DNA of 64,000 nt from Zunongwangia pacifica (lineage in GTDB: Bacteria; Bacteroidota; Bacteroidia; Flavobacteriales; Flavobacteriaceae), in the NCBI RefSeq assembly GCF_023499215.1, contig NZ_JAKHSK010000011.1, positions 1-64,000 on the forward strand, in the 5' to 3' direction. Positions 1 to 64,000 of this stretch are shown here, one piece after another; within the stretch, counting starts at the first letter, position 1, and each line of letters opens with the position of its first letter. A program made the position numbers and the translations under genes. The notes beneath the pieces are model-generated. The model made no database searches. It had not been told where the DNA came from and was given only the letters and a program-made list of their open reading frames with translations.

Positions 1-259
1 GGAAGACCTCACCGCCTTCTATGAGTTCCCTGTAGAAATCAGGCGTATTATCTATACCACCAACCTCATTGAAAACCTGAACGGTAAAATCAGGAAGTAC
101 ACCAAGAATAAATTATCCTTCACTACCGATGATGCTGTAATGAAATCTGTATATTTGGCTACAAGGGAAGCCACTAAAAAATGGACAATGCCTGTTAGAA
201 AATGGGGGATTATCCTCAATCAGTTCTTGACCATATATGAAGAAAGGGTTCAACTTTAA
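1..259 (+). CDS. IS256-family transposase, C-terminal part (5' end outside window)
   Basis: The reading frame starting at base 2 encodes the last 85 residues of an IS256 (mutator-type) transposase. It shows the family's C-terminal signature: an [14 protein letters not shown] block, then [10 protein letters not shown], then LNQF and a final R. The rest of the DDE transposase lies to the left of the window. The gene runs toward the M20 amidohydrolase gene, and its terminal repeat follows within 60 bases, so this copy is at least intact at its right end. Confidence 0.85.
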
Positions 260-289
260 GTTATAAAATCAAACCCCTTTATTTAAAAC

Positions 290-314
290 TTACACACTTT
301 ACGGAATAGTGTCC
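290..314 (+). repeat. Probable right terminal inverted repeat of the IS256 element
   Basis: The stretch TTACACACTTTACGGAATAG followed by TGTCC, about 30 bases after the transposase stop, resembles the conserved ends of IS256 elements (ACACACTTT motif). The left end is outside the window, so the pairing cannot be checked here. This would put the insertion boundary near base 314. Confidence 0.5.
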
Positions 315-385
315 TTGTTTCATTTCAAAAGTAGTTTTATAACCTAAAAAACTTAGCTGTCAGATTTTATCTTGGCTATTTCGGC

Positions 386-1696
386 TTAATCATTTTTGGT
401 TCTTTCTAAAATCAATGATGAAAAAGATTTAATTCCAATTTTCATACATTCTTCGTCAACTCTGAAATTTGGTGCGTGATTCATAGCAACAATTCCTTTT
501 TCAAGATTTGAACCGCCCAATAAGAAATATACACCCGGTACTTTTTGCTGAAAATAACAGAAGTCATCGTTGAAATATGGAATCTGACCATAATCCAAAA
601 CAATCGTTTCATTTCCATAAATGCTGTTGAGTGATTTTATTGCTTTGTCTGTTAACCCTTCATCATTCAATACCGTTGGGTTTTCCATTATATATGAAGT
701 TGCTATAAATTTATCTTTATATTCTGAATTATTGATGATGCGTTCAATTCTCGGTAAAATATTAGGCAAATTCGATTTGTTAGTTTCATAGGCAAATGTT
801 TTTATGCTAAATTGATTTTCATTTTCTTCAATGACGAAATTTTCCTCCATAAAAAAATAATCTTTAAAAATGGTATTTGGATTGCCTAACCCTATTACTG
901 AGTCAAAAGCCAATGGAATTTCCCAAGGATTGCCCCCTTCTTTTTTTCTTAATGTTTTATCCTTTATTTGATTGTATAAAATCTCTGCATCCTCTTTTGA
1001 AAAATCATCATCAAATTTTATTTGTATTAGCTTTTGATATGCATACATTTCATTTGGTTTGACCATTATCTGACCAACAGGCAATGCAGTTACGTGCAAT
1101 GCATACATTTCGTCAATATTTAATTCCGAAAACAAACTGCTACTAGCCATATTTTTTGCTCCAAGAAAAGGTTCTTCTTCCGGTTGAAAAATGAAATAAA
1201 TTGTACCTTTAATCGATTCCTTATTTTTCGATAATACTTCAGCTATACCAAGCCCAATTGCCATATGAACATCGTGTCCGCAACCGTGTTGTATTCCTTT
1301 AAACTTAGACTTAAACGGGACTTCGTCAGGAAAATCATTTGGCAGAGCATCCATATCAGCTCTCCAAGCTATATTTTTTCCTTCTTTTTCACCTTTCAGA
1401 ATTCCAATAACACCATAACCTGCGATACCAGTTTTAACTTCTAATCCTAAATTCGATAGGTGTTTCGCTATAATTTCAGCGGTTCTTTTTTCATTTCCTG
1501 CCAATTCCGGATTTTCGTGGAAGTCCCTCCTTATTTCAACTATTTTGTTAAATAATTGCTCCGTATCATTTTCAATTTTTTGATGGATATCTTTTTCTTC
1601 GAAAGTTTTACATCCAAATATAATGTTCAACAAAAGGATAATTAATAATATACTATTTTTCAATCTCATTTTTTTTGTTTGTCTGTTTTCAGACAT
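386..1696 (-). CDS. M20 family amidohydrolase, lipoprotein
   Basis: Zinc-dependent M20D amidohydrolase/peptidase of the kind that removes the acyl or amino-acid group from N-acylated amino acids or dipeptides. The substrate cannot be told from sequence. Residues 10-29 form a lipoprotein signal ending in the FGC lipobox, so the mature protein is probably anchored at C29 outside the cytoplasm. Metal ligands are visible: D114/D116 in RADMDAL, the HGCGHD..H cluster (137-144), the EEE block at 173-175, and H201; a C-terminal NHAPNF motif is also present. Translation may really start at M10 (base 1669), which gives a normal short n-region. The gene stands alone, with a decayed tyrosine recombinase tail and a palindrome just upstream, the same arrangement as at the head of the cassette array at 17.3 kb. 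It may therefore be a captured cassette. Confidence 0.85.
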   Translation of the reverse strand: MSENRQTKKMRLKNSILLIILLLNIIFGCKTFEEKDIHQKIENDTEQLFNKIVEIRRDFHENPELAGNEKRTAEIIAKHLSNLGLEVKTGIAGYGVIGILKGEKEGKNIAWRADMDALPNDFPDEVPFKSKFKGIQHGCGHDVHMAIGLGIAEVLSKNKESIKGTIYFIFQPEEEPFLGAKNMASSSLFSELNIDEMYALHVTALPVGQIMVKPNEMYAYQKLIQIKFDDDFSKEDAEILYNQIKDKTLRKKEGGNPWEIPLAFDSVIGLGNPNTIFKDYFFMEENFVIEENENQFSIKTFAYETNKSNLPNILPRIERIINNSEYKDKFIATSYIMENPTVLNDEGLTDKAIKSLNSIYGNETIVLDYGQIPYFNDDFCYFQQKVPGVYFLLGGSNLEKGIVAMNHAPNFRVDEECMKIGIKSFSSLILERTKND

Positions 1697-1710
1697 TGTT
1701 CCCTAATTAT

Positions 1711-1736
1711 GTATACTACAACCAGTTGTATCATAC
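1711..1736. other. attI-like palindrome next to recombinase remnant (copy 1)
   Basis: Imperfect inverted repeat: arms GTATACTACAAC and GTTGTATCATAC (10 of 12 pairs) around a 2-base centre. It sits between the stop of the recombinase remnant and the M20 gene. The interval from GTTTTCAG (about 1685) through this palindrome to ACTAATCTACC (about 1758) aligns with 17253-17327 at the head of the large cassette array, where the palindrome is perfect. Role as a primary insertion site is inferred from position only. Confidence 0.5.
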
Positions 1737-1748
1737 CCATTTTAGGTA

Positions 1749-1905
1749 CTAATCTACCCTATTTTTCATTACAATAAAAGCATTTGCAGCTACATGAATA
1801 TAAATTTCAGCAATTTTTGTGGATTGATGCCCATAAAAACTCAACATGTATTGTCCTCACGTCTACCCTAGCCTAACGGCTACTATTAAAATGCTTTAAA
1901 CAAAA
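1749..1905 (-). pseudogene. Tyrosine recombinase (integrase), degenerate 3' end
   Basis: Minus-strand translation ending at 1749 gives FYGHQSTKIAEIYIHVAANA and then KNRVD-stop. This is the C-terminal box of Xer/IntI-type tyrosine recombinases: the GHxSxxxTxxYxHV motif with the catalytic Tyr in the EIYIHV segment. The preceding segment VDVRTIH, equivalent to the usual VDLRxIQ, is in a different frame, and stop codons interrupt both, so the gene is a frameshifted remnant. No upstream catalytic domain is recognisable. A second, shorter remnant with the same C-terminal tail lies at 17319. Confidence 0.75.
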
Positions 1906-1979
1906 AGAGACTAATCTCCATCGTGGCAATCAACAGGATCTTTATGTTAGGCGTTACCGGTCATACGAAGACTTAGTTA

Positions 1980-2141
1980 TTAGCTACTGTATTTATTTTT
2001 CAAATTTAATTTTCTAATTCTAGTTATGATAGACGAAACACTTCTTCCCATCTTTTCTTCAATTTCATTAGGTTTTTTTCCAAATTTGGGTAAATCCAAG
2101 TTCTATCTCTTAATCTTTTGCCTATCTTTTTCTTGATCCAT
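1980..2141 (-). pseudogene. Small helix-turn-helix-like gene fragment with internal stop
   Basis: Reading the minus strand from an ATG at 2141 gives MDQEKDRQKIKR, a stop, then in the same frame about 40 residues including KPNEIEEKMGRSVSSIITRI and a terminal stop at 1980. The second part looks like the short C-terminal HTH (..EIA..LGRS..SI..RI.KL) found at the end of some bacterial helicases and nucleases. No full-length parent is visible, so this is a decayed fragment at best. Confidence 0.35.
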
Positions 2142-2157
2142 TACGGATCAAGAAAAA
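2127..2157. repeat. Perfect 13-bp inverted repeat upstream of histidine kinase gene
   Basis: Arms TTTTTCTTGATCC and GGATCAAGAAAAA surround the 5-base loop ATTAC, ending 57 bases before the kinase start. The stem is bounded by T and A runs, so it could act as a weak bidirectional terminator or a binding site. It overlaps the 5' end of the neighbouring gene fragment. Confidence 0.45.
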
Positions 2158-2214
2158 ATTGAAAGATTTTATATTCCCTATTTTGAGAAAAAACAGTATT
2201 TTACACTAAAAATT

Positions 2215-4227
2215 ATGAAAATTCCGCCTGTTCCTTACAACGATGCTGAACGATCTGAAGAGGCTACTCAATATAGCAAATACTCTATAGAGGAAGAGGA
2301 TTTGAATTTTTTAAGCGCAATGGCTGCTGAAATTTGTAACACCAATAGCGCTCTCATAACACTTATCGGTAAAGACAAGCAGTATATTCAGTCAGCTTTT
2401 GGTATAGAATTAGAGGTTCGGGAATTTCCCAGGGAATTTACGTTTTGTGCCCATACTATTAATAATACAGATAGTGCTACTGTGATCCCAGATGCGAGAA
2501 AAGACGAACGATTTAAAGATAATCCATTTGTCACGGGTGAAAATCCGGTAATATTTTATTCCGGTTATCCTTTAGTGAATAAAAATGGGTATGCTTTAGG
2601 TACTATTTGTGCCATAGATGGTAAACCGAAAGATTTAAATGAAGAGCAGAAAAACAAATTAGCTTTACTTGCAAGGCAGGTAATGAATTTACTGGAACTT
2701 AAAAAACAGTCCGAAATTCTTACCAAAACAAATAAAGAACTTTCTAAATTAAATAAAAGATTCCAATACATCACCAATAGTACAAACACGGGTACTTTTG
2801 AATATGATATAAACAACTATTCTCTCGAATTTAATGAGGGCTGGTGCATAATTACAGGCTATCCCAGCGAAAAAGACTTATCTTTAAAAGAATGGGAGCA
2901 GCTTGTTCACCCAGAAGATCTTCCTGGTTTAAAGCAAAAAATTAAAAAACATTATAATGCTCAGGATCGTTTTAATTATCAGTTTCGGCTTTTGCATAAC
3001 AATGGGAAATACATCTGGATAAGCGCCAAAGCCCAGTTTAATTTTGGCTTCGCTAAAGATGATCCTACCCATATCTACGGGATACTTATAGATATTACCA
3101 AACAGAAAAATAAAGAGTCTGAAATTCTTTATAGACAAAAACTCTTGCAATCATTATATGAGCTCTCTCCCATTGGTATTGCCCTAAACGATTTTGAAAC
3201 GGGGGCTTTCTTAGAAATAAATGAAAAACTATTAGAACCTACCGGTTATACCCGAGAAGAATTTTTAAAACTGAATTACTGGGATATTACCCCAAAAGAA
3301 TATGAACTACAGGAAGCACAGCAAATAGAATCCATGAATGCAACAAGTTCCTACGGTCCTTACGAAAAAGAATATATAAGAAAGAACGGAGAAAAATATC
3401 CGGTACTTTTAAGAGGTATATTGGTAGAAGATCTGGAAGGAAATAAGAAAATATGGAGTTTTGTTGAAGATATTTCTGAGCACAAAAAAGATGAATTTGA
3501 AAAGGCACAGCACCTAGAAAAGATCCAGAGTTTATTGCATATAAAAAACGATCAAAATGAGCGTTTAAAAAATTTCGCTCATATTGTTTCCCATAATTTA
3601 CGTTCCCATTCTGGTGCTATTAACACCCTTATCTATTTTATACAAGAAGAGAATACTATCTTAAATGACCAGGAAACATTTAAGTATTTAATTCAGGCAT
3701 CATCAAACCTGGAGGGTACTATTAAGGATTTAAATGAAATTGTGGAAGTAAATCTATCTGATGCCAGAGATTTTAAACAGATTGACATCTACCCCTTGAT
3801 TCAAAAGAATGTGGAAAGTGTATTTCCGCTTGCCAAACAAAACAAGGTAGAAATCTTTACCAATGTTGAACCGGAAACCTATATGGTAGGGGTACGCTCT
3901 TATTTAGAAAGCATTTTCCTTAATTTCATCACGAATGGTATTAAATACAGCGCTGTAGACCGGGATAGCTATCTCAAAATTTCTGCGCAGTCGGAAGGAA
4001 ATTTTACGACTGTAGTCTTTGAAGATAACGGTCTGGGAATAGATATGAAAACTTATGGCAAGAAACTATTTAAAATGTATCAAACCTTTCATACCCATAA
4101 AGATGCCCGTGGCATAGGACTGTTTATTACCAAAAACCAGATAGAAACGATGAACGGAACTATTGAGGTAACTAGTAAAGTAAACGTAGGTACTACTTTT
4201 AAAATTAAAATCCCTAATAAAAAATAG
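2215..4227 (+). CDS. GAF-PAS-PAS sensor histidine kinase
   Basis: A 670-residue soluble hybrid-free sensor kinase. Residues about 25-165 form a GAF domain (the FCAHTI..NTD and GYPLVNKNGYALGTICAID segments are typical). Two PAS/PAC units follow at about 180-298 and 305-425. The dimerisation/phosphoacceptor helix carries H460 in VSHNLRSH. The HATPase domain shows the N box around N574, the G1 box DNGLGID (604-610) and the G2 box GIGLFI (633-638). No membrane segment is present, so it senses a cytoplasmic signal, probably through GAF or PAS. No response regulator is adjacent, so the partner is encoded elsewhere. The ATG at 2215 has no Shine-Dalgarno sequence, as usual in this phylum. Confidence 0.9.
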   Translation: MKIPPVPYNDAERSEEATQYSKYSIEEEDLNFLSAMAAEICNTNSALITLIGKDKQYIQSAFGIELEVREFPREFTFCAHTINNTDSATVIPDARKDERFKDNPFVTGENPVIFYSGYPLVNKNGYALGTICAIDGKPKDLNEEQKNKLALLARQVMNLLELKKQSEILTKTNKELSKLNKRFQYITNSTNTGTFEYDINNYSLEFNEGWCIITGYPSEKDLSLKEWEQLVHPEDLPGLKQKIKKHYNAQDRFNYQFRLLHNNGKYIWISAKAQFNFGFAKDDPTHIYGILIDITKQKNKESEILYRQKLLQSLYELSPIGIALNDFETGAFLEINEKLLEPTGYTREEFLKLNYWDITPKEYELQEAQQIESMNATSSYGPYEKEYIRKNGEKYPVLLRGILVEDLEGNKKIWSFVEDISEHKKDEFEKAQHLEKIQSLLHIKNDQNERLKNFAHIVSHNLRSHSGAINTLIYFIQEENTILNDQETFKYLIQASSNLEGTIKDLNEIVEVNLSDARDFKQIDIYPLIQKNVESVFPLAKQNKVEIFTNVEPETYMVGVRSYLESIFLNFITNGIKYSAVDRDSYLKISAQSEGNFTTVVFEDNGLGIDMKTYGKKLFKMYQTFHTHKDARGIGLFITKNQIETMNGTIEVTSKVNVGTTFKIKIPNKK

Positions 4228-4510
4228 ATAATAGTTCTCTTAAAATTAGCTTTTTTAAGAATTTAATTTAGCAAAAAATACATTCTTTTAAAGTATTATG
4301 AACCAAGTAATTCCTCCTGTTTCAGGATTTGTTTCTTCCCTAAAGAATTTTCGTTTTGTTTGATTGTACATTCTTTACAATTCTTCTTGCTGCCGTTTCC
4401 ACTTCTCTGCCATTCCCGAAAATTAAACCTGTAGCAGTTCATCCTGGACAAACGAACAACAGGTTTTATTTTTTTCATTATTCATCGAGCAATGTCCACC
4501 AATATTCCAT
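4228..4510. other. Intergenic gap between convergent genes
   Basis: Lies between the ends of the kinase and the SDR gene. Short open frames exist on both strands but none has a recognisable product. No clear terminator hairpin was seen. Confidence 0.4.
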
Positions 4511-5350
4511 TTATTTAAAATCTGTTGAAACCGATACCTGTTTCCAGTCCTTCATCGTATTCGTTAAGGATTCAATTTTAGACCACGCTCTATCGTAAGC
4601 ATCACTGCCCATAAATAAATTCATCGGTGGATTGGGTTCAACTACCAATTTTAAAAGAACCTCCGCCACTTGATCAGGATCTCCAATTTGATTTCCATCT
4701 GTCGATTTAAACTTGCTATGTGCTGTTCGGATATGCTCATAATCTGTAATTTCCGTCTTACTCAAATAAATAGATTCTTCTTTGGCAAAACTGGTCCTAA
4801 ACCAACCGGGAGAAACTATAGAAACATTAATTCCTAATGGTTTGAGCTCATTTGCCAGTCCTTCAGATACTCCATTAATAGCAGATTTAGCAGCCCCATA
4901 AACAGACCATCCCGTACCCGGTGCGAATCCCGCTATCGATGAAATATTAATGATATGTCCTGACCTTTGCCTTCGCATATAAGGAAGTGCCTGCTGTATC
5001 ACTTTAATAACAGCAAAAAAATTAACTTCAAAACTTTGCTTGATTTCTTGCTGAGTGAGTTCTTCTAGAGCTCCTCCCGTGCCAAATCCGGCATTGTTCA
5101 CAACTACATCAATGCGATTAAATCGAGCTATGGTCAACGCTATTGCATTTTTTATAGAAGGCTCACTGGTCAAATCTACTTCGAGTGGCAAAAATGAAGC
5201 GGAATAATTTTCCCCGAATTCATCGGTTAATCCTTTTATAGTTCTACTTGTTGCAGCGACTTGATGTCCTTTTTTTAATAGTTGTTTGGCTAAAGCTAAT
5301 CCGAGTCCTTTAGAAGCGCCAGTAATCAACCATACTTTTGAATACTCCAT
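4511..5350 (-). CDS. SDR family oxidoreductase
   Basis: Classical short-chain dehydrogenase/reductase of 279 residues. The Rossmann nucleotide motif TGASKGLG is at 10-17, NNAG at 85-88, the catalytic Ser in NISS (137-138), and the YxxxK pair at Y151/K155. A serine/threonine-rich segment after the first beta strand (TSRT) fits NADP(H) preference. The substrate is unknown. The AraC-type regulator 75 bases upstream on the same strand probably belongs to the same unit and may control it, an arrangement often seen for SDRs of this subgroup. Confidence 0.88.
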   Translation of the reverse strand: MEYSKVWLITGASKGLGLALAKQLLKKGHQVAATSRTIKGLTDEFGENYSASFLPLEVDLTSEPSIKNAIALTIARFNRIDVVVNNAGFGTGGALEELTQQEIKQSFEVNFFAVIKVIQQALPYMRRQRSGHIINISSIAGFAPGTGWSVYGAAKSAINGVSEGLANELKPLGINVSIVSPGWFRTSFAKEESIYLSKTEITDYEHIRTAHSKFKSTDGNQIGDPDQVAEVLLKLVVEPNPPMNLFMGSDAYDRAWSKIESLTNTMKDWKQVSVSTDFK

Positions 5351-5425
5351 AAATTTAATTTTTAGACAAAATTACTGGAGCTTTCCGTAGATAATTTATG
5401 GTAATCAAACCATAGTTTGCATTGA

Positions 5426-6319
5426 TCAAACTTTTCTAAACGCTGATGGGGAGTATTGGGTTTGCTTTTTAAAAAAAGCATTAAAATGTGATTGATCTTC
5501 ATAACCAAGTGCCTGACTAATTTCCGCTATATTCCAATCTGTATGTTTTAGTAATGCTTTTGCTTCGGCTAACAAGCGCTCAGCAATATGCGCTGTAGTG
5601 GTCTTTCCGGTAGTTTTTTTCAAAGCCCGGTTTAAATGGTTCACGTGAATAGCCAATTGATCTGCATAATCTGAAGGATTTCGATAATTAAATTTCTGTG
5701 TCCTATGTTCAATCGGAAATTGCCTATCCAGTAATTCCTTAAAAACGGCTGTAATACGGGTATTGGCATCTACAAACCTGGGTTTTACCTGAAGTGGAGA
5801 AAGTTTAATGCTCAAGAATATCAACTGCGATACATAACTTTTAATAAAATCATATTTATAGGCATAATCACCTGTGATCTCTTTTTCCATTTTTACAAAT
5901 AGAGCGCGTATTTCTGCTAACAAATTACCTGAAAGTTGATAGATAGGTTTTGCTTGCGGTTGAAATAAAGGAAGATCAGACAGGTTAATCCTTAGGCTTT
6001 CTTTTAAAAATTCTTCTTTAAAAACGCAAAAATAGCCTTTGGTAGCTGGTTTTAATACTTCATAAGAGTAGGGAGTCTCCGGATTAAAAAAAAGCAATGT
6101 TTCTCCTGAAACCGGTACACTCTCATCACCAAAGTGAAAAATATTCTCGCCTTCAAATAACATCATTTTATAAAAGTCCCTCCTTACGTATGGTGGTATC
6201 TCATAGTTGCGTTTTATATTATCTTCAATATTAAACACGTCAAACAAACCAATTTCTTGATCCCTTACTTTTGGCGGTGTTTGAAACTTATGTTTATAAA
6301 ATTCTTCTAAAGATTCCAC
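5426..6319 (-). CDS. AraC family transcriptional regulator
   Basis: 297-residue regulator with an N-terminal cupin-like ligand domain (about 20-160; an HFGDESVPVSGETLLFF strand pattern is visible) and a C-terminal double HTH (about 200-297). The second HTH has the family hallmark IAEISQALGYEDQSHFNAFF followed by KK and Y.PSAFRK. It is transcribed in the same direction as the SDR gene just downstream, its most likely target. Two segments of the gap behind it (6320-6600) hold no recognisable gene. Confidence 0.9.
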   Translation of the reverse strand: MESLEEFYKHKFQTPPKVRDQEIGLFDVFNIEDNIKRNYEIPPYVRRDFYKMMLFEGENIFHFGDESVPVSGETLLFFNPETPYSYEVLKPATKGYFCVFKEEFLKESLRINLSDLPLFQPQAKPIYQLSGNLLAEIRALFVKMEKEITGDYAYKYDFIKSYVSQLIFLSIKLSPLQVKPRFVDANTRITAVFKELLDRQFPIEHRTQKFNYRNPSDYADQLAIHVNHLNRALKKTTGKTTTAHIAERLLAEAKALLKHTDWNIAEISQALGYEDQSHFNAFFKKQTQYSPSAFRKV

Positions 6320-6595
6320 TTAAATAATTACTTTCAACATTATTCCAAATCTAAGTTTTTTGTTTCACTTATTGCTAAAAGCCTATATGCCAACAAGGAT
6401 TTTGTCATATCTATTTTCCTTAAACACTCCAAAACTTCCCGTTTCTCTCTATAAATAACCAAAATTCTCTATTTCCATTAAGGTTTCCTTTAAAATGCTT
6501 TTGGAACGTATTTTTTTATAGTGCTACTCTCCTATTTTATATAGAAAACTGTTAATACTGATGGCTGTCGGGACGGATCTTCTATAGATAAAAGT

Positions 6596-7342
6596 TTATT
6601 GAGATACGTAGCTTGTGCAACGGTTACCATTTTTAGCACAAGTATCTTTTATTTTAACTTCATCAATTTTATAAAAAACAATTTTTTTTGTGTCCCCATA
6701 ATGTTTCTTTAGGAACTTTTTTAGTGATTGAAATTCAATTGGTTTAAATATTCCATTTTTAGAATAAAATATATCATTTTGGAAATAAACAAAATGAATT
6801 ACCCAATCACTTTGATTAACGAATGCTAATAGCACATCATTAGGAATAGCTTGTTTTAAGTTTTTAGACGGTTTAGTGGATATTTCCCCTATTTTTTTGA
6901 AATAATTATTTAATATTTTCTCGGCTGATTCTCTGTCTATACTTGAACGTTTCCCAAATAAATATTGATCAAAAGTCTCATTATTAAGAAAATATTTTTC
7001 TAGAGCATATGTATAACAGTTCTGACCTCCCGTTTTTGTGATCTGTATTAAGTCATCAATATCTTGTTGAGTTCTGTATAAAGTACTGTCCTTTAATGAT
7101 TTTCTCAACTTTTCTAAATAAGTGGTATCAATTTTTATATTTTTATTTTGAATATTGACTGTTATTGTATCATTTAACCATAACACACGAGTTAAATTAG
7201 AATTTAATTTTGTCTTAATAGTATCTACTACAATGGATTTAATAGTAATTGGATTGAGAGATATTGAATTTGTCTGACTATATATAGTTACAAATGCAAA
7301 ATAAAATAATAAAGTAGTAATGGTTCTTTTCAACTTAGTCAT
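6596..7342 (-). CDS. Secreted protein with papain-like Cys/His signature (cassette gene)
   Basis: 248 residues with a cleavable signal peptide (1-22, ending IYSQ). The middle part has NCYTYAL (C109) and, 70 residues later, DWVIHFVYFQNDIFYSKNGI (H183). This C...H...W/YSKxG pattern recalls small NlpC/P60-like or papain-like proteins of Bacteroidota, so a cysteine amidase or peptidase fold is possible but unproven. The last ten or so residues (after about 235) are encoded by the cassette core TTTAGCACAAG and the 18-bp IS-end motif at 6611-6628, so the native C-terminus is replaced. It is the last intact gene at the distal (left) end of the array. Confidence 0.6.
   Translation of the reverse strand: MTKLKRTITTLLFYFAFVTIYSQTNSISLNPITIKSIVVDTIKTKLNSNLTRVLWLNDTITVNIQNKNIKIDTTYLEKLRKSLKDSTLYRTQQDIDDLIQITKTGGQNCYTYALEKYFLNNETFDQYLFGKRSSIDRESAEKILNNYFKKIGEISTKPSKNLKQAIPNDVLLAFVNQSDWVIHFVYFQNDIFYSKNGIFKPIEFQSLKKFLKKHYGDTKKIVFYKIDEVKIKDTCAKNGNRCTSYVSQ
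6611..6628 (+). repeat. 18-bp motif, copy 3 (solo IS1182-type end)
   Basis: GCTTGTGCAACGGTTACC, identical to the sequence that ends the IS1182-type element at 15173-15190 and the IS remnant at 7978-7995. In all three places it is followed by three variable bases and then a cassette core. Here no transposase sequence precedes it, so it looks like a solo end left after a deletion. Confidence 0.6.
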
Positions 7343-7350
7343 TTTTAATA

Positions 7351-7481
7351 TTTGTGCTAACGTAATTGGCTATGATTTAGTTGCGTGAAAATCCTTGCGG
7401 ATTTTCCGCCGAGAACCGAAGATAGCAAATTTGCGAGGACTTTCCTATCGGAAAGTCAGAAGCGATGAAATATAGCACCTG
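7351..7481. repeat. attC-like palindrome between cassette genes (site A)
   Basis: Left core TTTGTGCTAACG and right end ATAGCACCTG flank nested hairpins: GAAAATCC-TTGC-GGATTTTC, then GACTTTCC-TATC-GGAAAGTC. The left core pairs with TTTAGCACAAG on the far side of the gene at 6596, rather than only with its own right end. That is the pattern expected of a recombined cassette site. Unpaired bases (ACGTAATTGGC) would bulge from the stem. Confidence 0.65.
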
Positions 7482-7485
7482 TTTT

Positions 7486-7767
7486 TTATTCCGTTATTGG
7501 TTTTATAAATTCTGTCAATTTCTTTTCATTTATTTCATTGACTTTGTGCCAGTCCATATATTTTGTTGGAAACGCAGCCCCTCTGGTTAAGTCAAGAATT
7601 TTTTTGTCTTTATCTATTAGATAAGCTGCTGGATAGTCAAGTTTATGGTTAAATCCGCTGATTATTATTGATGATTTGTCAATTGGTTCAGATTCAGATG
7701 GAATTAAATGAATTCTTTTGTCATATTGAGAAGCAATTTTTTTTAAGTCCTTTTCTTTGTTTGGATG
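7486..7767 (-). pseudogene. Thioredoxin-fold (redoxin-like) protein, 5' truncated cassette gene
   Basis: About 94 C-terminal residues remain in frame, starting HPNKEKDLKKIASQYDKR. A segment DYPAAYLIDKDKKILDL matches the cis-proline strand and following hairpin of thioredoxin/AhpC-type folds. The N-terminal half, which would carry any CxxC active site, has been replaced by a GC-rich palindromic fragment and an IS1182-type remnant reading the opposite way. It is one unit of the minus-strand array and is not functional in this form. Confidence 0.6.
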
Positions 7768-7780
7768 AGCCGGCAGGCAG

Positions 7781-7995
7781 GAGTACCTAAAATATACCGG
7801 TAAAAAGGTGAAAACAGGGGCAGCACAGCTTGCCCGGTCTATTCATTATCAAAACCTTGAAGGAGCACTTAAAAGTAGCCTTTTAAGCACTCCAATTTTT
7901 GGAGTATAGTCTACCAACTTTAAACAATAAAACCGCTTAAAGCGGCTTATTTAAATCAGGATTTTTTGAAATTATTGGCTTGTGCAACGGTTACC
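7781..7995 (+). mobile_element. IS1182-type element remnant (transposase C-terminus and right end)
   Basis: An open frame from 7781 to the TAG at 7907 encodes EYLKYTGKKVKTGAAQLARS and a further 22 residues. This aligns with the C-terminus of the complete transposase at 13548 (KYLKFTQKRVKSGAG). A short hairpin (ACCGCTTAAAGCGGCT) and the terminal 18-bp GCTTGTGCAACGGTTACC follow, again matching the complete element. The 5' part is lost. It abuts the cassette core GTTGTAATGCG (7999-8009) of the gene at 8012. Confidence 0.75.
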
Positions 7996-8011
7996 GGTGT
8001 TGTAATGCGTT

Positions 8012-8599
8012 TTAATTTTCAGATAGTATTTTTATAATATTAGTTCTATATTCTTCGTCCTTTTCTTTTATTTCTATGAATCCATTTGGCAAATCAGGAT
8101 TTAGATAGAATTCAGAATATAAATTACGTTCATCGTTTTCATCAAAGAACAATTTAAATCGAAAACTACTATTTTCTAGAATAGCTTTTTCTCTGTTTAA
8201 GGATAATGCTATAAAAATCAGTTTTTTGTTAGAGAACTTTGTCTTAATTGGTTGTCTATAAAGTTTGGACATTATTTCAATTAGTTTGTCGCTTTCTTTT
8301 CCAATTGACTTAAATTCAACTCCGTTGTAAGAAACTCCAGGGTTATCAATTGCGCCTCCAGAAATTCCATTTTCTATATTTATTTTTAGTCCGACAATTT
8401 GGTCGTTATACTTAGCTTTGCAGGTCAAGCTCCAAAATCCGTTGTCTAATTTTTCTTTTTGGGTTATGGTCAAAATTAAGTCCATCCAACCTTCTTCAGC
8501 GTCTTGGTTTGAAGTCAGTTCAATTAAATTTCCGTTTTGACTAAATCCGAAAAGACTACTTAAAAATCCCATTATTAATATTATTCGTTTAATTTTCAT
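8012..8599 (-). CDS. Secreted protein of unknown function (cassette gene)
   Basis: 195 residues with a signal peptide (1-20, FGFSQ). No domain recognised. The body alternates beta-rich and charged segments and has no cysteine cluster. The gene is tightly bracketed by cassette cores: its stop lies three bases from GTTGTAATGCG and its start is 13 bases from GCATTACAACG, a perfect 10-bp inverted pair (GTTGTAATGC) private to this gene. It is transcribed in the array direction. Confidence 0.6.
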   Translation of the reverse strand: MKIKRIILIMGFLSSLFGFSQNGNLIELTSNQDAEEGWMDLILTITQKEKLDNGFWSLTCKAKYNDQIVGLKINIENGISGGAIDNPGVSYNGVEFKSIGKESDKLIEIMSKLYRQPIKTKFSNKKLIFIALSLNREKAILENSSFRFKLFFDENDERNLYSEFYLNPDLPNGFIEIKEKDEEYRTNIIKILSEN

Positions 8600-8612
8600 T
8601 GGTTGGTCAAAT

Positions 8613-8751
8613 GCATTACAACGGATTGTATAAATTTAGTTGCGTGTGGCAGCCCTAAGTTAGCAAACAAACCAAGAGCGGAAAAATCCGAATGGATTTT
8701 TCCAAATAGGGAATGGCCTAGCAATTAACTTTATACGGTTTTACCTGCTGG
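8613..8751. repeat. attC-like palindrome (site B)
   Basis: Inner arms GTATAAATTTAGTTGC and, reverse-complemented, GTATAAAGTTAATTGC pair. The loop contains GGAAAAATCC-GAAT-GGATTTTTCC. The outermost bases do not pair: the left core GCATTACAACGG belongs to the gene at 8012 and the right end (CGGTTTTACC) to the gene at 8755. Mismatched outer cores with matched inner arms indicate strand exchange at the AAC/G point. Confidence 0.7.
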
Positions 8752-8754
8752 CTT

Positions 8755-9393
8755 TTATATTTTTTCATTTCCAAATTCGTTATTAAAATCCCTAACTCTT
8801 TTTTCTGGATATTCGTATTCTGCATTCATAAGCAAGTCTCTCCAATCAGTTCGAGTCAGTTCAATCATTTTTTTCAGATGATTTATGTCTTTGTTTCCAG
8901 CAAATATTAATGCTCGGACAATTCTGTGACTTCTAAATTCTTTATTGGATTTAATTAACTCTTGAATTTTCCTTTTCGCTTCTCCAGAGTTCTTTCCGTA
9001 ATCAGATTCAAGTTTTTTTATGATGTCAGCAGGATATAAATTCAGATTAAGTGTTTTTTGGTCAGAATCCAGTTCCAATTTTAAATCAGGATTTATAATT
9101 TCAATGATTTTCCCATAACCTATAATTCGACTTCCTTCGCAAAACTTAAATTCCAAATTTTTATAAAGTCGTTTTGAAAAGTATTCAGTTCCTAAAATTG
9201 CGATTTCAGCCTTTATCTTTTCTCCAGATTCAACAATTTCTTTTCCGATATAAGTTTGATTTCCAGAAGTCAAATATTCAGGATAATTGTCAAATTCAAT
9301 ATGCGGTCTGTAATTCGAATGTGCAGGTGTTTTTCTGCCACCTTGCTCTGATGTCAAAAATTCTAATTCAGCTATGAAGTCAAGTTGTTTCAC
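8755..9393 (-). CDS. EF-Tu domain-3-like protein (cassette gene)
   Basis: 212-residue cytoplasmic protein. Residues 6-105 resemble the C-terminal barrel of elongation factor Tu: LTSEQGGRKTPAHSNYRP, then a GxxI..G segment, and near the end EGSRIIGYGKIIEI, the counterpart of EGGRTVGAGVV. There is no GTPase domain, so it is a stand-alone barrel. Its C-terminal 80 residues are helical and charged with no recognised domain. Possible roles include tRNA or protein binding, or interference with translation; none is shown. Cassette cores flank it, though its private pair is poorly conserved. Confidence 0.6.
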   Translation of the reverse strand: MKQLDFIAELEFLTSEQGGRKTPAHSNYRPHIEFDNYPEYLTSGNQTYIGKEIVESGEKIKAEIAILGTEYFSKRLYKNLEFKFCEGSRIIGYGKIIEIINPDLKLELDSDQKTLNLNLYPADIIKKLESDYGKNSGEAKRKIQELIKSNKEFRSHRIVRALIFAGNKDINHLKKMIELTRTDWRDLLMNAEYEYPEKRVRDFNNEFGNEKI

Positions 9394-9407
9394 GTATTTT
9401 TTTCAGC

Positions 9408-9434
9408 TTCTGACTAACGTATTATAATGATATG
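9408..9434. other. attC-like half site left of the IS110 element (site C)
   Basis: CTTCTGACTAACGTATTATA, just upstream of the gene at 8755, carries the array's YAACG core. The gene-proximal bases TTTTTCAGCTT match those upstream of the first cassette (17253-17263). The rest of the palindrome is missing because the IS110 element begins here; part of the arm resembles the left arm of site D at 11035. Confidence 0.5.
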
Positions 9435-9438
9435 ATTA

Positions 9439-10811
9439 TTAATTTATTACAAAACCTATATCTTCATTAGTCAACCCAAATTTATCGATTTGCTTTTTAA
9501 TACGCTTTACCAGCCCCAGTTTTCTTTTCTGGTCAAGGAATAAGTAACCTTCCGGATTTATATAAGGCACGACTTTTATAACCATGTTCCAAATAATCAC
9601 GGCTAATTTTCTTGCCGTGGCACTAATAGCCGAGACCCGTCCTTTTCTAAAGTTTATTCTATGGAAAAAGTCCCGCAATGGTGTGGGGTCTTTTAAATTG
9701 CCTATGGCATTGGCAGCATTTCTAAGCGCAATTTTAAGCCGGTTGCTTCCCTTGGGGACTTTACTCGATAGTACTTTACCTTATTGTTTGGAGCCAGCCG
9801 CAACCAGCTTGCAAAGTGTTTGGCAGTTGGGAATTTCCTGATCCCTTCAATTCCTACTTCGATAATCAGTGCCAGGACTGTAGCATAGCTCATTCCCTTT
9901 ATGGCCAATAAATCTGTTCCTTCAAACATCTGGTAAGATTTTAAGTTCAGGTCGATGTCCTTGGGCGTGTTTTTATGGATCCTCTTATGGGGCTTTGGGT
10001 CAAGGTGGTGTTCCCGCTTATTATCGTCAGACCCTATGATCTCTTCCAGCATTTTTGCTATTTCTTTATCACACTGGCCTATTTTTAATTGCAGGTGATC
10101 ATAGGTTTCCAGCTCCTGCCCAAGGGCGAACAAGTAATCCTTCCTTCCATTGGATTGCAAAGCACTGGCTATTTCGGCTTCACTTTTGCGGCAATTCCCG
10201 TGGCGTAGGGAAGCAAGTTTTTGGGGATTGGTCTCTCCATTGCAGATTTCCCGTATGATCAATAAACCGGTAAGCCCACAAATGTCTTTTACCACCACAT
10301 CCAGACGAAAATTGAGCAGTCTTAGATATTTCTGCATTTTTTTGGAAGTAGAGGCGGCTGCATGCAGAAGATTGGATCTGTGCCTGCAGTAGGTGCGCAA
10401 CTGTTCAGTTTTTCCATCGGGCAGGAAACTACCGCTGAGCAGTCCCAGGGTATGCAACTTCTGGATCCACTGACAGTCCATCACATCACTCTTTTTTCCT
10501 TTGATATTCTTGGTGAATTTCCCATTGCAGAGGATGACATAGAACCCCATGGCAACCAAAACAGCATACAGGTTTTGCCAGTACGTACCGGTGCTTTCCA
10601 TAGCGACGGTTTTGATGTGTCTTTCCTTCAACCACTCAGCCATGGCAAAGAGGTCCTGGTTGAACACTCCGAACTCGCGAACATCCTGTTCGGATTGGCC
10701 AACGGCCACCCAATGAGAGCGGCTTCCAATGTCGACCCCAGCAGCGTGGGGATGGACAATTTCCATTGAAATTGATGCTTCCATAGTTTTTGAAAATTTA
10801 AATAGCTCCAA
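9439..10811 (-). pseudogene. IS110-family transposase, frameshifted
   Basis: The N-terminal DEDD domain (AGVDIGSRSHW with the first Asp, an AMESTGTYW Glu motif, then KGKKSDVMDCQW) and the start of the Transposase_20 domain (FEGTDLLAIKGMSYATVLAL) are in one frame ending at 9702. The family's conserved end (VLSSKVPKGSNRLKIALRNA and on to the stop at 9439) continues in another frame. The break is at about 9768-9780, where the expected NNKVxGGKVLSSK reads NNKVK. An ancestral GGTA...GGTA direct repeat collapsing by about 10 bases would explain it. The usual catalytic Ser region of the C-terminal domain is therefore out of frame and the protein is probably inactive. Confidence 0.8.
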
Positions 10812-11030
10812 GGAGATGTGCTTTTGGCTAGTAAATATTCTGATCGGGGTTCCTGAATGATCAGGACCGCCACTGGAGTCACCGCAAACATCTCAACCAG
10901 GATTGCGCACGTGCTCCCCAAAGGGGCAACAGTTTGAAAATCGGTCTTGCAAAGAGCTCAACTAATTTAGGAAATAATGGAATGAAAAACGTTAGCTGGG
11001 GGAGTTAATGGTGTGGTATAGGGAGGATTG
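10812..11030 (-). ncRNA. Candidate bridge/seek RNA region of the IS110 element
   Basis: Non-coding stretch immediately upstream of the transposase start, where IS110-group elements encode the RNA that pairs with target and donor DNA. It contains possible stems, for example GTGCTCCCC-AAA-GGGGCAAC near 10911-10928. I could not assign target- and donor-binding loops by eye. Placement is from family knowledge; the structure is not demonstrated. Confidence 0.35.
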
Positions 11031-11034
11031 CAGG

Positions 11035-11149
11035 TAACTGTCAACTAAAATGAGTATGCGCCCCAGTTGCTAGAAGCACTGAGATTTCTGATTTCAAACA
11101 TCCTATCAAAGAGCTCAGTTCGCATATTCATTTTAGTATCTGTTATGAT
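11035..11149. repeat. attC-like palindrome (site D)
   Basis: Left arm 11035-11060 (TAACTGTCAACTAAAATGAG then TATGCG) pairs with the right arm 11121-11145 (CGCATATTCATTTTAGTATC then TGTTA) with about 20 matches over 25 positions. The right core GTTATGATC lies next to the stop of the gene at 11153 and is the partner of GATTACAAC on that gene's other side. Confidence 0.7.
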
Positions 11150-11152
11150 CTT

Positions 11153-12079
11153 TTAGTCGTTTTTCAAGGCGTTAAGTTCCTTTTCAAGTTGTTCAATTTT
11201 AGCCTGTTGAGCTTGATTCTGCTTGTTCTGCTCGATCAAATACAGCGTTAGTTCCTCGATCTTCTGAAGAAGTTTAGCATCCATCTCTCCTAAGTTGATA
11301 CCATTCTCGGTTACCTCAGCTTCATTTGGAATTTCAGGGAGATGACCTTTCTCCACTATGTGTTCTTCTACTTCCTCAAGAGTTCGCAGGTTATAATCGT
11401 TCTCGAAAACAAAATCAGACCAGCCACTAGCTTCAACTTTTATTTCCCTTGCTCCAATAGAACCTTCAACTGCAAGTTTGTGAGAACCAGTTGTAAAAGT
11501 ACCTATTCCAATATTACCTCCTTGAAATATTGACATTGCTGTTGTTAATGATTCAGAACCGAGCTCTGAGTACGAACCGACATTAAAGTCTAAATGACCT
11601 ACGCCACCAGTTTGTGACATTTCAATATGGGCAGGATAAAAGGTTGCGTTTGTTCCAGTCCATCTGTAAAATTTTAATGCTGGGTTTGCGGTGCTGGATC
11701 CATAGCCGAGTAAAAATTTAGCTTGATTACTATTTTCAGAATATTCCCATTTAAAACCACTAGATCCGATTAAATGCATGTTTGATTCAGGAGAAATTGT
11801 ACCGATTCCGACAAGCCCATTACTCGAAATATGAAACCTATTGGTTGCATTTGTTCGAAGAGTCAATCCAGTATTAATCATTGACCCTACCATTAAAGTA
11901 TTACTTGGGTCTATTTCAAACCGTGCAATTAATGAGCCGTCTCTTAACACATCTAATCCTTTCTTCCAGCCAGTTCCGCTATGATTTGCTATAAATTTCC
12001 CGTCGTTTATCTGATAATCTTGCGCATTCAAGTTATAGCAGGTTATCAAAATTAATATTAGTGATTTGAGTATTTTCAT
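11153..12079 (-). CDS. Secreted tail-fibre/S74-like protein with C-terminal coiled coil (cassette gene)
   Basis: 308 residues with a signal peptide (1-19). The N-terminal half has repeated VGIGT/IGIGT turns typical of trimeric beta-solenoid fibres. Residues about 215-285 have the conserved segment EASGWSDFVF...LEEVEEHI..KGHLPEIP, then GINLGEMDAKLLQKIEELTL, common at the C-terminus of Bacteroidota tail-fibre-like surface proteins and related to the S74 chaperone module. A Gln/Glu-rich coiled coil closes the protein. It probably forms extracellular trimers. It is flanked by the inverted core pair GTTATGATC/GATTACAAC. Confidence 0.75.
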   Translation of the reverse strand: MKILKSLILILITCYNLNAQDYQINDGKFIANHSGTGWKKGLDVLRDGSLIARFEIDPSNTLMVGSMINTGLTLRTNATNRFHISSNGLVGIGTISPESNMHLIGSSGFKWEYSENSNQAKFLLGYGSSTANPALKFYRWTGTNATFYPAHIEMSQTGGVGHLDFNVGSYSELGSESLTTAMSIFQGGNIGIGTFTTGSHKLAVEGSIGAREIKVEASGWSDFVFENDYNLRTLEEVEEHIVEKGHLPEIPNEAEVTENGINLGEMDAKLLQKIEELTLYLIEQNKQNQAQQAKIEQLEKELNALKND

Positions 12080-12101
12080 TTTATTCGATTTAGGTGAAAT
12101 T

Positions 12102-12228
12102 GATTACAACGGTTTGCATATGGCTTGTGGCGGTTTAGAAGCACTTTCCTGTCCATCGAAACCAAAGCTGGCTGTGAAGCAAAAACCTTGCTGGCAGCTT
12201 TTCACCCGCCATAAGCTATATGCGTTGT
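12102..12228. repeat. attC-like palindrome split by a group II intron (site E)
   Basis: Left arm 12102-12133: core GATTACAACG, a bulged GTTT, then CATATGGCTTGTGGCGG. Right arm 12206-12228: CCGCCATAAGCTATATG then CGTTGT. Inner arms pair almost perfectly. The right core would continue AGCACG but these bases now lie at 12886, on the other side of the intron. Internal pairing AAAGCTGG...CTGGCAGCTTTT is also possible. Confidence 0.75.
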
Positions 12229-12885
12229 GTGTGCCCAGCATGGGCATCTTTATCATATCTAAGATATGATATTAATCTAGAGGGTGCAAGTCCCTTATGG
12301 GCAGGGGTGACGCCTTGAACCATTAGTAAGCCGCAAGGTTGTTATCTGTGAAGATAGAACTGAAGGAAGCGGGACTACAAACCCTGGTACTGACGAACAG
12401 GAACCGGATAAGAGGCTATAAGGTTGGATGAACAAGCACATCATTGTGAAGTCCTAAACGTTTCTTTGGAAATGAATACCGAAGTAGTAGATCCGGCAGG
12501 AATCAGGGGAAAAAAGATATCCTTACCTGGGGAGGTCTCCATAACCACGGCGTGGTATAGTGGAGAAGTCAGCAGAGGTCATAGTACCCATAGGGAACGA
12601 GGTGCAGCAAACTGCATAGGTCTCACAAATGGGAAAGGACTGAACATAATCCTTTCGGAAATTAGAATAGGAGCATTGTTTTTCATTCATTGGGTGACCG
12701 AATCCCAAGAAAATCTGTAGCCTATTCATAAAGTACGAAATAGTTTCAATTGGTGTAAAGAGCGAGTGAAAAGATGGATTATGAACCGCAGTACCTGCCT
12801 GCCGCAGGCAGGTACGAGACCCGTATGTACGGTGGTGTGAGAGGCGCACTCCGTCAGTTACTGGCGGAGCCATCTACTCGATTGT
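12229..12885 (+). mobile_element. Group II intron without reverse transcriptase, domain V disrupted
   Basis: Starts GTGTGCCCAGCATGGGC and contains the domain I elements GAGGGTGCAAGTCCCTTATG and GGAACCGGATAAGAGGCTA, then GAAGTCAGCAGAGGTCATAG. It ends with a domain V (ACCGCAGTA..., ...TACGAGACCCGTATG, TACGGTGGT, 12785-12836) and domain VI (GTGAGAGGCGCACTCCG... CTACTCGAT). No reverse transcriptase is encoded: only about 200 bases separate domain I-III and domain V. A 19-bp GC-rich palindrome (12794-12812) splits domain V. Either 12227-12883 or 12229-12885 restores the same joined sequence GCGTTGTAGCACG, the cassette core of the gene at 12895. Orientation is opposite to the cassette genes. Confidence 0.75.
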
Positions 12886-12894
12886 AGCACGTTT

Positions 12895-13515
12895 TTATTT
12901 TATTTTTTCTTTGTCCACGAGCTTTGAAAGGTTCGTGTGATAATACTGTTTTACATCTGTCTTGTCTTCAGGGACTATTTCAAATGACTTTGATTTAATT
13001 TCAATTTGATTTTTTAAGGTTGCCGAAGTTCCTAATCCGAAAAATGACGAATTATTGAATCCTACCAATTGTTCTTCTAAATTCTTACCGTTAACGTCTA
13101 CCACGATTGGTTTTGAATAAGTATGATTGAATGTCCATTCGTTCAAGTATCCGATTCCATTTGAGTCTACTGTCAAAATGTTTTCTGTCACATTCGATTT
13201 TATGAGACTGACTTGACCCGTATAATTCTCGGGCACGACAATTTTCAAGGTCGGTGAGTAGAGTTGGTAGTGAAAAACAGAAAAAACTATGGCTGTTATC
13301 GTGAAATAGATTGTCCAAAAAGGAAGTTCTTTTGAAATCAATTTGGTCAACCAAGTCAAGATTAGTCCGCCAACCAAAATTAGAGTGATTATCATTCCAC
13401 CTAAAAACAGTCCTGACAGAAACACTCCGCTTGAAACTTCTGTCAACTTGTAAATCAAAGTCGCTAAAAGTCCCAATGAAATTAGTCCTGTCACTATTTT
13501 CAAATTTCGGTTCAT
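12895..13515 (-). CDS. Membrane protein of unknown function (cassette gene)
   Basis: 206 residues with three predicted membrane segments (about 7-23, 30-54 and 66-83) followed by a soluble C-terminal domain of about 120 residues rich in beta-strand patterns. No domain recognised. The private core pair around it is GTTGTAGCAC (split by the intron) and, on the other side, GTGTTACAAC. Its stop is four bases from the left core, the spacing typical of this array. Confidence 0.6.
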   Translation of the reverse strand: MNRNLKIVTGLISLGLLATLIYKLTEVSSGVFLSGLFLGGMIITLILVGGLILTWLTKLISKELPFWTIYFTITAIVFSVFHYQLYSPTLKIVVPENYTGQVSLIKSNVTENILTVDSNGIGYLNEWTFNHTYSKPIVVDVNGKNLEEQLVGFNNSSFFGLGTSATLKNQIEIKSKSFEIVPEDKTDVKQYYHTNLSKLVDKEKIK

Positions 13516-13520
13516 TTTAA

Positions 13521-13548
13521 TGTGTTACAACGATAGCCATAAAAATAG
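13521..13548. other. attC-like half site left of the IS1182-type element (site F)
   Basis: TGTGTTACAACGATAGCCAT, the upstream core of the gene at 12895. Only the left arm remains, because the IS begins within about 20 bases. The right-hand partner core of the next gene is at 15194-15204. Confidence 0.55.
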
Positions 13549-15107
13549 TGTTTCTTTTGGGATATAAGGGTTTGGAAACATTATTTTTATGGCCTGTTAG
13601 GGGACGTTTTTTTTCCCAACAATTGGTTTTGGAGGTGCTTGGTAAGGAAAAAATCTCCGGTTTTCTCTACGAACTCACCCGTGTTTTCTACGGTAGCAGC
13701 GGTCAGAAGAGTATTGATCCCATCGTGTTTTTTAAGCTTTGTTTGGTGGGTTATTTAGAGGATATCATCAGCGACCGTAAGCTTATCGAGCATTGCAGTA
13801 TGCGACTGGATATCCTGTATTTTATAGGCTATGATATTGATGAGGAGTTGCCCTGGCATTCAACCATCAGCCGCACGCGGCAGTTGTTCCCTGAAGATGT
13901 GTTTGAATCGGTTTTTACTAAAGTGTTCACGCTTTGTGTAGAAGCCGGGATGGTGAGCGGACATACCCAGGCTATCGACAGTGCCCCGGTAAAGGCCAAC
14001 GCTTCGATGGACACTCTGGAACTAAAAGTACCTGAGGAAGAACTGGAATCTCACCTGCGTAGGGTTCGTCACATCAGCGCTATGGATAAAGAACAGCCCT
14101 TTCGCAAAAGCAAAGAGGATAAATCAGACAAAGGTCAACGCAGCATAACTGCCAATGAGCAGGAACTACAGGCTATTACTACCCGTAACAAGCGTTGGAG
14201 CAAAGATCAGGATCAACGTCCGGGAGCCGGGAACAAAGGCAGTAAATACACCAGCAATAAAACCCATTACAGTCCTAGCGATCCTGATGCACGCATCAGT
14301 GTTAAACCGGGCAAGGCCAGAAAACTCAATTACCTGAGTCAACTTAGTGTAGATACGGGCCATCACGTGATCACCGACATCAAAGCTTACCACGCCGATG
14401 GTAAAGACAATCAACAACTTCCCGATATTGTAAAACGGGTAAAGCGACGCTTGTGGCAACAAGGTCTAGTCTGGGAGAACTGTGTGGCAGACACGGGATA
14501 TAGCAGCGGAGAGAACTACGCCTTCTTAGAGCGTCAGGGACTCAAGAGTTTTATACCTGCCCACGGCACCTTTAAAGGCGGGCCTGATGGATTTATGTAT
14601 GTTGAAGATCAAGATCATTACCTGTGCCCACAGGGCAAGATCATCCCGTTTACCAAGGAGTTCAACGATTACAGGACAGGTACCCGCAAGAAAGAATACC
14701 GTGCCCGCAAGCACGTGTGTATTGACTGCCCAATACGCAGCAGCTGTCTGGGCAAAAGCGCACAGGAAAAGAAGTTTAGCGTTACTTATTACCGGGCAGA
14801 ATACCAGCGCAACATCGCCCGGGTAGAAAGCCCTCAGGGCAGGTATATGAAAGGCAAACGGCAAAGCACGGTAGAGCCCGTCTTTGGAACCTTGACCCAG
14901 TTTATAGGATTAAGGAAGGTAAATACCGTAGGACTAAAACAAGCCAACAAGTGTATGCAACTGTCCGCCATCGCCTACAACATTAAGAAGTACCTCAAAT
15001 TCACTCAAAAACGGGTGAAAAGTGGGGCAGGAATGCTCGGCTTGTATTTTAGACTAAAAACAGCCCTAAAAGAGGTGTTTAAATCAATGCAAACGACCGT
15101 TCATTAA
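13548..15107 (+). CDS. IS1182-family transposase
   Basis: 519-residue DDE transposase. The N-terminal DUF772-type region has SIDPIVFFKLCLVGYLEDI; the catalytic core contains IDSAPVKANAS (first Asp), VDTGHHVITDIKAY and VADTGYSSGEN (second Asp); a Cys-rich insert CIDCPIRSSC follows; and the C-terminal STVEPVFGTLTQF carries the catalytic Glu, then NIKKYLKF. Length and domain order are normal. The extreme N-terminus is less typical and the true start could be slightly different. GC content is higher than in the flanking cassette genes, consistent with a recent arrival. Confidence 0.88.
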   Translation: MFLLGYKGLETLFLWPVRGRFFSQQLVLEVLGKEKISGFLYELTRVFYGSSGQKSIDPIVFFKLCLVGYLEDIISDRKLIEHCSMRLDILYFIGYDIDEELPWHSTISRTRQLFPEDVFESVFTKVFTLCVEAGMVSGHTQAIDSAPVKANASMDTLELKVPEEELESHLRRVRHISAMDKEQPFRKSKEDKSDKGQRSITANEQELQAITTRNKRWSKDQDQRPGAGNKGSKYTSNKTHYSPSDPDARISVKPGKARKLNYLSQLSVDTGHHVITDIKAYHADGKDNQQLPDIVKRVKRRLWQQGLVWENCVADTGYSSGENYAFLERQGLKSFIPAHGTFKGGPDGFMYVEDQDHYLCPQGKIIPFTKEFNDYRTGTRKKEYRARKHVCIDCPIRSSCLGKSAQEKKFSVTYYRAEYQRNIARVESPQGRYMKGKRQSTVEPVFGTLTQFIGLRKVNTVGLKQANKCMQLSAIAYNIKKYLKFTQKRVKSGAGMLGLYFRLKTALKEVFKSMQTTVH

Positions 15108-15172
15108 ACGGTATTAGACTAGAAAACCGCTTAAGAGCGGTTTAAATAAGTGAGATTTTCTAAGAATTAGAG

Positions 15173-15190
15173 GCTTGTGCAACGGTTACC
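15173..15190 (+). repeat. 18-bp motif, copy 1 (right end of the complete IS1182-type element)
   Basis: GCTTGTGCAACGGTTACC. It is followed by TTT and then by the cassette core GTTACCACACG (15194-15204) of the gene at 15207, the same three-base spacing as in the copies at 7978 and 6611. Confidence 0.7.
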
Positions 15191-15206
15191 TTTGTTACCA
15201 CACGTT

Positions 15207-16394
15207 TTATTTTTTAAAGTTTTCATAATATGTTCCATTCGGATTTAGATTAAAGAATTCAAAAATGTCCTTTTTAGCACTTATGTTTTTTGGATTCCTC
15301 AAGTCAGCTTCCAATTCGTAAAATTCGGATTCCCAATATGGTTGATTAGAATTTGTTTTGATACAATTCTCTAATGTCTCTTTGTGAAAATTTACAGTAG
15401 CTCCAATCGATTCCACTCTATAAGGATTTGACTTTAATATTTTTTCCCAACTTTTGGCATTTTTGTCTGGATTTTCAATCGCTAAATGCTTGTTGTATTT
15501 TTTTGTTGTGGTTTCTTTAAAAATAAGTCCATATTGCAAATAAACGGTATCAAAATCTCCGTAATGAATGCTTTTGGAATAAGAAATAGGAAAATCAAAT
15601 TCTGATTCCGATAGAGGTTGGTTTCCAATTACCTCATAGTCTCCGTAGAACAAAACATTGTCCATAATATATTGAGCAGGAATTGACTTTTTTGTTTTAA
15701 GTTCTTCTAAATCGGTTTCTTTAGTTGGGCTTATGAAATGGTAAACTTTAATGACAAGAGGTTGAGTCATAAGGTTCATTATTCCGTAATTTTTATTTGC
15801 CTTAAACTTTGAATCCTTTCTTAAAGGTCTCAAATCGAAAATCAATCGTCCAAATCCATAATTTCGTCTGTCAACTTTGAAAGCAAAGAAGTCACCTGCT
15901 TTTAGCTTTATCCTTTTTCTTTTTTTTGAAGAGAATTGTTCGATTGATTTCAGGTCTTCTGAATTTGAGTTTCTTATGAAATCATTGAGCCAATTTTTTA
16001 AATCCGAAATATCTTTAAACTTTATATTCTCAAAATGAGTTGAGTAAAATGTGTTTTGAGTTGTGTGGTTTCCGATTGTTATTCCACTAATCCCAAAATC
16101 GAAATAAGTGCCAATTGGTGTTTTTGATTCTAATGTTGAAGAAGTCAGTTTCTTTGCTTTTCCTTTTTGAGTTTTTGGAAGCAGAAATTCTCGGTTTTCA
16201 GTTTCCTCATTATATTGAATTTCTGAATATTTTAATTCAGTTGAAATCACTTGTTTTCGGATAGTATTTTTATCAAAGTATAAAATTGAACTTGGGCGAT
16301 AAGAATCCCCTTGAAGTGTGACTTTTTCCCAATTATTTGCAACTAATTCTAAACCTAAATATTTGCGTTGTTCATTGTTTAATTCAAAAGTCAT
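15207..16394 (-). CDS. Imm26-like protein (cassette gene)
   Basis: 395 residues, cytoplasmic. Residues about 165-275 match the outline of the Imm26 immunity family: KLKAGDFFAFKVDRRNYGFG then RLIFDLRPLR, followed by a VYHF segment and YIMDNVLFYGDYEVIGNQPL. Imm26 proteins protect against polymorphic toxins; here no toxin gene is adjacent, so this may be an orphan immunity gene stored in the array. The N-terminal third is unassigned. The gene is bracketed by a perfect inverted pair GTTACCACAC (15194 side and 16409 side). Confidence 0.6.
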   Translation of the reverse strand: MTFELNNEQRKYLGLELVANNWEKVTLQGDSYRPSSILYFDKNTIRKQVISTELKYSEIQYNEETENREFLLPKTQKGKAKKLTSSTLESKTPIGTYFDFGISGITIGNHTTQNTFYSTHFENIKFKDISDLKNWLNDFIRNSNSEDLKSIEQFSSKKRKRIKLKAGDFFAFKVDRRNYGFGRLIFDLRPLRKDSKFKANKNYGIMNLMTQPLVIKVYHFISPTKETDLEELKTKKSIPAQYIMDNVLFYGDYEVIGNQPLSESEFDFPISYSKSIHYGDFDTVYLQYGLIFKETTTKKYNKHLAIENPDKNAKSWEKILKSNPYRVESIGATVNFHKETLENCIKTNSNQPYWESEFYELEADLRNPKNISAKKDIFEFFNLNPNGTYYENFKK

Positions 16395-16408
16395 ATGGTT
16401 TTCTCAAA

Positions 16409-16548
16409 TGTGTGGTAACGGCCCTGGCTATGGCAAGTGCGGGATTTTGAAACCGCTTTCTTGTCCGCTAGACCGAATGTTATTTAGTTTAATATCTTCA
16501 TTTTTAAGCAGTCAGCCCGCATTTGCTATAGCCGATGTTGGCAACTGG
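16409..16548. repeat. attC-like palindrome (site H)
   Basis: The clearest site in the array. Left arm: core TGTGGTAACG, bulge GCCCT, then GGCTATGGCAAGTGCGGG. Right arm: CCCGCATTTGCTATAGCC then GATGTTGGCAAC. The inner arms pair at 16 of 18 positions, while the outer cores do not pair with each other. Instead each pairs with the far side of its own gene (15207 and 16551). Confidence 0.8.
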
Positions 16549-16550
16549 CT

Positions 16551-17243
16551 TTATTTTTTTAGTTTCTGCATTATTTTTTCGTCTTGAAATGTTCTAATTC
16601 CATTTTCATAATTCGTCCTGAAATATTCGTCATATCCCGTTTCGTTTATTTTATCAGCAATAACCTGTTCGTCCAAAAATTTCTTCGGGTCAGGAACAGT
16701 CAATGTCGCAATTAGAAAATCGAAGTCATTCATTTCTTCTGTCCATTCGATATTGAGAAATCCATTTTCATCAATTATCTCAGGTTCGTTGTCTATTTGA
16801 TAATCTGATTTATTCCAATCGTAGTCTTGGTATATTTTAGCCCACCTTTCTTTTATGATTTCAAGACCTTTACTATTCTCCAATTTCGGATTTATTAAAA
16901 GCCCTAATGTTCCCCAAGTTTTGTTTAAGGAAGGTCTAGACTTTTTCCAAAGTCCTTCAGCTCCAGCCATAGCAAAGGCCTGACTTTCTAAATTTCGTGC
17001 ATTTTTAATAGTTTCTTTTAATGGTAGGATGTATGCAGTTCCAAAATCAGTCTTTAGATGGTTAGAAACAATCATTGTGTAAGTATCCTGTCTGGTGCTT
17101 GATTTTCTTCCATAGCGAATTCTAATTCTTACTGGAACTTTATTGTCATTTGTTTCGAGATAGACTTGTCGCCATTTTTCTCGTTTTGGTGTTTTCTCCC
17201 AAAATAAAGAACCAATGATTATTGCTCCACCTTTAAATTCCAT
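16551..17243 (-). CDS. Conserved hypothetical protein (first cassette gene)
   Basis: 230-residue soluble protein without signal peptide. It starts GGAIIIGSLFWE and has a basic RIRIRYGRKSSTRQDTYTMI segment near residue 60. The C-terminal half is acidic. I do not recognise a family. It is the gene nearest to the attI-like palindrome and recombinase remnant, so it would be the most recently acquired and best expressed cassette if the array works like an integron. Its private core pair is GTTGGCAAC on both sides. Confidence 0.6.
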   Translation of the reverse strand: MEFKGGAIIIGSLFWEKTPKREKWRQVYLETNDNKVPVRIRIRYGRKSSTRQDTYTMIVSNHLKTDFGTAYILPLKETIKNARNLESQAFAMAGAEGLWKKSRPSLNKTWGTLGLLINPKLENSKGLEIIKERWAKIYQDYDWNKSDYQIDNEPEIIDENGFLNIEWTEEMNDFDFLIATLTVPDPKKFLDEQVIADKINETGYDEYFRTNYENGIRTFQDEKIMQKLKK

Positions 17244-17262
17244 TTCGTTCTGTTTTCAGCTT

Positions 17263-17300
17263 GTTGCCAACGTACGGATAACACAACTTGTTGTGTTATC
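17263..17300. other. attI-like region with perfect palindrome (array head)
   Basis: TTGCCAACGTACG is the 5' core of the first cassette. Next to it lies a perfect inverted repeat, GATAACACAAC-TT-GTTGTGTTATC (17277-17300), between that core and the end of the recombinase remnant. The same order, with a slightly degraded palindrome, occurs at 1711-1736. I infer a primary recombination site; no promoter was identified in it. Confidence 0.55.
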
Positions 17301-17318
17301 TCCATTTTAGTTAAAGTA

Positions 17319-17363
17319 CTAATCTACCGCATTTTTTATTTTTTTAAAAGCATTTGTAGTATG
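17319..17363 (-). pseudogene. Tyrosine recombinase, last residues only
   Basis: Minus-strand translation ends HTTNAFKKIKNAVD-stop, matching the tail NAFIVMKNRVD of the remnant at 1749 and the usual NAFKKIKNPLD-like end of integron-type and Xer-like recombinases of Bacteroidota. Upstream of the His the sequence no longer resembles an integrase, so a deletion has removed the catalytic domain. The ACTAATCTACC stretch at the stop is shared between the two loci. Confidence 0.6.
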
Positions 17364-17826
17364 ACCTGCCAGCATTTTTCTTTTTAATTGTTCCATTCGA
17401 TAGTATTTGATATTCCGTCTTTCCTTTACTCAATATCATATTCCCATAAATACCCATTAACTAAGTAGCAATCAAAAATCGTGAATTTCCTTTATATAAA
17501 TTATGTAAAACCAGTAGAAATAAGACACGAAGTTACTCAACTTCTACCCTACCATTTTGGATAATATTGTTCTTTTAGTTTAGTAGGCAGACTCAAGGCA
17601 ACATAAAATATAATTTTGATTTCGATCATACCCTGACTCTGATTGAATACAAACAATTTAGGGCTATTTTAAACACTTCTTAAAATTTTAAAATACTAAG
17701 AGCTATACAAATCTTGTTTTCAATCCCTGTTTCAACTATTTTTAAGACATAATCACTTAATTTTTAGATAGTTTTACATTTTTAAACAATTTGGCTAACG
17801 GAATAAAATAATTCAAAATCAATAAA
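17364..17826. other. Intergenic region beyond the array head
   Basis: AT-rich. On the minus strand a short open stretch (RRNIKYYRMEQLKRKM) runs into the recombinase tail without homology I can name. The last 60 bases must carry the promoter of the esterase gene, but no clear TAnnTTTG box was found. Confidence 0.4.
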
Positions 17827-19074
17827 ATGATCAAAAGATTAAAGATTGTATTCATATTAGGATTTATCATTTTCCTTCAGCAATTTGCAAAAGCACAGGG
17901 AAATCAAAAGTTTTTACAAAAAGTAGGTGTCGTGGATAGTCTTTATTCACAGATCCTAAACGAGTATAGAAAGATTTATGTACAAATACCATCTAGTTTT
18001 ATCCCTTCAAAAAATCAAAAGTATCCAGTTGCATTCATTATAGATGGAGAAACCTTGCTTCCAACAGTTAATGATGTGCAAAATTATTATAGTGGTGGTT
18101 TTACACCCGAAATGGTTCTTGTAGGTATTGCTAACAATAAAAATAGAGTTCGCGACCTCACTACTTCAACAATAACTTGTAAATATGGCATGCCTTTCAA
18201 CGAAAAAAATGGAGAGGCCAACAGTTTTAGGAAATTCATCCAGAATGAACTGATTCCGTTTGTTGAAATTAAATATCCCGTCACCGATTACAGAACCCTC
18301 ATTGGTCACTCTTATGGTGGGTTATTTACCATATACACGCTACTTTATCACCCCAATTTATTTGATAACTATTTAGCAATCGATCCCAGTTTGGATTGGG
18401 ATAACCAAAAACTATTAAAAAATTCACAAGAACAACTTAGCAGGAACAAATACCATGGTAAGGCTCTGTTCATGTCATTAAGTGGCCAATTACATATGCA
18501 GAATTCTGCAATAACTTTAGAAAATGTAATGCAGGACACTACAGATTATACAGTATTCTCACGTTCTAACATTGCATTTTCAAATTTGATTAAGCAAAAC
18601 AAGGACAATGGTTTATCTTATAAATGGAAATTTTATCCTAACGATATCCATGGAACAATTCCGTTTCCTTCAATTATGGAAGGTTTAATTATTCTTTTTG
18701 AATGGTACCAAATGGAAAATACCGATAGAATAAACTCATTTGAAACATCCAAAGAAGTGCTTTTTGCAATAATAAAAAACAGGGAAAAGAAACTTAAGGA
18801 GCATTTGGGCTATGCAGTGCCACCGTACCCTGAAGAACTTTTAAACATGTCAGGGTATATGAACATGGAAATGCGACGACCTGAAATAGCCAAAATGTAT
18901 TTTGAACTTGCTATTGACTATTACCCTAAAAGTGCAAACGCCTATGACTCTATGGCTGATTATTATGAATCCCAAAATGATATGGCCAACGCAATAAAAT
19001 TTATTCAAAAAGCTACTGAATTAAGTGATGATGCATACTTTAAGGATAGATTAAGGCAATTAGGGGAGAAATAA
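17827..19074 (+). CDS. Secreted alpha/beta hydrolase (esterase D-like) with C-terminal TPR
   Basis: 415 residues: signal peptide 1-24, then an esterase-D/IroE-type alpha/beta hydrolase domain (about 40-295) with the nucleophile S162 in IGHSYGGLF, likely acid D187 region, and H275 in PNDIHGTIPFPS. A TPR-like helical tail (about 340-410, YFELAIDYYPKSANAYDSMA) follows. The family includes siderophore esterases and carbohydrate esterases; the substrate here is not evident. Probably periplasmic. It stands alone, followed by a 390-base gap. Confidence 0.8.
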   Translation: MIKRLKIVFILGFIIFLQQFAKAQGNQKFLQKVGVVDSLYSQILNEYRKIYVQIPSSFIPSKNQKYPVAFIIDGETLLPTVNDVQNYYSGGFTPEMVLVGIANNKNRVRDLTTSTITCKYGMPFNEKNGEANSFRKFIQNELIPFVEIKYPVTDYRTLIGHSYGGLFTIYTLLYHPNLFDNYLAIDPSLDWDNQKLLKNSQEQLSRNKYHGKALFMSLSGQLHMQNSAITLENVMQDTTDYTVFSRSNIAFSNLIKQNKDNGLSYKWKFYPNDIHGTIPFPSIMEGLIILFEWYQMENTDRINSFETSKEVLFAIIKNREKKLKEHLGYAVPPYPEELLNMSGYMNMEMRRPEIAKMYFELAIDYYPKSANAYDSMADYYESQNDMANAIKFIQKATELSDDAYFKDRLRQLGEK

Positions 19075-19464
19075 CAGGTTTAGCCAATTGGGAATGCTCT
19101 AATGAATAACTTTAAAAACTTAAACCCTAAATTAACCTTCCAGAAAGCTATAGGGATAAACGTTTTTTAATTTTTGAAAATATTTTTTTGCTAAAAACAG
19201 TCTTAAAGCTATCTAGAAAATATAATGATCATTGTATAGAATTTGACCAACTTTAAGGACAATAAGTTTCTTTTTAGTGCTAAAACTAGGGGCATAATTG
19301 ATCCTGAATCAAACAAAATTGAAAGCGTAATGACTATTTTAAAAATCTTACTGGAGACTTTTAAAGGCTAAAACGAAAAATGTTAAAAACACACATATTG
19401 GACTGTAAATTAATAAAGTATAAACTATTTTTTATTAATTTCGATTTTAACAAAATCATCAATC
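19075..19464. other. Intergenic region, no gene seen
   Basis: AT-rich stretch without a recognisable open frame, hairpin terminator or RNA gene. It presumably holds the promoter of the TlpA-like gene. Confidence 0.4.
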
Positions 19465-21705
19465 ATGAAAATCATCACTTTTACAGCTCTCTTTTTCTCT
19501 TTACTTATCTCAAGTCTTTGTAATGCGCAAGCAAACTTACAGGTAATTGAGAACCCGGCCTATGAAGCAACAACCAGCGGAATCACTCATATCAGCCGAA
19601 TAGAACGGACCCCACAAGTAACCCGGGTCACCATTCATTCTAAATTTGTTCCCGGATGGTGGGTCAATTTTACCAAAGACACCTACCTAAAGGATGTGGC
19701 TACCGATAAAATGTACAGGATTAAAGAGGTAATAGGTGCCGAATTTGACGAAAAACTCTGGACTCCCGATTCTGGAGAGCAATTCACCGAACTCATTTTT
19801 GAGCCGCTCCCCGCTTCTACTCAAAAAATAGATTATGTGGATGGCCAAAGTACCCTATTCGGTGTTTCACTAACTAAAAGTGCTTCCAAAACTACAAACG
19901 AAGTACCATCAGACGTGATGAGCTGGATTCAGGATGAGGTTTCTAAGTCTGATCGTGCCTTAGCTGGTTTTGAAAGCCCCGATTTTTTTAAGCGTGAAAT
20001 GGCCCATGTAGTGGGTTATATTAAAGGTTACGATCCCAGACTGGGTTTTGAAACCGGAATAATATACATAAGTAACGAGCTTACCCGGGAAGAATATCCC
20101 ACCGTTGTCGAAATTGCAACTGATGGACGATTTGAAGCCCAAATACCAATGGTTCAACCCGCAGAAACATTTATGGTAATTGATGAGGAGGGCTTTAATT
20201 TTTATCTGGAACCCGGCACTTCCCTGGGCCTTATCTTAGATTGGAAAGAGTTCCTGCTTGCCGACCGGTATCGTGATCGCCGTTATGAATTTAAGGATAT
20301 AGAATTTTATGGTCCGCTGGCCAAAATAAACCGTGAATTAAACGCCTTTTCCCCAATACGTCCCGATTACCGAGAAGAATTTCAAAAATGGGTAGGCACA
20401 CTTGCTCCTCTCGATTTTCAAACTAAAATCCTGGACCTATATGCTCAAAATGAAGCTAAATTGGATACCTATTTAGCTGAAAATAAAATATCTCAAAAAG
20501 CGGAAAACTTTCTCAAGGCCAATATAAAATTAATCTCAAGTACCGATATGTTTGACTACGTAGATCGCAGGGATTATTTAAAAAGAAATGATACAACCAA
20601 TGCCATTCTGAAACTAAAAATACCCGATTCCTACTATGAAAATATGAAAGCTTTATTACCGGTAAATGAACCAGCCGCTATAGCTACTAATCAATACAGT
20701 ACTTTGATAAACCGCCTGGAGTTTGCTGATCTATTTTCTAAAGTAGAGCACGGATCACAACTAGGAAGATCTCGAAAACCGGAAAAGACACTCCTCGAAT
20801 ATTTTGAAGAAGAAGGTATTGCTCTAGAAGAAAAGTACAGGGAATTATTAAAACCAATAGCAAAAGACCAAAGCTCCAGTCTTGATTCTTTAGAACAAAT
20901 TAACCTGGCAAAAGAATTCAATGAAAAATACAAAACACAAATACAGGCACATTTTAAAAAGTATGTTGAAGCCCCGCCCGAGGACAGAGCCCGGGACGTT
21001 CTGAATACATGGATGAAAAAAGACAGCCTAATGGTAAAAGACCTGGGGATTAAAAGAGGTTTGGCTAGTGATATTATTAAAGTACGAAGTTTAAAATTTT
21101 GGTTTGAATTTTGGGGAAAAGAAACATCAGACCTGGTTTGGGCTCGCTTAAAACAGGATTTAGCAAATCCATTTTTAAAAGCTGAAGGGCAACGTATGTA
21201 TGAAAAAGCATACCCGGCTGAACTACCTGATAACCAAACTCTAGCTGATAAAGATATCATGGACCCCCAAACTTTTAAGGAAAAAACGCTTATACTTCCC
21301 GAAGGTAAGGGTACCACGGCCTTTCGTAACATTACAGACCCATTTAAAGGGAAAATAGTGTTTATTGATTTCTGGGCAACATCATGCGGTCCCTGCGTGG
21401 CGACCATCAAGCGCATGAAAGAAACCCGGGAAAAATACAAAGACAATCCTGATTTTGATTTTGTCTTTATCACCGATCAATCCCAATCCCCCCAAAAAAC
21501 TTATGACCAATTTATTGCAGAACAAGAACTGGAACACGTGTATCGGGTAGATCAAAGCACCTATCACCGTTTTAGGGACCTGTTTAGTTTTAATGGGATT
21601 CCCAGATATATTGTCCTCGATAAAACAGGTAATGTGGTAGATACTGATTTTGCAATGCACAGCTTTGATTCTAAACTACCTAAAATTCTCGATAAATACA
21701 AGTAA
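19465..21705 (+). CDS. TlpA-like thioredoxin-domain protein with large N-terminal domain
   Basis: 746 residues with a signal peptide (1-21). The C-terminal 150 residues form a TlpA/ResA-type thioredoxin fold: FIDFWATSCGPCVATIKRM with the CGPC centre at 641-644 and a cis-Pro in NGIPRYIVLD. The 590-residue N-terminal part is mixed beta and helical and is not assigned. Proteins of this build in Bacteroidota are periplasmic disulfide reductases or oxidoreductases, often near polysaccharide or peptide uptake systems; no such system is adjacent here. Confidence 0.85.
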   Translation: MKIITFTALFFSLLISSLCNAQANLQVIENPAYEATTSGITHISRIERTPQVTRVTIHSKFVPGWWVNFTKDTYLKDVATDKMYRIKEVIGAEFDEKLWTPDSGEQFTELIFEPLPASTQKIDYVDGQSTLFGVSLTKSASKTTNEVPSDVMSWIQDEVSKSDRALAGFESPDFFKREMAHVVGYIKGYDPRLGFETGIIYISNELTREEYPTVVEIATDGRFEAQIPMVQPAETFMVIDEEGFNFYLEPGTSLGLILDWKEFLLADRYRDRRYEFKDIEFYGPLAKINRELNAFSPIRPDYREEFQKWVGTLAPLDFQTKILDLYAQNEAKLDTYLAENKISQKAENFLKANIKLISSTDMFDYVDRRDYLKRNDTTNAILKLKIPDSYYENMKALLPVNEPAAIATNQYSTLINRLEFADLFSKVEHGSQLGRSRKPEKTLLEYFEEEGIALEEKYRELLKPIAKDQSSSLDSLEQINLAKEFNEKYKTQIQAHFKKYVEAPPEDRARDVLNTWMKKDSLMVKDLGIKRGLASDIIKVRSLKFWFEFWGKETSDLVWARLKQDLANPFLKAEGQRMYEKAYPAELPDNQTLADKDIMDPQTFKEKTLILPEGKGTTAFRNITDPFKGKIVFIDFWATSCGPCVATIKRMKETREKYKDNPDFDFVFITDQSQSPQKTYDQFIAEQELEHVYRVDQSTYHRFRDLFSFNGIPRYIVLDKTGNVVDTDFAMHSFDSKLPKILDKYK

Positions 21706-22266
21706 ACTATCTTAGGCAAGCCTAAGAGCATTTAATCTCGGTAATGAGGCAATGGCCAAGAAATATTTTGAAAGCTGATACTCATCTGGAAAAGATTCTC
21801 ATTCTTCATTTAAAAATCAATAAGCCGAAAATTTCCAAAACATTCCAATCCAATCCTAAAACAAATTGAAGAGTTTACATACTTATGCTAGGGCCAATTA
21901 GATACATATACCCTATTCTGGTAGACATCTCGATAAGGCCAAATTCGCTTTGTAAGGAAAGCATCATCTATCGAAATGTCTTTACCAGAGAAATGTAGGG
22001 ATGGGCAAAAAAGTGTACTCTAAAATTTCATTGGTTAGAAACAAGCCATTTTGATATCCAAAATATGACCTAAAGTGCTATAACGGTCTTGGTACAAATT
22101 TTCAAGTTTTCTGCAAAGACTTGTCTTAAAACCTAGCTATGCTAAAACATTTTCGCCAAAAAAACCTATCAACTACAGTGCTTTCTAAGTTAATTATCCA
22201 TTTAACCTATTCTTAAAAAAATAAAACTTAATTGATTTTTTCAACTATATCTAAAATCTTAAAGGC
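21706..22266. other. Intergenic region with a dispersed repeat
   Basis: Near 21711-21745, minus strand, lies CGAGATTAAATGCTCTTAGG followed by CTTGCCTAAG. This is a member of a dispersed repeat (CGAGATTAAATGCTY plus a short palindrome) also seen at about 24084 and 41683. The rest is AT-rich with no gene recognised. Confidence 0.45.
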
Positions 22267-22479
22267 TTAATTATCTGTTGCCGAAAGATGATTTATTTTC
22301 TGGTCATTTGTTTCTAAAGGTTTCGGATAAATAGTAATGAATTCGCGATACAGTATCCAGCTAAAGAAAACAAGAAGGATAAAGATTACCAGTCCTATTT
22401 TTCGATTAAAGGAACGTATTTCTTTTTCCAATTGTTTCTGCTGCTCGTCCAGTTGCGCTATTTTTTTATCCTTATCCAT
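22267..22479 (-). CDS. Small membrane protein
   Basis: 70 residues: an N-terminal charged coiled segment (KKIAQLDEQQKQLEKEIRSF), one membrane helix (28-46) and a short tail. Its start overlaps the stop of the upstream gene by one base, so the two are translationally coupled. No family recognised. Confidence 0.6.
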   Translation of the reverse strand: MDKDKKIAQLDEQQKQLEKEIRSFNRKIGLVIFILLVFFSWILYREFITIYPKPLETNDQKINHLSATDN

Positions 22480-22745
22480 TACCCGGTTTCTTGTAGCTGT
22501 TTCTTTCGTTTCGCTTCAAGCTCTAAACGCTCGTTTTTCTTTTTCATAGCTGCGGCCCAAAAAAGATTTTCAATTTTCTCATGCTCTTTTTTACCAGTAT
22601 AAACCAGTGAAAAGAAAGGCCGGGAATAAGGTTCTCCATTTTTTTTGGTAATTCCTTCATCAATAGCTAAATCCATCACATAGGCAATATGGCCGCGCTT
22701 TCCCAGCTCTTCTTCTAATAGTTTTCTATGCTTTTTTGTAATCAT
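22479..22745 (-). CDS. Small basic protein paired with divergent XRE-type regulator
   Basis: 88 residues if translation begins at the ATG at 22745; an in-frame ATG 60 bases upstream would add a poorly fitting 20-residue extension. The N-terminal half (HRKLLEEELGKRGHIAYVMD) looks like a small DNA-binding helical domain, and the end is a strongly charged helix. A similar small gene often lies back to back with XRE-type regulators in Bacteroidota. Its function is unknown. It is coupled to the small membrane protein downstream. Confidence 0.6.
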   Translation of the reverse strand: MITKKHRKLLEEELGKRGHIAYVMDLAIDEGITKKNGEPYSRPFFSLVYTGKKEHEKIENLFWAAAMKKKNERLELEAKRKKQLQETG

Positions 22746-22870
22746 ACGTATCAATTGTGTATAGGTTATGGCTTTTATCTTACATTTGTAACACAATGGT
22801 AACATAAGGGTAGAGCAATTTACAAACTATTTTACTCATTGACAACTATTTTACCTAAAAATATCATGTA

Positions 22871-23233
22871 TTGAAAACTATTCACCGAATTAAAGCCTTT
22901 ATAGACTATATGGATATTAGTCTGAACAGCTTCGATAAAAGTATCGGGAGGCCTGCAGGATATATTGGAAAACAAATAAGAAGCGAAGCATCCATAGGAT
23001 CAGATATTCTGGAAACTATATTACGTACTTATCCAAATTTAAGTCCGCAATGGTTAATATTTGAAGAAGGTGAAATGCTAAGGGAGAACAATAGTACAAA
23101 AGAGTTTATCTCTGAAGAACCTAAAAAACACTACGGTAGGGAAGACTATTTTGAAAACCTGCTCTTAGAATATCTGGAAAAAAAGCCGGTGAAAGAAAAA
23201 ATACTAAAACTAATCAACAATAAAAAAAAGTAA
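22871..23233 (+). CDS. XRE-like helix-turn-helix regulator
   Basis: 120 residues starting at a TTG codon. The N-terminal IHRIKAFIDYMDISLNSFDK and GYIGKQI..EASIGSDILETIL form the HTH of the phage-repressor type, followed by the hallmark LSPQWLIFEEGEMLRE. A later ATG at 22910 would delete the first helix, so TTG is favoured. It is divergent from the small basic protein gene with only about 125 bases between, which suggests shared control. A flexible acidic and then basic tail closes the protein. Confidence 0.75.
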   Translation: MKTIHRIKAFIDYMDISLNSFDKSIGRPAGYIGKQIRSEASIGSDILETILRTYPNLSPQWLIFEEGEMLRENNSTKEFISEEPKKHYGREDYFENLLLEYLEKKPVKEKILKLINNKKK

Positions 23234-23550
23234 ATTAAGGCTTCATAAAGGTAATAAATATGCCGCTTTATAGAGGAAGTACTATCCTTCTACTTTTCCT
23301 AAGTATTGAATTTTCAAAATCTAAAGAACCGCTTAGATTATAAAAATGTATTAGTATTCGTATAAAAAGGGCTTTCTTAAATCTCTAACTAAAAAAATTG
23401 CTCATCCATAAAGCAAACTCAACCGCTTCGGTACAAGCCTTAAAACAGTCTCTTTTTTTAATAACCTTTAGTGCTAAAATATCGAATTTTATAAGCATTT
23501 TTGCGAATATCTATTAATCCATATAACTTAATCTATTTTATCATTTAAAA
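23234..23550. other. Intergenic region, no gene seen
   Basis: AT-rich. No open frame, RNA gene or strong hairpin recognised. Confidence 0.4.
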
Positions 23551-24015
23551 ATGAAAACTTTTTACTTTGTTCTACTAAGCCTATTCTTATTTTCCTGTGG
23601 AAATGACGATGAGGTTAAAGATTACCGGGAGGTCAATGATCAGCAAATTCAAAAATATTTAGAAGCCAACAATCTGGACGCTCAAAAATCGAATTCTGGT
23701 TTATATTATATCATTGAAGAAGAAGGAACAGGCGCTCAGCCGTCAGCGAAGAGCCAGGTTACGGTAGCCTATAAAGGCTACTTTTTAAACGGAAATATTT
23801 TTGATCAAAGTAACGCTTCAGGAGTCACCTTTGGCTTACAGCAGGTTATCCCCGGCTGGACAGAAGGTATTACCTATTTTAAAGAAGGTGGTAGTGGCAA
23901 ATTGCTTATTCCCTCTCATCTTGGTTACGGCTCTGATGATAGCCGCGGAATCCCAGGAGGATCGGTTTTAATTTTTGATATCAAACTTCTGGAAGTTAAA
24001 GAACAAAATCCATAA
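23551..24015 (+). CDS. FKBP-type peptidyl-prolyl isomerase, lipoprotein
   Basis: 154 residues with a lipoprotein signal ending FSCGNDDE (C16). The FKBP domain (about 60-150) is complete: VTVAYKGYFLNGNIFDQS, then QVIPGWTEGI..FKEGGSGKLLIPSHLGYG, and FDIKLLEV at the end. It probably helps fold proteins in the periplasm, anchored to a membrane. The Asp and Trp of the active site are present (D in FDQS, W in PGWTEG). Monocistronic, with a terminator 130 bases downstream. Confidence 0.9.
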   Translation: MKTFYFVLLSLFLFSCGNDDEVKDYREVNDQQIQKYLEANNLDAQKSNSGLYYIIEEEGTGAQPSAKSQVTVAYKGYFLNGNIFDQSNASGVTFGLQQVIPGWTEGITYFKEGGSGKLLIPSHLGYGSDDSRGIPGGSVLIFDIKLLEVKEQNP

Positions 24016-24083
24016 GGGCTAGCCCATAACGCATGTATTAGAAAAATGTTTTTTATTTCCAGGCATATTGGGAAACGACCAGA

Positions 24084-24102
24084 GCATTTAATCTCGATGA
24101 TC
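24084..24102 (-). repeat. Dispersed repeat copy
   Basis: Minus-strand CGAGATTAAATGCTC preceded by an ATCAT run. Same unit as at 21711-21745 and 41683-41700. When translated it gives the recurrent IIEIKC string, which is probably not a real protein. Confidence 0.4.
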
Positions 24103-24146
24103 AGATAAATAAATTTTTTAATCATCTTCAATCATAAATTCCCATT

Positions 24147-24181
24147 AAAAAGGTCGAAACTTAAAAAGTCTCGACCTTTTT
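24147..24181. terminator. Rho-independent terminator
   Basis: AAAAAGGTCGA and TCGACCTTTTT arms with a 13-base loop. T and A runs on both sides could serve either strand. It closes the FKBP gene. Confidence 0.75.
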
Positions 24182-24328
24182 AAGTTCCGACCTTTTTACT
24201 TCCATTTTTGATGCAAATATTCGACAAAAATTAAAGTTGTTTTTCGATAATTTCGCATCGCTTTTCTATACCATTATTTTATATCTTTAGAAGGTAATAT
24301 CTAATTTAAATTATCCTAGTAAGTCCCT

Positions 24329-25216
24329 ATGAGCAGAACATATTCTATCGCTGTTATACAACTAAACCTTAATGACAACGCGGCCAATAATCTTGCAAAA
24401 TGTAAAGATTGGGTAAAAAAAGCGGCTAGCGAAGGCGCTCAGGTTATTTGTTTGCCCGAATTATATAGCAGTCATTATTTTTGCCAAAGTGAAGATGTAG
24501 ATAATTTTGCGCTGGCCGAGCCACTTTACAGCACTTCCTTTACCGCTTTTAGTAGTTTGGCAAAAGAATTAGGGGTAGTGATTATCGTTCCTTTTTTTGA
24601 AAAAAGAATGGCCGGTATTTATCACAACAGTGCCTATATTATCGATAATGATGGTACTGAAGCCGGACTTTATAGAAAAATGCATATTCCAGATGACCCT
24701 CATTTTTACGAAAAATTCTACTTTACTCCCGGTGATCTTGGTTTTAAAACCATTGCTACCAATATTGGGCAAATTGGCACATTAATTTGTTGGGATCAGT
24801 GGTATCCAGAAGCTGCACGATTAACCGCATTACAGGGCGCTGAAGTTTTATTTTACCCCACAGCCATAGGCTGGCACCCTTCTGAAAAGGATAAATATGG
24901 CGATAATCAATATGGCGCCTGGATGAATGTAATGAAAGGTCATGCCGTGGCTAACGGCACCTATGTTGCTGCTGCTAACCGTATTGGTATCGAAAAATAC
25001 TTACCAAATACCGATGGTATCGAATTTTGGGGAGCTTCCTTTATTGCCGGTCCACAAGGCGAAATCCTGGCACAGGCCTCTCACGATAAAGAAGAAATTT
25101 TAATTGCAGAAGTCGATTTGGACCATCAGGAAAATGTAAGGCAAAACTGGCCATTTTTAAGAGATCGAAGAATTGACTTTTATGGCAATATCACTAAAAG
25201 AGCGATCGATAAATAA
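24329..25216 (+). CDS. aguB: N-carbamoylputrescine amidase
   Basis: 295-residue nitrilase-superfamily enzyme that converts N-carbamoylputrescine to putrescine, CO2 and ammonia. The Glu-Lys-Cys triad is visible: E44 in CLPELYSSHYF, K117 in YRKMHIPDDP, and C154 in LICWDQWYPE. Substrate-specific segments such as DDPHFYEKFYFTPGD are typical of AguB. The stop is three bases from the start of aguA, so the two form an operon making putrescine from agmatine. Confidence 0.93.
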   Translation: MSRTYSIAVIQLNLNDNAANNLAKCKDWVKKAASEGAQVICLPELYSSHYFCQSEDVDNFALAEPLYSTSFTAFSSLAKELGVVIIVPFFEKRMAGIYHNSAYIIDNDGTEAGLYRKMHIPDDPHFYEKFYFTPGDLGFKTIATNIGQIGTLICWDQWYPEAARLTALQGAEVLFYPTAIGWHPSEKDKYGDNQYGAWMNVMKGHAVANGTYVAAANRIGIEKYLPNTDGIEFWGASFIAGPQGEILAQASHDKEEILIAEVDLDHQENVRQNWPFLRDRRIDFYGNITKRAIDK

Positions 25217-25219
25217 GCT

Positions 25220-26257
25220 ATGAAAGCTGCACGTAGATTTCCGGCAGAATGGGAGAAACAAAAAGGAATTTTACTTTGTTTTCCCGAAAATGGCAATGAC
25301 TGGCCAGGCAAGTATCACGCCATCCAATGGGCGTTTGTAGAGTTTATAAAAAAAGTAGCGCAATATGAAATGGTTTACCTTATTGTAGCCAACACTAAGC
25401 TTCAGGATAAGGTTATAGATATGCTGGAAAGAGCTCATGTAAATCTGGAAAACCTTCAGTTTATTATTCAGAAAACCAACAGAAGCTGGATGCGGGATTC
25501 GGGACCAATAATCGTAGAATCTGCTAATAAAACACCTGAAGCAATCAATTTTAACTTTAATGGCTGGGCAAAGTATAAAAACTATCGGCTGGATAAAGCA
25601 ATACCCGGTATCGTCTCACAAAATTTAGCTATTCCTTTAACCGTGGCTACCTACAAAGGCAAGCCAGTGATCTTAGAAGGTGGTGCTATAGATTCTAACG
25701 GTAAAGGCACTATACTTACTTCTGAAGAGTGTTTACTACACCCTAGTGTACAGGTAAGAAATCCCCGGTTTACCAAAGCAGATTATGAGGTGGTTTTCAA
25801 CGAATATCTGGGAGTTTCTAATATTATTTGGATGGGTAACGGAATTTTAGGCGACGATACCCACGGCCATATCGACGATCTTTGCCGATTTGTGAATCCA
25901 GATACCATTATCACCGTGGTAGAATCTAATAAAAAAGATAAAAACTATACCGCATTAAAAGATAATTTAGAGCGATTAAAAAACGCGAAACTGGAAAATG
26001 GTAAATCACCAAATATTGTAGAACTCCCTATGCCTAAAAAACTGATGTTTGAAGATTTGCGTTTGCCTGCCAGTTATGCCAATTTTTTAATTATTAATGG
26101 TGCTGTTTTAGTGCCTACCTTTAATGATCCTAACGACAGGATTGCACTAAATATTTTGGCCGACTGTTTCCCACAAAGGGAAATTATTGGACTTAGTGCC
26201 ATAGATCTTGTCTGGGGATTTGGTACCTTACATTGTCTAAGTCAGCAATTATTTTAG
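25220..26257 (+). CDS. aguA: Agmatine deiminase
   Basis: 345-residue peptidyl-arginine-deiminase family enzyme that converts agmatine to N-carbamoylputrescine. Catalytic residues are present: the WMRDSGP motif with D93, E153-GGAID, H217 in DDTHGHIDD with D219, and the nucleophile C339 in GTLHCLSQQ. Length is normal for bacterial AguA. Second gene of the aguBA operon, followed by a strong terminator. Together the two give a cytosolic route to putrescine that needs an arginine decarboxylase encoded elsewhere. Confidence 0.95.
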   Translation: MKAARRFPAEWEKQKGILLCFPENGNDWPGKYHAIQWAFVEFIKKVAQYEMVYLIVANTKLQDKVIDMLERAHVNLENLQFIIQKTNRSWMRDSGPIIVESANKTPEAINFNFNGWAKYKNYRLDKAIPGIVSQNLAIPLTVATYKGKPVILEGGAIDSNGKGTILTSEECLLHPSVQVRNPRFTKADYEVVFNEYLGVSNIIWMGNGILGDDTHGHIDDLCRFVNPDTIITVVESNKKDKNYTALKDNLERLKNAKLENGKSPNIVELPMPKKLMFEDLRLPASYANFLIINGAVLVPTFNDPNDRIALNILADCFPQREIIGLSAIDLVWGFGTLHCLSQQLF

Positions 26258-26320
26258 ACCATAATTATTGTTTGTAGAAAAATATTTGAGTTTATAATCT
26301 TCCTAAAACCGATATTACAC

Positions 26321-26349
26321 AAAAGGCCTTCTAAAAATGAAGGCCTTTT
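26321..26349 (+). terminator. Terminator of aguBA
   Basis: AAAAGGCCTTC-TAAAAAT-GAAGGCCTTTT followed by CGTTTTTT. Perfect 11-base stem. Confidence 0.85.
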
Positions 26350-26553
26350 CGTTTTTTATCAAGTTCTTCCGCAGAAAAAAATCTAAACAACTGACTTGCA
26401 AAAATTTAAAATTTCGTTCTCTTTTTTTAGTATATTCGATGGAGTACAATAAATTATAGTATATGTTATTATTAAAAGATTTAAAGCTATTGCTTCCCTA
26501 TCACAATAGCTAAAAATAATACTTCCCCATATCATCAATCAACTTCAGTCATT

Positions 26554-27141
26554 ATGAAAAAAAGAACAAAAAGTGTATTAAAATATCTACTGGAATTTTT
26601 AGTCGTTGCGTTTGGTGTATTTTTAGGAATTTATATCAACGAATGGCAAAAGGAAAATAATTTAAATTCAGAAAAAGAAAAGTCTATTAATTATATCAAA
26701 AAAGAAATTGCACAAAATAGAGAACAACTTCAAACGGCAATCGAATATCACAAATTTATCGCTCAGGAGCTCGACAGTATTTCTGAACATTTAACTATGG
26801 AAGATTTTTATAAAACCTATCTCCAAAATAACAAATTTCAGTATAATCAAATAAAAGGCTGGCGTGGCATCTATGTGGCAAGAGTGGAACAAACCGCTTT
26901 TGAAAGTGCAAAATTAAGCGGAATAATTAAAGAATATGACTTTAAAGATCTTCAAAATATTACCAAGATTTACAATATTCAGGACACCTATAATAATTTT
27001 GGTATTTCGTTAACCAACAGAATGCTTAATACCAATTCATCTTCAAAAGTGGTTGATATTTATATTGTTATACAACTAATCACAACAGATCTTCTTAGCT
27101 ACGAACAGGAATTGTTAGAAGAGATTGATAAATTTTTATAG
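26554..27141 (+). CDS. Single-pass membrane protein with cytoplasm-free helical domain
   Basis: 195 residues: a basic N-terminus, one membrane helix (about 12-30, LEFLVVAFGVFLGIYI), then NEWQKE and a long helical domain. The layout (KYLLEF..V..GVFLGIYINEW) resembles the DUF6090-type membrane proteins of Flavobacteriia. No catalytic motif; function unknown. Flanking gaps are about 250-300 bases and contain no other gene. Confidence 0.65.
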   Translation: MKKRTKSVLKYLLEFLVVAFGVFLGIYINEWQKENNLNSEKEKSINYIKKEIAQNREQLQTAIEYHKFIAQELDSISEHLTMEDFYKTYLQNNKFQYNQIKGWRGIYVARVEQTAFESAKLSGIIKEYDFKDLQNITKIYNIQDTYNNFGISLTNRMLNTNSSSKVVDIYIVIQLITTDLLSYEQELLEEIDKFL

Positions 27142-27360
27142 AAAATTTTAGGCCCGAAGGTAATTCCTGAAAAACTAAACGTTCTTTAATGGATCAAAAA
27201 CCTTATGGAAGCCCGGTCGGTATAATCTAAAACTATTACCATTTTGAGTGATTGCCATCCTATGATTGAAGCTTTAGAATTAAGCAAGAAATGAGGGATT
27301 AAATACTGTTATATCTAAACGCTCCTGTAATTTTAGCTTTTTAACTTTTTCCTGAATAAC

Positions 27361-27368
27361 TATCTTTG
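27361..27368 (+). promoter_or_regulatory. Candidate -7 box of the mscS-type gene
   Basis: TATCTTTG fits the Bacteroidota -7 consensus TAnnTTTG and lies 20 bases before the start codon. No clean TTTG box at -33 was seen. Confidence 0.5.
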
Positions 27369-27388
27369 GAAAGCCTAATAAAATTGCT

Positions 27389-29179
27389 ATGAGAAGTCTT
27401 ATTTTAAAGCGCCCTTTGGCGTTTTTCCTATTTATTTTTTTCAGTTTTCATTCGCCTTTTTCGTTAATTGATGATTATCAAAACGCTGTAAAGGCCCAAA
27501 ATAGTAATTCTACAGGAACTTCACCTTCTATTAGCTCTCAAGATCCGCTAGGCCGTGGGACTCCTCGTGGTACCGCTTCAGGATTTATTAATGCGGTGGC
27601 CGATAAAAATTACCAAAAGGCTGAAGCTTATTTAAATCTGGAAGATGTAGAGGATGTAAAAAAGAATACAGAGATCGTTAAAACCCTAGAAAGTCTGCTA
27701 AATCATAATGGATATTTATATCCCTATTCCTCGATAAGTAATGAAAGTACCGGAAAATCTAATGATGGTTTATCTTCATCTATAGAGCGGGTGGGCATCT
27801 TATCGATTAATGGTGAAGAGATGGATCTTACGCTAGAAAAAATAGCTGGTCCCGATGGCGCACCAATTTGGTTATTTTCAAAAAATACGGTAAAATTAAT
27901 TCAGGGAATTGATATTCGTTCTTTCAATGCTTCTGGTACGATCGAAACTTTGCTTCCTAGTTTTTTAAAGCGGTGGAGTTTTGGCGGAGCCGTAATTGGC
28001 CATTGGATTGCCATGTTTTTAATAGGCCTTTTATCGTATTTATTTGCCTGGGCTTTTGTAATTATTACAAGTAAAATCATAAAAACCTCTTGGAAATCGG
28101 CTAATCATGAACCCGTTTCTAACATTATAAACGCCATAGCTTTTCCGCTGCAACTTTTTTTAGCGGTGTGGTTATTGGTTTATGTATCTAATCAAATGGG
28201 AGTTTCTATCGTAGTAAGGCAAAAATTTAGCTGGCTGCCGGTTATTTGTACAATTATAGCTGCTTCTCTTTTACTTTGGCGTGTTACGCAATTTTTAAGT
28301 GATTTTAGCCAAAGGAAAATGAATTTACGCGGAAATGTCTCTGGTGTTTCGGTCATCCTGTTTTTAAACAGGGCTGCAAAAATGGCCATAGTAGTATTTG
28401 GGATCATTGCCATCTTAGGGGCCGTAGGTGTAGATGTGACAACAGGACTTGCCGCGCTTGGGATTGGTGGTATTGCTTTAGCATTAGGTGCCCAAAAAAC
28501 GGTAGAAAATTTTGTAGGTAGTGTTACGGTAATTACAGATCAGCCGGTACGAGTTGGTGATTTTTGTAAAGTTGGTGAAACCGTTGGAACCATAGAAAAT
28601 ATAGGGATGCGGTCTACAAGAATTAGAACGCTAAATAGAACCATTGTGACCATCCCTAACGGGCAGTTTTCTTCTAGTGAAATCGAAAATTATGCGCATC
28701 GAGATCGCTTTAGGTTTTATCATATTTTTGAAATGAGGTATGAAACGACTCCAAATCAAATACGCTATTTGTTGGTAGAGCTTAGAAAAATACTTTACGC
28801 GCATCCTAAAGTAAATCCAGATCCTGCACGTGTACGATTTACCACTCTGGCCGCCCATTCAATCAATATAGAAATTTTTGCCTTTATCATGGTCATAGAT
28901 TTCAATGAGTTTTTAGAGGTGCAAGAAGATATTCTGCTAAGAATGATGGATGTGGTTGAAGCCAGCGGTTCTGGCTTTGCATTTCCATCACAAACGGTCT
29001 ATTTATCACGTGATAAAGGATTATCCCAGGAAAAATCAGATCATGCTTCTACAACGGTGGAAGAATGGAAAGCTAAAAAAGACTTACAAATCCCTAAATT
29101 TACTTCAGAAAAAATAGAGGCATTAAAAGATAGCCTCACTTATCCTCCTGAAGGAACCGCTGAAAATTCTAATCTATAG
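27389..29179 (+). CDS. MscS-family mechanosensitive ion channel
   Basis: 596 residues. A signal-like N-terminus and a soluble domain (about 35-185) precede four to five membrane helices (about 200-365). The pore helix and beta domain are clear: GLAALGIGGIALALGAQKTV, then NFVGSVTVITDQPVRVGDF, GTIENIGMRSTRIRTLNRTI and VTIPNGQFSSSEIENYAHRD. It would release solutes on hypo-osmotic shock from the inner membrane. The extra periplasmic domain is common in the larger MscS proteins. Convergent with the universal stress gene, with stops only two bases apart. Confidence 0.9.
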   Translation: MRSLILKRPLAFFLFIFFSFHSPFSLIDDYQNAVKAQNSNSTGTSPSISSQDPLGRGTPRGTASGFINAVADKNYQKAEAYLNLEDVEDVKKNTEIVKTLESLLNHNGYLYPYSSISNESTGKSNDGLSSSIERVGILSINGEEMDLTLEKIAGPDGAPIWLFSKNTVKLIQGIDIRSFNASGTIETLLPSFLKRWSFGGAVIGHWIAMFLIGLLSYLFAWAFVIITSKIIKTSWKSANHEPVSNIINAIAFPLQLFLAVWLLVYVSNQMGVSIVVRQKFSWLPVICTIIAASLLLWRVTQFLSDFSQRKMNLRGNVSGVSVILFLNRAAKMAIVVFGIIAILGAVGVDVTTGLAALGIGGIALALGAQKTVENFVGSVTVITDQPVRVGDFCKVGETVGTIENIGMRSTRIRTLNRTIVTIPNGQFSSSEIENYAHRDRFRFYHIFEMRYETTPNQIRYLLVELRKILYAHPKVNPDPARVRFTTLAAHSINIEIFAFIMVIDFNEFLEVQEDILLRMMDVVEASGSGFAFPSQTVYLSRDKGLSQEKSDHASTTVEEWKAKKDLQIPKFTSEKIEALKDSLTYPPEGTAENSNL

Positions 29180-29181
29180 CC

Positions 29182-29982
29182 TTACTCATGTAAAACAAAA
29201 AATGGGATCTTCTTAAAATATTTTGGGGCTTCAGAAACAGGATAAAATAATAATTTATCGACGTAATTAAGATTTTTGCCCATCATCATAATAAGCTGTA
29301 CATCTTTGCTCTTTACAAATAGCTGCATCGCATCCTGTAAAGAATCGTTGATGCTATAATAAAAACCATGATGAATGTCAGACAGTTGCTCTTTTAGGAA
29401 ATCCCTGTTTGATTTTTGAGAGTCTGTAAGTGTTTCAGATTTTTTAGCGTAATAAAGCACTTTAAGTTTGGATTGGTGGCAATTGCTTATAAGCTTTAAT
29501 CCCCTTAAAATTCTGGATTTATAAGTCACATAAAAATCTGTGGGAAAAGCTATATTTTCAGGTTTTTTATATTTTGCTTCCTCCGGGACCACTAAAATTG
29601 GGCATTTTATGCGTGAAATTACAGCGGTACTGTTTTTTCCCACCAGTGATTGCTGATTCAAATTTGCTCCACGCGTTCCCATAACAATCAAATGGATTTT
29701 ACCATCTTCAATTATTTTTCTTAATCCCGGAATAAATGAGGTTTGTTGAATGGAAAATGAAAATTTATGAAACTTAGGATCGGCTATTTTTCGCAATCGA
29801 TTTAAAAATGCCTGAAGTTCTGCCAAGGACTTTTTATTAGTGCTTTCTAGATCTGTCGCATATTCATCTATTATATGTGAAATGTGAAAATGAACCTCGC
29901 TCTTATTAAAAAAATTAACCCCATACACCATTGCATTCCAGGAGTTCTCTGAAAAATCTGTTGGTAAAAGTATATTGATCAT
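29182..29982 (-). CDS. Universal stress protein, tandem UspA domains
   Basis: 266 residues with two Usp folds. The first (1-135) keeps the ATP-binding signature VMGTRGA...GKNSTAVI then CPILVVP. The second (145-266) is more divergent and lacks a clear G-loop, ending in MMGKNLNYVDKLLFYPVSEA. Probably a cytoplasmic stress protein. It is transcribed in the same direction as the two-component genes that follow on its right, about 160 bases away, but independent transcription is likely. Confidence 0.85.
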   Translation of the reverse strand: MINILLPTDFSENSWNAMVYGVNFFNKSEVHFHISHIIDEYATDLESTNKKSLAELQAFLNRLRKIADPKFHKFSFSIQQTSFIPGLRKIIEDGKIHLIVMGTRGANLNQQSLVGKNSTAVISRIKCPILVVPEEAKYKKPENIAFPTDFYVTYKSRILRGLKLISNCHQSKLKVLYYAKKSETLTDSQKSNRDFLKEQLSDIHHGFYYSINDSLQDAMQLFVKSKDVQLIMMMGKNLNYVDKLLFYPVSEAPKYFKKIPFFVLHE

Positions 29983-30145
29983 CTCTCATTTTTTTGCAAT
30001 TTTAACGTTGTTTCACTTGCAAAAATATGATCGGCGTCAGTTTTCGGTTATCTACCTAATAATTAATAACATAAAATGATGCATTTAACTAATGAAAATG
30101 CATCATTTTATAACAATTCAAATTAGTCATTTTAGCAGATTCTTT

Positions 30146-31201
30146 TTAGTCCACCATTTCTAGCCTTTCAAGATCTAAAACCCTAATTACCCTGCCTTCA
30201 ATCTCTATTAGTCCTTCTTTTTTAAATGCAGAAAGTGTTCGTATTAAAGTCTCGATAGCAATCCCGGCAACACTTGCTAAATCTGAACGGGTAATCCTTA
30301 TATCCTCTTTTGTTTTTTTGCCTAAAATTTCGGCAAACTGAAGTATCGTTTGTGCTGTTTTTTTGCGGACCGTACTATAGGCCATAATAAGCAACTGCTG
30401 CTTTATGAGCGACAAATTATCGGTAAGCATGTTTATTAATTCTAAAGAAACCGTGCTATTTTGCTCTAATATCTCCTTTAGTTTATATTTTAAGATCCTA
30501 ACAACCTTAGTGTCTTTTACAGCTACGGCAGATTCCTGATGCGGGTAATTTTCAGCTAAAGAGGTAAAACCTAAAAAATCATCTGGTTTGTACAATGCTG
30601 TTACCAGTTCTTTACCTTCTTCGTCCCTTTGAAAAGTTTTTATGGTTCCTTCTAAAATAAGATAAACGTAATTAGAATGATCCCCGGCTTCAAAAATACT
30701 ATCCTTTGCTTTAAATTCTTCTACTTCGCCCTCATCATCAAAGAAATTCTTTAGTTCATTTAAATTTCGAATATCATCTTCTGCATTATTACCATGGTTT
30801 ATGCTAGGAGATTCGGCCACAAAAACCTGAGACACCAAATTGGCCTTTTTAAGCCTGGTTTCTATAACCTCGATCAATTCATCTTCATCAAAAGGTTTGG
30901 TAAGATAATCGTCTGCTCCCATATTCATGCCCCTTCGTATTTCCTTATGCTCTGTTTTTGCAGAAAGAAATATAAAAGGGATGTGATGCGTCTTGGTATT
31001 AGAAGATAAGCTTTGTAAAACGCCATACCCATCTACCTCGGGCATCATAATATCACAAATAATAATATCGGGAATATGTTTTATGGCTTTTTCGATTCCT
31101 ATTTTACCATTTGGGGCCGTAATGACTTCGTAGTCTTGTAATTCTAAAATCTCAGCGGTATTTTCGCGTAAAACCGTATCGTCTTCTATAAGAAGTATCA
31201 T
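30146..31201 (-). CDS. Response regulator fused to a CRP/FNR-type DNA-binding module
   Basis: 351 residues. REC domain (1-120) with the acidic pair D7/D8, phospho-acceptor D50 in ICDIMMPEVDGYG, S81 and K102. A cyclic-nucleotide-binding-like beta roll (about 160-245, FEAGDHSNYVYLILEGTIKT) and a CRP-type winged HTH (about 285-345, ITRSDLASVAGIAIETLIRT) follow. Phosphorylation would thus control a CRP-like activator, an uncommon fusion. The PAS kinase gene lies 127 bases upstream in the same direction and is the likely partner. FNR-type Cys residues are absent. Confidence 0.9.
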   Translation of the reverse strand: MILLIEDDTVLRENTAEILELQDYEVITAPNGKIGIEKAIKHIPDIIICDIMMPEVDGYGVLQSLSSNTKTHHIPFIFLSAKTEHKEIRRGMNMGADDYLTKPFDEDELIEVIETRLKKANLVSQVFVAESPSINHGNNAEDDIRNLNELKNFFDDEGEVEEFKAKDSIFEAGDHSNYVYLILEGTIKTFQRDEEGKELVTALYKPDDFLGFTSLAENYPHQESAVAVKDTKVVRILKYKLKEILEQNSTVSLELINMLTDNLSLIKQQLLIMAYSTVRKKTAQTILQFAEILGKKTKEDIRITRSDLASVAGIAIETLIRTLSAFKKEGLIEIEGRVIRVLDLERLEMVD

Positions 31202-31243
31202 AGTTTTTGGGGGTTATTTTAGTCGATAGTTGATATTAAATGT

Positions 31244-31275
31244 CGAGGCTCGTCCCGATCCCGATCGGGATGCCT
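31244..31275. repeat. GC-rich palindrome between kinase and regulator genes
   Basis: GAGGC-TCG-TCCCGAT-CCCG-ATCGGGA-T-GCCTC is a two-part stem-loop. It resembles the TCCCGATNNNATCGGGA element seen at about 45632 in the his operon, so it is probably a dispersed palindromic repeat. It could weaken read-through from kinase to regulator. Confidence 0.5.
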
Positions 31276-31328
31276 CCAAATAAAAATAATTTTATAATAA
31301 TTACCTCATTCACTTTTCCTGAGGTAGT

Positions 31329-32552
31329 TTACTTTTTTGGAATTTGTACATGAAAGGTACTCCCTACATCCTGCTTACTTTTAAACGTAATACACCCTCC
31401 TACGTTTTCCAAATGACTTTTAATAATATTTAAACCTATACCCGTACCCTGATTGGTTAATGCATTCTCTGCCCTAAAGTACCGGTTAAAAATATGTTTT
31501 TGTTCGTTTTCAGGAATTCCTATCCCCTGATCTTTTACCAGAATGTGAACCATGTCCTCCTTCTCGTAACTCTCAACCTCAATAACGGAATGCTCTGGTG
31601 AATATTTTATCGCGTTATTCACAAGGTTCGTTAAAATGAGCTCTAATATTTTGTCATCAAAATATAAAACGATATCATCAATTTGCTTGGGATACAAAAT
31701 CTCCTGCCCTTCCTTAAGTAACATATTCGCATCATAGATTACCTCATTAAGGGTTTTTGTAAGCGGAAAATGAGAATATTTATAATTCACTTTACCGGTC
31801 TCTAAACGTTCTACAGATAAGAAATCATCTAAAATATTATTAAGGTATTTTACTTTCCCCGCAATAGTTTTTAGATGCTTTTCTCTTTTTTTCTGCTGTT
31901 CGGTATCGGTATATTTTCCAATAAGTGTGGTAGACGTTAAAATCCCGGTTAAAGGGGTTTTAAACTCGTGCGATACCATCGAGAGGAATTTGGTCTTTAA
32001 TTCGTTTAATTCCCGCTCTTTACGCAAGGACTCTTTAATCTTATTTTCAGCAGTTTTTCTTTTAATCACCTCGTCTTCTAAATCTTCAACCGCCTTTTGT
32101 AATTCGCTGGTACGTTGTTGAATCCTCGACTCTAATTGGGTATTAAGCATTAATATTTCGTGTTCATGCTTTTTTCGAAGCGTAATATCAATGACCATGG
32201 CCATTACATAATGATCGTCCTCTAATTTAAAAGGATTAAGTCCCACCTCTACTGGAAAATTGCTACCATCTTTTCTTGTACCGAAAAGATCCCTGCCCTG
32301 CCCCATTAGCCGATGGCTCATATTCTGCAAGAACTTTTCCATGTGTACATGGTGGATCTCATGTTTTTTCTTGGGAATTAAAATATCAAGATGTTTCCCT
32401 TTTAATTCATTTTCAGAATAACCAAAAATAACATTGGCAGATTCATTGGTCGCTACAATAATCTGATTGGTGTCTACAACTATAATTCCTTCGGAAACTG
32501 CATTAAATAGAACTCCAAAAGTATTTTTGTTTATCGATTCGAAATTTTCCAT
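31329..32552 (-). CDS. PAS-domain sensor histidine kinase
   Basis: 407 residues from the preferred ATG at 32552. An in-frame ATG 27 bases upstream adds SLKFLFLC but overlaps a -7-like box TATTTTTG. A PAS domain (about 15-135, FGYSENELKGKHLDIL) is followed by a coiled linker, the HisKA helix with the phospho-His in MVSHEFKTPLTG, and an HATPase domain with NLVNNAIKYS, DQGIGIPENE and GTGIGLNIIKSHLE. No membrane segments, so the signal is cytoplasmic, perhaps redox or a small ligand at the PAS fold. It probably phosphorylates the REC-CRP regulator encoded downstream. Confidence 0.9.
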   Translation of the reverse strand: MENFESINKNTFGVLFNAVSEGIIVVDTNQIIVATNESANVIFGYSENELKGKHLDILIPKKKHEIHHVHMEKFLQNMSHRLMGQGRDLFGTRKDGSNFPVEVGLNPFKLEDDHYVMAMVIDITLRKKHEHEILMLNTQLESRIQQRTSELQKAVEDLEDEVIKRKTAENKIKESLRKERELNELKTKFLSMVSHEFKTPLTGILTSTTLIGKYTDTEQQKKREKHLKTIAGKVKYLNNILDDFLSVERLETGKVNYKYSHFPLTKTLNEVIYDANMLLKEGQEILYPKQIDDIVLYFDDKILELILTNLVNNAIKYSPEHSVIEVESYEKEDMVHILVKDQGIGIPENEQKHIFNRYFRAENALTNQGTGIGLNIIKSHLENVGGCITFKSKQDVGSTFHVQIPKK

Positions 32553-32667
32553 ACACAAAAATAAAAATTTAAGCGACATAACACGCCGTAAACATTAGTA
32601 AAACGTAGGAAATTTCATTCTGAAATGAGGTAAAGATTAAGGTGCTTTCTTGCAATTGGTAAACAAA

Positions 32668-32701
32668 AAAATGGCTTTTCGAAAAATCGAAAAGCCATTT
32701 T
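32668..32701. terminator. Bidirectional terminator
   Basis: AAAATGGCTTTTCGA-AAAA-TCGAAAAGCCATTTT, a perfect 15-base stem with A and T runs. It lies downstream of the cold-shock-domain gene on the minus strand. Confidence 0.8.
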
Positions 32702-32727
32702 AAAATTATGTGTTTAAAGTTTAGGTC

Positions 32728-33165
32728 TTAGTCTAAAACTTCTACCGAAGTTGCCTGGAATCCTTTTGGAGAACGTTCCTTTCTATAACTCACTTTCATT
32801 CGTTCTGATAAAGGTTTAACCGACTCCTGATGATGTACAAAAATATTATCTCCCGTCATATCATCTTTTATAAAACCAAAGCCTTTATTTTCAAAAAATG
32901 AGATAACAACGCCCGTATCCCGGGTATCTGTTTTGGTCTCTCTTTGATAATTTAGGTCGATATCCTCTGCACTAACCTCTACTTTTTGCTGCTCATCTGG
33001 CGGCGTATCGGTAAGGTTTCCATTCGCATCTACATACGCAATCATGTCTTCAAAGCTTTTACCCTTATCATTTTCCTGCTTGCGCTCTTCCCTGCGTTGT
33101 GCTTTTAATTTCTTTTTTAATAATTTCTTTTTTTCTTTTTGTCTTTTAGAAAAAGTGTCTGCCAT
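32728..33165 (-). CDS. Cold-shock-domain protein with basic N-terminal tail
   Basis: 145 residues. Residues 1-40 are very Lys/Arg-rich and probably bind RNA. The cold-shock domain (about 84-144) has RNP1 KGFGFIK (94-100) and RNP2 NIFVHH (107-112). Typical CspA proteins are about 65-70 residues, so this is an extended form, seen in Bacteroidota. It likely acts as an RNA chaperone. The long 5' gap upstream could carry a regulatory leader, but none was identified. Confidence 0.88.
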   Translation of the reverse strand: MADTFSKRQKEKKKLLKKKLKAQRREERKQENDKGKSFEDMIAYVDANGNLTDTPPDEQQKVEVSAEDIDLNYQRETKTDTRDTGVVISFFENKGFGFIKDDMTGDNIFVHHQESVKPLSERMKVSYRKERSPKGFQATSVEVLD

Positions 33166-33992
33166 ATATTAATTTAGATTATTATTCTTTTTTAATGCTG
33201 AAATAATTAAACATCAGCAAACTTTCTGAAGTTATTAAGCAACAATCCTATGATCACATTCTATTAAAAATCTTCGAAGGAAATATAAACAAAGGCTTTA
33301 TGGACTCTGAGTAACTTTCAGTGATTGATTTAAAATCTTGATTATTGATTAATCTGAAATTGCCCGTTGTACTGAAATAAAAGTAAATCGGTTAGAAAAT
33401 ATCGGGCAAAAACCATCGAAATATGGCCAAATTTACGACAATTTTTCGAAAATAATAGGGTTTTAGAGATCTTTCTTCTACCTTCAGCCACAACAATGAT
33501 TATACCGGGAAATTCTCATCAGACGATAAGTCACTGGAACATAAGGTATAAAAAAGAAAAAGGATGCAGCTCCTACAACTCCATCCCCGGCTAATTCTTT
33601 ACATATTGACAATAAAAAAGGGGGTGTGACTATCATTTCAGAATTGCCCCCTCTTTTTCATATCAATTATTTACGACAAAGTTAAATTTAAGAATTATAT
33701 TTTAAATCCATTCTATATTAACAAATTAATAATAATTTATTTCTAAATTATTAATTGCATAAAAAACAATTGGCCTAAAAAGCAAAAAAGCCTTAGTGGT
33801 TAGCTAAAGCTTTTTCTGTGTCGCTTAAAGTTGGAAATTATAAGGTTTGGTTAATCGCGACCGTAAAATCAACCTAATCTTCTTCAATAAATTTTAGACA
33901 TACCAAAGATAAACGTAAGTTTTACAAATAACTCAATTTTTAAAATATTATTGCCATAACCGTACCATTTTTTCTTAACTATGATTCATAAA
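33166..33992. other. Long intergenic region without a recognised gene
   Basis: About 830 AT-rich bases. Two weak stem-loops occur: GGGGG/CCCCC with flanking A and T runs (33615-33658), and AAAAAGCCTTAG/CTAAAGCTTTTT (about 33784-33821). Either could be a terminator of an unrecognised small RNA, but no promoter or conserved RNA family was recognised. Confidence 0.4.
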
Positions 33993-34015
33993 AAAGCCGG
34001 CGAATTGCCGGCTTT
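33993..34015 (-). terminator. Terminator downstream of small membrane protein gene
   Basis: Perfect stem AAAGCCGGC-GAATT-GCCGGCTTT. On the minus strand it is followed by TTTTTT, so it ends the unit lactonase gene - small membrane protein gene. Confidence 0.85.
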
Positions 34016-34020
34016 AAAAT

Positions 34021-34188
34021 TCAGTTTTTCTTGGTCTTAGTATGCTTGGTTTTTCCTGTAATTGCCCAAAGCAAACCTATACCCGTTAAGATCCCTGAGA
34101 AAAAATAGATTTCAGTATGTCGCAAAAAATAGGTAAGCCCAAGTCCTGCGATTATAAATAAGATTCCTGCAATTCTAACTTTTTTCAC
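34021..34188 (-). CDS. Small two-helix membrane protein, GTG start
   Basis: 55 residues from a GTG at 34188: KKVRIAGILFIIAGLGLTYF, then a short loop and FFSGILTGIGLLWAITGK with a basic tail. Two membrane helices with a GILTGIG turn match a small protein type common in Flavobacteriia. It begins nine bases after the stop of the lactonase-type gene and is followed by a strong terminator, so it is the second gene of that unit. Function unknown. Confidence 0.65.
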   Translation of the reverse strand: MKKVRIAGILFIIAGLGLTYFLRHTEIYFFSGILTGIGLLWAITGKTKHTKTKKN

Positions 34189-34197
34189 TTTTAAAAT

Positions 34198-35373
34198 TTA
34201 GTTTAAAAATTCTATACAAACAGGAGTGGGTACAGCAACAGGCTTGCCTATTGCATCTAATTCTCCGGTTGCTGAATTTATTTTATAAGCTTGAATGTCT
34301 CCAGAATCCTGATTTGCTGCATATAGATACCCTCCATCTTCAGCAATCGCAAAATTACGCGGAGTTTTACCATTGGTACTGGCATAACCTTTATTTTCTA
34401 AGGCACCGGTGGCCTTATCAATGCTAAAAATCGCGATACTATTGTGTCCTCTATTAGAAGCATATAAATAATCTCCCGAAGGGGAAATATGGATATCGGC
34501 ACCACTATTATTTCCTGTAAAGTCTTCAGGAATACTGGAAATGGAATTTTGTAAGGTTAAACCTCCATTTTCTTCAACTTTAAAAGTGCTTACCGTACTA
34601 TTCAGTTCATTCATACTATACGCAAATTTCTGATCTTTGCTAAACGTAAAATGTCTTGGACCAGCCCCTTCTAGTAAAGAAACCGATTCCTGCTCGTTTT
34701 TCTGAATAGTTTTTTCTTTCGCATCAAAATCATAAATCCAGATTTTATCCGCACCTAGATCACAAATATAAACGTGTTTATTATCTGTAGAAATTGAAAC
34801 CGAATGGGTATGTGATTCCTTTGGATTTGGCATATCAAGCTGTAGATGTTTTTCTAAACTCCCATCCTGTTGTATGCGATACATCACTACTACCCCGCCC
34901 ATATAATTAGAGACAAAAGCAAATTTATTAGTCTTATCTATTTCGATATGGCAAGGTGCAAAAGCTTCAGTAGACACTTTATCTACTTCAATTAAACTAT
35001 CATTCTCTTTTACCTGAAAACTATGTATAAATCCCGATGCCGCATCTTTATCCCCTAATTCACTTACAGCATACAAATATTTATTATCACTGGTCAATTT
35101 TACAAAAGAAGGGTTTATCACTTCTGCAACTGTTTTACCTAAGCTAATTTCACCTGTTTCAGGATCTTGTTTTATGGTTAAAATCCCATCGGCTTTTCCA
35201 TCTACATGACCTTCTTTCTTGGTATATGTACCTATAAAAGCAGTATTCATATTCGACATTTTTTCAGTATTTCCTGAAGCATCTTCTTCAGTATTACCTT
35301 TCTTTTCATTCTTACAGCTACTAAACGAAAGACCTGCAATTACAATTGCTACAGCCACTTTTCGGTTGATCAT
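34198..35373 (-). CDS. Lactonase-type beta-propeller lipoprotein (6-phosphogluconolactonase family)
   Basis: 391 residues with a lipoprotein signal (FSSC, C20). The rest is a seven-bladed propeller of the PF10282 lactonase family, with regularly repeated segments such as NPSFVKLTSDNKYLYAVSE, CHIEIDKTNKFAFVSNYMGG, GPRHFTFSKDQKFAYSMNEL and DIHISPSGDYLYASNRGHNS. Pgl of this type hydrolyses 6-phosphogluconolactone, but that enzyme is cytoplasmic. The lipid anchor here argues for a different, extracytoplasmic lactone or a binding role. Confidence 0.8.
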   Translation of the reverse strand: MINRKVAVAIVIAGLSFSSCKNEKKGNTEEDASGNTEKMSNMNTAFIGTYTKKEGHVDGKADGILTIKQDPETGEISLGKTVAEVINPSFVKLTSDNKYLYAVSELGDKDAASGFIHSFQVKENDSLIEVDKVSTEAFAPCHIEIDKTNKFAFVSNYMGGVVVMYRIQQDGSLEKHLQLDMPNPKESHTHSVSISTDNKHVYICDLGADKIWIYDFDAKEKTIQKNEQESVSLLEGAGPRHFTFSKDQKFAYSMNELNSTVSTFKVEENGGLTLQNSISSIPEDFTGNNSGADIHISPSGDYLYASNRGHNSIAIFSIDKATGALENKGYASTNGKTPRNFAIAEDGGYLYAANQDSGDIQAYKINSATGELDAIGKPVAVPTPVCIEFLN

Positions 35374-35407
35374 TTTGTTATGTTTGATTTAAATTATAAA
35401 TTTTGGC

Positions 35408-36496
35408 CTACAGCCATTTTTTACGTTTAAAATAATAGAGCATTACAAAGAAAACGATAATCATCACTCCCCAAAGTACAAAGTAACTGTATTTCCATTG
35501 CAATTCGGGAATGTATTCGAAATTCATTCCATAAATACCGGCAATAAAAGTAAGTGGAATAAAAATAGAAGCCATAATAGTTAGTACCTTCATCACTTCG
35601 TTCATTTTATTACTTATCGTAGTCATGTACATATCCATTAAACTCCAGATCATCTCTCGATAAATATCAATATTTTCTGAGATTTGAATAATATGGTCTA
35701 CAAGATCACGTAAATAATTGCCCGTATTTTCATCGATTATAGGATGATTAAGTTTTTCTAATCTTCCCAAAACTTCGCGTAATGGAAAAACAGAACGCCT
35801 TATCCTTACGATGGCCCGCTTTAATTCTTGTATTTCCCTTACCAGATCATCATCCTGATCGTTTAAAAAGATCTGATCTTCAAAACCTTCAATTTTTTCG
35901 CTAATATCCTCTACAACGATAAAATAATTATCAATTATCGCATCCAGTAAAGCAAACATCAAATAATCGGCATTTCGGTTTCTAATTCGACCTTTTTTCT
36001 GCTCGATCCGTTCCCGCACACCATCAAAAACATCGCCCCCGGCTTCCTGAAAAGTAAGCACATAATCCTGTCCCACCACCAAACTTATATGTTCTATTTG
36101 TAGCGTACCATCACCATTATAATAAAGCATTTTTGCCACTATAAAAAGATAATCCTGATATTCATCGATTTTGGGGCGTTGGTTCGTATTGGCTATATCT
36201 TCTAAAATTAGCGGATGAAGCTCAAAATACTTTCCCAGCTTTTCAATTTCCCCGGTATTGTTAAGTCCGTCGATATTAATCCAGGTAACTTTAGATTCAT
36301 CTTCAAACTTTAAAGCATCCTGCGGATTTTTAGATGTAAAACGCTCGTAATGCTCTGCGTTATAATCGATAACATCCAATAAAGTTTCAGTAGATTGCTT
36401 AGTACCAACATAAGTAACCGTTCCCGGGATTTGGTTTAGCGCCTTACTTGATTTGGGACGTCGCAGGGAAAGGCGTTTTCTTTTGGTTTTAGCCAT
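35408..36496 (-). CDS. corA: CorA-type magnesium/cobalt transporter
   Basis: 362 residues. A large cytoplasmic alpha/beta domain (about 20-295) is followed by two C-terminal membrane helices. The selectivity motif GMN (in FIAGIYGMNFEY) lies at the end of the first helix, with the usual loop and a KRKKW C-terminus. Forms a pentameric inner-membrane channel for Mg2+. Divergent from recQ, with about 100 bases between the starts. Confidence 0.92.
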   Translation of the reverse strand: MAKTKRKRLSLRRPKSSKALNQIPGTVTYVGTKQSTETLLDVIDYNAEHYERFTSKNPQDALKFEDESKVTWINIDGLNNTGEIEKLGKYFELHPLILEDIANTNQRPKIDEYQDYLFIVAKMLYYNGDGTLQIEHISLVVGQDYVLTFQEAGGDVFDGVRERIEQKKGRIRNRNADYLMFALLDAIIDNYFIVVEDISEKIEGFEDQIFLNDQDDDLVREIQELKRAIVRIRRSVFPLREVLGRLEKLNHPIIDENTGNYLRDLVDHIIQISENIDIYREMIWSLMDMYMTTISNKMNEVMKVLTIMASIFIPLTFIAGIYGMNFEYIPELQWKYSYFVLWGVMIIVFFVMLYYFKRKKWL

Positions 36497-36560
36497 ACAA
36501 GGTTTTTAATGTTAAATGTAATAATAATCCTTTAATACCGGTTTAATTTCAATTTCAGCT

Positions 36561-36589
36561 TTTGCGGCCTGCTTTCTTTTTTAACTTTG
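36561..36589 (+). promoter_or_regulatory. Promoter of recQ
   Basis: TTTG (36561-36564), 17 bases, then TAACTTTG (36582-36589): a full match to the Bacteroidota sigma-A promoter. It lies four bases before the recQ ATG, so the message is nearly leaderless. Confidence 0.75.
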
Positions 36590-36593
36590 CAGT

Positions 36594-38702
36594 ATGGAGA
36601 AACAGCAGCTGCTTAATACACTTAAAGAATATTTTGGGTACGATAGCTTTAGACCCTTACAGGAAAAGATCATTCGGTCTATTTTCGATGGTAAAGACAA
36701 TCTTGTAATTATGCCTACCGGTGGCGGAAAATCTATTTGTTACCAGTTACCAGCCATTCTTTTACCCAAATTAACTATTGTTATTTCTCCGCTTATCGCT
36801 TTAATGAAAGACCAGGTAGACGGATTAAAAGCCAATGGTATTGAAGCCGAATTTTTAAATAGTAGTCAGGACGCAGCAGATCAGGAAAGCATTTTTCAGA
36901 AAATCGATAAAAACGAACTGAAATTACTGTATATCGCTCCTGAAAGTTTACAAATTTTAGATCGCTTTTTAACAGAGGAAAACATTAGTTTAATAGCCAT
37001 CGATGAAGCACACTGTATCTCTAGTTGGGGTCACGATTTTAGGCCCGCCTATACACAGCTTGGGTATTTAAAGAAACGATTTTCTAACATCCCTATCGTT
37101 GCCTTAACGGCTACGGCAGATAAAGCTACACGCCACGACATTTGCCAGCAATTAAATATTCCCGAAGCCAAAAAACATATCTCTTCGTTCGACCGAAAGA
37201 ACCTGAGTCTGGAAGTTCGCCAGGGCATCAAACGATTTGAGCAAATCATAAAATTCATTAAAAACAGGCCAGATGAAAGCGGCATTATTTATTGTTTAAG
37301 TCGAAAAAACACCGAAGAACTCGCTGAAAAACTTCAGCAAAAAGGATTAGATGCCAAAGCCTATCATGCGGGATTAAAACATGAAGAACGCGAAAGCATC
37401 CAGGATGATTTTATCAATGATAAAACCGAAATTATTTGTGCTACCGTCGCTTTTGGGATGGGAATCGATAAATCGAATATCCGTTGGGTAGTCCATTACA
37501 ATATGCCCAAAAACCTGGAAGGCTATTATCAGGAAATTGGACGTGCCGGAAGAGATGGGCTGCCTTCAGACACCTTGCTGTTTCACAGTTATGCCGATGT
37601 GGTACAATTGCAACGCTTTGCCGAAAACACGAAAAATAAAGACATTCAGGTGGCCAAGTTAGACCGCATGAAGCAATATGCAGAGGCTCTTACCTGTCGC
37701 CGAAAAATTTTGCTAAGCTACTTTGGCGAGATTAAGCAGGAAGATTGCGGGAACTGCGATATTTGCAAAAATCCGCCTCAATTTTTCGACGGTACCGTTG
37801 CCGCCCAAAAGGCTTTGTCCTGCATCTACCGTTTAAAAGGGAAAGAACCCCTCACTACCGTTGTAGATGTTTTACGTGGTAGCCAGAATGAACAAACACT
37901 ATCTAAAAACTATAACCGTTTAAAAACATACGGAATTGGACAGGATATCTCCTGGAATAACTGGCAACAATATATCTTACAGCTTATTAATTTAGGCTAT
38001 GCTGAAATTGCTTTTCATCAGGGAAATGCCTTAAAACTAACCAAACACGCTAAAGATGTACTTTTTGAAGGTAAAAAAGTACATTTAGCGAAAGTACCCG
38101 ACCGTAAATTACAAACGGCAGCTGCAAATAATACATCAGAAAAAATTGCTGCTGAAAACTCCCTTTTTGAGAAGTTAAGACAACTTCGACTCGCAATCGC
38201 CAGAGAAGAAGAAATCCCGGCCTATCTTATTTTTAACGACGCTACGCTAAAAGAAATGGAGCGTTCACGACCTATGACCGATGATGATTTTATGCTGATT
38301 AACGGGGTTGGGCGAAAGAAAATGGAAGAATACGGCTATCGTTTTATTAAAGAGATTATTGCTTTTTCTAAGCAAAAACGAACCCGAAAAAAACAGAAAA
38401 AAGGAAAAACCTATAAAATCACGGGCGAATTATACGCTGAAGGAAAAACTCTGGAAGAAATTGCCAAAGAGCGGGAACTTTCTGAAATAACGATTATGTC
38501 TCACCTGCTAAAACTTTATGATGAAGGCCAAAACATAGATTTAAAACAGTTTATAGGAAAAGTCGATCTGGAAGCGGTAAAAAAAGCAAAAAAAGAACTT
38601 GGCGATCCCGATAAACTAAAACCTTATTTTGAGCATTTTGAAGAAGCCATTCCGTATAACGATATAAAAATAGCCCTCAAAATTATCGAAAACGAGGATT
38701 AG
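36594..38702 (+). CDS. recQ: ATP-dependent DNA helicase RecQ
   Basis: 702-residue 3'-5' DNA helicase of the RecQ family, acting in recombination and fork repair. Walker A MPTGGGKS (40-47), DEAH (137-140) and motif VI QEIGRAGRDG (314-323) are all present. The RecQ-C-terminal zinc site is formed by C368, C385, C388 and C391. An HRDC domain (about 525-600, FEKLRQLRLAIAREEEIPAY) follows, and then a short extra helical domain (YAEGKTLEEIAKERELS) typical of the longer flavobacterial RecQ proteins. Convergent with truA. Confidence 0.95.
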   Translation: MEKQQLLNTLKEYFGYDSFRPLQEKIIRSIFDGKDNLVIMPTGGGKSICYQLPAILLPKLTIVISPLIALMKDQVDGLKANGIEAEFLNSSQDAADQESIFQKIDKNELKLLYIAPESLQILDRFLTEENISLIAIDEAHCISSWGHDFRPAYTQLGYLKKRFSNIPIVALTATADKATRHDICQQLNIPEAKKHISSFDRKNLSLEVRQGIKRFEQIIKFIKNRPDESGIIYCLSRKNTEELAEKLQQKGLDAKAYHAGLKHEERESIQDDFINDKTEIICATVAFGMGIDKSNIRWVVHYNMPKNLEGYYQEIGRAGRDGLPSDTLLFHSYADVVQLQRFAENTKNKDIQVAKLDRMKQYAEALTCRRKILLSYFGEIKQEDCGNCDICKNPPQFFDGTVAAQKALSCIYRLKGKEPLTTVVDVLRGSQNEQTLSKNYNRLKTYGIGQDISWNNWQQYILQLINLGYAEIAFHQGNALKLTKHAKDVLFEGKKVHLAKVPDRKLQTAAANNTSEKIAAENSLFEKLRQLRLAIAREEEIPAYLIFNDATLKEMERSRPMTDDDFMLINGVGRKKMEEYGYRFIKEIIAFSKQKRTRKKQKKGKTYKITGELYAEGKTLEEIAKERELSEITIMSHLLKLYDEGQNIDLKQFIGKVDLEAVKKAKKELGDPDKLKPYFEHFEEAIPYNDIKIALKIIENED

Positions 38703-38705
38703 TTT

Positions 38706-39494
38706 TTATTCAAAATGCATGTCGTTCAAGATAAGTCCGCTGGCCGGGGCACTGTAATCCATTTGTAGATGTTCATTCCCTTCTTTAAGGCTCTGCTCTA
38801 TATCCTCTAAAGAAAATTCACCGCGTCCCAGCTGAATCATCGCGCCCATCATCAACCGTACCTGATGGCGCAAAAAGCCTTTCCCATGCACATGGAAAAT
38901 ATATGATTTCTGCGGAAAGAAATTTGCGGTATACAGGTTATTTTCTACAATTTCAGCCTTTAAAATTTCCCGTTCAAACGTGCTTTTTTCTGAAACCCGA
39001 ACACAGTAATTCCTAAAATTATGCGTACCATTAAAAAGAGCTGCCCCCTGTTTCATCATTTCGATATCCAGATTAAACTGAAAATTCGCCATAAACGGTG
39101 CGCAAAACGGATGGTTTTTATTACCAAAAGAAAATAGATAGGCATACTCCTTTATCTTGGAATGCTGAATAATATTAAATTCAGCATTTACTGCCTCAAT
39201 ACCCGTTACTCGTATATCCTGCGGAAGATTAAGATTGAAAAGGGCCAAAAATTCCTCTAAATTTTCCAGCGGCTCTTCATCTACAAAAAGTTCGAATGCC
39301 GATCCGTTTGAAGAGACCATCGCATCAGTACGGCTACACCCCAAAATTTTATACTTGGCGTCTGGCATCACATAACGCAGGGTTTTGGTAATTAACCCTT
39401 CAACGGTTTTAAAATTAGGCTGTTTTTGCCAGCCATGTAAGCGATACCCTAAATATTGAACTTTTATAAGATAGTAATAACGGACTCTCTGCAT
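38706..39494 (-). CDS. truA: tRNA pseudouridine synthase TruA-like
   Basis: 262 residues with the TruA fold: an N-terminal VQYLGYRLHGWQKQP segment, the catalytic Asp D57, and a C-terminal HGKGFLRHQVRLMMGAMIQL motif. TruA converts U38-40 of tRNA to pseudouridine. The catalytic loop reads CSRTDAMVSS instead of the consensus GRTDxGVHA, so the enzyme is divergent and could be a paralogue with a different site. Stop is three bases from recQ's stop on the other strand. Confidence 0.82.
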   Translation of the reverse strand: MQRVRYYYLIKVQYLGYRLHGWQKQPNFKTVEGLITKTLRYVMPDAKYKILGCSRTDAMVSSNGSAFELFVDEEPLENLEEFLALFNLNLPQDIRVTGIEAVNAEFNIIQHSKIKEYAYLFSFGNKNHPFCAPFMANFQFNLDIEMMKQGAALFNGTHNFRNYCVRVSEKSTFEREILKAEIVENNLYTANFFPQKSYIFHVHGKGFLRHQVRLMMGAMIQLGRGEFSLEDIEQSLKEGNEHLQMDYSAPASGLILNDMHFE

Positions 39495-39719
39495 TTCTGG
39501 ATTTTGTTCAAAAATAGCAGAGTTTCATAGACTAGCCTAAAAATTGATTTTAAAACGGGGACAAATTCCCTTATTTTACGTGCCAAAAAGATATTTTTAT
39601 TTTATAATTACAACTACTCCCAAGCGTTATGGGATTATTCCTATTTTTAGATCAACAGGAAAAATTGCTTCATACCTAGCAAATTTACTATCAATAAAAA
39701 ATCAGCCTAAAATCTCATC

Positions 39720-40544
39720 ATTATCACACTATTAGACGAAATAACCGGATTCCTGAACACCCCAAATTTATGGCACTCAGAAAAGTTATTCGGTCTGGAA
39801 CCTTTTGAGCTACCAGCTAAAATCAAAGATTTTAAAAATGAGGTTTTACTTCAGGAAAATCTGGAAAATATTTTTGTACTGGGGAAACGGGTGGAGCGTT
39901 TTTTTGAATACCAAATTCGACAATCAGAACATTATCATTTAAAAATCTGTAATCTTCAGGTGATTAAAAACAAACAAACCCTTGGAGAACTGGATTTTAT
40001 TGTAAAAGATAAAAATAACGGTCAACTTACGCATATAGAACTAGTGTACAAATTCTACGTTTACGACCCTAGTTTTAAAGAAGAGTTGGCCAGGTGGATT
40101 GGTCCCAATCGTAAAGATTCGTTGCTTGAAAAAGTAAATAAGCTTAAAACCAAACAACTCCCACTACTTTATAAGAACGCTACTCAGCAAATTTTAAATG
40201 TTCAGCATATCGCTACAAAATCGATAGCACAAAGAGTATGTTATAAAGCGAGTTTATTTGTTCCCAGAAATCTACAAAACAAAAAATTCATATCAATAAA
40301 TAATGATTGCATTGTTGGGTTCTGGATTCATTTTGAAGAGTTCACTGAAGAGCAATTTAATGACGCCCAATTTTTTAGTCCGGGGAAACAATTTTGGCCG
40401 GTAGATCCCTCCAAAAATAAGCTTTGGTTTTCGTATTCAGAAATATTCTCACAAATCGAATCTTTTATTCAGCAACAAAGAGCTCCGCTGGTCTGGATGA
40501 AAACAGAAAATCATTACGAGAAATTTTTTATTGTTTGGTGGTGA
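39720..40544 (+). CDS. DUF1853 family protein, start codon unclear
   Basis: Clear DUF1853 protein: LGKRVERFFEYQI then NLQVIKNKQTLGELDFIVKD and HIELVYKFYVYDP, a nuclease-like pattern (LGELDF...HIELxxKF). The first in-frame ATG/GTG/TTG is a GTG at 39891, but homologous-looking sequence (FLNTPNLWHSEKLFGLEPFE) continues in frame back to about 39729, and the frame is open to a stop at 39708. No standard start exists there; ATT at 39720 or ATC at 39717 are the only options. Either a rare start is used or the gene has lost its ATG. Function of the family is unknown. Confidence 0.7.
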   Translation: MITLLDEITGFLNTPNLWHSEKLFGLEPFELPAKIKDFKNEVLLQENLENIFVLGKRVERFFEYQIRQSEHYHLKICNLQVIKNKQTLGELDFIVKDKNNGQLTHIELVYKFYVYDPSFKEELARWIGPNRKDSLLEKVNKLKTKQLPLLYKNATQQILNVQHIATKSIAQRVCYKASLFVPRNLQNKKFISINNDCIVGFWIHFEEFTEEQFNDAQFFSPGKQFWPVDPSKNKLWFSYSEIFSQIESFIQQQRAPLVWMKTENHYEKFFIVWW

Positions 40545-40676
40545 AAGTGGGTGAAAAGTTTTAATAGGTAAATAAAATTTTGCCCATCAAATTAAAACAT
40601 TTTCAAATTATCACATCATTAGCCTACAGCGCTGAAAAAAAATCAAAAAAAGCGTCTTAGTTTTTCTGTTAGCTTG

Positions 40677-40684
40677 TAACTTTG
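40677..40684 (+). promoter_or_regulatory. Candidate -7 box of the CDF transporter gene
   Basis: TAACTTTG, identical to the recQ -7 box, ends 18 bases before the ATG at 40703. It overlaps a possible TTG start at 40682 and so argues for the ATG. No good -33 box. Confidence 0.6.
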
Positions 40685-40702
40685 CCATCCTATTTTTTAG
40701 AA

Positions 40703-41572
40703 ATGCGCGAAAAAGTAAAAGAAGCCATAAAAACATCCTATTTAAGCATAGCCGGTAATGGTATTCTTGCTTTGGGGAAATTCCTGGCTGGTTTTTTTGG
40801 TAATTCTTATGCATTAATCGCCGATGCCATAGAATCTACCGCAGATGTTTTTTCTTCCTTCTTAGTGCTTGTAGGACTTCGGTATGCCGCAAAACCGGCA
40901 GACGATAATCATCCCTACGGCCATGGTCGTGTAGAACCGCTTATCACTTTTGCCGTGGTTGGTTTCTTAATCGTTTCGGCTACCGTAATCGCTTACGAAA
41001 GTATCGAGAATATACGTACTCCGCATCAGATTCCAGAGCCCTATACATTAATCGTTTTGGTCGTTATTATTGCGATTAAAGAGTTTTTCTATCGATTTGT
41101 CTCTAAAAAAGGGGATGAGACCAATAGCTCTTCTTTAAAAGCAGATGCCTGGCATCACCGCAGCGATGCGATCACTTCATTTACCGCCTTTGTTGGTATT
41201 TCGATCGCTTTAATTATGGGAGATGGTTATGAAAGTGCCGATGATTGGGCAGCTTTGTTGGCCTCTGGATTTATTTTATTCAATGCCTATCTTATTTTAA
41301 GACCGGCTTTGGGAGAGATTATGGATGAGCATATGTATGATGATCTTATAGAAGAAATCCGTAAATCGGCTTATAGCGTAAAAGGGGTTTTAGGTACAGA
41401 AAAATGTTTTGTGCGCAAAACAGGAATGACCTTTCACGTAGATCTTCACATTAACGTAGACGGAGAAAAGACCGTAACAGAAGGCCATGATATTGCCCAC
41501 CAGGTGAAAGATAAAATGCTACAAGATTTACCTGAAATTGCAGATGTTCTTATTCATGTAGAACCCAATTAA
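40703..41572 (+). CDS. Cation diffusion facilitator (CDF) transporter
   Basis: 289 residues from the ATG at 40703. Six membrane helices, then a cytoplasmic C-terminal domain (about 205-289). The metal-binding helices show NSYALIADAIESTADVFSS and DAWHHRSDAITSF (HxxxD), and the loop HPYGHGRVEPL is diagnostic. Exports divalent metals such as Zn2+, Fe2+ or Mn2+ by proton antiport; the exact metal is not deducible with certainty. The D/E and H/D pairs suggest Zn or Fe. Confidence 0.92.
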   Translation: MREKVKEAIKTSYLSIAGNGILALGKFLAGFFGNSYALIADAIESTADVFSSFLVLVGLRYAAKPADDNHPYGHGRVEPLITFAVVGFLIVSATVIAYESIENIRTPHQIPEPYTLIVLVVIIAIKEFFYRFVSKKGDETNSSSLKADAWHHRSDAITSFTAFVGISIALIMGDGYESADDWAALLASGFILFNAYLILRPALGEIMDEHMYDDLIEEIRKSAYSVKGVLGTEKCFVRKTGMTFHVDLHINVDGEKTVTEGHDIAHQVKDKMLQDLPEIADVLIHVEPN

Positions 41573-41682
41573 TTTTTTATCTTACAAAGGTGAAAGCCGT
41601 TAAATTCTTCTGAAAAAAGCGGTTAAGAATCTCCATTTAGGCCAGGCTTTATTTTAAAACTTTATCTTTACTCGATAATCGA

Positions 41683-41700
41683 GATTAAATGCTTCGTGGG
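41683..41700 (+). repeat. Dispersed repeat copy
   Basis: CGAGATTAAATGCTTCGTGG followed by GATTGCCAAGAAG, same family as 21711-21745 and 24084-24102; a related GTGGGATTGCC fragment occurs at about 56845. Confidence 0.4.
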
Positions 41701-41734
41701 ATTGCCAAGAAGATAGTTACTTAAAATTTATTTC

Positions 41735-42475
41735 ATGGATCATAATTTAGCCGTCCTTATTGATGGGGACAATATACCTTCAGCATACGTAAAAGAAATG
41801 ATGGAAGAAATCGCTAAACACGGTAACCCTACCATTAAAAGAATTTACGGAGATTGGACCAACCCTCATCTGTCTAAATGGAAAGCAGTATTATTGCAAA
41901 ATGCGATTAGTCCCATTCAGCAGTACGGTTATACGCAGGGTAAAAATGCTACAGATTCTGCCATGATTATCGATGCCATGGATATTTTATATTCTAATAA
42001 AGTAGATGGATTTTGCCTGGTAAGCAGTGACAGTGATTTTACCAGATTAGCGACAAGACTACGGGAAGCCGGGAAAAGAGTTATAGGGATTGGGGAAAAG
42101 AAAACCCCAGATCCGTTTATTGTGGCCTGTGACCGGTTTATCTATCTTGAAATTTTAAAAACCAAAGACAAAGAAGAGCTACCTGAAGTTGTTAAAGGGA
42201 AACCCAATAAAAAACAGAGTGTGGATCGCTTAACACCCAGGGTAATTAATTTTATCTCTAATACCATCTCAGATGTTGCCGATGATGATGGTTGGGCATT
42301 TATGGGCGATGTGGGGAGTTTATTGCAAAAAAAGCAACCTAATTTTGATTCCCGTAACTACGGCTACCAGAAACTTACCCCAATGATCGCTTCTATAGAT
42401 CAGTTTGAAATCGAATCCCGGGAGAACAACAATAACAGTAAGTTCAAACTTATTTTTGTTCGCAATAAAGAGTAG
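41735..42475 (+). CDS. NYN-domain protein with OST-HTH/LOTUS domain
   Basis: 246 residues. The N-terminal NYN (LabA/DUF88) domain has LIDGDNIPS (D10, D12), a TDSAMIIDAMDIL segment and LVSSDSDFTRLATRLRE, the acidic residues of a PIN-like ribonuclease. The C-terminal domain (about 165-240, GWAFMGDVGSLLQKKQPNFD then YGYQKLTPMI) is an OST-HTH/LOTUS fold that binds RNA. The combination suggests an RNA-targeted nuclease; substrate unknown. Monocistronic. Confidence 0.88.
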   Translation: MDHNLAVLIDGDNIPSAYVKEMMEEIAKHGNPTIKRIYGDWTNPHLSKWKAVLLQNAISPIQQYGYTQGKNATDSAMIIDAMDILYSNKVDGFCLVSSDSDFTRLATRLREAGKRVIGIGEKKTPDPFIVACDRFIYLEILKTKDKEELPEVVKGKPNKKQSVDRLTPRVINFISNTISDVADDDGWAFMGDVGSLLQKKQPNFDSRNYGYQKLTPMIASIDQFEIESRENNNNSKFKLIFVRNKE

Positions 42476-42556
42476 TACTAACTTTTATGTTAGCTAATTT
42501 GAAGTCTGAAATTGCTTAAAAACCAACAGCTTTTTCTAATTTAGATCAAAAAGATT

Positions 42557-43411
42557 ATGAGAAGCATTAAGAAAATACATCAGGCAGATTGGCGCCCAAT
42601 AGGCGATTTGGTCACTTATTCACCAATGCCAACAGCAAGCCTGCAAATGATCGATCCCTTTATTTTTCTAAATCATCACGGTCCACAGGTCTATCCTGAA
42701 AATAATAACGGACTCCCATTTGGCCCACATCCTCATCGTGGTATGGAAACCGTTACTTTTATTCTGGATGGTGATATTGCCCATAAAGATTCTGGCGGAC
42801 ATAAAAGTGTGATTGAAAGTGGCGGTGTGCAATGGATGACTGCGGGAAGCGGACTAATTCATGCGGAAGTTTCTTCGGAAGAATTTAAAAAGAAAGGTGG
42901 AGATCTGGAGATCCTTCAACTTTGGGTCAATCTTCCGGCAAAACATAAAATGGAAGCTCCTAAGTATATTGGCTTACAGAAGGATGATATTCCAATGGCT
43001 TATTCCGAAGATAAAAAAGTGAAAGCACAGGTGGTTTCCGGAGAGTTTCTTGGCGTAAAAGGTGCTTTTGAAACTTTTACCGATATTAACCTTTCTACCG
43101 TATTTTTTGAAGCAAATTCAGATTTAGAACTCGAAATTCCTGTTTCTCAGAATATTTTCTTTTACGTTATTAAAGGCCATCTTGAAGTCAATGGCAAAGC
43201 TATTACTGAAAGGCATTTGGTTGAATTCAATAATGACGATCCAAAACTTCAAATATCAGCCAAAGAAGAAAGCATTCTTTTATTTGGTTTCGCCACCCCT
43301 TTTGAAGAACCTGTAGTGGCTCGTGGTCCCTTTGTGATGAACAGCATGCAGGAAATCGAAGAAGCATACCAGGATTTTCAGGCCGGTAAAATGGGCCGAT
43401 GGACAGAGTAA
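42557..43411 (+). CDS. Pirin family protein
   Basis: 284 residues with two cupin domains. The N-terminal cupin keeps the metal ligands: FGPHPHRGMETVTFILDG (two His), a third His in SGLIHAE, and E. The upstream DPFIFLNHHGP motif is also conserved. Proteins of this family include quercetin dioxygenases and regulators; the biological role here is unknown. Followed by a terminator. Confidence 0.9.
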   Translation: MRSIKKIHQADWRPIGDLVTYSPMPTASLQMIDPFIFLNHHGPQVYPENNNGLPFGPHPHRGMETVTFILDGDIAHKDSGGHKSVIESGGVQWMTAGSGLIHAEVSSEEFKKKGGDLEILQLWVNLPAKHKMEAPKYIGLQKDDIPMAYSEDKKVKAQVVSGEFLGVKGAFETFTDINLSTVFFEANSDLELEIPVSQNIFFYVIKGHLEVNGKAITERHLVEFNNDDPKLQISAKEESILLFGFATPFEEPVVARGPFVMNSMQEIEEAYQDFQAGKMGRWTE

Positions 43412-43417
43412 ATTCGA

Positions 43418-43448
43418 TCCCCCTAACCCCCGAAAGGGGGATTTTCCC
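43418..43448 (+). terminator. Terminator / CCCCC dispersed repeat
   Basis: CCCCCTAACCCCC-GAAA-GGGGG followed by ATTTTCCCTTTTTTTT. Similar CCCC-rich stem-loops occur at 47607-47638 and 47680-47705, so this is also a dispersed repeat that serves as a terminator. Confidence 0.65.
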
Positions 43449-43520
43449 TTTTTTTTATATTAAAAACTACGTTTTATAAAGAAATCTTGATTCCTGGCTC
43501 TTGTGTCTTAATTCTATTTT

Positions 43521-44165
43521 CTAACTTCTAATAGCCTGTACAAACACTAATAAATTTCCACTTTTAAAACGAATACGGGCAGTACTCTCGGTAATTGTAT
43601 TTCGGGTTCCAATTCTGGTGGTTATGCTTAAATCTTCATCATGTAAGGGATATTTTACCCCTTCAGAATAAATATTTTTAGCTTCCGGAAATGGAAAAAG
43701 TGAAATAATTTCATCCTTAAAATCGATAATTTTGGTATCATTTTCAGCAAAAAAATAAAAGCCAAAATCATCAAAACACCTGATTTCAATTTCGTCTTTA
43801 TGCTTCAACATCGAGTTCAGATTCCCTAAAAAATGATCCTGTTCTAAACCGCTACAGCCATAAACCGCCACACTTTTAAAACCCTCTTCGATAATAATCT
43901 TTAAAATTTTCTCGAAATCGGTCGCGTTTTGATCTGGCGTTTCTACAATTTTGGTTTCGGTATTAATTTCAGAAATCGCTAAAGAATCAAAATCTCCTGA
44001 AACCAGATCTGGCTGAACTCCGTTTTCTAAGAGTTTCGCATACGCACCATCGGTACAGTAAATTTTCTTAAAATCATCCAGCAAAGGCATGGTTTTAGGA
44101 AACTGACCGTTAATGAATAAAACAACCTGCGCTTCAGATTTATGCGTTTCCCTGCTCAGCTTCAT
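43521..44165 (-). CDS. Thiamine pyrophosphokinase
   Basis: 214 residues. Transfers pyrophosphate from ATP to thiamine to make TPP. Conserved segments are CTDGAYAKLLENGVQPDLVS, GDFDSL with the catalytic Asp, and ETPDQNATDFEKIL with a second Asp pair. The C-terminal beta domain carries STTITTRIGTRN-like repeats (TRIGTRNTITE). Its ATG directly follows the stop of hisIE, so it is the last gene of the his operon and is probably co-expressed with it, although it is unrelated to histidine. Confidence 0.9.
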   Translation of the reverse strand: MKLSRETHKSEAQVVLFINGQFPKTMPLLDDFKKIYCTDGAYAKLLENGVQPDLVSGDFDSLAISEINTETKIVETPDQNATDFEKILKIIIEEGFKSVAVYGCSGLEQDHFLGNLNSMLKHKDEIEIRCFDDFGFYFFAENDTKIIDFKDEIISLFPFPEAKNIYSEGVKYPLHDEDLSITTRIGTRNTITESTARIRFKSGNLLVFVQAIRS

Positions 44166-44783
44166 TTAGTGTCTTTCCTCTAAAACTTTGGCAATATCTT
44201 TTAATCCATAGCCTTTAGCTTTTAAAAGAATAAGGTAGTGAAACAGCAAATCTGCGCTTTCGTTAAGGAAAAGATTTTCGTCATCGTCTTTGGCTTCGAT
44301 CACTACCTCAACAGCTTCTTCCCCTACTTTTTGAGCGATTTTATTCATTCCTTTATCAAAAAGGGACACCACATACGAATCCTTATCTTCACGAAGCTCT
44401 GGCTCTACCTCACTCATTTTTTTACGCTGAGCGATAATTCCTTCTAATTCTGATAAAAACCCGAAAGATGCTTCGTTTTCTTCGCCCCAACAGGTATCGG
44501 TTCCTTTATGGCAGGTTGGTCCCTGCGGATTTACCATGATCAAAAGCGTATCGTTATCACAATCATTTTTTATGGAAACAAGGTTCAAAAAGTTTCCACT
44601 TTCTTCGCCTTTGGTCCATAACCGATTCTTGGTTCGGCTAAAGAAAGTTACTTTTTTGGTCTCGTTGGTTTTTAAATAGGCTTCTTCATTCATATACCCC
44701 AACATCAGGACTTTTTTGGTGGTTGCATCCTGAATGATTGCGGGTACTAGTCCGTCGCTATTTTTATCAAAATTGATATTCAT
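44166..44783 (-). CDS. hisIE: Bifunctional phosphoribosyl-AMP cyclohydrolase / phosphoribosyl-ATP pyrophosphatase
   Basis: 205 residues. The HisI domain (1-110) shows GEESGNFLNLVSIKNDCDND and the Zn/Mg site CHKGTDTCW; the HisE domain (about 115-205) shows KVGEEAVEVVIEAKDDD and NESADLLFHYLILL. Catalyses the second and third steps of histidine synthesis. Ten bases separate it from hisF. Confidence 0.95.
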   Translation of the reverse strand: MNINFDKNSDGLVPAIIQDATTKKVLMLGYMNEEAYLKTNETKKVTFFSRTKNRLWTKGEESGNFLNLVSIKNDCDNDTLLIMVNPQGPTCHKGTDTCWGEENEASFGFLSELEGIIAQRKKMSEVEPELREDKDSYVVSLFDKGMNKIAQKVGEEAVEVVIEAKDDDENLFLNESADLLFHYLILLKAKGYGLKDIAKVLEERH

Positions 44784-44793
44784 CTTTATAATT

Positions 44794-45549
44794 TTATATT
44801 CTTACAGGAATTCCCTGATTTGCCAGTTCTTTTTTAAGATCCGGAATTTCTATTTCTTTAAAATGAAAAACACTTGCTGCCAAAGCGGCATCGGCCTTTC
44901 CTTCTTTAAACGTATCTACAAAATGCTGAATACAACCCGCTCCCCCCGAAGCAATAATCGGGATATTCAGGTCTTCAGACAATTTCTTGAGTGCAATATT
45001 AGCAAAACCATCTTTAGTACCATCATTATTCATCGAGGTAAACAAAATCTCTCCTGCACCGCGCTGTTCTACTTCTTTGGCCCAATCGAATAAATCGAGT
45101 TCGGTTGGTACTTTACCGCCCACTAAATGTACGATCCATTGGCCATTTACCTGTTTTGCATCGATGGCTACAGTGATGCATTGCGCGCCAAACTTTTGGG
45201 AAAGCTCGTTAATTAAATCTGGATTTTTTACTGCGGAAGAGTTTACCGAAACCTTATCGGCCCCGTTCTTCAACAAAATATCGACGTCTTCTACAGAAGA
45301 AATTCCGCCGCCCACCGTAAACGGAATATTTACTTTTTCAGCCACTCGTAATACAAGATTCGCTAAAGTTTTACGACGCTCTTCGGTGGCCGAAATATCC
45401 AGAAAAACAAGCTCATCTGCTCCGGTTTCTGCATATTTTGCCGCGAGTTCTACCGGATCACCAGCATCTCTTAAATCCACGAAATTAACACCTTTAACGG
45501 TTCTTCCGTTTTTAATATCTAGGCAGGGGATTATTCTTTTTGTTAGCAT
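44794..45549 (-). CDS. hisF: Imidazole glycerol phosphate synthase, cyclase subunit
   Basis: 251-residue TIM barrel. Catalytic Asp residues are visible in [15 protein letters not shown] (D11) and VAIDAKQ (about D130). Phosphate-binding loops VGGGI and IIASGGAGC are intact. Works with HisH (encoded upstream) to make IGP and AICAR from PRFAR. Confidence 0.96.
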
Positions 45550-45933
45550 TTTTTTAGTTTACAGTTTTTTAGCTGTCAGCAATCAGCTTTTAGCCTTCAG
45601 CTGTTTTTTTTCAAATATTTATCATTTCTAGTGTCCCGATTGCTATCGGGAAAAATGAAGTTGATAACTCTTAGTGCATTTCATTCAAAATTCAACATTT
45701 AGCATTCAAAATAAATCCTGACTCCTGACACTTTCAATTCACCACATCATCAAATCGGGACATTTTCAAATCAAACATTGAACAAATTTAAGATTTCTCG
45801 ACTCGTACCTCGCTCGAAATGACGCGCATCTTGGGTCTTGGTTCCTGCCTCCTGCTTCTTACTTCCATCATCAAATCGGCACATTTTCAAATTAGACATT
45901 GAACAGCATAGCGGTCTAAAATCTAAATCCTAA
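45550..45933. other. Repeat-rich gap hisA-hisF
   Basis: No gene. Holds a TCCCGATTGCTATCGGGA palindrome (about 45634-45651), a copy of the ATTCAACATTTAGCATTC repeat (about 45688-45705; also at about 50968), two copies of a CATCATCAAATCGG element followed by ACATTTTCAAAT, and a TTTCTCGACTCG...CGCTCGAAATGAC element (minus form of the repeat at 46747). A gap this repeat-filled is unusual inside an operon. Confidence 0.6.
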
Positions 45934-46665
45934 TTATTGTCCATCATTCAGGATGTAGCTCTCTAATTGTTTTAAGCCGATTCTTCCTTCGTAAATGGCT
46001 TTTCCGATGATTGTCCCTTCACAGCCTAAATCAGAAAGTTCCAGCAATTCGTCGAATTTCGATATTCCTCCTGAAGCGATTAGTTTTATTTCCGGATTCT
46101 CCCTTAAAATACGATCATAAAGATCGAAAGCGGGCCCCTGCAACATGCCGTCTTTAGAAATATCGGTACAGATCACGTATTCCACTCCTTCTTTTTGATA
46201 TTCTGTAATAAAAGGGATCAATTCTTTCTCTGATTCTTCCAGCCAGCCACTTACCGCTACTTTCTCATTATTTGCATCGGCGCCCAAAATAATCTTTTCT
46301 GAACCGAATTTTTCCAGCCAGCTTTTAAAAGTATCCGCATCTTTTACCGCAATACTTCCGCCGGTAATTTGTTTTGCTCCGCATTCAAAAGCAATCTCCA
46401 GATCTTTGTCGGTTTTGAGTCCGCCGCCAAAATCGATTTTAAGATTGGTCTTTGAAGCTATCGTTTCTAAGATCTTATGATTTACGATGTGTTTTGATTT
46501 AGCCCCATCGAGATCGACCAAATGTAAGTATTCGATCCCGTGAGCTTCAAAAGATTTCGCCACCTCAAGCGGATTTTCATTGTATATTTTTTTGGTGTTA
46601 TAATCACCTTTAGAAAGCCGTACACACTTTCCGTCAATTATATCTATAGCTGGTATTAAGCGCAT
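45934..46665 (-). CDS. hisA: Phosphoribosylformimino-AICAR ribotide isomerase
   Basis: 243-residue TIM barrel with the catalytic Asp in [20 protein letters not shown] (D8) and a second in [13 protein letters not shown]. Phosphate loops DFGGGLKTD and LIASGGISK are conserved. Converts ProFAR to PRFAR. Clear homologue, ordinary length. Confidence 0.95.
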
Positions 46666-47018
46666 TTGTTTTAGTTTACGGTTTACAGTTAATTGAGCTT
46701 TTAGCTATCAGCTGTCAGCTTTTTTATAATATTGAATTTAACATTTGTCATTTCGAGCGAAGTAAAACGGAGTCGAGAAATCTTTATTCATTCAAAATTA
46801 AGATTTTAGAATAATATGATCTTAAACCCTGTCTTCAACTTATAACAATATATTTTCAAATTGAACATTGATACTCTGAGATCTCTCCACTATGCCTGCC
46901 TTTCGGCGAAGCAAGGTCGAGATGACTAGGAATCAAAATTTTCATTTTTCATTCAAAATTCAGCTTTCAAATAATATTAGAATCAATTTTCAAATTATCA
47001 GATTAACACATCATCAAA
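46666..47018. other. Repeat-rich gap hisH-hisA
   Basis: No gene. Contains GTCATTTCGAGCGAAGTAAA...GAGTCGAGAAATCT (46747-46785), a related CTCCACTATGCCTGCC...GGTCGAGATGAC element (about 46885-46926), and a TTAACACATCATCAAATT copy near 47006 shared with 52702. Confidence 0.6.
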
Positions 47019-47666
47019 TTATTCATTCTCTAACTTCAAAAAGTTCTCAAGGATCTTTTCTCCGGCTTTGCTGCTTTTTTCCGGGTGAAATTGTACTCCG
47101 TAGAAATTATTTTTCTTGATGGCAGATGTATATTCTACTCCGTATTCAGTAGAACAAATCGTTTCTTCGCATTCTTTTACGTAAAAGCTATGCACCAGGT
47201 ACACATACTCTTTTTCATTTACGCCTTCAAACAAATCTGATTGTAGGTCATAAATCTGATTCCAGCCAATTTGCGGCACTTTAACCGAATTATCGAACTT
47301 TACCACTTTAGCATCAAAAATCGACAATCCTGTGGTGTCCCCTTCTTCACAATATTCGCACATCAGTTGCATTCCCAGGCAAATTCCTAAAACCGGTTGT
47401 TTTAGCTGCGGAATCACTTTATCGAGTCCGGTTGACTTAAGCATCTTCATGGCGCTGCTGGCTTCTCCTACTCCAGGAAAAATCACCTTGTCTGCCGACT
47501 TTATTTCTTCAGCGTCATCAGTTAAAACCGCATCAAAACCTAATCGTTTTATGGCGAATTTGATACTTTGAATATTTCCCGCGCCGTAATCTATAATTGC
47601 TATTCCCCCTTTCTTTCCCCCAGAGGGGGAAGATTCAGAGGATTTGTTTTTTCCTAGTTCACTCAT
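47019..47666 (-). CDS. hisH: Imidazole glycerol phosphate synthase, glutaminase subunit, with repeat-derived N-terminus
   Basis: 215 residues. Class I glutamine amidotransferase: Cys nucleophile in LGICLGMQLM, catalytic His and Glu in GVQFHPEKSS. The core starts IAIIDYGAGN at about residue 22. The first 21 residues (ELGKNKSSESSPSGGKKGG) are extra compared with typical HisH (about 190-200 residues). They are encoded across a CCCCC...GGGGG palindrome that is a dispersed repeat, so the native start has been displaced. Supplies ammonia to HisF. Confidence 0.92.
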   Translation of the reverse strand: MSELGKNKSSESSPSGGKKGGIAIIDYGAGNIQSIKFAIKRLGFDAVLTDDAEEIKSADKVIFPGVGEASSAMKMLKSTGLDKVIPQLKQPVLGICLGMQLMCEYCEEGDTTGLSIFDAKVVKFDNSVKVPQIGWNQIYDLQSDLFEGVNEKEYVYLVHSFYVKECEETICSTEYGVEYTSAIKKNNFYGVQFHPEKSSKAGEKILENFLKLENE

Positions 47667-47704
47667 ATTTTTAAATTATTTTATTCCCCTTTGGGGTTAG
47701 GGGA

Positions 47705-48844
47705 TTAAAGCATTCCTTTTGTTGAGGGTAAAATCATTTTCTCGGTATCTCTTTTTACCGCCATTTTAATTGCTTTTGCAAAGGCTTTAAAAATCGCTTC
47801 GATCTTATGATGCTCATTGGTACCTTCAGCTTTTACATTTAGATTGGCTTTCGCCCCATCGGTAAACGATTTAAAGAAATGGTAAAACATTTCTGTAGGC
47901 ATTTTCCCAACCATTTCACGTTTAAAATCGGCTTCCCAAACTAACCAATTTCGGCCGCCAAAATCAATCGCTACCTGCGCCAGGCAATCGTCCATTGGCA
48001 GGCAAAATCCGTATCGCTCTATTCCCAACTTATTACCCAAAGCTTTTGCATACACTTCTCCTAAAGCAATGGCCGTATCTTCTATGGTGTGGTGCTCATC
48101 AACTTCTAGATCACCATCTACTTTTACCTCCAGATCCATCTGGCCATGACGAGCGATCTGATCTAACATGTGATCGAAAAATGCGATCCCGGTAGCAATG
48201 TCAGCTTTTCCGGTTCCGTCAAGATTAAGCTTGATCTTAATATCAGTTTCGTTGGTTTTTCTGGCAATTTCAGCGGTACGATCTTTCAGTTTTAAAAACT
48301 CATAAATAGCTTTCCAGCTGGAAGTTTTCAGTACAATCGTTTCTTTCAACTTCGAAACATCATTTTTCAATTCATCGGTCGCTAAATCTTCATGGGTATC
48401 GATAAAAATCCCTTTTCCGCCGAAATTATAAGCAAATTCAATATCGGTCATACGATCACCGATCATGATCGAATTTGTCATATCGTAGGCTTCAGAATTC
48501 AGATATTTTCTTTCCAGTAGTCCTGTATTTGGCTTTCGGGTAGGCTGATTGTCTTTTGCAAAAGTTCGATCGATTAGGATATCACTGAATTTCACGCCCT
48601 CGTTTTCGAAAGTTTTCACCACAAAATTCTGAATCGGCCAAAATTGATCTTCAGGATAAACCTCGGTTCCCAAACCATCCTGATTGGTCACCATCACCAA
48701 TTCGTAATCCAACTCTTTGGCGATTTTCGATAAATAAAACAAAGCTTCCGGGTAAAACTCCAGTTTTTCTAATTTGTCTACCTGATAATCTTCTGGCTCC
48801 AGGATAATCGTTCCGTCACGATCTATAAATAAAACTTTTTGCAT
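47705..48844 (-). CDS. hisB: Bifunctional histidinol-phosphatase / imidazoleglycerol-phosphate dehydratase
   Basis: 379 residues from the ATG at 48844, five bases after hisC ends. A longer frame into hisC exists but its 29 extra residues overlap hisC and are not homologous. HAD-type histidinol phosphatase domain (1-165): [10 protein letters not shown] nucleophile, MVTNQDG, and [10 protein letters not shown]. Dehydratase domain (about 188-379): [27 protein letters not shown] and a C-terminal [19 protein letters not shown]. Carries out steps 6 and 8 of the pathway. Confidence 0.95.
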
Positions 48845-48849
48845 TTTAA

Positions 48850-49899
48850 TTAGATTAGGCTTTTTAAAGCGGCAATTAATTTTTGATTTTCTTGAGTGGT
48901 TCCTACGGTTAATCGTAGGGTATTTTCGCAAAGCGGTTGTGTGGTTCTGTTTCTTATTACGATTCCTTTTTCGATCAATTGATTGTACCTGTCCGTAGCA
49001 TTATCGACTTTTACCAATATAAAATTAGCGTCTGATGGATAGATTTTTTCGACATAAGGAACTTCCAGCAACACTTTAAATAACTCTTCTCTACCTTTTA
49101 GAATATCAGCAATTTCGCTCTTTACATTATCCACATCTACAATACGATTTAAGGCACGTTGCTGTGTTAATTGGTTTACATTATAAGGAGGTTTGATTTT
49201 CTTTAAAATCTCGATAATTTCTTCGGAAGCGCAACAGATTCCCAAACGGATTCCTGCCATACCATAAGCTTTAGAAAGTGTTTGTGTAATGACCAAATTT
49301 GGATATTCCTGAAGTCTGTTTAACCAGCTTTCTTTTCCTGAAAAATCAATATAAGCCTCGTCAATTATTACCAATCCGTTAAAATTTTGAAGCAGTTTTT
49401 CTACTTTTTCTTCTGAAAAAGTATTCCCAGTAGGATTGTTTGGCGAACAAAGAAATAACAGTTTAGAATTCTCGTCTGTTTTATCTAATATCGCTGAAAC
49501 CTGTGGCTCAAAATCCTTTGAAAGTAACACTTCCCTATTTTCGATATTGTTAATTTCTGAAAGCACTTTATACATCCCATACGTTGGCGGAAGCGTGATC
49601 ACATTGTCTTTTCCCGGCTCACAAAACGCCCTGAATAACAAGTCTAATACCTCGTCGCTACCATTTCCTAATAGAATCTGCTCTGGCTTTATCCCTTTGA
49701 TTTTTGCCAGCTCGTCCTTTACGTTTCGTTGATGCGGATCTGGATAGCGGTTTACATCGGTTTGATAGGGATTTTCATTGGCATCGAGAAAAACCATCTC
49801 GGTTCCGGTCGATTTATATTCATCGCGAGCGGAAGAATATGGTTTTAAATTCTTCACGTTCTCACGAACAAGGTTTTGTATGTTTCTATTGGTGGGCAT
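48850..49899 (-). CDS. hisC: Histidinol-phosphate aminotransferase
   Basis: 349-residue PLP aminotransferase, fold type [10 protein letters not shown] near the N-terminus, [17 protein letters not shown], the Schiff-base Lys in [16 protein letters not shown], and a C-terminal LRLTVGT with the substrate Arg. Step 7 of histidine synthesis. About 1.2 kb of repeats and a GIY-YIG gene separate it from hisD upstream. Confidence 0.95.
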
Positions 49900-49977
49900 T
49901 TTTGTTTTATGGCTTTCAGTTTATTTTTTTATTCGTTATTTCGGAATTGATCCGTGATCTTAACATATTTAGAATCC

Positions 49978-50567
49978 ACTGGATGAGATGCTGAAACAAG
50001 TTCAGCATGACGCCTTTCCGCGGACTTGATCCTTGAACCCCATCGTTTTTTCTCACTCAAAGGAGATGCTGAATCAAACCTGCCTGCCGAATGGTAAGGT
50101 TCAGCATAACATCTTTCCGTCATCCCTGACTTGATCCGGGATCTCATCATCCTTGGACTCAACTGGATGAGATGCTAAAACAAGTTCAGCATGACGACTT
50201 TCTGCGGACTTGATCCTTGAACCCCATCGTTTTTTCTCACTCAAAGGAGATGCTGAATCAAACCTGCCTGCCGAATGGTAAGGTTCAGCATAACATCTTT
50301 CCGTCATCCCGGACCTGTTCCGGGATCTCATCATCCTTGGACTCAACTGGATGAGATGCTGAAACAAGTTCAGCATGACGCCTTTCCGCGGACTTGATCC
50401 TTGAACTTCATCTTTTTTTTCTCACTCAAAGGAGATGCTGAATCAAACCTGCCTGCCGAATGGTAAGGTTCAGCATAACATCTTTCCGTCATCCCGGACC
50501 TGTTCCGGGATCTCATCATCCTTGGACTCAACTGGATGAGATGCTGAAACAAGTTCAGCATGACGAC
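49978..50567. repeat. Three tandem 184-bp repeat units plus a partial fourth
   Basis: Units begin with ACTGGATGAGATGCTGAAAC at 49978, 50162 and 50346, a partial one at 50530, and an isolated partial at 50917-50950. The period is exactly 184. Each unit contains TGCTGAAA-CAAG-TTCAGCA, a GGTTCAGCATAACATC half, CCTGCCTGCCGAATGG, and (units 2-3) TCCCGGACCTGTTCCGGGA. These are nested hairpins of a type found dispersed in many genomes. Units are nearly identical, so amplification is recent. Open frames across them are artefacts. Confidence 0.85.
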
Positions 50568-50579
50568 TCGTTTTCAAAA

Positions 50580-50858
50580 TTAATATTCTAATGTTTCAAA
50601 TTTTGGATTAAGAGATCTTATTAGATTCAACTTCCATTGTTTTTTCCAATTTTTTATTTGCTTTTCTCTTACTATTGCTTGATTAATATCACTAAACTCT
50701 TCAAAATAAATTAGATCTTTTATCTTATATTTCTTAGTAAAATTACTTCCCCTTCCACTCTGATGATCCGCTATTCTTTTCCTTAAATCATTTGTGACAC
50801 CTGTGTAAAAAACCGTCCGGTATTTATTTGTCATAATGTATACAAACGATATCTTCAT
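50580..50858 (-). CDS. GIY-YIG nuclease-domain protein
   Basis: 92 residues, a stand-alone GIY-YIG domain of the UPF0213/COG2827 group: FVYIMTNKYRTVFYTGVTND (YxI..Y.G), LRKRIADHQSG (catalytic Arg), FTKKYKIKDLIYFE and the Glu/Lys-rich end REKQIKNWKKQWKLNLI. A possible DNA endonuclease. It sits between hisD and hisC on the operon strand and is bordered on both sides by copies of the 184-bp repeat. Confidence 0.88.
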   Translation of the reverse strand: MKISFVYIMTNKYRTVFYTGVTNDLRKRIADHQSGRGSNFTKKYKIKDLIYFEEFSDINQAIVREKQIKNWKKQWKLNLIRSLNPKFETLEY

Positions 50859-51100
50859 TTTACTTAGCTAATTACTAATCCGCACTAATTCGAGATCTTA
50901 TCAATATCCTTTACAAACTGGATGAGATGCTGAAACAAGTTCAGCATGACTTTAATTTTAAAATCATTCAAAATTCAACATTTAGCATTCAAAATAAATC
51001 CTGATTCTCGTCTCTTGTTTCTTTAGTCTATCTTCTACCTTCTAACAGCGCAGCGATCTCAAATCTAATTATCAAATTGGCAAATCAACACATTAGCACA

Positions 51101-52384
51101 TTAACCAAGATCTTTCAATCGCAACGAAACTGCATTTTTATGGGCTTGTAAACCTTCGGCTTCAGCCATTAACTCGATCGCCGGGCCAATGCTTTTTATT
51201 CCTTCTTCTGAAATTTGCTGAAACGTCATACTCTTCATAAAACTATCCAGATTTACGCCGCTATATTGCTTTGCGTAACCGTTGGTCGGCAAAGTATGAT
51301 TGGTTCCAGAAGCATAATCTCCTGCACTTTCTGGAGTATAATTTCCTATAAATACAGAACCTGCATTTATAATTCCATCAGTATAAAATTTGTTCTTCTC
51401 TGTAGAAATGATAAAATGTTCCGGGCCGTACTCATTGATTAAGTCTATCGCGATTTCATCATTCTCCACATAGATCAATTTTGAATTCTCGATAGCTTTT
51501 TCTGCAATAGCTTTTCTTGGCAATGCTGACAACTGATCTTCCACCGCTACTTCTACTTCGTCCAAGAATGTTTTTGAAGTCGAAACTAAAATGACCTGAC
51601 TATCGACACCATGCTCTGCCTGACTCAGTAAATCTGAAGCTACATAAGATGGTTTGGCCGAATCGTCTGCAACTACTAACAATTCTGATGGTCCTGCTGG
51701 CATATCGATCGATACATTGTGGCGAGTGGCTAACTGCTTGGCTACCGTTACAAATTGATTCCCCGGCCCAAAAATTTTATACACTTTGGGTACCGTTTCC
51801 GTTCCGAAAGTCAATGCCGCAATCGCCTGGATGCCGCCTATCTTATTGATCTTTGTTACTCCGCATAAATTTGCCGTATATAAAATCGCTGGATGAACTT
51901 TTCCTTCTTTATTTGGTGGTGTGCAAAGCACGATTTCTTTACAACCTGCAATCGCCGCCGGCACTGCCAACATCAATATTGTTGAAAATAAAGGTGCGCT
52001 TCCTCCAGGAATATATAATCCAATCTTTTGAATCGGTCTTTTTTCCTGCCAGCATTTTACGCCACTGGTGGTCTCTACTTCTACTTTCTCGGTTTTTTGA
52101 GCGGCATGGAATTTTTCAATATTCTTTTTCGCTAAAAGAATGGCCGATTTTAATTCTTCTGAAATTTCAGTTTCTGCGGCTGCAATTTCTTCTGAAGTTG
52201 CCAGCGTATTTTCAAGTTTAATCCCATCGAACATATCGGTATATTTTGCTACCGCTACATCTCCTTTAGCTTTTACTTCAGCAAAAATTTGGTTTACCGT
52301 GTCTTCAATATCATCTACGGTTTTTGTTGGCCGTTTTAAAACAGCTTGCCAGTCTGATTTTGAAGGATTATATATTTTGTTCAT
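51101..52384 (-). CDS. hisD: Histidinol dehydrogenase
   Basis: 427-residue zinc enzyme that oxidises L-histidinol to histidine in two NAD+ steps. Conserved parts: GLYIPGGSAPLFSTILML, IFGPGNQFVTVAKQL, DMPAGPSELLVVAD, LSQAEHGVDSQVILV (Zn and catalytic Gln/His) and NYTPESAGDYASGTNHTLP. Full length. Flanked by repeat-rich gaps toward hisG and GIY-YIG. Confidence 0.95.
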   Translation of the reverse strand: MNKIYNPSKSDWQAVLKRPTKTVDDIEDTVNQIFAEVKAKGDVAVAKYTDMFDGIKLENTLATSEEIAAAETEISEELKSAILLAKKNIEKFHAAQKTEKVEVETTSGVKCWQEKRPIQKIGLYIPGGSAPLFSTILMLAVPAAIAGCKEIVLCTPPNKEGKVHPAILYTANLCGVTKINKIGGIQAIAALTFGTETVPKVYKIFGPGNQFVTVAKQLATRHNVSIDMPAGPSELLVVADDSAKPSYVASDLLSQAEHGVDSQVILVSTSKTFLDEVEVAVEDQLSALPRKAIAEKAIENSKLIYVENDEIAIDLINEYGPEHFIISTEKNKFYTDGIINAGSVFIGNYTPESAGDYASGTNHTLPTNGYAKQYSGVNLDSFMKSMTFQQISEEGIKSIGPAIELMAEAEGLQAHKNAVSLRLKDLG

Positions 52385-52723
52385 TTCTTTAAGTTTACAG
52401 TTTTTGTTGGTTGTTAGCCTCTGGCTTTCAGCCTTCAGCTGTCAGCTTTTAATTTATGATTTCATTTCTCCAGTGTCATTTCGAGCCTGCCTCGCCGGCA
52501 GGCAGGCATAGTGAAACAGAGTCGAGAAATCTCATCATAAATAATTCTCCATATCTCTTTTCTATTTTCTCTCTTCTTACTTCTAACTTCCTCTGGCTTC
52601 GATACGGTTACTCCTTCTTCGCAATCACTCAGCCGCCGGAACATCTAAGCTTTCATTTAAAATTCAGAATCAGTAATGGAAAATTAATTTTCAAATTACC
52701 ACATTAACACATCATCAAATTAA
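52385..52723. other. Repeat-rich gap hisG-hisD
   Basis: No gene. The GTCATTTCGAGC...GAGTCGAGAAATCT repeat (52475-52532) carries a GC-rich CTGCCTCGCCGGCAGGCAGG palindrome inserted between GAGC and ATAGTGAAA. The copy at 46747 lacks that insert. A TTAACACATCATCAAATT element lies near 52702. Confidence 0.6.
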
Positions 52724-53590
52724 TTACAACACCATTTTCTCGATCGGCACTACCAGTAATCCTTCTGCGCCGTGTTGTTTTAATTCGTCGATCACTTCCC
52801 AAAAACGCTCTTCGTTGATCACGGTGTGAATAGAGCTCCATCCTTTTTCCGCTAACGGTAAAACGGTAGGAGAACGCATTCCCGGTAATAGCCTGATGAT
52901 ATCATCTAACTTATCGTTTGGAGCGTTTAACAAAATGTATTTTGAGGTGCGCGCGTTTAAAACCGATTTAATCCTGAATTGCAACTGATCTAAAATCTGT
53001 TGGCGCTCTTCAGAAATCTTTGGTGAAATGGCTAAAATCGCCTCACTCTTCAACATGACTTCAGCTTCTTTTAGATTGTTTTTAAATAAGGTACTTCCGC
53101 TGGAAACGATATCACAAATCGCATCGGCCAAACCGATATTAGGAGCAATTTCAACAGATCCATTAATAATGTGCAACTCTGCCGTGATCCCCTTTTCAGC
53201 TAAATATTCTTTCACCGTATTTGGGTAACTGGTGGCGATTTTCTTTCCTTCCAGATCCTGAATTCCGTTATATCTTACCGATTTTGGAACCGCAAGGGAA
53301 ACCCGACATTTCGAGAATCCCAGTTTCTCACCACGAATAATATCTTTCCCTTTTTCTACCAGTACGTTCTCACCAAGAATAGCAACATCTACCACGCCAT
53401 CTCTTAAATACTGCGGAATATCCCCGTTTCGTAGATATAATACATCTACTGGGAAATTGCGGGCTGAAGCTTTTAACTGCTCTTTCCCGTTATCTATTGA
53501 AATCCCGGCGTCTTTTAAGATCTGTAGCGAATCTTCATTTAGGCGGCCAGATTTTTGAATTGCGATTCTTAGTTTTTCTTTTTTCATCAC
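52724..53590 (-). CDS. hisG: ATP phosphoribosyltransferase (long form)
   Basis: 288 residues, the long HisG form with a C-terminal ACT-like regulatory domain (about 215-288, LPGMRSPTVLPLAEKGWSSI). Catalytic domain: RIAIQKSGRLNEDSLQIL, DVAILGENVLVE, ATSYPNTVKEYLAEKGI and the PRPP loop SGSTLFKNNLKE. First and rate-limiting step of histidine synthesis, feedback-inhibited by histidine. First structural gene of the operon. Confidence 0.95.
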   Translation of the reverse strand: MMKKEKLRIAIQKSGRLNEDSLQILKDAGISIDNGKEQLKASARNFPVDVLYLRNGDIPQYLRDGVVDVAILGENVLVEKGKDIIRGEKLGFSKCRVSLAVPKSVRYNGIQDLEGKKIATSYPNTVKEYLAEKGITAELHIINGSVEIAPNIGLADAICDIVSSGSTLFKNNLKEAEVMLKSEAILAISPKISEERQQILDQLQFRIKSVLNARTSKYILLNAPNDKLDDIIRLLPGMRSPTVLPLAEKGWSSIHTVINEERFWEVIDELKQHGAEGLLVVPIEKMVL

Positions 53591-53647
53591 AAAAGCATTT
53601 TATTTTTAGTGCTTAGTTATTTAAGTTTTAAAATTTGAACAAATAAA

Positions 53648-53676
53648 AAACCCGTTTGATTAGCTCAAACGGGTTT
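53648..53676 (-). terminator. Attenuator terminator of the his operon
   Basis: On the minus strand AAACCCGTTTGA-GCTAA-TCAAACGGGTTT is followed by TTTATTTG. It lies between the leader peptide stop and hisG, 58 bases upstream of the hisG start. The perfect 12-base stem plus T-run would stop transcription unless an alternative fold involving the leader forms. Confidence 0.85.
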
Positions 53677-53708
53677 CTAAATATGCTTAACATGACCACA
53701 TATCAAAT

Positions 53709-53768
53709 TTACCTCGCCTGAGCGCAGCAGTAAATATGATGGTGGTGATGTAATTGTATCGTTCTCAT
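53709..53768 (-). CDS. hisL: Histidine leader peptide
   Basis: A 19-residue open frame, MRTIQLHHHHHIYCCAQAR, with five consecutive His codons. It starts a few bases downstream of the inferred transcription start and ends 33 bases before the attenuator stem. Stalling of ribosomes at the His codons when charged His-tRNA is scarce would prevent the terminator from forming, as in the enterobacterial his leader. The sequence itself is unrelated to HisL of E. coli. Confidence 0.88.
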   Translation of the reverse strand: MRTIQLHHHHHIYCCAQAR

Positions 53769-53776
53769 TATGACAG

Positions 53777-53806
53777 CAAATCTAAGTATTAATTTTAAAA
53801 TTCAAA
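53777..53806 (-). promoter_or_regulatory. Promoter of the his operon
   Basis: On the minus strand TTTG (53806-53803), 18 bases, TAGATTTG (53784-53777): a full match to the Bacteroidota -33/-7 consensus. The start site would lie within a few bases of the leader-peptide ATG. Confidence 0.8.
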
Positions 53807-53835
53807 ATCAGAATTTAAAATTTCTACGATAAATT

Positions 53836-54651
53836 TTAGTTATCTCCTAAAATTAGTGGCAATCCATTTTCACCCGAGCCAATGATTACGGTTTTTGCAT
53901 TGCCCGATTTTGCAAGTTCTAAAGTGGCCTGGATTCCTTTTTCCTGTAATACTTTATCGGTTAAAGACTCACTTAAAATTCGGTTTGCCCGCGCTTTACC
54001 TTCTGCATCGATTCGCTGGCGCTCAGCTTCCTGCTCGGCTTTGGTTAATCTGTATTCGTATTCTAAAGATTCCTGCTCCTGCCTTAACTTACGCTCTATA
54101 GCGTCTTTAATGGTTGATGGCAATGAAACATCACGTACTAAAACTTCGTTTACCTGCACGTATTGTTCTTTTAAAAGAATCTGTGTTTCTTCTAAAATCT
54201 CTTCCTGAATGGCTTCACGCTTGCTGGAATATAATTGCTCTGGATTATATCTACCTACTACCGCACGTGTGGCTGAACGTAAAGCGGGTTTTAGTAAACG
54301 TTCGATATACGCTTCACTTTTCTCTTTGTGTAATTTTCCCAAATCTTCATAAGAGGGCTGAAACCAAACGGAAGCATCTAGTTTTATCTCTAATCCATTT
54401 GAAGATAACACCGTCATCTTTTCGTCTAAAGATTGTTGCCGTACTTCGTATACAAAAACCCTGTTCCATGGGGCCACTAAATGAAACCCTTCGTTTAACG
54501 GCGGTTCATCGGTCACCACTCCATTTCCAAAAGTTTTATACAACACTCCCGCTTCACCGGAACCAATCGTAATTGTAGATTTAGAAATAAAAATGATTAA
54601 AACAACCAATCCTATAAAAATTGGTATTGCAATCTTAGGTAATCTATCCAT
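53836..54651 (-). CDS. SPFH/Band 7 (prohibitin-like) membrane protein
   Basis: 271 residues. One N-terminal membrane helix (about 7-23), then an SPFH domain (about 28-200: GSGEAGVLYKTFGNGVV...PLNEGFHLVAPWNRVFVYEV), and a long coiled coil (REQESLEYEYRLTKAEQEAERQRID in shortened form). Proteins of this group form ring-like oligomers at the membrane and interact with FtsH-type proteases in other bacteria. Ten bases separate it from the VWA-like gene upstream, so they are likely co-transcribed. Confidence 0.88.
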   Translation of the reverse strand: MDRLPKIAIPIFIGLVVLIIFISKSTITIGSGEAGVLYKTFGNGVVTDEPPLNEGFHLVAPWNRVFVYEVRQQSLDEKMTVLSSNGLEIKLDASVWFQPSYEDLGKLHKEKSEAYIERLLKPALRSATRAVVGRYNPEQLYSSKREAIQEEILEETQILLKEQYVQVNEVLVRDVSLPSTIKDAIERKLRQEQESLEYEYRLTKAEQEAERQRIDAEGKARANRILSESLTDKVLQEKGIQATLELAKSGNAKTVIIGSGENGLPLILGDN

Positions 54652-54661
54652 AAATAATTTA

Positions 54662-56695
54662 TTAAATTAAACCTTTATATTTTCTGTAAAACCACTCTCC
54701 CGCCAACAGCCCAATCAATACAAACAATAAAATGTACCAATCGATTATGGGGCGAGATTTAGTGCTTTCTTTTCGTATAATAGAAAAACGACTATCATCT
54801 AAAAGTTGTTTTTTTAACTCCTGAAGCTGATTGGGGAAATAAGCCTGGCTATCATTTTTAAGCGCCAGACTATTTAATTTTGAAAAATTTGCTGAAGAAA
54901 ACTGTTCTTCTACATCGAACGAAATTACGGAAAATTTACCTGACTTTTTTATTCCTGAATTTTCCTCGGTGACGCTGAAATTATACTCCCCCGGTTGAAG
55001 ATTATTAAAACGAACTTCATAAAAATTATTCCGTAACAAAAACCTGGAATCTAATGCTAAATTTAAACGATCATTTTCTAGTTGAATCTGAAGATTTGCA
55101 TTAGGATCAAACTGGTAATTTTCATCAAAAAACTGAGCGTCAAATTTTACAATTTCGTTAGAATAATAGAACGATTGATAATCGATAGTTAAGCGTTCCT
55201 TTTTCTTTTTAGAAGATAAGTTTTGTATAAGGCCACCAATAAAATTATCAAACTTTTCAAAACTTTGATGGTCTATAAAAACTTTAGTTCGCCACCGCCA
55301 GATGTTTTCTCCGAACAAATACGCTGAACCTCTATCGTTATTTTTTACCATCATCAATAAAGGCTCACTGGTACTTACACCTTCGATTTTTTGATAAAGC
55401 AACGCATCAAAATTGGTGTTGATTTTTAAATCTCCGAACTTATCCTGAAGCGGGGGCAGCTCTAAAAATCCAATATCTTCAAACTGAAATTGGTTAAAAT
55501 TAGGATTCATTACCGCATAAAAATCCTGCTCCTCATTACTGATGTTTTTTGATAAATAGGGGATCGATTTCTGAATAGCGTTCCAATTGGTCTTGGTTCC
55601 GGTAATAATAAAATAATTCAAATTGGCATCATTTACAGCCTTAAACCAAGTATTAAAGTTATTATTTGGCTGATAAAATATAACCAACTGATATTCATTT
55701 AATTTTATATTATTTTCGCTAGTATATTTTATACTTACTTTTCGCTGCTTATTTGTTTCTATAGCTTTTTTAAGCACTCCCAAATCTGGATGTGCAATAC
55801 TGCTTAAAATTAAAACCGAAGTGCGTTCATCGATCACCTCAACCGCAAAATTATTTTTATTATTGATGGTGTTCTTTTCATTTTCTAGCGGAAGAATTTC
55901 TGCGGAATAGGTTTGCGTACCCAACTGCGAAGCGGGTAGATTTGCTTCTACCCTAATGGATCTGTTTGCTGCAGAAAAATTCAAATTTTCAGAAAAAACA
56001 GTTTTTCCATTTGTTGAAATCTGAAACCTTGAAGCGATATTTTTTGAAGCTGAATAATTTACAAAAATCTCTACCGGAAATTTATTTTCCAGAAAAGCAT
56101 ATCGATTTACATTTAGTTTTGAGATACTGAGATCTGGGAATTTTGTGGTATCGCCAATGACAATTGGAAAGATTTTCTGATTCTTAGAAGCATTAAAATA
56201 TTGAAAATCCCTACCCAAAGTCTGGTTGCCATCACTAACCAAAATCGTGGCATTTTGCTTGTTTTTAAAGCCTGATTTTATATCATCCAAAACCCTAAAA
56301 ATATCGGTTTGTTTTGCGCTAAAATCAGCCGAATCTATCGTAGAAATTTCACTACCAAAATGTATATTCTGAACATTAAAACGTTCATTAATTTCTTCAT
56401 CATTATTGAAAAATTCAGCTATTCCTACTAATTTATTTTCCTGATGAAGATGGGCAATCGATGCAGAATTATCTAAAGCAAGGACTAAATCTGGCTTTTC
56501 CCTTTTAATCACAACCGATTCAATCTTTGGGTTAATTAATAAAAAAAGTAGCGTAAAAACGCTTAAAGCACGTAAAATAAAAAGGATTGTTCGCTGCCTG
56601 CCACTGCGCTTAGATTTCACATAATATTGAAAATAAGAAAACCCCAGCGCAACGCATGCAGCCAGGGTTAGATATATTATGTTGAGTATGGTCAT
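54662..56695 (-). CDS. VWA-like membrane protein of unknown function
   Basis: 677 residues. Two N-terminal membrane helices (about 4-20 and 38-57), then a VWA-like domain with a DNSAS motif (LALDNSASIAH, a MIDAS-type start) and VSDGNQTLG. A long extracytoplasmic beta-rich stretch (Ig-like patterns around 190-280) and one C-terminal membrane helix (about 652-670) complete it. Related large proteins occur across Bacteroidota next to BatA/BatB-like genes. A complete MIDAS is not proven. Function unknown. Confidence 0.75.
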   Translation of the reverse strand: MTILNIIYLTLAACVALGFSYFQYYVKSKRSGRQRTILFILRALSVFTLLFLLINPKIESVVIKREKPDLVLALDNSASIAHLHQENKLVGIAEFFNNDEEINERFNVQNIHFGSEISTIDSADFSAKQTDIFRVLDDIKSGFKNKQNATILVSDGNQTLGRDFQYFNASKNQKIFPIVIGDTTKFPDLSISKLNVNRYAFLENKFPVEIFVNYSASKNIASRFQISTNGKTVFSENLNFSAANRSIRVEANLPASQLGTQTYSAEILPLENEKNTINNKNNFAVEVIDERTSVLILSSIAHPDLGVLKKAIETNKQRKVSIKYTSENNIKLNEYQLVIFYQPNNNFNTWFKAVNDANLNYFIITGTKTNWNAIQKSIPYLSKNISNEEQDFYAVMNPNFNQFQFEDIGFLELPPLQDKFGDLKINTNFDALLYQKIEGVSTSEPLLMMVKNNDRGSAYLFGENIWRWRTKVFIDHQSFEKFDNFIGGLIQNLSSKKKKERLTIDYQSFYYSNEIVKFDAQFFDENYQFDPNANLQIQLENDRLNLALDSRFLLRNNFYEVRFNNLQPGEYNFSVTEENSGIKKSGKFSVISFDVEEQFSSANFSKLNSLALKNDSQAYFPNQLQELKKQLLDDSRFSIIRKESTKSRPIIDWYILLFVLIGLLAGEWFYRKYKGLI

Positions 56696-56878
56696 TAATC
56701 GGTTTTGGGTTGTAATTTAAGAGAATATTAAGGCTTTACCAACCAAAACCTGAAAAACGACCTGAATTATTTAATCCCTCATTAAGGGTTTGATTTCCCA
56801 AGGCTTCCATGAAAGTTAAAAAAAGGATTTCCTCTTCTTAGCTTGTGGGATTGCCTAGAGCTTCTTTATTTTTATAGC
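56696..56878. other. Short intergenic region
   Basis: Holds a GCTTGTGGGATTGCCTAGAGC fragment (about 56840) similar to the 3' part of the dispersed repeat at 41683. No gene. Confidence 0.35.
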
Positions 56879-57625
56879 TTAAGTTAGCATTCCGCCATCT
56901 ACGTTAAGCACCTGCCCGGTAACATAAGCACTTAGATCGCTACCTAAAAACACACAGGCATTAGCAATGTCTTCAGGAGTTCCGCCACGTTTTAAAGGAA
57001 TATTATCTCTCCATCCCTGTACTACTTTTTCGTCTAACTTCTCGGTCATTTCAGTTTCAATAAAACCAGGAGCGATCACATTCGTACGAATATTACGAGA
57101 ACCAAGTTCTAGCGCCATAGATTTACTAAAACCAATAATTCCGGCTTTAGAAGCCGCGTAGTTTGCCTGACCGGCATTTCCTTTTACCCCAACAACAGAA
57201 CTCATATTAATGATGCTTCCTTTACGTTGTTTAAGCATGGTACGTTGTACTGCTTTGGTCATATTAAAGATCGATTTAAGGTTAACTTCGATCACGCGAT
57301 CAAAATCTTCCTCACTCATACGCATTAGCAGGTTATCTTTTGTGATCCCGGCATTGTTTACCAGAATATCGATAGCTCCAAAATCTTCAGCTACATGTTT
57401 AATTAATTCCTGCGCCTGTTCAAAATCGGCTGCATTAGATTTATAGCCTTTCGCCTTGATTCCGCTTTCAGAAAGCTCGTTTTCTAGCTCTTTGGCAGCT
57501 TCTTCAGAGGAGTTATACGTAAATGCCACATTTGCACCATGGGCTGCAAACACTTTTGCTATACCTCTACCAATACCACGGCTTCCGCCGGTTACGATAG
57601 CATTTTTACCTTCTAATAATTTCAT
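56879..57625 (-). CDS. fabG: 3-oxoacyl-[acyl-carrier-protein] reductase
   Basis: 248-residue SDR with all FabG signatures: TGGSRGIG (12-19), NNAG (90-93), catalytic S142/S143, Y156 and K160 in YAASK, and the C-terminal VTGQVLNVDGGM. Reduces 3-oxoacyl-ACP with NADPH in fatty-acid elongation. It is not next to other fab genes here. FabG is the best single name, but some closely related reductases act on other substrates. Confidence 0.9.
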   Translation of the reverse strand: MKLLEGKNAIVTGGSRGIGRGIAKVFAAHGANVAFTYNSSEEAAKELENELSESGIKAKGYKSNAADFEQAQELIKHVAEDFGAIDILVNNAGITKDNLLMRMSEEDFDRVIEVNLKSIFNMTKAVQRTMLKQRKGSIINMSSVVGVKGNAGQANYAASKAGIIGFSKSMALELGSRNIRTNVIAPGFIETEMTEKLDEKVVQGWRDNIPLKRGGTPEDIANACVFLGSDLSAYVTGQVLNVDGGMLT

Positions 57626-57692
57626 ATGTATTATAGTAAGTTAGATTTATCTTCGTCAAATATAAGAATATGCATTGTTTAGGTATAAAAAA

Positions 57693-57712
57693 ACCTCCTT
57701 TTTCAAGGAGGT
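57693..57712 (-). terminator. Terminator downstream of the M16 peptidase gene
   Basis: ACCTCCTT-TTTC-AAGGAGGT; on the minus strand it is followed by TTTTTTTATA. It separates the peptidase gene from fabG. Confidence 0.8.
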
Positions 57713-57735
57713 CTTTGTTTTTTCTTTATACTGAA

Positions 57736-60699
57736 TTACAGTTTTAAGTCTTTCTCTTCTTTTTTCTCGTAATTAAAAAGATAATCGATATCCAGCTCTT
57801 GTACATCCCCTAATTTATGAAGTGCCTGCATATCTACATCTTTTTTATTTCCTATTACTAAAATATTGTAATCCTGTCCTTTAATATTGCTATCAAAAAA
57901 GTTTTGTAAATCTTTAAAGCTCATATCTTTAATAGCCTCGTACATTTCTTTACGGGTATCGTGATCTAAACCACGGTCTTTTAATCGCTCGTAGCTCCAA
58001 AAGATATTGGTTTTGGTGATCCGCTCGGCAGCAATTTTCTTTAAAGTTGCTTCTTTAGCCGCTTCAAATTGTTCTTTTGCTTCAGGCATATTGGTCATTA
58101 ACTCCATCATGGCATCTACGGCCTGCGGCATTTTATTAGCCTGTGTACCTATATAAGCCATAGTATAGTTTGGTTTATCAACTTCGCTAGCCATTTGATA
58201 GCTTGAGAATGCGGAATAGGCCAACGACTTAGATTCGCGTATTTCCTGAAATACAATAGAGGATAATCCGCTACCAAAATAGGTGTTGAATAATTGCGTG
58301 GCTGCCATCTTTTCGGCATCAAAAATATCTCCTTTAGCTAAAAAGATCATTTCGCTTTGTACCATGTCGTAATCTACAAAGTACACATTACCACCGGTTT
58401 CTTTTTCGTTATATTCGCGTGCTTCAGGATACTCTTTAAGTTCTGAAGGGACATTGTGCTTTTCACTCACTGTGGCTACCGCGGCTTCAGGATCTTTCCC
58501 GTAATAAAGGATTCGTTGTTTGTAATTACGAAGATCTTTTACCTTATCTACCAATTCTGCCGGATCTAAAGCTTTTAATTCGGCTTCAGTATAGATATTC
58601 CGTAATCGGGAATCTTCACCGTATTTACCATAATTCATTAAACCGTTAAACAAAATATTTCCCTTTTGGGTTTTGGCATCATCACGACCTTTCATGATAG
58701 AAGCTACGTATTTCTCGTAAGTTTCCTGATCTGGTTTTGCATTTTCCCAAAGATGCTCCAGTAACGCCAAACCTTTAGGTAAATTTTCCTTTAAGCCGCT
58801 AATACCAACATAAATCTGATCTGAACCTGCGCTTACAAAATAACTAATACCAAGTTTGTAAAATTCCTGCTTTAATTCTTCAGGAGTGTATTTATCGGTC
58901 CCCAGATAATCCAAATAGCCAGTGGCTAGAGAGATCTCTTTATCATTATCCTGCCCCATATCGAAAATAAAGTACAGGTTAAAAAGGTCGTTATTCTCAT
59001 TCAGAATATAAGAAACCGGTAATCCATTTTCAGTTTTGGATTCTTTAATTGCTTCTTCGTAATCTACATATTGCGGAGTTAATGCTGGTGCTTCAGATTT
59101 GTTGAATTCGGTAATAAAGTCTGATTGCTTATCGCGATTTAACTGAACCGGCGTTATACCGGGATTTTCTACTTTGGCGATGTTAGGATCTTCCCCTATT
59201 CTCTTATAAACCGCCACATAATTATCTTTATAATGCTCGTTAACATAATTTACCAGTTCTTCTTTGGTAATCGACTTCAGATCGTCTGTAAAATCGATTA
59301 CATTCTGCCAATCCTGAAAATGAACAAACGCATCCATGTGTGCATAAGCGACTGAAGAAGCATCTTCGTATTCACGAATTTCAGACAACTTTAAATCATT
59401 AATTACGGCATCGATTAACCAGTCATCAAATTCTCCTTTTTTGATCTTCTCTACTTCAGCCAGTAATAAATCTTTTACTTCTTCTAAAGTCTGATCGGCT
59501 TTTGGCATACCGTATAACAAATGGAAACCATAATCATTATCAAAATTGGTATATGAAGAGGCTTGCTGTACTTTTTGTTTTTGGTTAAGATCCAGGTCTA
59601 TTAAACCGGCCTGAGAATTGGCCAAAATATAATCGATCAGGTAAACAATCTTTTGATCTTTACTACCAACACCATCGGTGCGAAAAGCTACGTAAACAGA
59701 TTCTGAAGTTGGTCCAAAAACCTCTTTTTCGATAGGCGCCGTGATAGGTTTTTCCTCTGGGAATGTAGGGTGAGTTACTTCTTTAGCGTCATATCCCCCA
59801 AAAGAATCATTTACTTTTTGAATGGTACTATCGAATTCTAAATCCCCTGAAAGGATTACGGCCATATTATTGGGCACATAATATTTCTCATAATAATTAT
59901 GAATTGCCTCCATAGAAGGATTCTTTAAGTGCTCTGATTTCCCTAAGGTAGTTTGTGTACCATAAGGGTGTGTAGGATAAAGTCCTTCTAAAACGGCATA
60001 ATATTGCTTTCTGGAATCACTGTCCTGCCCACGGTTAAATTCTTCGTAAACGGCTTCTAATTCGGTATGAAACAAACGCAATACAAGTTCGTTAAACCTT
60101 TCACTTTCTACCATTAGCCATTTATCCAATTCGTTAGATGGGATTTTATTTACGTAAACCGTTTGCTCGTTAGAGGTAAATGCATTGGTACCTTCAGCCC
60201 CCAAAGAACTTACCATTTTATCATATTCGTTGGCAATGGAATATTTTGAAGCTTCCTGAGAAACCGAATCGATCTGGCGATAGATCGCTTTTTTTTCTTC
60301 AGGATCGGTTGCGGCTTTATGTTTTTCGTAAAGATCTGAAATAGAATCGAGAAGCACTTTTTCTGTCTCCCAATCCTGAGTCCCTATTTTACTGGTGCCT
60401 TTAAATACCATATGCTCCAGATAATGCGCCAGCCCGGTATTATCTGCAGGGTCATAAGTAGAACCGGCTCGTACCGCAATTAAGGTTTGAATTTTAGGCT
60501 CCTGGTTATTCTGGCTCAGGTAAACTTTTAAGCCGTTATCTAACGTGTAAAGTCGTAAACCAGTAGGGTCATCTTCAAAAGTTTCGTAGGAGAAACCATT
60601 GGCATCAGTATGAATATTCGATTTTGCGTCGTTCTCTTTCTTACAGGATGAAAGGACAAGAAAAAGGATTGCCATAAGAGGCATATAATATTTCCTCAT
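57736..60699 (-). CDS. M16 family zinc metallopeptidase, lipoprotein
   Basis: 987 residues, two M16 repeats. Lipoprotein signal ends LSSCKKEND (C19). The N-terminal half has the inverted zinc motif HYLEH (92-96) in GLAHYLEHMVFKGTSKIGT, with a downstream Glu in EAVYEEFNRGQDSD. The second half (about 520-960) is a non-catalytic M16 clamshell lacking the motif. Such proteins degrade peptides in the periplasm or outer membrane. Full length. Monocistronic, with terminators on both sides. Confidence 0.9.
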   Translation of the reverse strand: MRKYYMPLMAILFLVLSSCKKENDAKSNIHTDANGFSYETFEDDPTGLRLYTLDNGLKVYLSQNNQEPKIQTLIAVRAGSTYDPADNTGLAHYLEHMVFKGTSKIGTQDWETEKVLLDSISDLYEKHKAATDPEEKKAIYRQIDSVSQEASKYSIANEYDKMVSSLGAEGTNAFTSNEQTVYVNKIPSNELDKWLMVESERFNELVLRLFHTELEAVYEEFNRGQDSDSRKQYYAVLEGLYPTHPYGTQTTLGKSEHLKNPSMEAIHNYYEKYYVPNNMAVILSGDLEFDSTIQKVNDSFGGYDAKEVTHPTFPEEKPITAPIEKEVFGPTSESVYVAFRTDGVGSKDQKIVYLIDYILANSQAGLIDLDLNQKQKVQQASSYTNFDNDYGFHLLYGMPKADQTLEEVKDLLLAEVEKIKKGEFDDWLIDAVINDLKLSEIREYEDASSVAYAHMDAFVHFQDWQNVIDFTDDLKSITKEELVNYVNEHYKDNYVAVYKRIGEDPNIAKVENPGITPVQLNRDKQSDFITEFNKSEAPALTPQYVDYEEAIKESKTENGLPVSYILNENNDLFNLYFIFDMGQDNDKEISLATGYLDYLGTDKYTPEELKQEFYKLGISYFVSAGSDQIYVGISGLKENLPKGLALLEHLWENAKPDQETYEKYVASIMKGRDDAKTQKGNILFNGLMNYGKYGEDSRLRNIYTEAELKALDPAELVDKVKDLRNYKQRILYYGKDPEAAVATVSEKHNVPSELKEYPEAREYNEKETGGNVYFVDYDMVQSEMIFLAKGDIFDAEKMAATQLFNTYFGSGLSSIVFQEIRESKSLAYSAFSSYQMASEVDKPNYTMAYIGTQANKMPQAVDAMMELMTNMPEAKEQFEAAKEATLKKIAAERITKTNIFWSYERLKDRGLDHDTRKEMYEAIKDMSFKDLQNFFDSNIKGQDYNILVIGNKKDVDMQALHKLGDVQELDIDYLFNYEKKEEKDLKL

Positions 60700-60739
60700 A
60701 GTTAAAAATTTGATTGATAAATATTTATAAAAATAAAAA

Positions 60740-60768
60740 AGTCCGTAAGCAAATAACGCTTACGGACT
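60740..60768 (-). terminator. Terminator downstream of sucD
   Basis: AGTCCGTAAGC-AAATAAC-GCTTACGGACT, perfect 11-base stem. On the minus strand a TTTTTT run follows. Confidence 0.85.
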
Positions 60769-60801
60769 AAATTTATTTAAAATTATCTTAAATTTTAACT
60801 T

Positions 60802-61674
60802 TTACCCAAGAACCTCGGCAACTTTTTTACCAATCTCGGCAGGAGAATCTACCACGTGAACTCCGTTTTCTTTTAAGATCGCTTTTTTAGCTTGTGCAGT
60901 ATCTTCACTACCTCCTACAATAGCACCAGCATGTCCCATTGTTCTACCTGCGGGTGCAGTTTCACCAGCGATAAATCCAATAACAGGCTTTTTATTACCG
61001 TTTTCTTTGATCCATTTAGCAGCATCGGCTTCTAACTGTCCACCAATTTCACCAATCATAACGATCGCTTTGGTCTCATCATCGTTCATTAAAAGCTCTA
61101 CTGCTTCTTTGGTTGTCGTTCCGATAATTGGATCTCCGCCAATACCAATTGCAGTGGTAATTCCTAATCCTTCTTTTACAACCTGATCTGCAGCTTCGTA
61201 AGTTAAGGTACCAGATTTAGAAACGATACCAACAGTTCCTTTCTTGAAAACAAAGCCTGGCATGATCCCAACTTTAGCTTCACCGGGAGTGATAACCCCT
61301 GGACAGTTAGGCCCAATTAAACGGCAATCTTTGTTTTTAATATAATTAGAAGCTTTTACCATATCTGCTACAGGAATACCCTCGGTAATAGTAATGATTA
61401 CTTTGATACCGGCATCTGCGGCTTCCATAATAGCATCGGCAGCAAATGCTGGTGGCACAAAAATAATGGTAACATCGGCGCCGGTTTCTTTAACAGCATC
61501 TGAAACTGTGTTGAATACCGGTCTATCCAAATGCTTTTGTCCACCTTTGCCCGGAGTTACACCTCCTACAACGTTGGAACCATATTCTATCATTTGCTCT
61601 GCATGAAAAGTACCTTCGCTACCGGTAAATCCCTGCACGATTATTTTTGAATCTTTATTTACTAAAACGCTCAT
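60802..61674 (-). CDS. sucD: Succinyl-CoA ligase, alpha subunit
   Basis: 290 residues. CoA-binding domain with [40 protein letters not shown], and the phospho-His H248 in [14 protein letters not shown]. With the beta subunit (not in the window) it interconverts succinyl-CoA and succinate with ATP or GTP formation in the TCA cycle. The gene stands alone here, as often in Flavobacteriia. Confidence 0.96.
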
Positions 61675-61698
61675 AAGTATTTATTGTAATTAGCTACA

Positions 61699-61706
61699 CA
61701 AAAGTA
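61699..61706 (-). promoter_or_regulatory. Candidate -7 box of sucD
   Basis: TACTTTTG on the minus strand, 25 bases before the sucD ATG, fits TAnnTTTG. The -33 box is not clear. Confidence 0.45.
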
Positions 61707-61817
61707 GGTTTTTAAAGATAAAACATAAAGCTTTTTTGATATTTATTCAATGATTTGTAAATCAATAAAAACGATAAGCATTGGCTAAAAACCATCCATT
61801 ATTATTTTATGTATGTT

Positions 61818-62000
61818 TTAGAAACCTCTTTTTCTTTTTATAAAGTCATTGAGCAAATGATAGATTCGTTTTTCTTTCTTAAGATCCTGAAAATATTTGG
61901 ATTTTATTTGGAAGAATATCATCATAAGGAGCGCTGCGATTACCACCTCTAAAACTATCATTATCAAAATAATATGCTCCATATAAATTTCCATAAACAA
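61818..62000 (-). CDS. Small single-helix membrane protein
   Basis: 60 residues (or 54 from the second ATG, MEHIILIM). One membrane helix (IILIMIVLEVVIAALLMMIF) followed by a basic, helical tail KKEKRIYHLLNDFIKRKRGF. No family recognised; could be a real small protein or a chance frame in AT-rich DNA. Its composition (basic after the helix) favours a real N-out protein. Confidence 0.45.
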   Translation of the reverse strand: MFMEIYMEHIILIMIVLEVVIAALLMMIFFQIKSKYFQDLKKEKRIYHLLNDFIKRKRGF

Positions 62001-62210
62001 TAGTTAAAATTAGAATTAAAAAATTAAAATTCTCAACAAACAAGTGTTAAAATTGAAAATTTATTAATTTTTAAACATCTAATCGGTTTAGCAATAGTGA
62101 TTTTTTAAAAAAATCTAATAATATGACTCTATTGATTGAGATTTTCTAAAAATGTTAAAATAACACCTAATTTCTGGATAGTGTAAAAAGATTATTGTTC
62201 AATAAAAAAC

Positions 62211-62239
62211 AAAAGGATAGTTGCGAAAACTATCCTTTT
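62211..62239. terminator. Bidirectional terminator
   Basis: AAAAGGATAGTT-GCGAA-AACTATCCTTTT with flanking T and A runs, just beyond the stop of the M56 peptidase gene (minus strand). Confidence 0.8.
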
Positions 62240-62283
62240 TTAAGGGTAAATTATAATAGACGTTAGCAAATAGAAAGATTTAT

Positions 62284-63990
62284 TTATTGCTTTATGGCAG
62301 CAGGTGGCGGCGGTGGTAATAATTCTACTTTATCCTGAACTCCTTTTTCAGAAAGTTGGGTATAAATTGTATAAAGCTTACTTAGATTTTTATTAATTCG
62401 CTCCTGCTCTTTTTTATCTAATGTTGGATAAACTTCTGGGTAACCTTCAGGTAGCAGCGACTTTACTTTTTTAAGCTGCGCATTATAATCTTTAAGTAAT
62501 TCTTTAACCGATTTTTGTTGGGTAGAAGTATGAACTTCTACCTTTTCTGCCGTTTCCTGTTCTTCTTCTACAACCTCGATAATTTCATTTTCTTTACTGG
62601 GTTCAGAAATTTCTTCAACCACTTCGATCACTTCAGGATGTTTTGGTTTAGCTGGTGGACTTGGAACTGCCTCTACCACTTCAATCACTTCTGGTTTTGA
62701 CGGTGTGGGCACATCTTCAACTACCTCAATAACTTCCACTATACCATCTGTATTTGGTGCTTTTGGGGAAACGGGTGAAGCTATCGGCATTTGTTCTTTG
62801 TTCTGGATCGGTGGTGGCGGTGGCGCTGGTAAATCAGGAAACAAAGATGTGTTTCTAGAATTTTTCTTCATTAACTGGTAATAATGAGTTTTACGATACT
62901 CCTTCTCTACCTTCTGTTTAAAATCTTCAGGAACGTTCCTTAATGCTAAGCGTATATTATTTTTTAGCAAATCTTTATCCGGATATTGATTGGTGATTTT
63001 ATCTAATTTCGAAGCGAATTCGTTTAGTCTAATTTTCTCTCCGTTTAGTTCCATCTGTTCTCCATGAATTTTCAGGGTAAAAGCTTCTAATGTTTCAGTA
63101 ACAATAGGCGGTTCTTGCTGCATCGTTTCAGCAACAATAGCATTATTGAAAAAATAAATGCAACAACATAATACCGGTACTAAAAATCCCATTTTTAGCC
63201 CTACTCTCTTTTTTGAAAATGAATTTGAAATCATAACGATTCGTTTTTTGATTAATGAATGTTTAAATGAACTCGTCATTGCAGCCTGATGTTTGCCAAA
63301 CGAGCTGTTGAGCAATAAAGTTGAATATGATAATGCGCTTATATTTTGTTTTAAAACGGCTTCATCGGCCAGAAATTCGTGATTTAAGCGTATGGATTTT
63401 TTAATGAAAACAAACAGCGGATTGAACCAAAAAATAACCTGTAAAACTTCCAAAATCAACAAATCCAGCGTATGTTTTTGGTTTACATGTGCTTCTTCGT
63501 GCTTTAAAATTTCCTGCGGAATGGCATTCTTTTCAAAGGCCTGCTTTTCTACAAAAATATACCTGAAATAGGAATATGGAATTTGCTGAAATGGCAGTAA
63601 CACCTTTGTATTTAGCGGCTCTATAACATGCTCGTACCGCTGAATTCGTTTTTTTAAATACAGAAGATTTTTTATAAATCGTATCAAAAAAACTACAACA
63701 CCAATGGCATATACCGCCCACAATACCAACGGAACACAATCTGTCCAGGAAATTGCTTTAACTTCCTCTCCCTTAGTAATGGACTCTGGAATTACAATCG
63801 TTGCTTGTGATACTGGTTGTGTTTCTGCCTGATAGGTGATGGTAATAAATGGAATGATCACCGATGCCACCAAAGCAAACAATAAATAAAATCGTTTGAA
63901 ATTGTGATTTTTTTCGTTTTCGAGCAACAGCCGATAAAAAGAATACAATACCAAAAGACAGCCTGTAAATTTTAGAATATAAAGAAGCAT
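62284..63990 (-). CDS. BlaR1-like M56 family peptidase with repetitive Pro/Glu/Val region
   Basis: 568 residues. Membrane helices at about 2-22, 34-53, 88-106 and 265-283. The zinc motif HEEAH (164-168) with following DLLILEVLQVIFWFNPLF marks an M56/BlaR1-type site-1 protease that responds to a signal across the membrane. The C-terminal half is extracytoplasmic and low-complexity: five copies of a VIEVVE or EIIEVVE element joined by proline-rich spacers (about 415-490). Its ATG is near the window edge; a BlaI-type repressor gene probably lies just outside, and the bases before the ATG contain a possible upstream stop (TAG). Confidence 0.85.
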   Translation of the reverse strand: MLLYILKFTGCLLVLYSFYRLLLENEKNHNFKRFYLLFALVASVIIPFITITYQAETQPVSQATIVIPESITKGEEVKAISWTDCVPLVLWAVYAIGVVVFLIRFIKNLLYLKKRIQRYEHVIEPLNTKVLLPFQQIPYSYFRYIFVEKQAFEKNAIPQEILKHEEAHVNQKHTLDLLILEVLQVIFWFNPLFVFIKKSIRLNHEFLADEAVLKQNISALSYSTLLLNSSFGKHQAAMTSSFKHSLIKKRIVMISNSFSKKRVGLKMGFLVPVLCCCIYFFNNAIVAETMQQEPPIVTETLEAFTLKIHGEQMELNGEKIRLNEFASKLDKITNQYPDKDLLKNNIRLALRNVPEDFKQKVEKEYRKTHYYQLMKKNSRNTSLFPDLPAPPPPPIQNKEQMPIASPVSPKAPNTDGIVEVIEVVEDVPTPSKPEVIEVVEAVPSPPAKPKHPEVIEVVEEISEPSKENEIIEVVEEEQETAEKVEVHTSTQQKSVKELLKDYNAQLKKVKSLLPEGYPEVYPTLDKKEQERINKNLSKLYTIYTQLSEKGVQDKVELLPPPPPAAIKQ

Positions 63991-64000
63991 AGGCTATTGA

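Follow-up and report, generated by a model that had tools for sequence, protein, structure and literature searches.

A palindrome behind a recombinase remnant as the candidate head of an integron-like cassette array in Zunongwangia pacifica

Introduction

What kind of element begins with the end of a tyrosine recombinase gene, a perfect palindrome and a row of genes that all point away from them? The question is raised by positions 17263–17366 of a 64,000-nucleotide stretch of Zunongwangia pacifica (GCF_023499215.1, contig NZ_JAKHSK010000011.1), and this whole stretch is called the window here. An initial annotation had proposed that the palindrome may be the primary, attI-like insertion site of a cassette array. 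From the comparisons described below, we consider it very probable that this segment is the head of an integron-like cassette array, that only the last codons of the array's own integrase gene survive there, and that the palindrome together with CGTAC-GTT makes up an attI-like site.

Results

The array head and its intact counterpart

The palindrome GATAACACAAC-TT-GTTGTGTTATC is present exactly as annotated on the plus strand (Table 1). On the minus strand, upstream of the palindrome, the codons for NAFKKIKNAVD and the stop codon TAG occupy 17354–17319. These codons had been read as the end of a tyrosine recombinase and this is borne out, since an intact recombinase gene on contig C72 of the same genome has a 3′ end and palindrome that match the block 17357–17269 at 92% identity. 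Only the last codons remain in the window copy and the rest of the gene is gone. As had also been claimed, the recombinase points toward and along the cassettes, both in the window and in most relatives read. This layout was said to be unlike that of class 1 integrons, which is correct for class 1, but a co-directional layout has already been described for Treponema integrons (PMC3607928).

The intact gene encodes a tyrosine recombinase of 375 residues that ends in THVATNTFKTIKNPLD and is followed by the palindrome and CGTACGTT. The window and C72 have identical palindrome arms and differ at the centre, which in the reading direction of the recombinase is AA in the window copy and TT in the C72 copy. 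The two ORFs that follow the intact gene over the 1.4 kb to the contig end are on the other strand, which speaks against the proposed reading. The whole genome gave one protein-level match at E 1e-40 or better. A search of the genome with 17200–17700 gave 24 matches, including itself and short self-matches of the palindrome, and we picked 21 places with a recombinase tail and/or a palindrome-like site in the window and ten stretches of the genome. A second, decayed head of the window, at 1718–1874 (Table 1), precedes an M20 peptidase gene (ORF 386–1696).

Comparison of platforms, each a recombinase gene with its palindrome, locates the junction. Those of G000 (the C72 copy), G003 and G005 are 97–98% identical through the palindrome to the end of CGTACGTT and then continue into three different sequences, with one pair having one further base in common. 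In G002, two platforms are 96.8% identical and split 8 bases past their GTT. A primary insertion site should show just such a change of cassette at the GTT, and this supports the idea that the site is attI-like. The palindrome itself is best seen as part of that site, and joining would occur at the GTT 5 nt past it and not within it, which refines the first proposal. As a separate observation, the contigs of L094, L100–L103, L105, L111 and L114 end 44–380 bp past the integrase stop, as expected if the array head is repeated in those genomes.

The recombinase and the IntI family

The C72 recombinase contains Phage_integrase and SAM-like domains. It scored 227 bits with the XerA-type NCBIfam model NF040815 (archaeal XerA, cut-off 220) and 204 bits, in two stretches, with the integron integrase model TIGR02249, for which the curated cut-off is 265. 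Six residues (R235, K260, H324, R327, H350 and Y359 in L104 numbering), which we take to be the catalytic ones, are invariant in 46 aligned relatives.

The alternative that survives best is an ordinary IntI-type integron in which the integrase gene is reversed, as in Treponema. The co-directional layout known from that genus fits it, the attC logic, the GTT boundary and the cassette ends described below are the same, and the top fold match is an IntI: with the AlphaFold model (pLDDT 85.7), the best Foldseek match in the PDB was IntI4 (2a3v, E 4.6e-17). The TIGR02249 match can also be counted in its favour, but at 204 bits it lies below the cut-off and is split in two. The additional domain is given as a defining character of IntI (PMC9668308, in the part available). 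In the accessible text on an integron-like subgroup the insertion is called 'not fully conserved' (PMC8138268), so on that looser definition membership among the integrons stays open.

Two comparisons set the recombinase apart at this insertion. The spacing between K-G-x-K-x-R and H-x-L-R-H is 58–59 residues in 108 pattern-testable of 116 members (from 118 proteins, two that contained a stop or an unknown residue were dropped), compared with 100 residues in 21 pattern-testable of 28 IntIs from the same phylum. Alignment to IntI4 likewise shows a gap at the IntI insertion, from which we conclude that the IntI-specific additional domain is absent. In a midpoint-rooted tree of 41 proteins, calculated without L084 and L088, the IntIs (12 of the 28 extracted, all from the same phylum) form one clade (support 100/99) and 23 members of the present group form another (95/91).

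The N-terminal residues, about 75–100 of them, are a further difference from IntI. They form a separate alpha/beta domain in the model (pLDDT 84.8), and nothing significant turned up for this domain in Pfam, with a PDB sequence profile or in Foldseek. Archaeal XPB headed the VIA-align list (Z 7.0 over 58 residues, 1.9 A), below the trusted level of the tool, with the HARP domain of SMARCAL1 further down (Z 4.2). The XPB damage-recognition and HARP domains may thus be its nearest folds, as weak leads only. With the separate clades and this domain, we regard a reversed IntI-type integron as improbable and favour an integrase clade of its own.

Canonical IntI genes were found in 57 of 198 genomes drawn from the phylum, and none of the 58 genomes of this draw with an IntI match belongs to the window's family. 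In four genomes (G427, G437, G472 and G567) a canonical IntI match occurs together with one to the profile of the present clade; the latter contains a stop in G427 and is partial in G472.

The palindrome is conserved at a fixed distance from GTT

Relatives of the recombinase were found in 39 of 60 whole genomes, its own included (E 1e-40 or better), in 67 of 397 genomes of the window's family (1e-100 or better) and, by profile search, in 27 of 296 genomes of the phylum (1e-90 or better). In named species at least 403 were confirmed and the best 80 kept; Maribacter, Arenibacter, Aquimarina, Winogradskyella, Gillisia and Tenacibaculum, with others, are among the matches listed. The initial annotation had suggested looking for intact recombinases with a palindrome and a cassette array behind them, and this arrangement was found at most sites. 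After the stop codon there usually comes a palindrome, the sequence of which varies; about 5–6 nt further on stands a GTT, which is mostly followed by a co-directional gene.

For the main test, palindromes were sought within the 22 nt before GTT in 107 distinct downstream regions and, with the identical search, in dinucleotide shuffles. Mean pairing was 9.23 of 12 arm positions compared with 6.47 in the shuffles. At least 9 of 12 positions were paired in 68% of the regions and 3.6% of the shuffles, and at least 11 of 12 in 26% of the regions and none of the shuffles. The centre of the palindrome was 16–18 nt before GTT in 82 of the 107 regions, against 25% in shuffles. In 34 of the 107 regions fewer than 9 of 12 positions were paired, and there is no good palindrome at those sites.

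The arms also covary. Pairing of a site's own arms averaged 8.98 of 12 across 95 distinct sites, compared with 4.6 for arms exchanged between genomes; the 8.98 figure is inflated by choosing the best palindrome, and the 107-site shuffle test is the fair control. Every arm position shows at least three pair types. Both tests count distinct sequences. A set of 118 loci was retained, three of 121 having been dropped because identity was below 45% or the match stopped short of residue 365. When the GTT condition was lifted (116 loci, two of the 118 having too little downstream sequence, and some genomes being represented twice, through two collections, as with L103/L182), no more than 1 of 60 shuffles equalled the palindrome in 71 of the 116, and the other 45 fell short of this mark. 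Some close homologues, L098, L113, L119, L130 and L170 among them, showed no clear palindrome in this unconstrained test. A palindrome behind the recombinase is therefore common and not universal.

These spacings bear on a second alternative, namely that the palindrome does no more than terminate the transcript of the integrase gene or regulate that gene, and that the array is ordinary gene order. The palindrome does lie close behind the stop codon and could form a hairpin. In the 73 regions with at least 9 pairs, however, the distance from its centre to GTT is nearly fixed (s.d. 1.15), whereas the distance from the stop codon ranges over 17–88 nt (s.d. 13.6). With a nearly fixed GTT distance and a variable stop distance, the palindrome is tied more closely to the junction than to the gene end. 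Moreover, a run of T rarely follows the palindrome in the examples read, and the cassettes change at the GTT. A terminator is thus very unlikely, and an attI-like site, whose palindrome the integrase may recognize, agrees better with the data.

Cassettes and inserted elements in the window

By our own reading, the array runs on the minus strand leftward from the head to about 6.6 kb and is interrupted by an insertion sequence, a group II intron and an IS110-family element (Table 1). Cassette 1 starts with GTTGGCAAC at 17271–17263 and ends with GTTGCCAAC, a match read by eye. The start of cassette 2, GTTACCACAC, is the reverse complement of its own end, GTGTGGTAAC, over 10 nt, and the same holds, again over 10 nt, for the start GTTGTAATGC of the cassette at 7999–8622. 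The insertion sequence with ORF 13548–15107 splits the second attC-like site, halves of which were recognized by eye on both sides, and the group II intron adjoins the third.

Table 1. Coordinates of the array head, cassettes and associated elements (window positions unless a locus is named)
Feature	Position	Strand	Basis or source
Palindrome of attI-like site, 11-bp arms and 2-nt centre (24 bp)	17277..17300	.	Sequence; covarying arms in relatives
Integrase 3′ remnant ...TNAFKKIKNAVD, stop TAG 17321-17319	17319..17357	-	Part of block 17357-17269
Spacer CGTAC followed by GTT, the inferred point of crossover, 17 nt from palindrome centre	17269..17276	-	Platform divergence there
Cassette 1, ORF 16551-17243 (230 aa), no Pfam match	16418..17271	-	Sequence
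attC-like site 1, AAC 16539 ... GTT 16417, long complementary arms	16410..16546	-	Sequence
Cassette 2, ORF 15207-16394 (395 aa), Imm26 immunity domain	15194..16419	-	Pfam, E 1.3e-19
Insertion-sequence transposase ORF, DDE_Tnp_1_6	13548..15107	+	Pfam
Cassette 3, ORF 12895-13515 (206 aa), no Pfam match	12877..13531	-	
Group II intron, domains 1-4	12342..12524	+ (opposite to cassettes)	Rfam RF02001, 117.5 bits
attC-like site 3, complementary arms CATATAGCTTATGGCGG / CCGCCACAAGCCATATG	12108..12226	-	
IS110-family transposase ORF within array	9702..10811	-	Pfam DEDD_Tnp_IS110
attC-like site	8620..8740	-	
Cassette, ORF 8012-8599, no Pfam match	7999..8622	-	
Further cassette, ORF 6596-7342, start GTTAGCAC; ORF continues into next site	6596..7361	-	By eye
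Decayed second head with an imperfect palindrome and the integrase tail ...STKIAEIYIHVAANAFIVMKNRVD	1718..1874	-	73% identity to intact 3′ end
TnpF-tet(X3) attI-like palindrome	L203 4853-4882		Acinetobacter plasmid

An immunity family (Imm26) was found by Pfam in one of the seven window cassette ORFs scanned, which is too little to call the whole array an immunity array, and PADLOC reported nothing for six window cassette ORFs. At gathering thresholds, Rfam returned only the group II intron in the window. Direct repeats within the window were uninformative, probably because what the attC-like sites have in common lies more in structure than in sequence.

Several side observations concern elements at such sites. 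A 684-nt block that carries the group II intron occurs at 12201–12883 of the window and at 1208–1890 of L038, on the opposite strand in both and at two different attC-like sites; the Rfam intron match is seen only in the window copy and not in that of L038. Group IIC introns that target attC are known from integrons, and the placement of this block resembles theirs. At two genomes a transposase element (MEYQQGQDREQL...) was found by eye at the ACCGT of attC-like sites (L074 5082–6635 and 7609–9162 on the reversed locus, L076 4481–6028), and it may be an insertion sequence that aims at attC. In L043 (contig C35 of the same genome as the window; about 1900–6100, reversed), there are attC-like sites with a left half of the usual attC kind and a right half resembling the attI palindrome and integrase tail, with one cassette present twice and another between. 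These mixed sites recall the delta-attI-type cassettes of PMC12901181, as described in the part of that paper available.

Cassette starts are complementary to their own ends

Across 38 arrays, attC-like sites, defined as complementary arms between AAC and GTT, occurred at 8.8 per 10 kb downstream of the integrase, compared with 2.5 upstream and 2.7 in block-shuffled sequence. In an integron, the first bases of a cassette derive from the end of its own attC. The start is therefore expected to be complementary to the cassette's own end but not to the end of its neighbour. For 225 cassettes the mean match of own start and own end was 2.96, compared with 1.54 in shuffled pairings and 1.74 with the start of the next cassette. 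All five bases beyond GTT matched the own end in 98 of the 225; the exact match fails in the other 127, through missed sites, decay or no relation.

A model-free repeat of this analysis used only ORF coordinates. At least 8 nt were in common in 136 of 357 own pairs and 169 of 1428 other pairs (p 1e-20), and at least 10 nt in 24% of own pairs compared with 1.7% of others. Upstream ORFs, used as controls, gave no excess (9/120 own versus 76/404 other; 24/139 versus 71/476). In the window alone the result is only suggestive: 3 of 9 ORFs matched versus 1 of 36 other pairs, which is not significant (p 0.12), in an array broken by insertion sequences and an intron. Two of these cases, GTTACCACAC and GTTGTAATGC, are clean and the third, TTTAAATT, looks like chance. 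No excess of end matches was seen in the other DNA of the window.

The sites are also foldable. Folding of 20 verified sites as bottom strands gave z values of −2 or less relative to shuffles in 17 cases, and by eye the lowest-energy structure contained an integron-type outer stem in 14 of the 20 and lacked it in 6. These were the first 20, at most two per locus, of 66 sites with cassette ends matching 8 of 8. Among seven regions from more distant members of the group, the end signature was present in L085, L086, L090 and L092 and none was seen in L088, L091 and L093. L092 (G003) represents a second integrase subfamily of the same genus at 36–37% identity, of which a similar match lies at G005:C2:1026230-1027369; its array has the end signature in 4 of 9 ORFs and no clear palindrome.

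The end signature is pertinent to a third and still more doubtful alternative, that the recombinase is a Xer/dif-type resolvase with the palindrome as a dif-like core site, the array having grown otherwise. The score above the NF040815 cut-off (227 versus 220 bits) and a structure of XerH on a palindromic site (5jjv) speak for it. Dif resolution, however, should not produce the cassette-end signature. A single recombinase with a single dif does not describe what was found, namely 21 places with a head or tail across the stretches examined, some relatives with two intact copies of the recombinase gene and, in the window's own genome, a separate Xer-like recombinase (L009, labelled by reading). 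As for a palindrome that lies by chance next to the decayed integrase of a phage or ICE, the local copy is indeed a pseudogene remnant, but the layout is kept in 73 of 107 homologous loci across the named genera and we give this idea practically no credence.

A model for cassette insertion

Together, these data favour the head of an integron-like array, and they suggest the following mechanism. An integrase of a clade found in Bacteroidota and on plasmids, intact on C72, would be supplied in trans to the window array. It would bind attI, that is, the palindrome and the GTT box, and would synapse it with a circular cassette at the folded attC-like site of the latter. Strand exchange would take place at the GTT with single-strand recombination of the attC. 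The newest cassette would then enter beside the integrase gene and be read in the direction of the integrase. Judged from sequence, the system looks like an integron and probably works like one, and going strictly by the integrase insertion it does not belong to the IntI family.

Discussion

We lean toward the broader view that Bacteroidota contain a second integron lineage parallel to IntI, with a clade that lacks the insertion, an N-terminal domain of its own, a palindromic attI oriented along the array and attC-type cassettes. This lineage would explain how the rAID immunity arrays of gut Bacteroidales arise and how tet(X3) was first captured, before ISCR2 carried it into Acinetobacter.

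IntegronFinder reportedly relies on the IntI additional domain. One survey picked integron integrases by the same domain (PMC2426708, as far as its available text goes), and with selection of this kind the present lineage would be missed. In the accessible part of the IntegronFinder 2.0 paper, one complete integron is named in Bacteroidetes proper (PMC9024848). Within the window's family, close members of the present clade occur in 67 of 397 genomes, versus no canonical IntI in the draw of 198. If our view is right, the IntI insertion is not the sole way to recombine folded attC sites. The acquisition of immunity genes by rAIDs, called an area of active research in the available text of PMC12247911, would become testable as recombination. 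The exit of tet(X3) from its ancestral host would gain a concrete origin, because tet(X3) sits like a first cassette behind such an attI.

Comparison with known systems

The system resembles IntI/attI/attC integrons in that an attI-like primary site adjoins the integrase gene, the junctions lie at GTT, the cassettes share one orientation, the attC-like sites are foldable and, on sequence evidence, cassette starts are complementary to their own ends. Unlike in integrons, the integrase belongs to a separate clade and is built without the IntI insertion and with an additional N-terminal domain, its gene is co-directional with the cassettes, and the attI mostly has a palindrome centred 17 nt before GTT. 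Treponema-type integrons are closer in layout, with intI transcribed toward attI; their integrases are filed as IntI (PMC3607928). The present integrase lacks the IntI insertion.

The rAIDs, recombinase-associated acquired interbacterial defence arrays of Bacteroidales, are described for defence only in the part of PMC12247911 available. A search of plasmids led to recombinases of Bacteroides ovatus, Parabacteroides distasonis and Phocaeicola massiliensis that are 36–42% identical to the present one. In the two annotated records (B. ovatus and P. distasonis; that of Phocaeicola carries no annotation), the recombinase heads co-oriented immunity genes, which is the rAID arrangement. These recombinases group in one clade with the window type (99/97). 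Own starts matched own ends in 18 of 34 rAID ORFs compared with 7 of 136 other pairs (p 3e-5; control 0/14), and by array in 9/15, 7/10 and, for Phocaeicola, 2/9, so that the signature is clear in two of three. An imperfect palindrome follows the recombinase in the B. ovatus and P. distasonis arrays, two of the three, by eye. Imm26 is encoded both by window cassette 2 and by the second gene behind the B. ovatus recombinase. In contrast to the present arrays, the attC-like sites of B. ovatus are shorter and their boundary is mostly A-TTA and not GTT[AG], as judged by eye.

The fragment of TnpF (XerD) before tet(X3) on Acinetobacter plasmids is 57% identical over residues 146–375 and falls in the same clade of the tree. 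About 145 bp past its stop is TATACGCCA-TT-TGGCGTATA, then a GTT 17 nt from the centre and then tet(X3); beyond tet(X3), CTACTAAC and the following sequence resemble the left half of an attC by eye. The two records viewed contain no run of cassettes behind TnpF, and TetX3 gave one weak 26% match and no chromosomal tet(X) cassette among the fetched loci. These modules differ from the present arrays in having a truncated recombinase only, in lying on plasmids and in being moved by ISCR2 (PMC7722449, available part). Flavobacteriaceae have been named as the potential ancestral source of tet(X), with the order xerD-tet(X3)-res-orf1-ISVsa3, in a paper whose accessible text has neither the word integron nor the word cassette (PMC7494873).

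With XerA, XerH and XerD, finally, the recombinase has in common the core fold, the catalytic residues and the family model NF040815. Unlike them, it is linked to cassette arrays, is present in two copies in some genomes and has an extra N-terminal domain.
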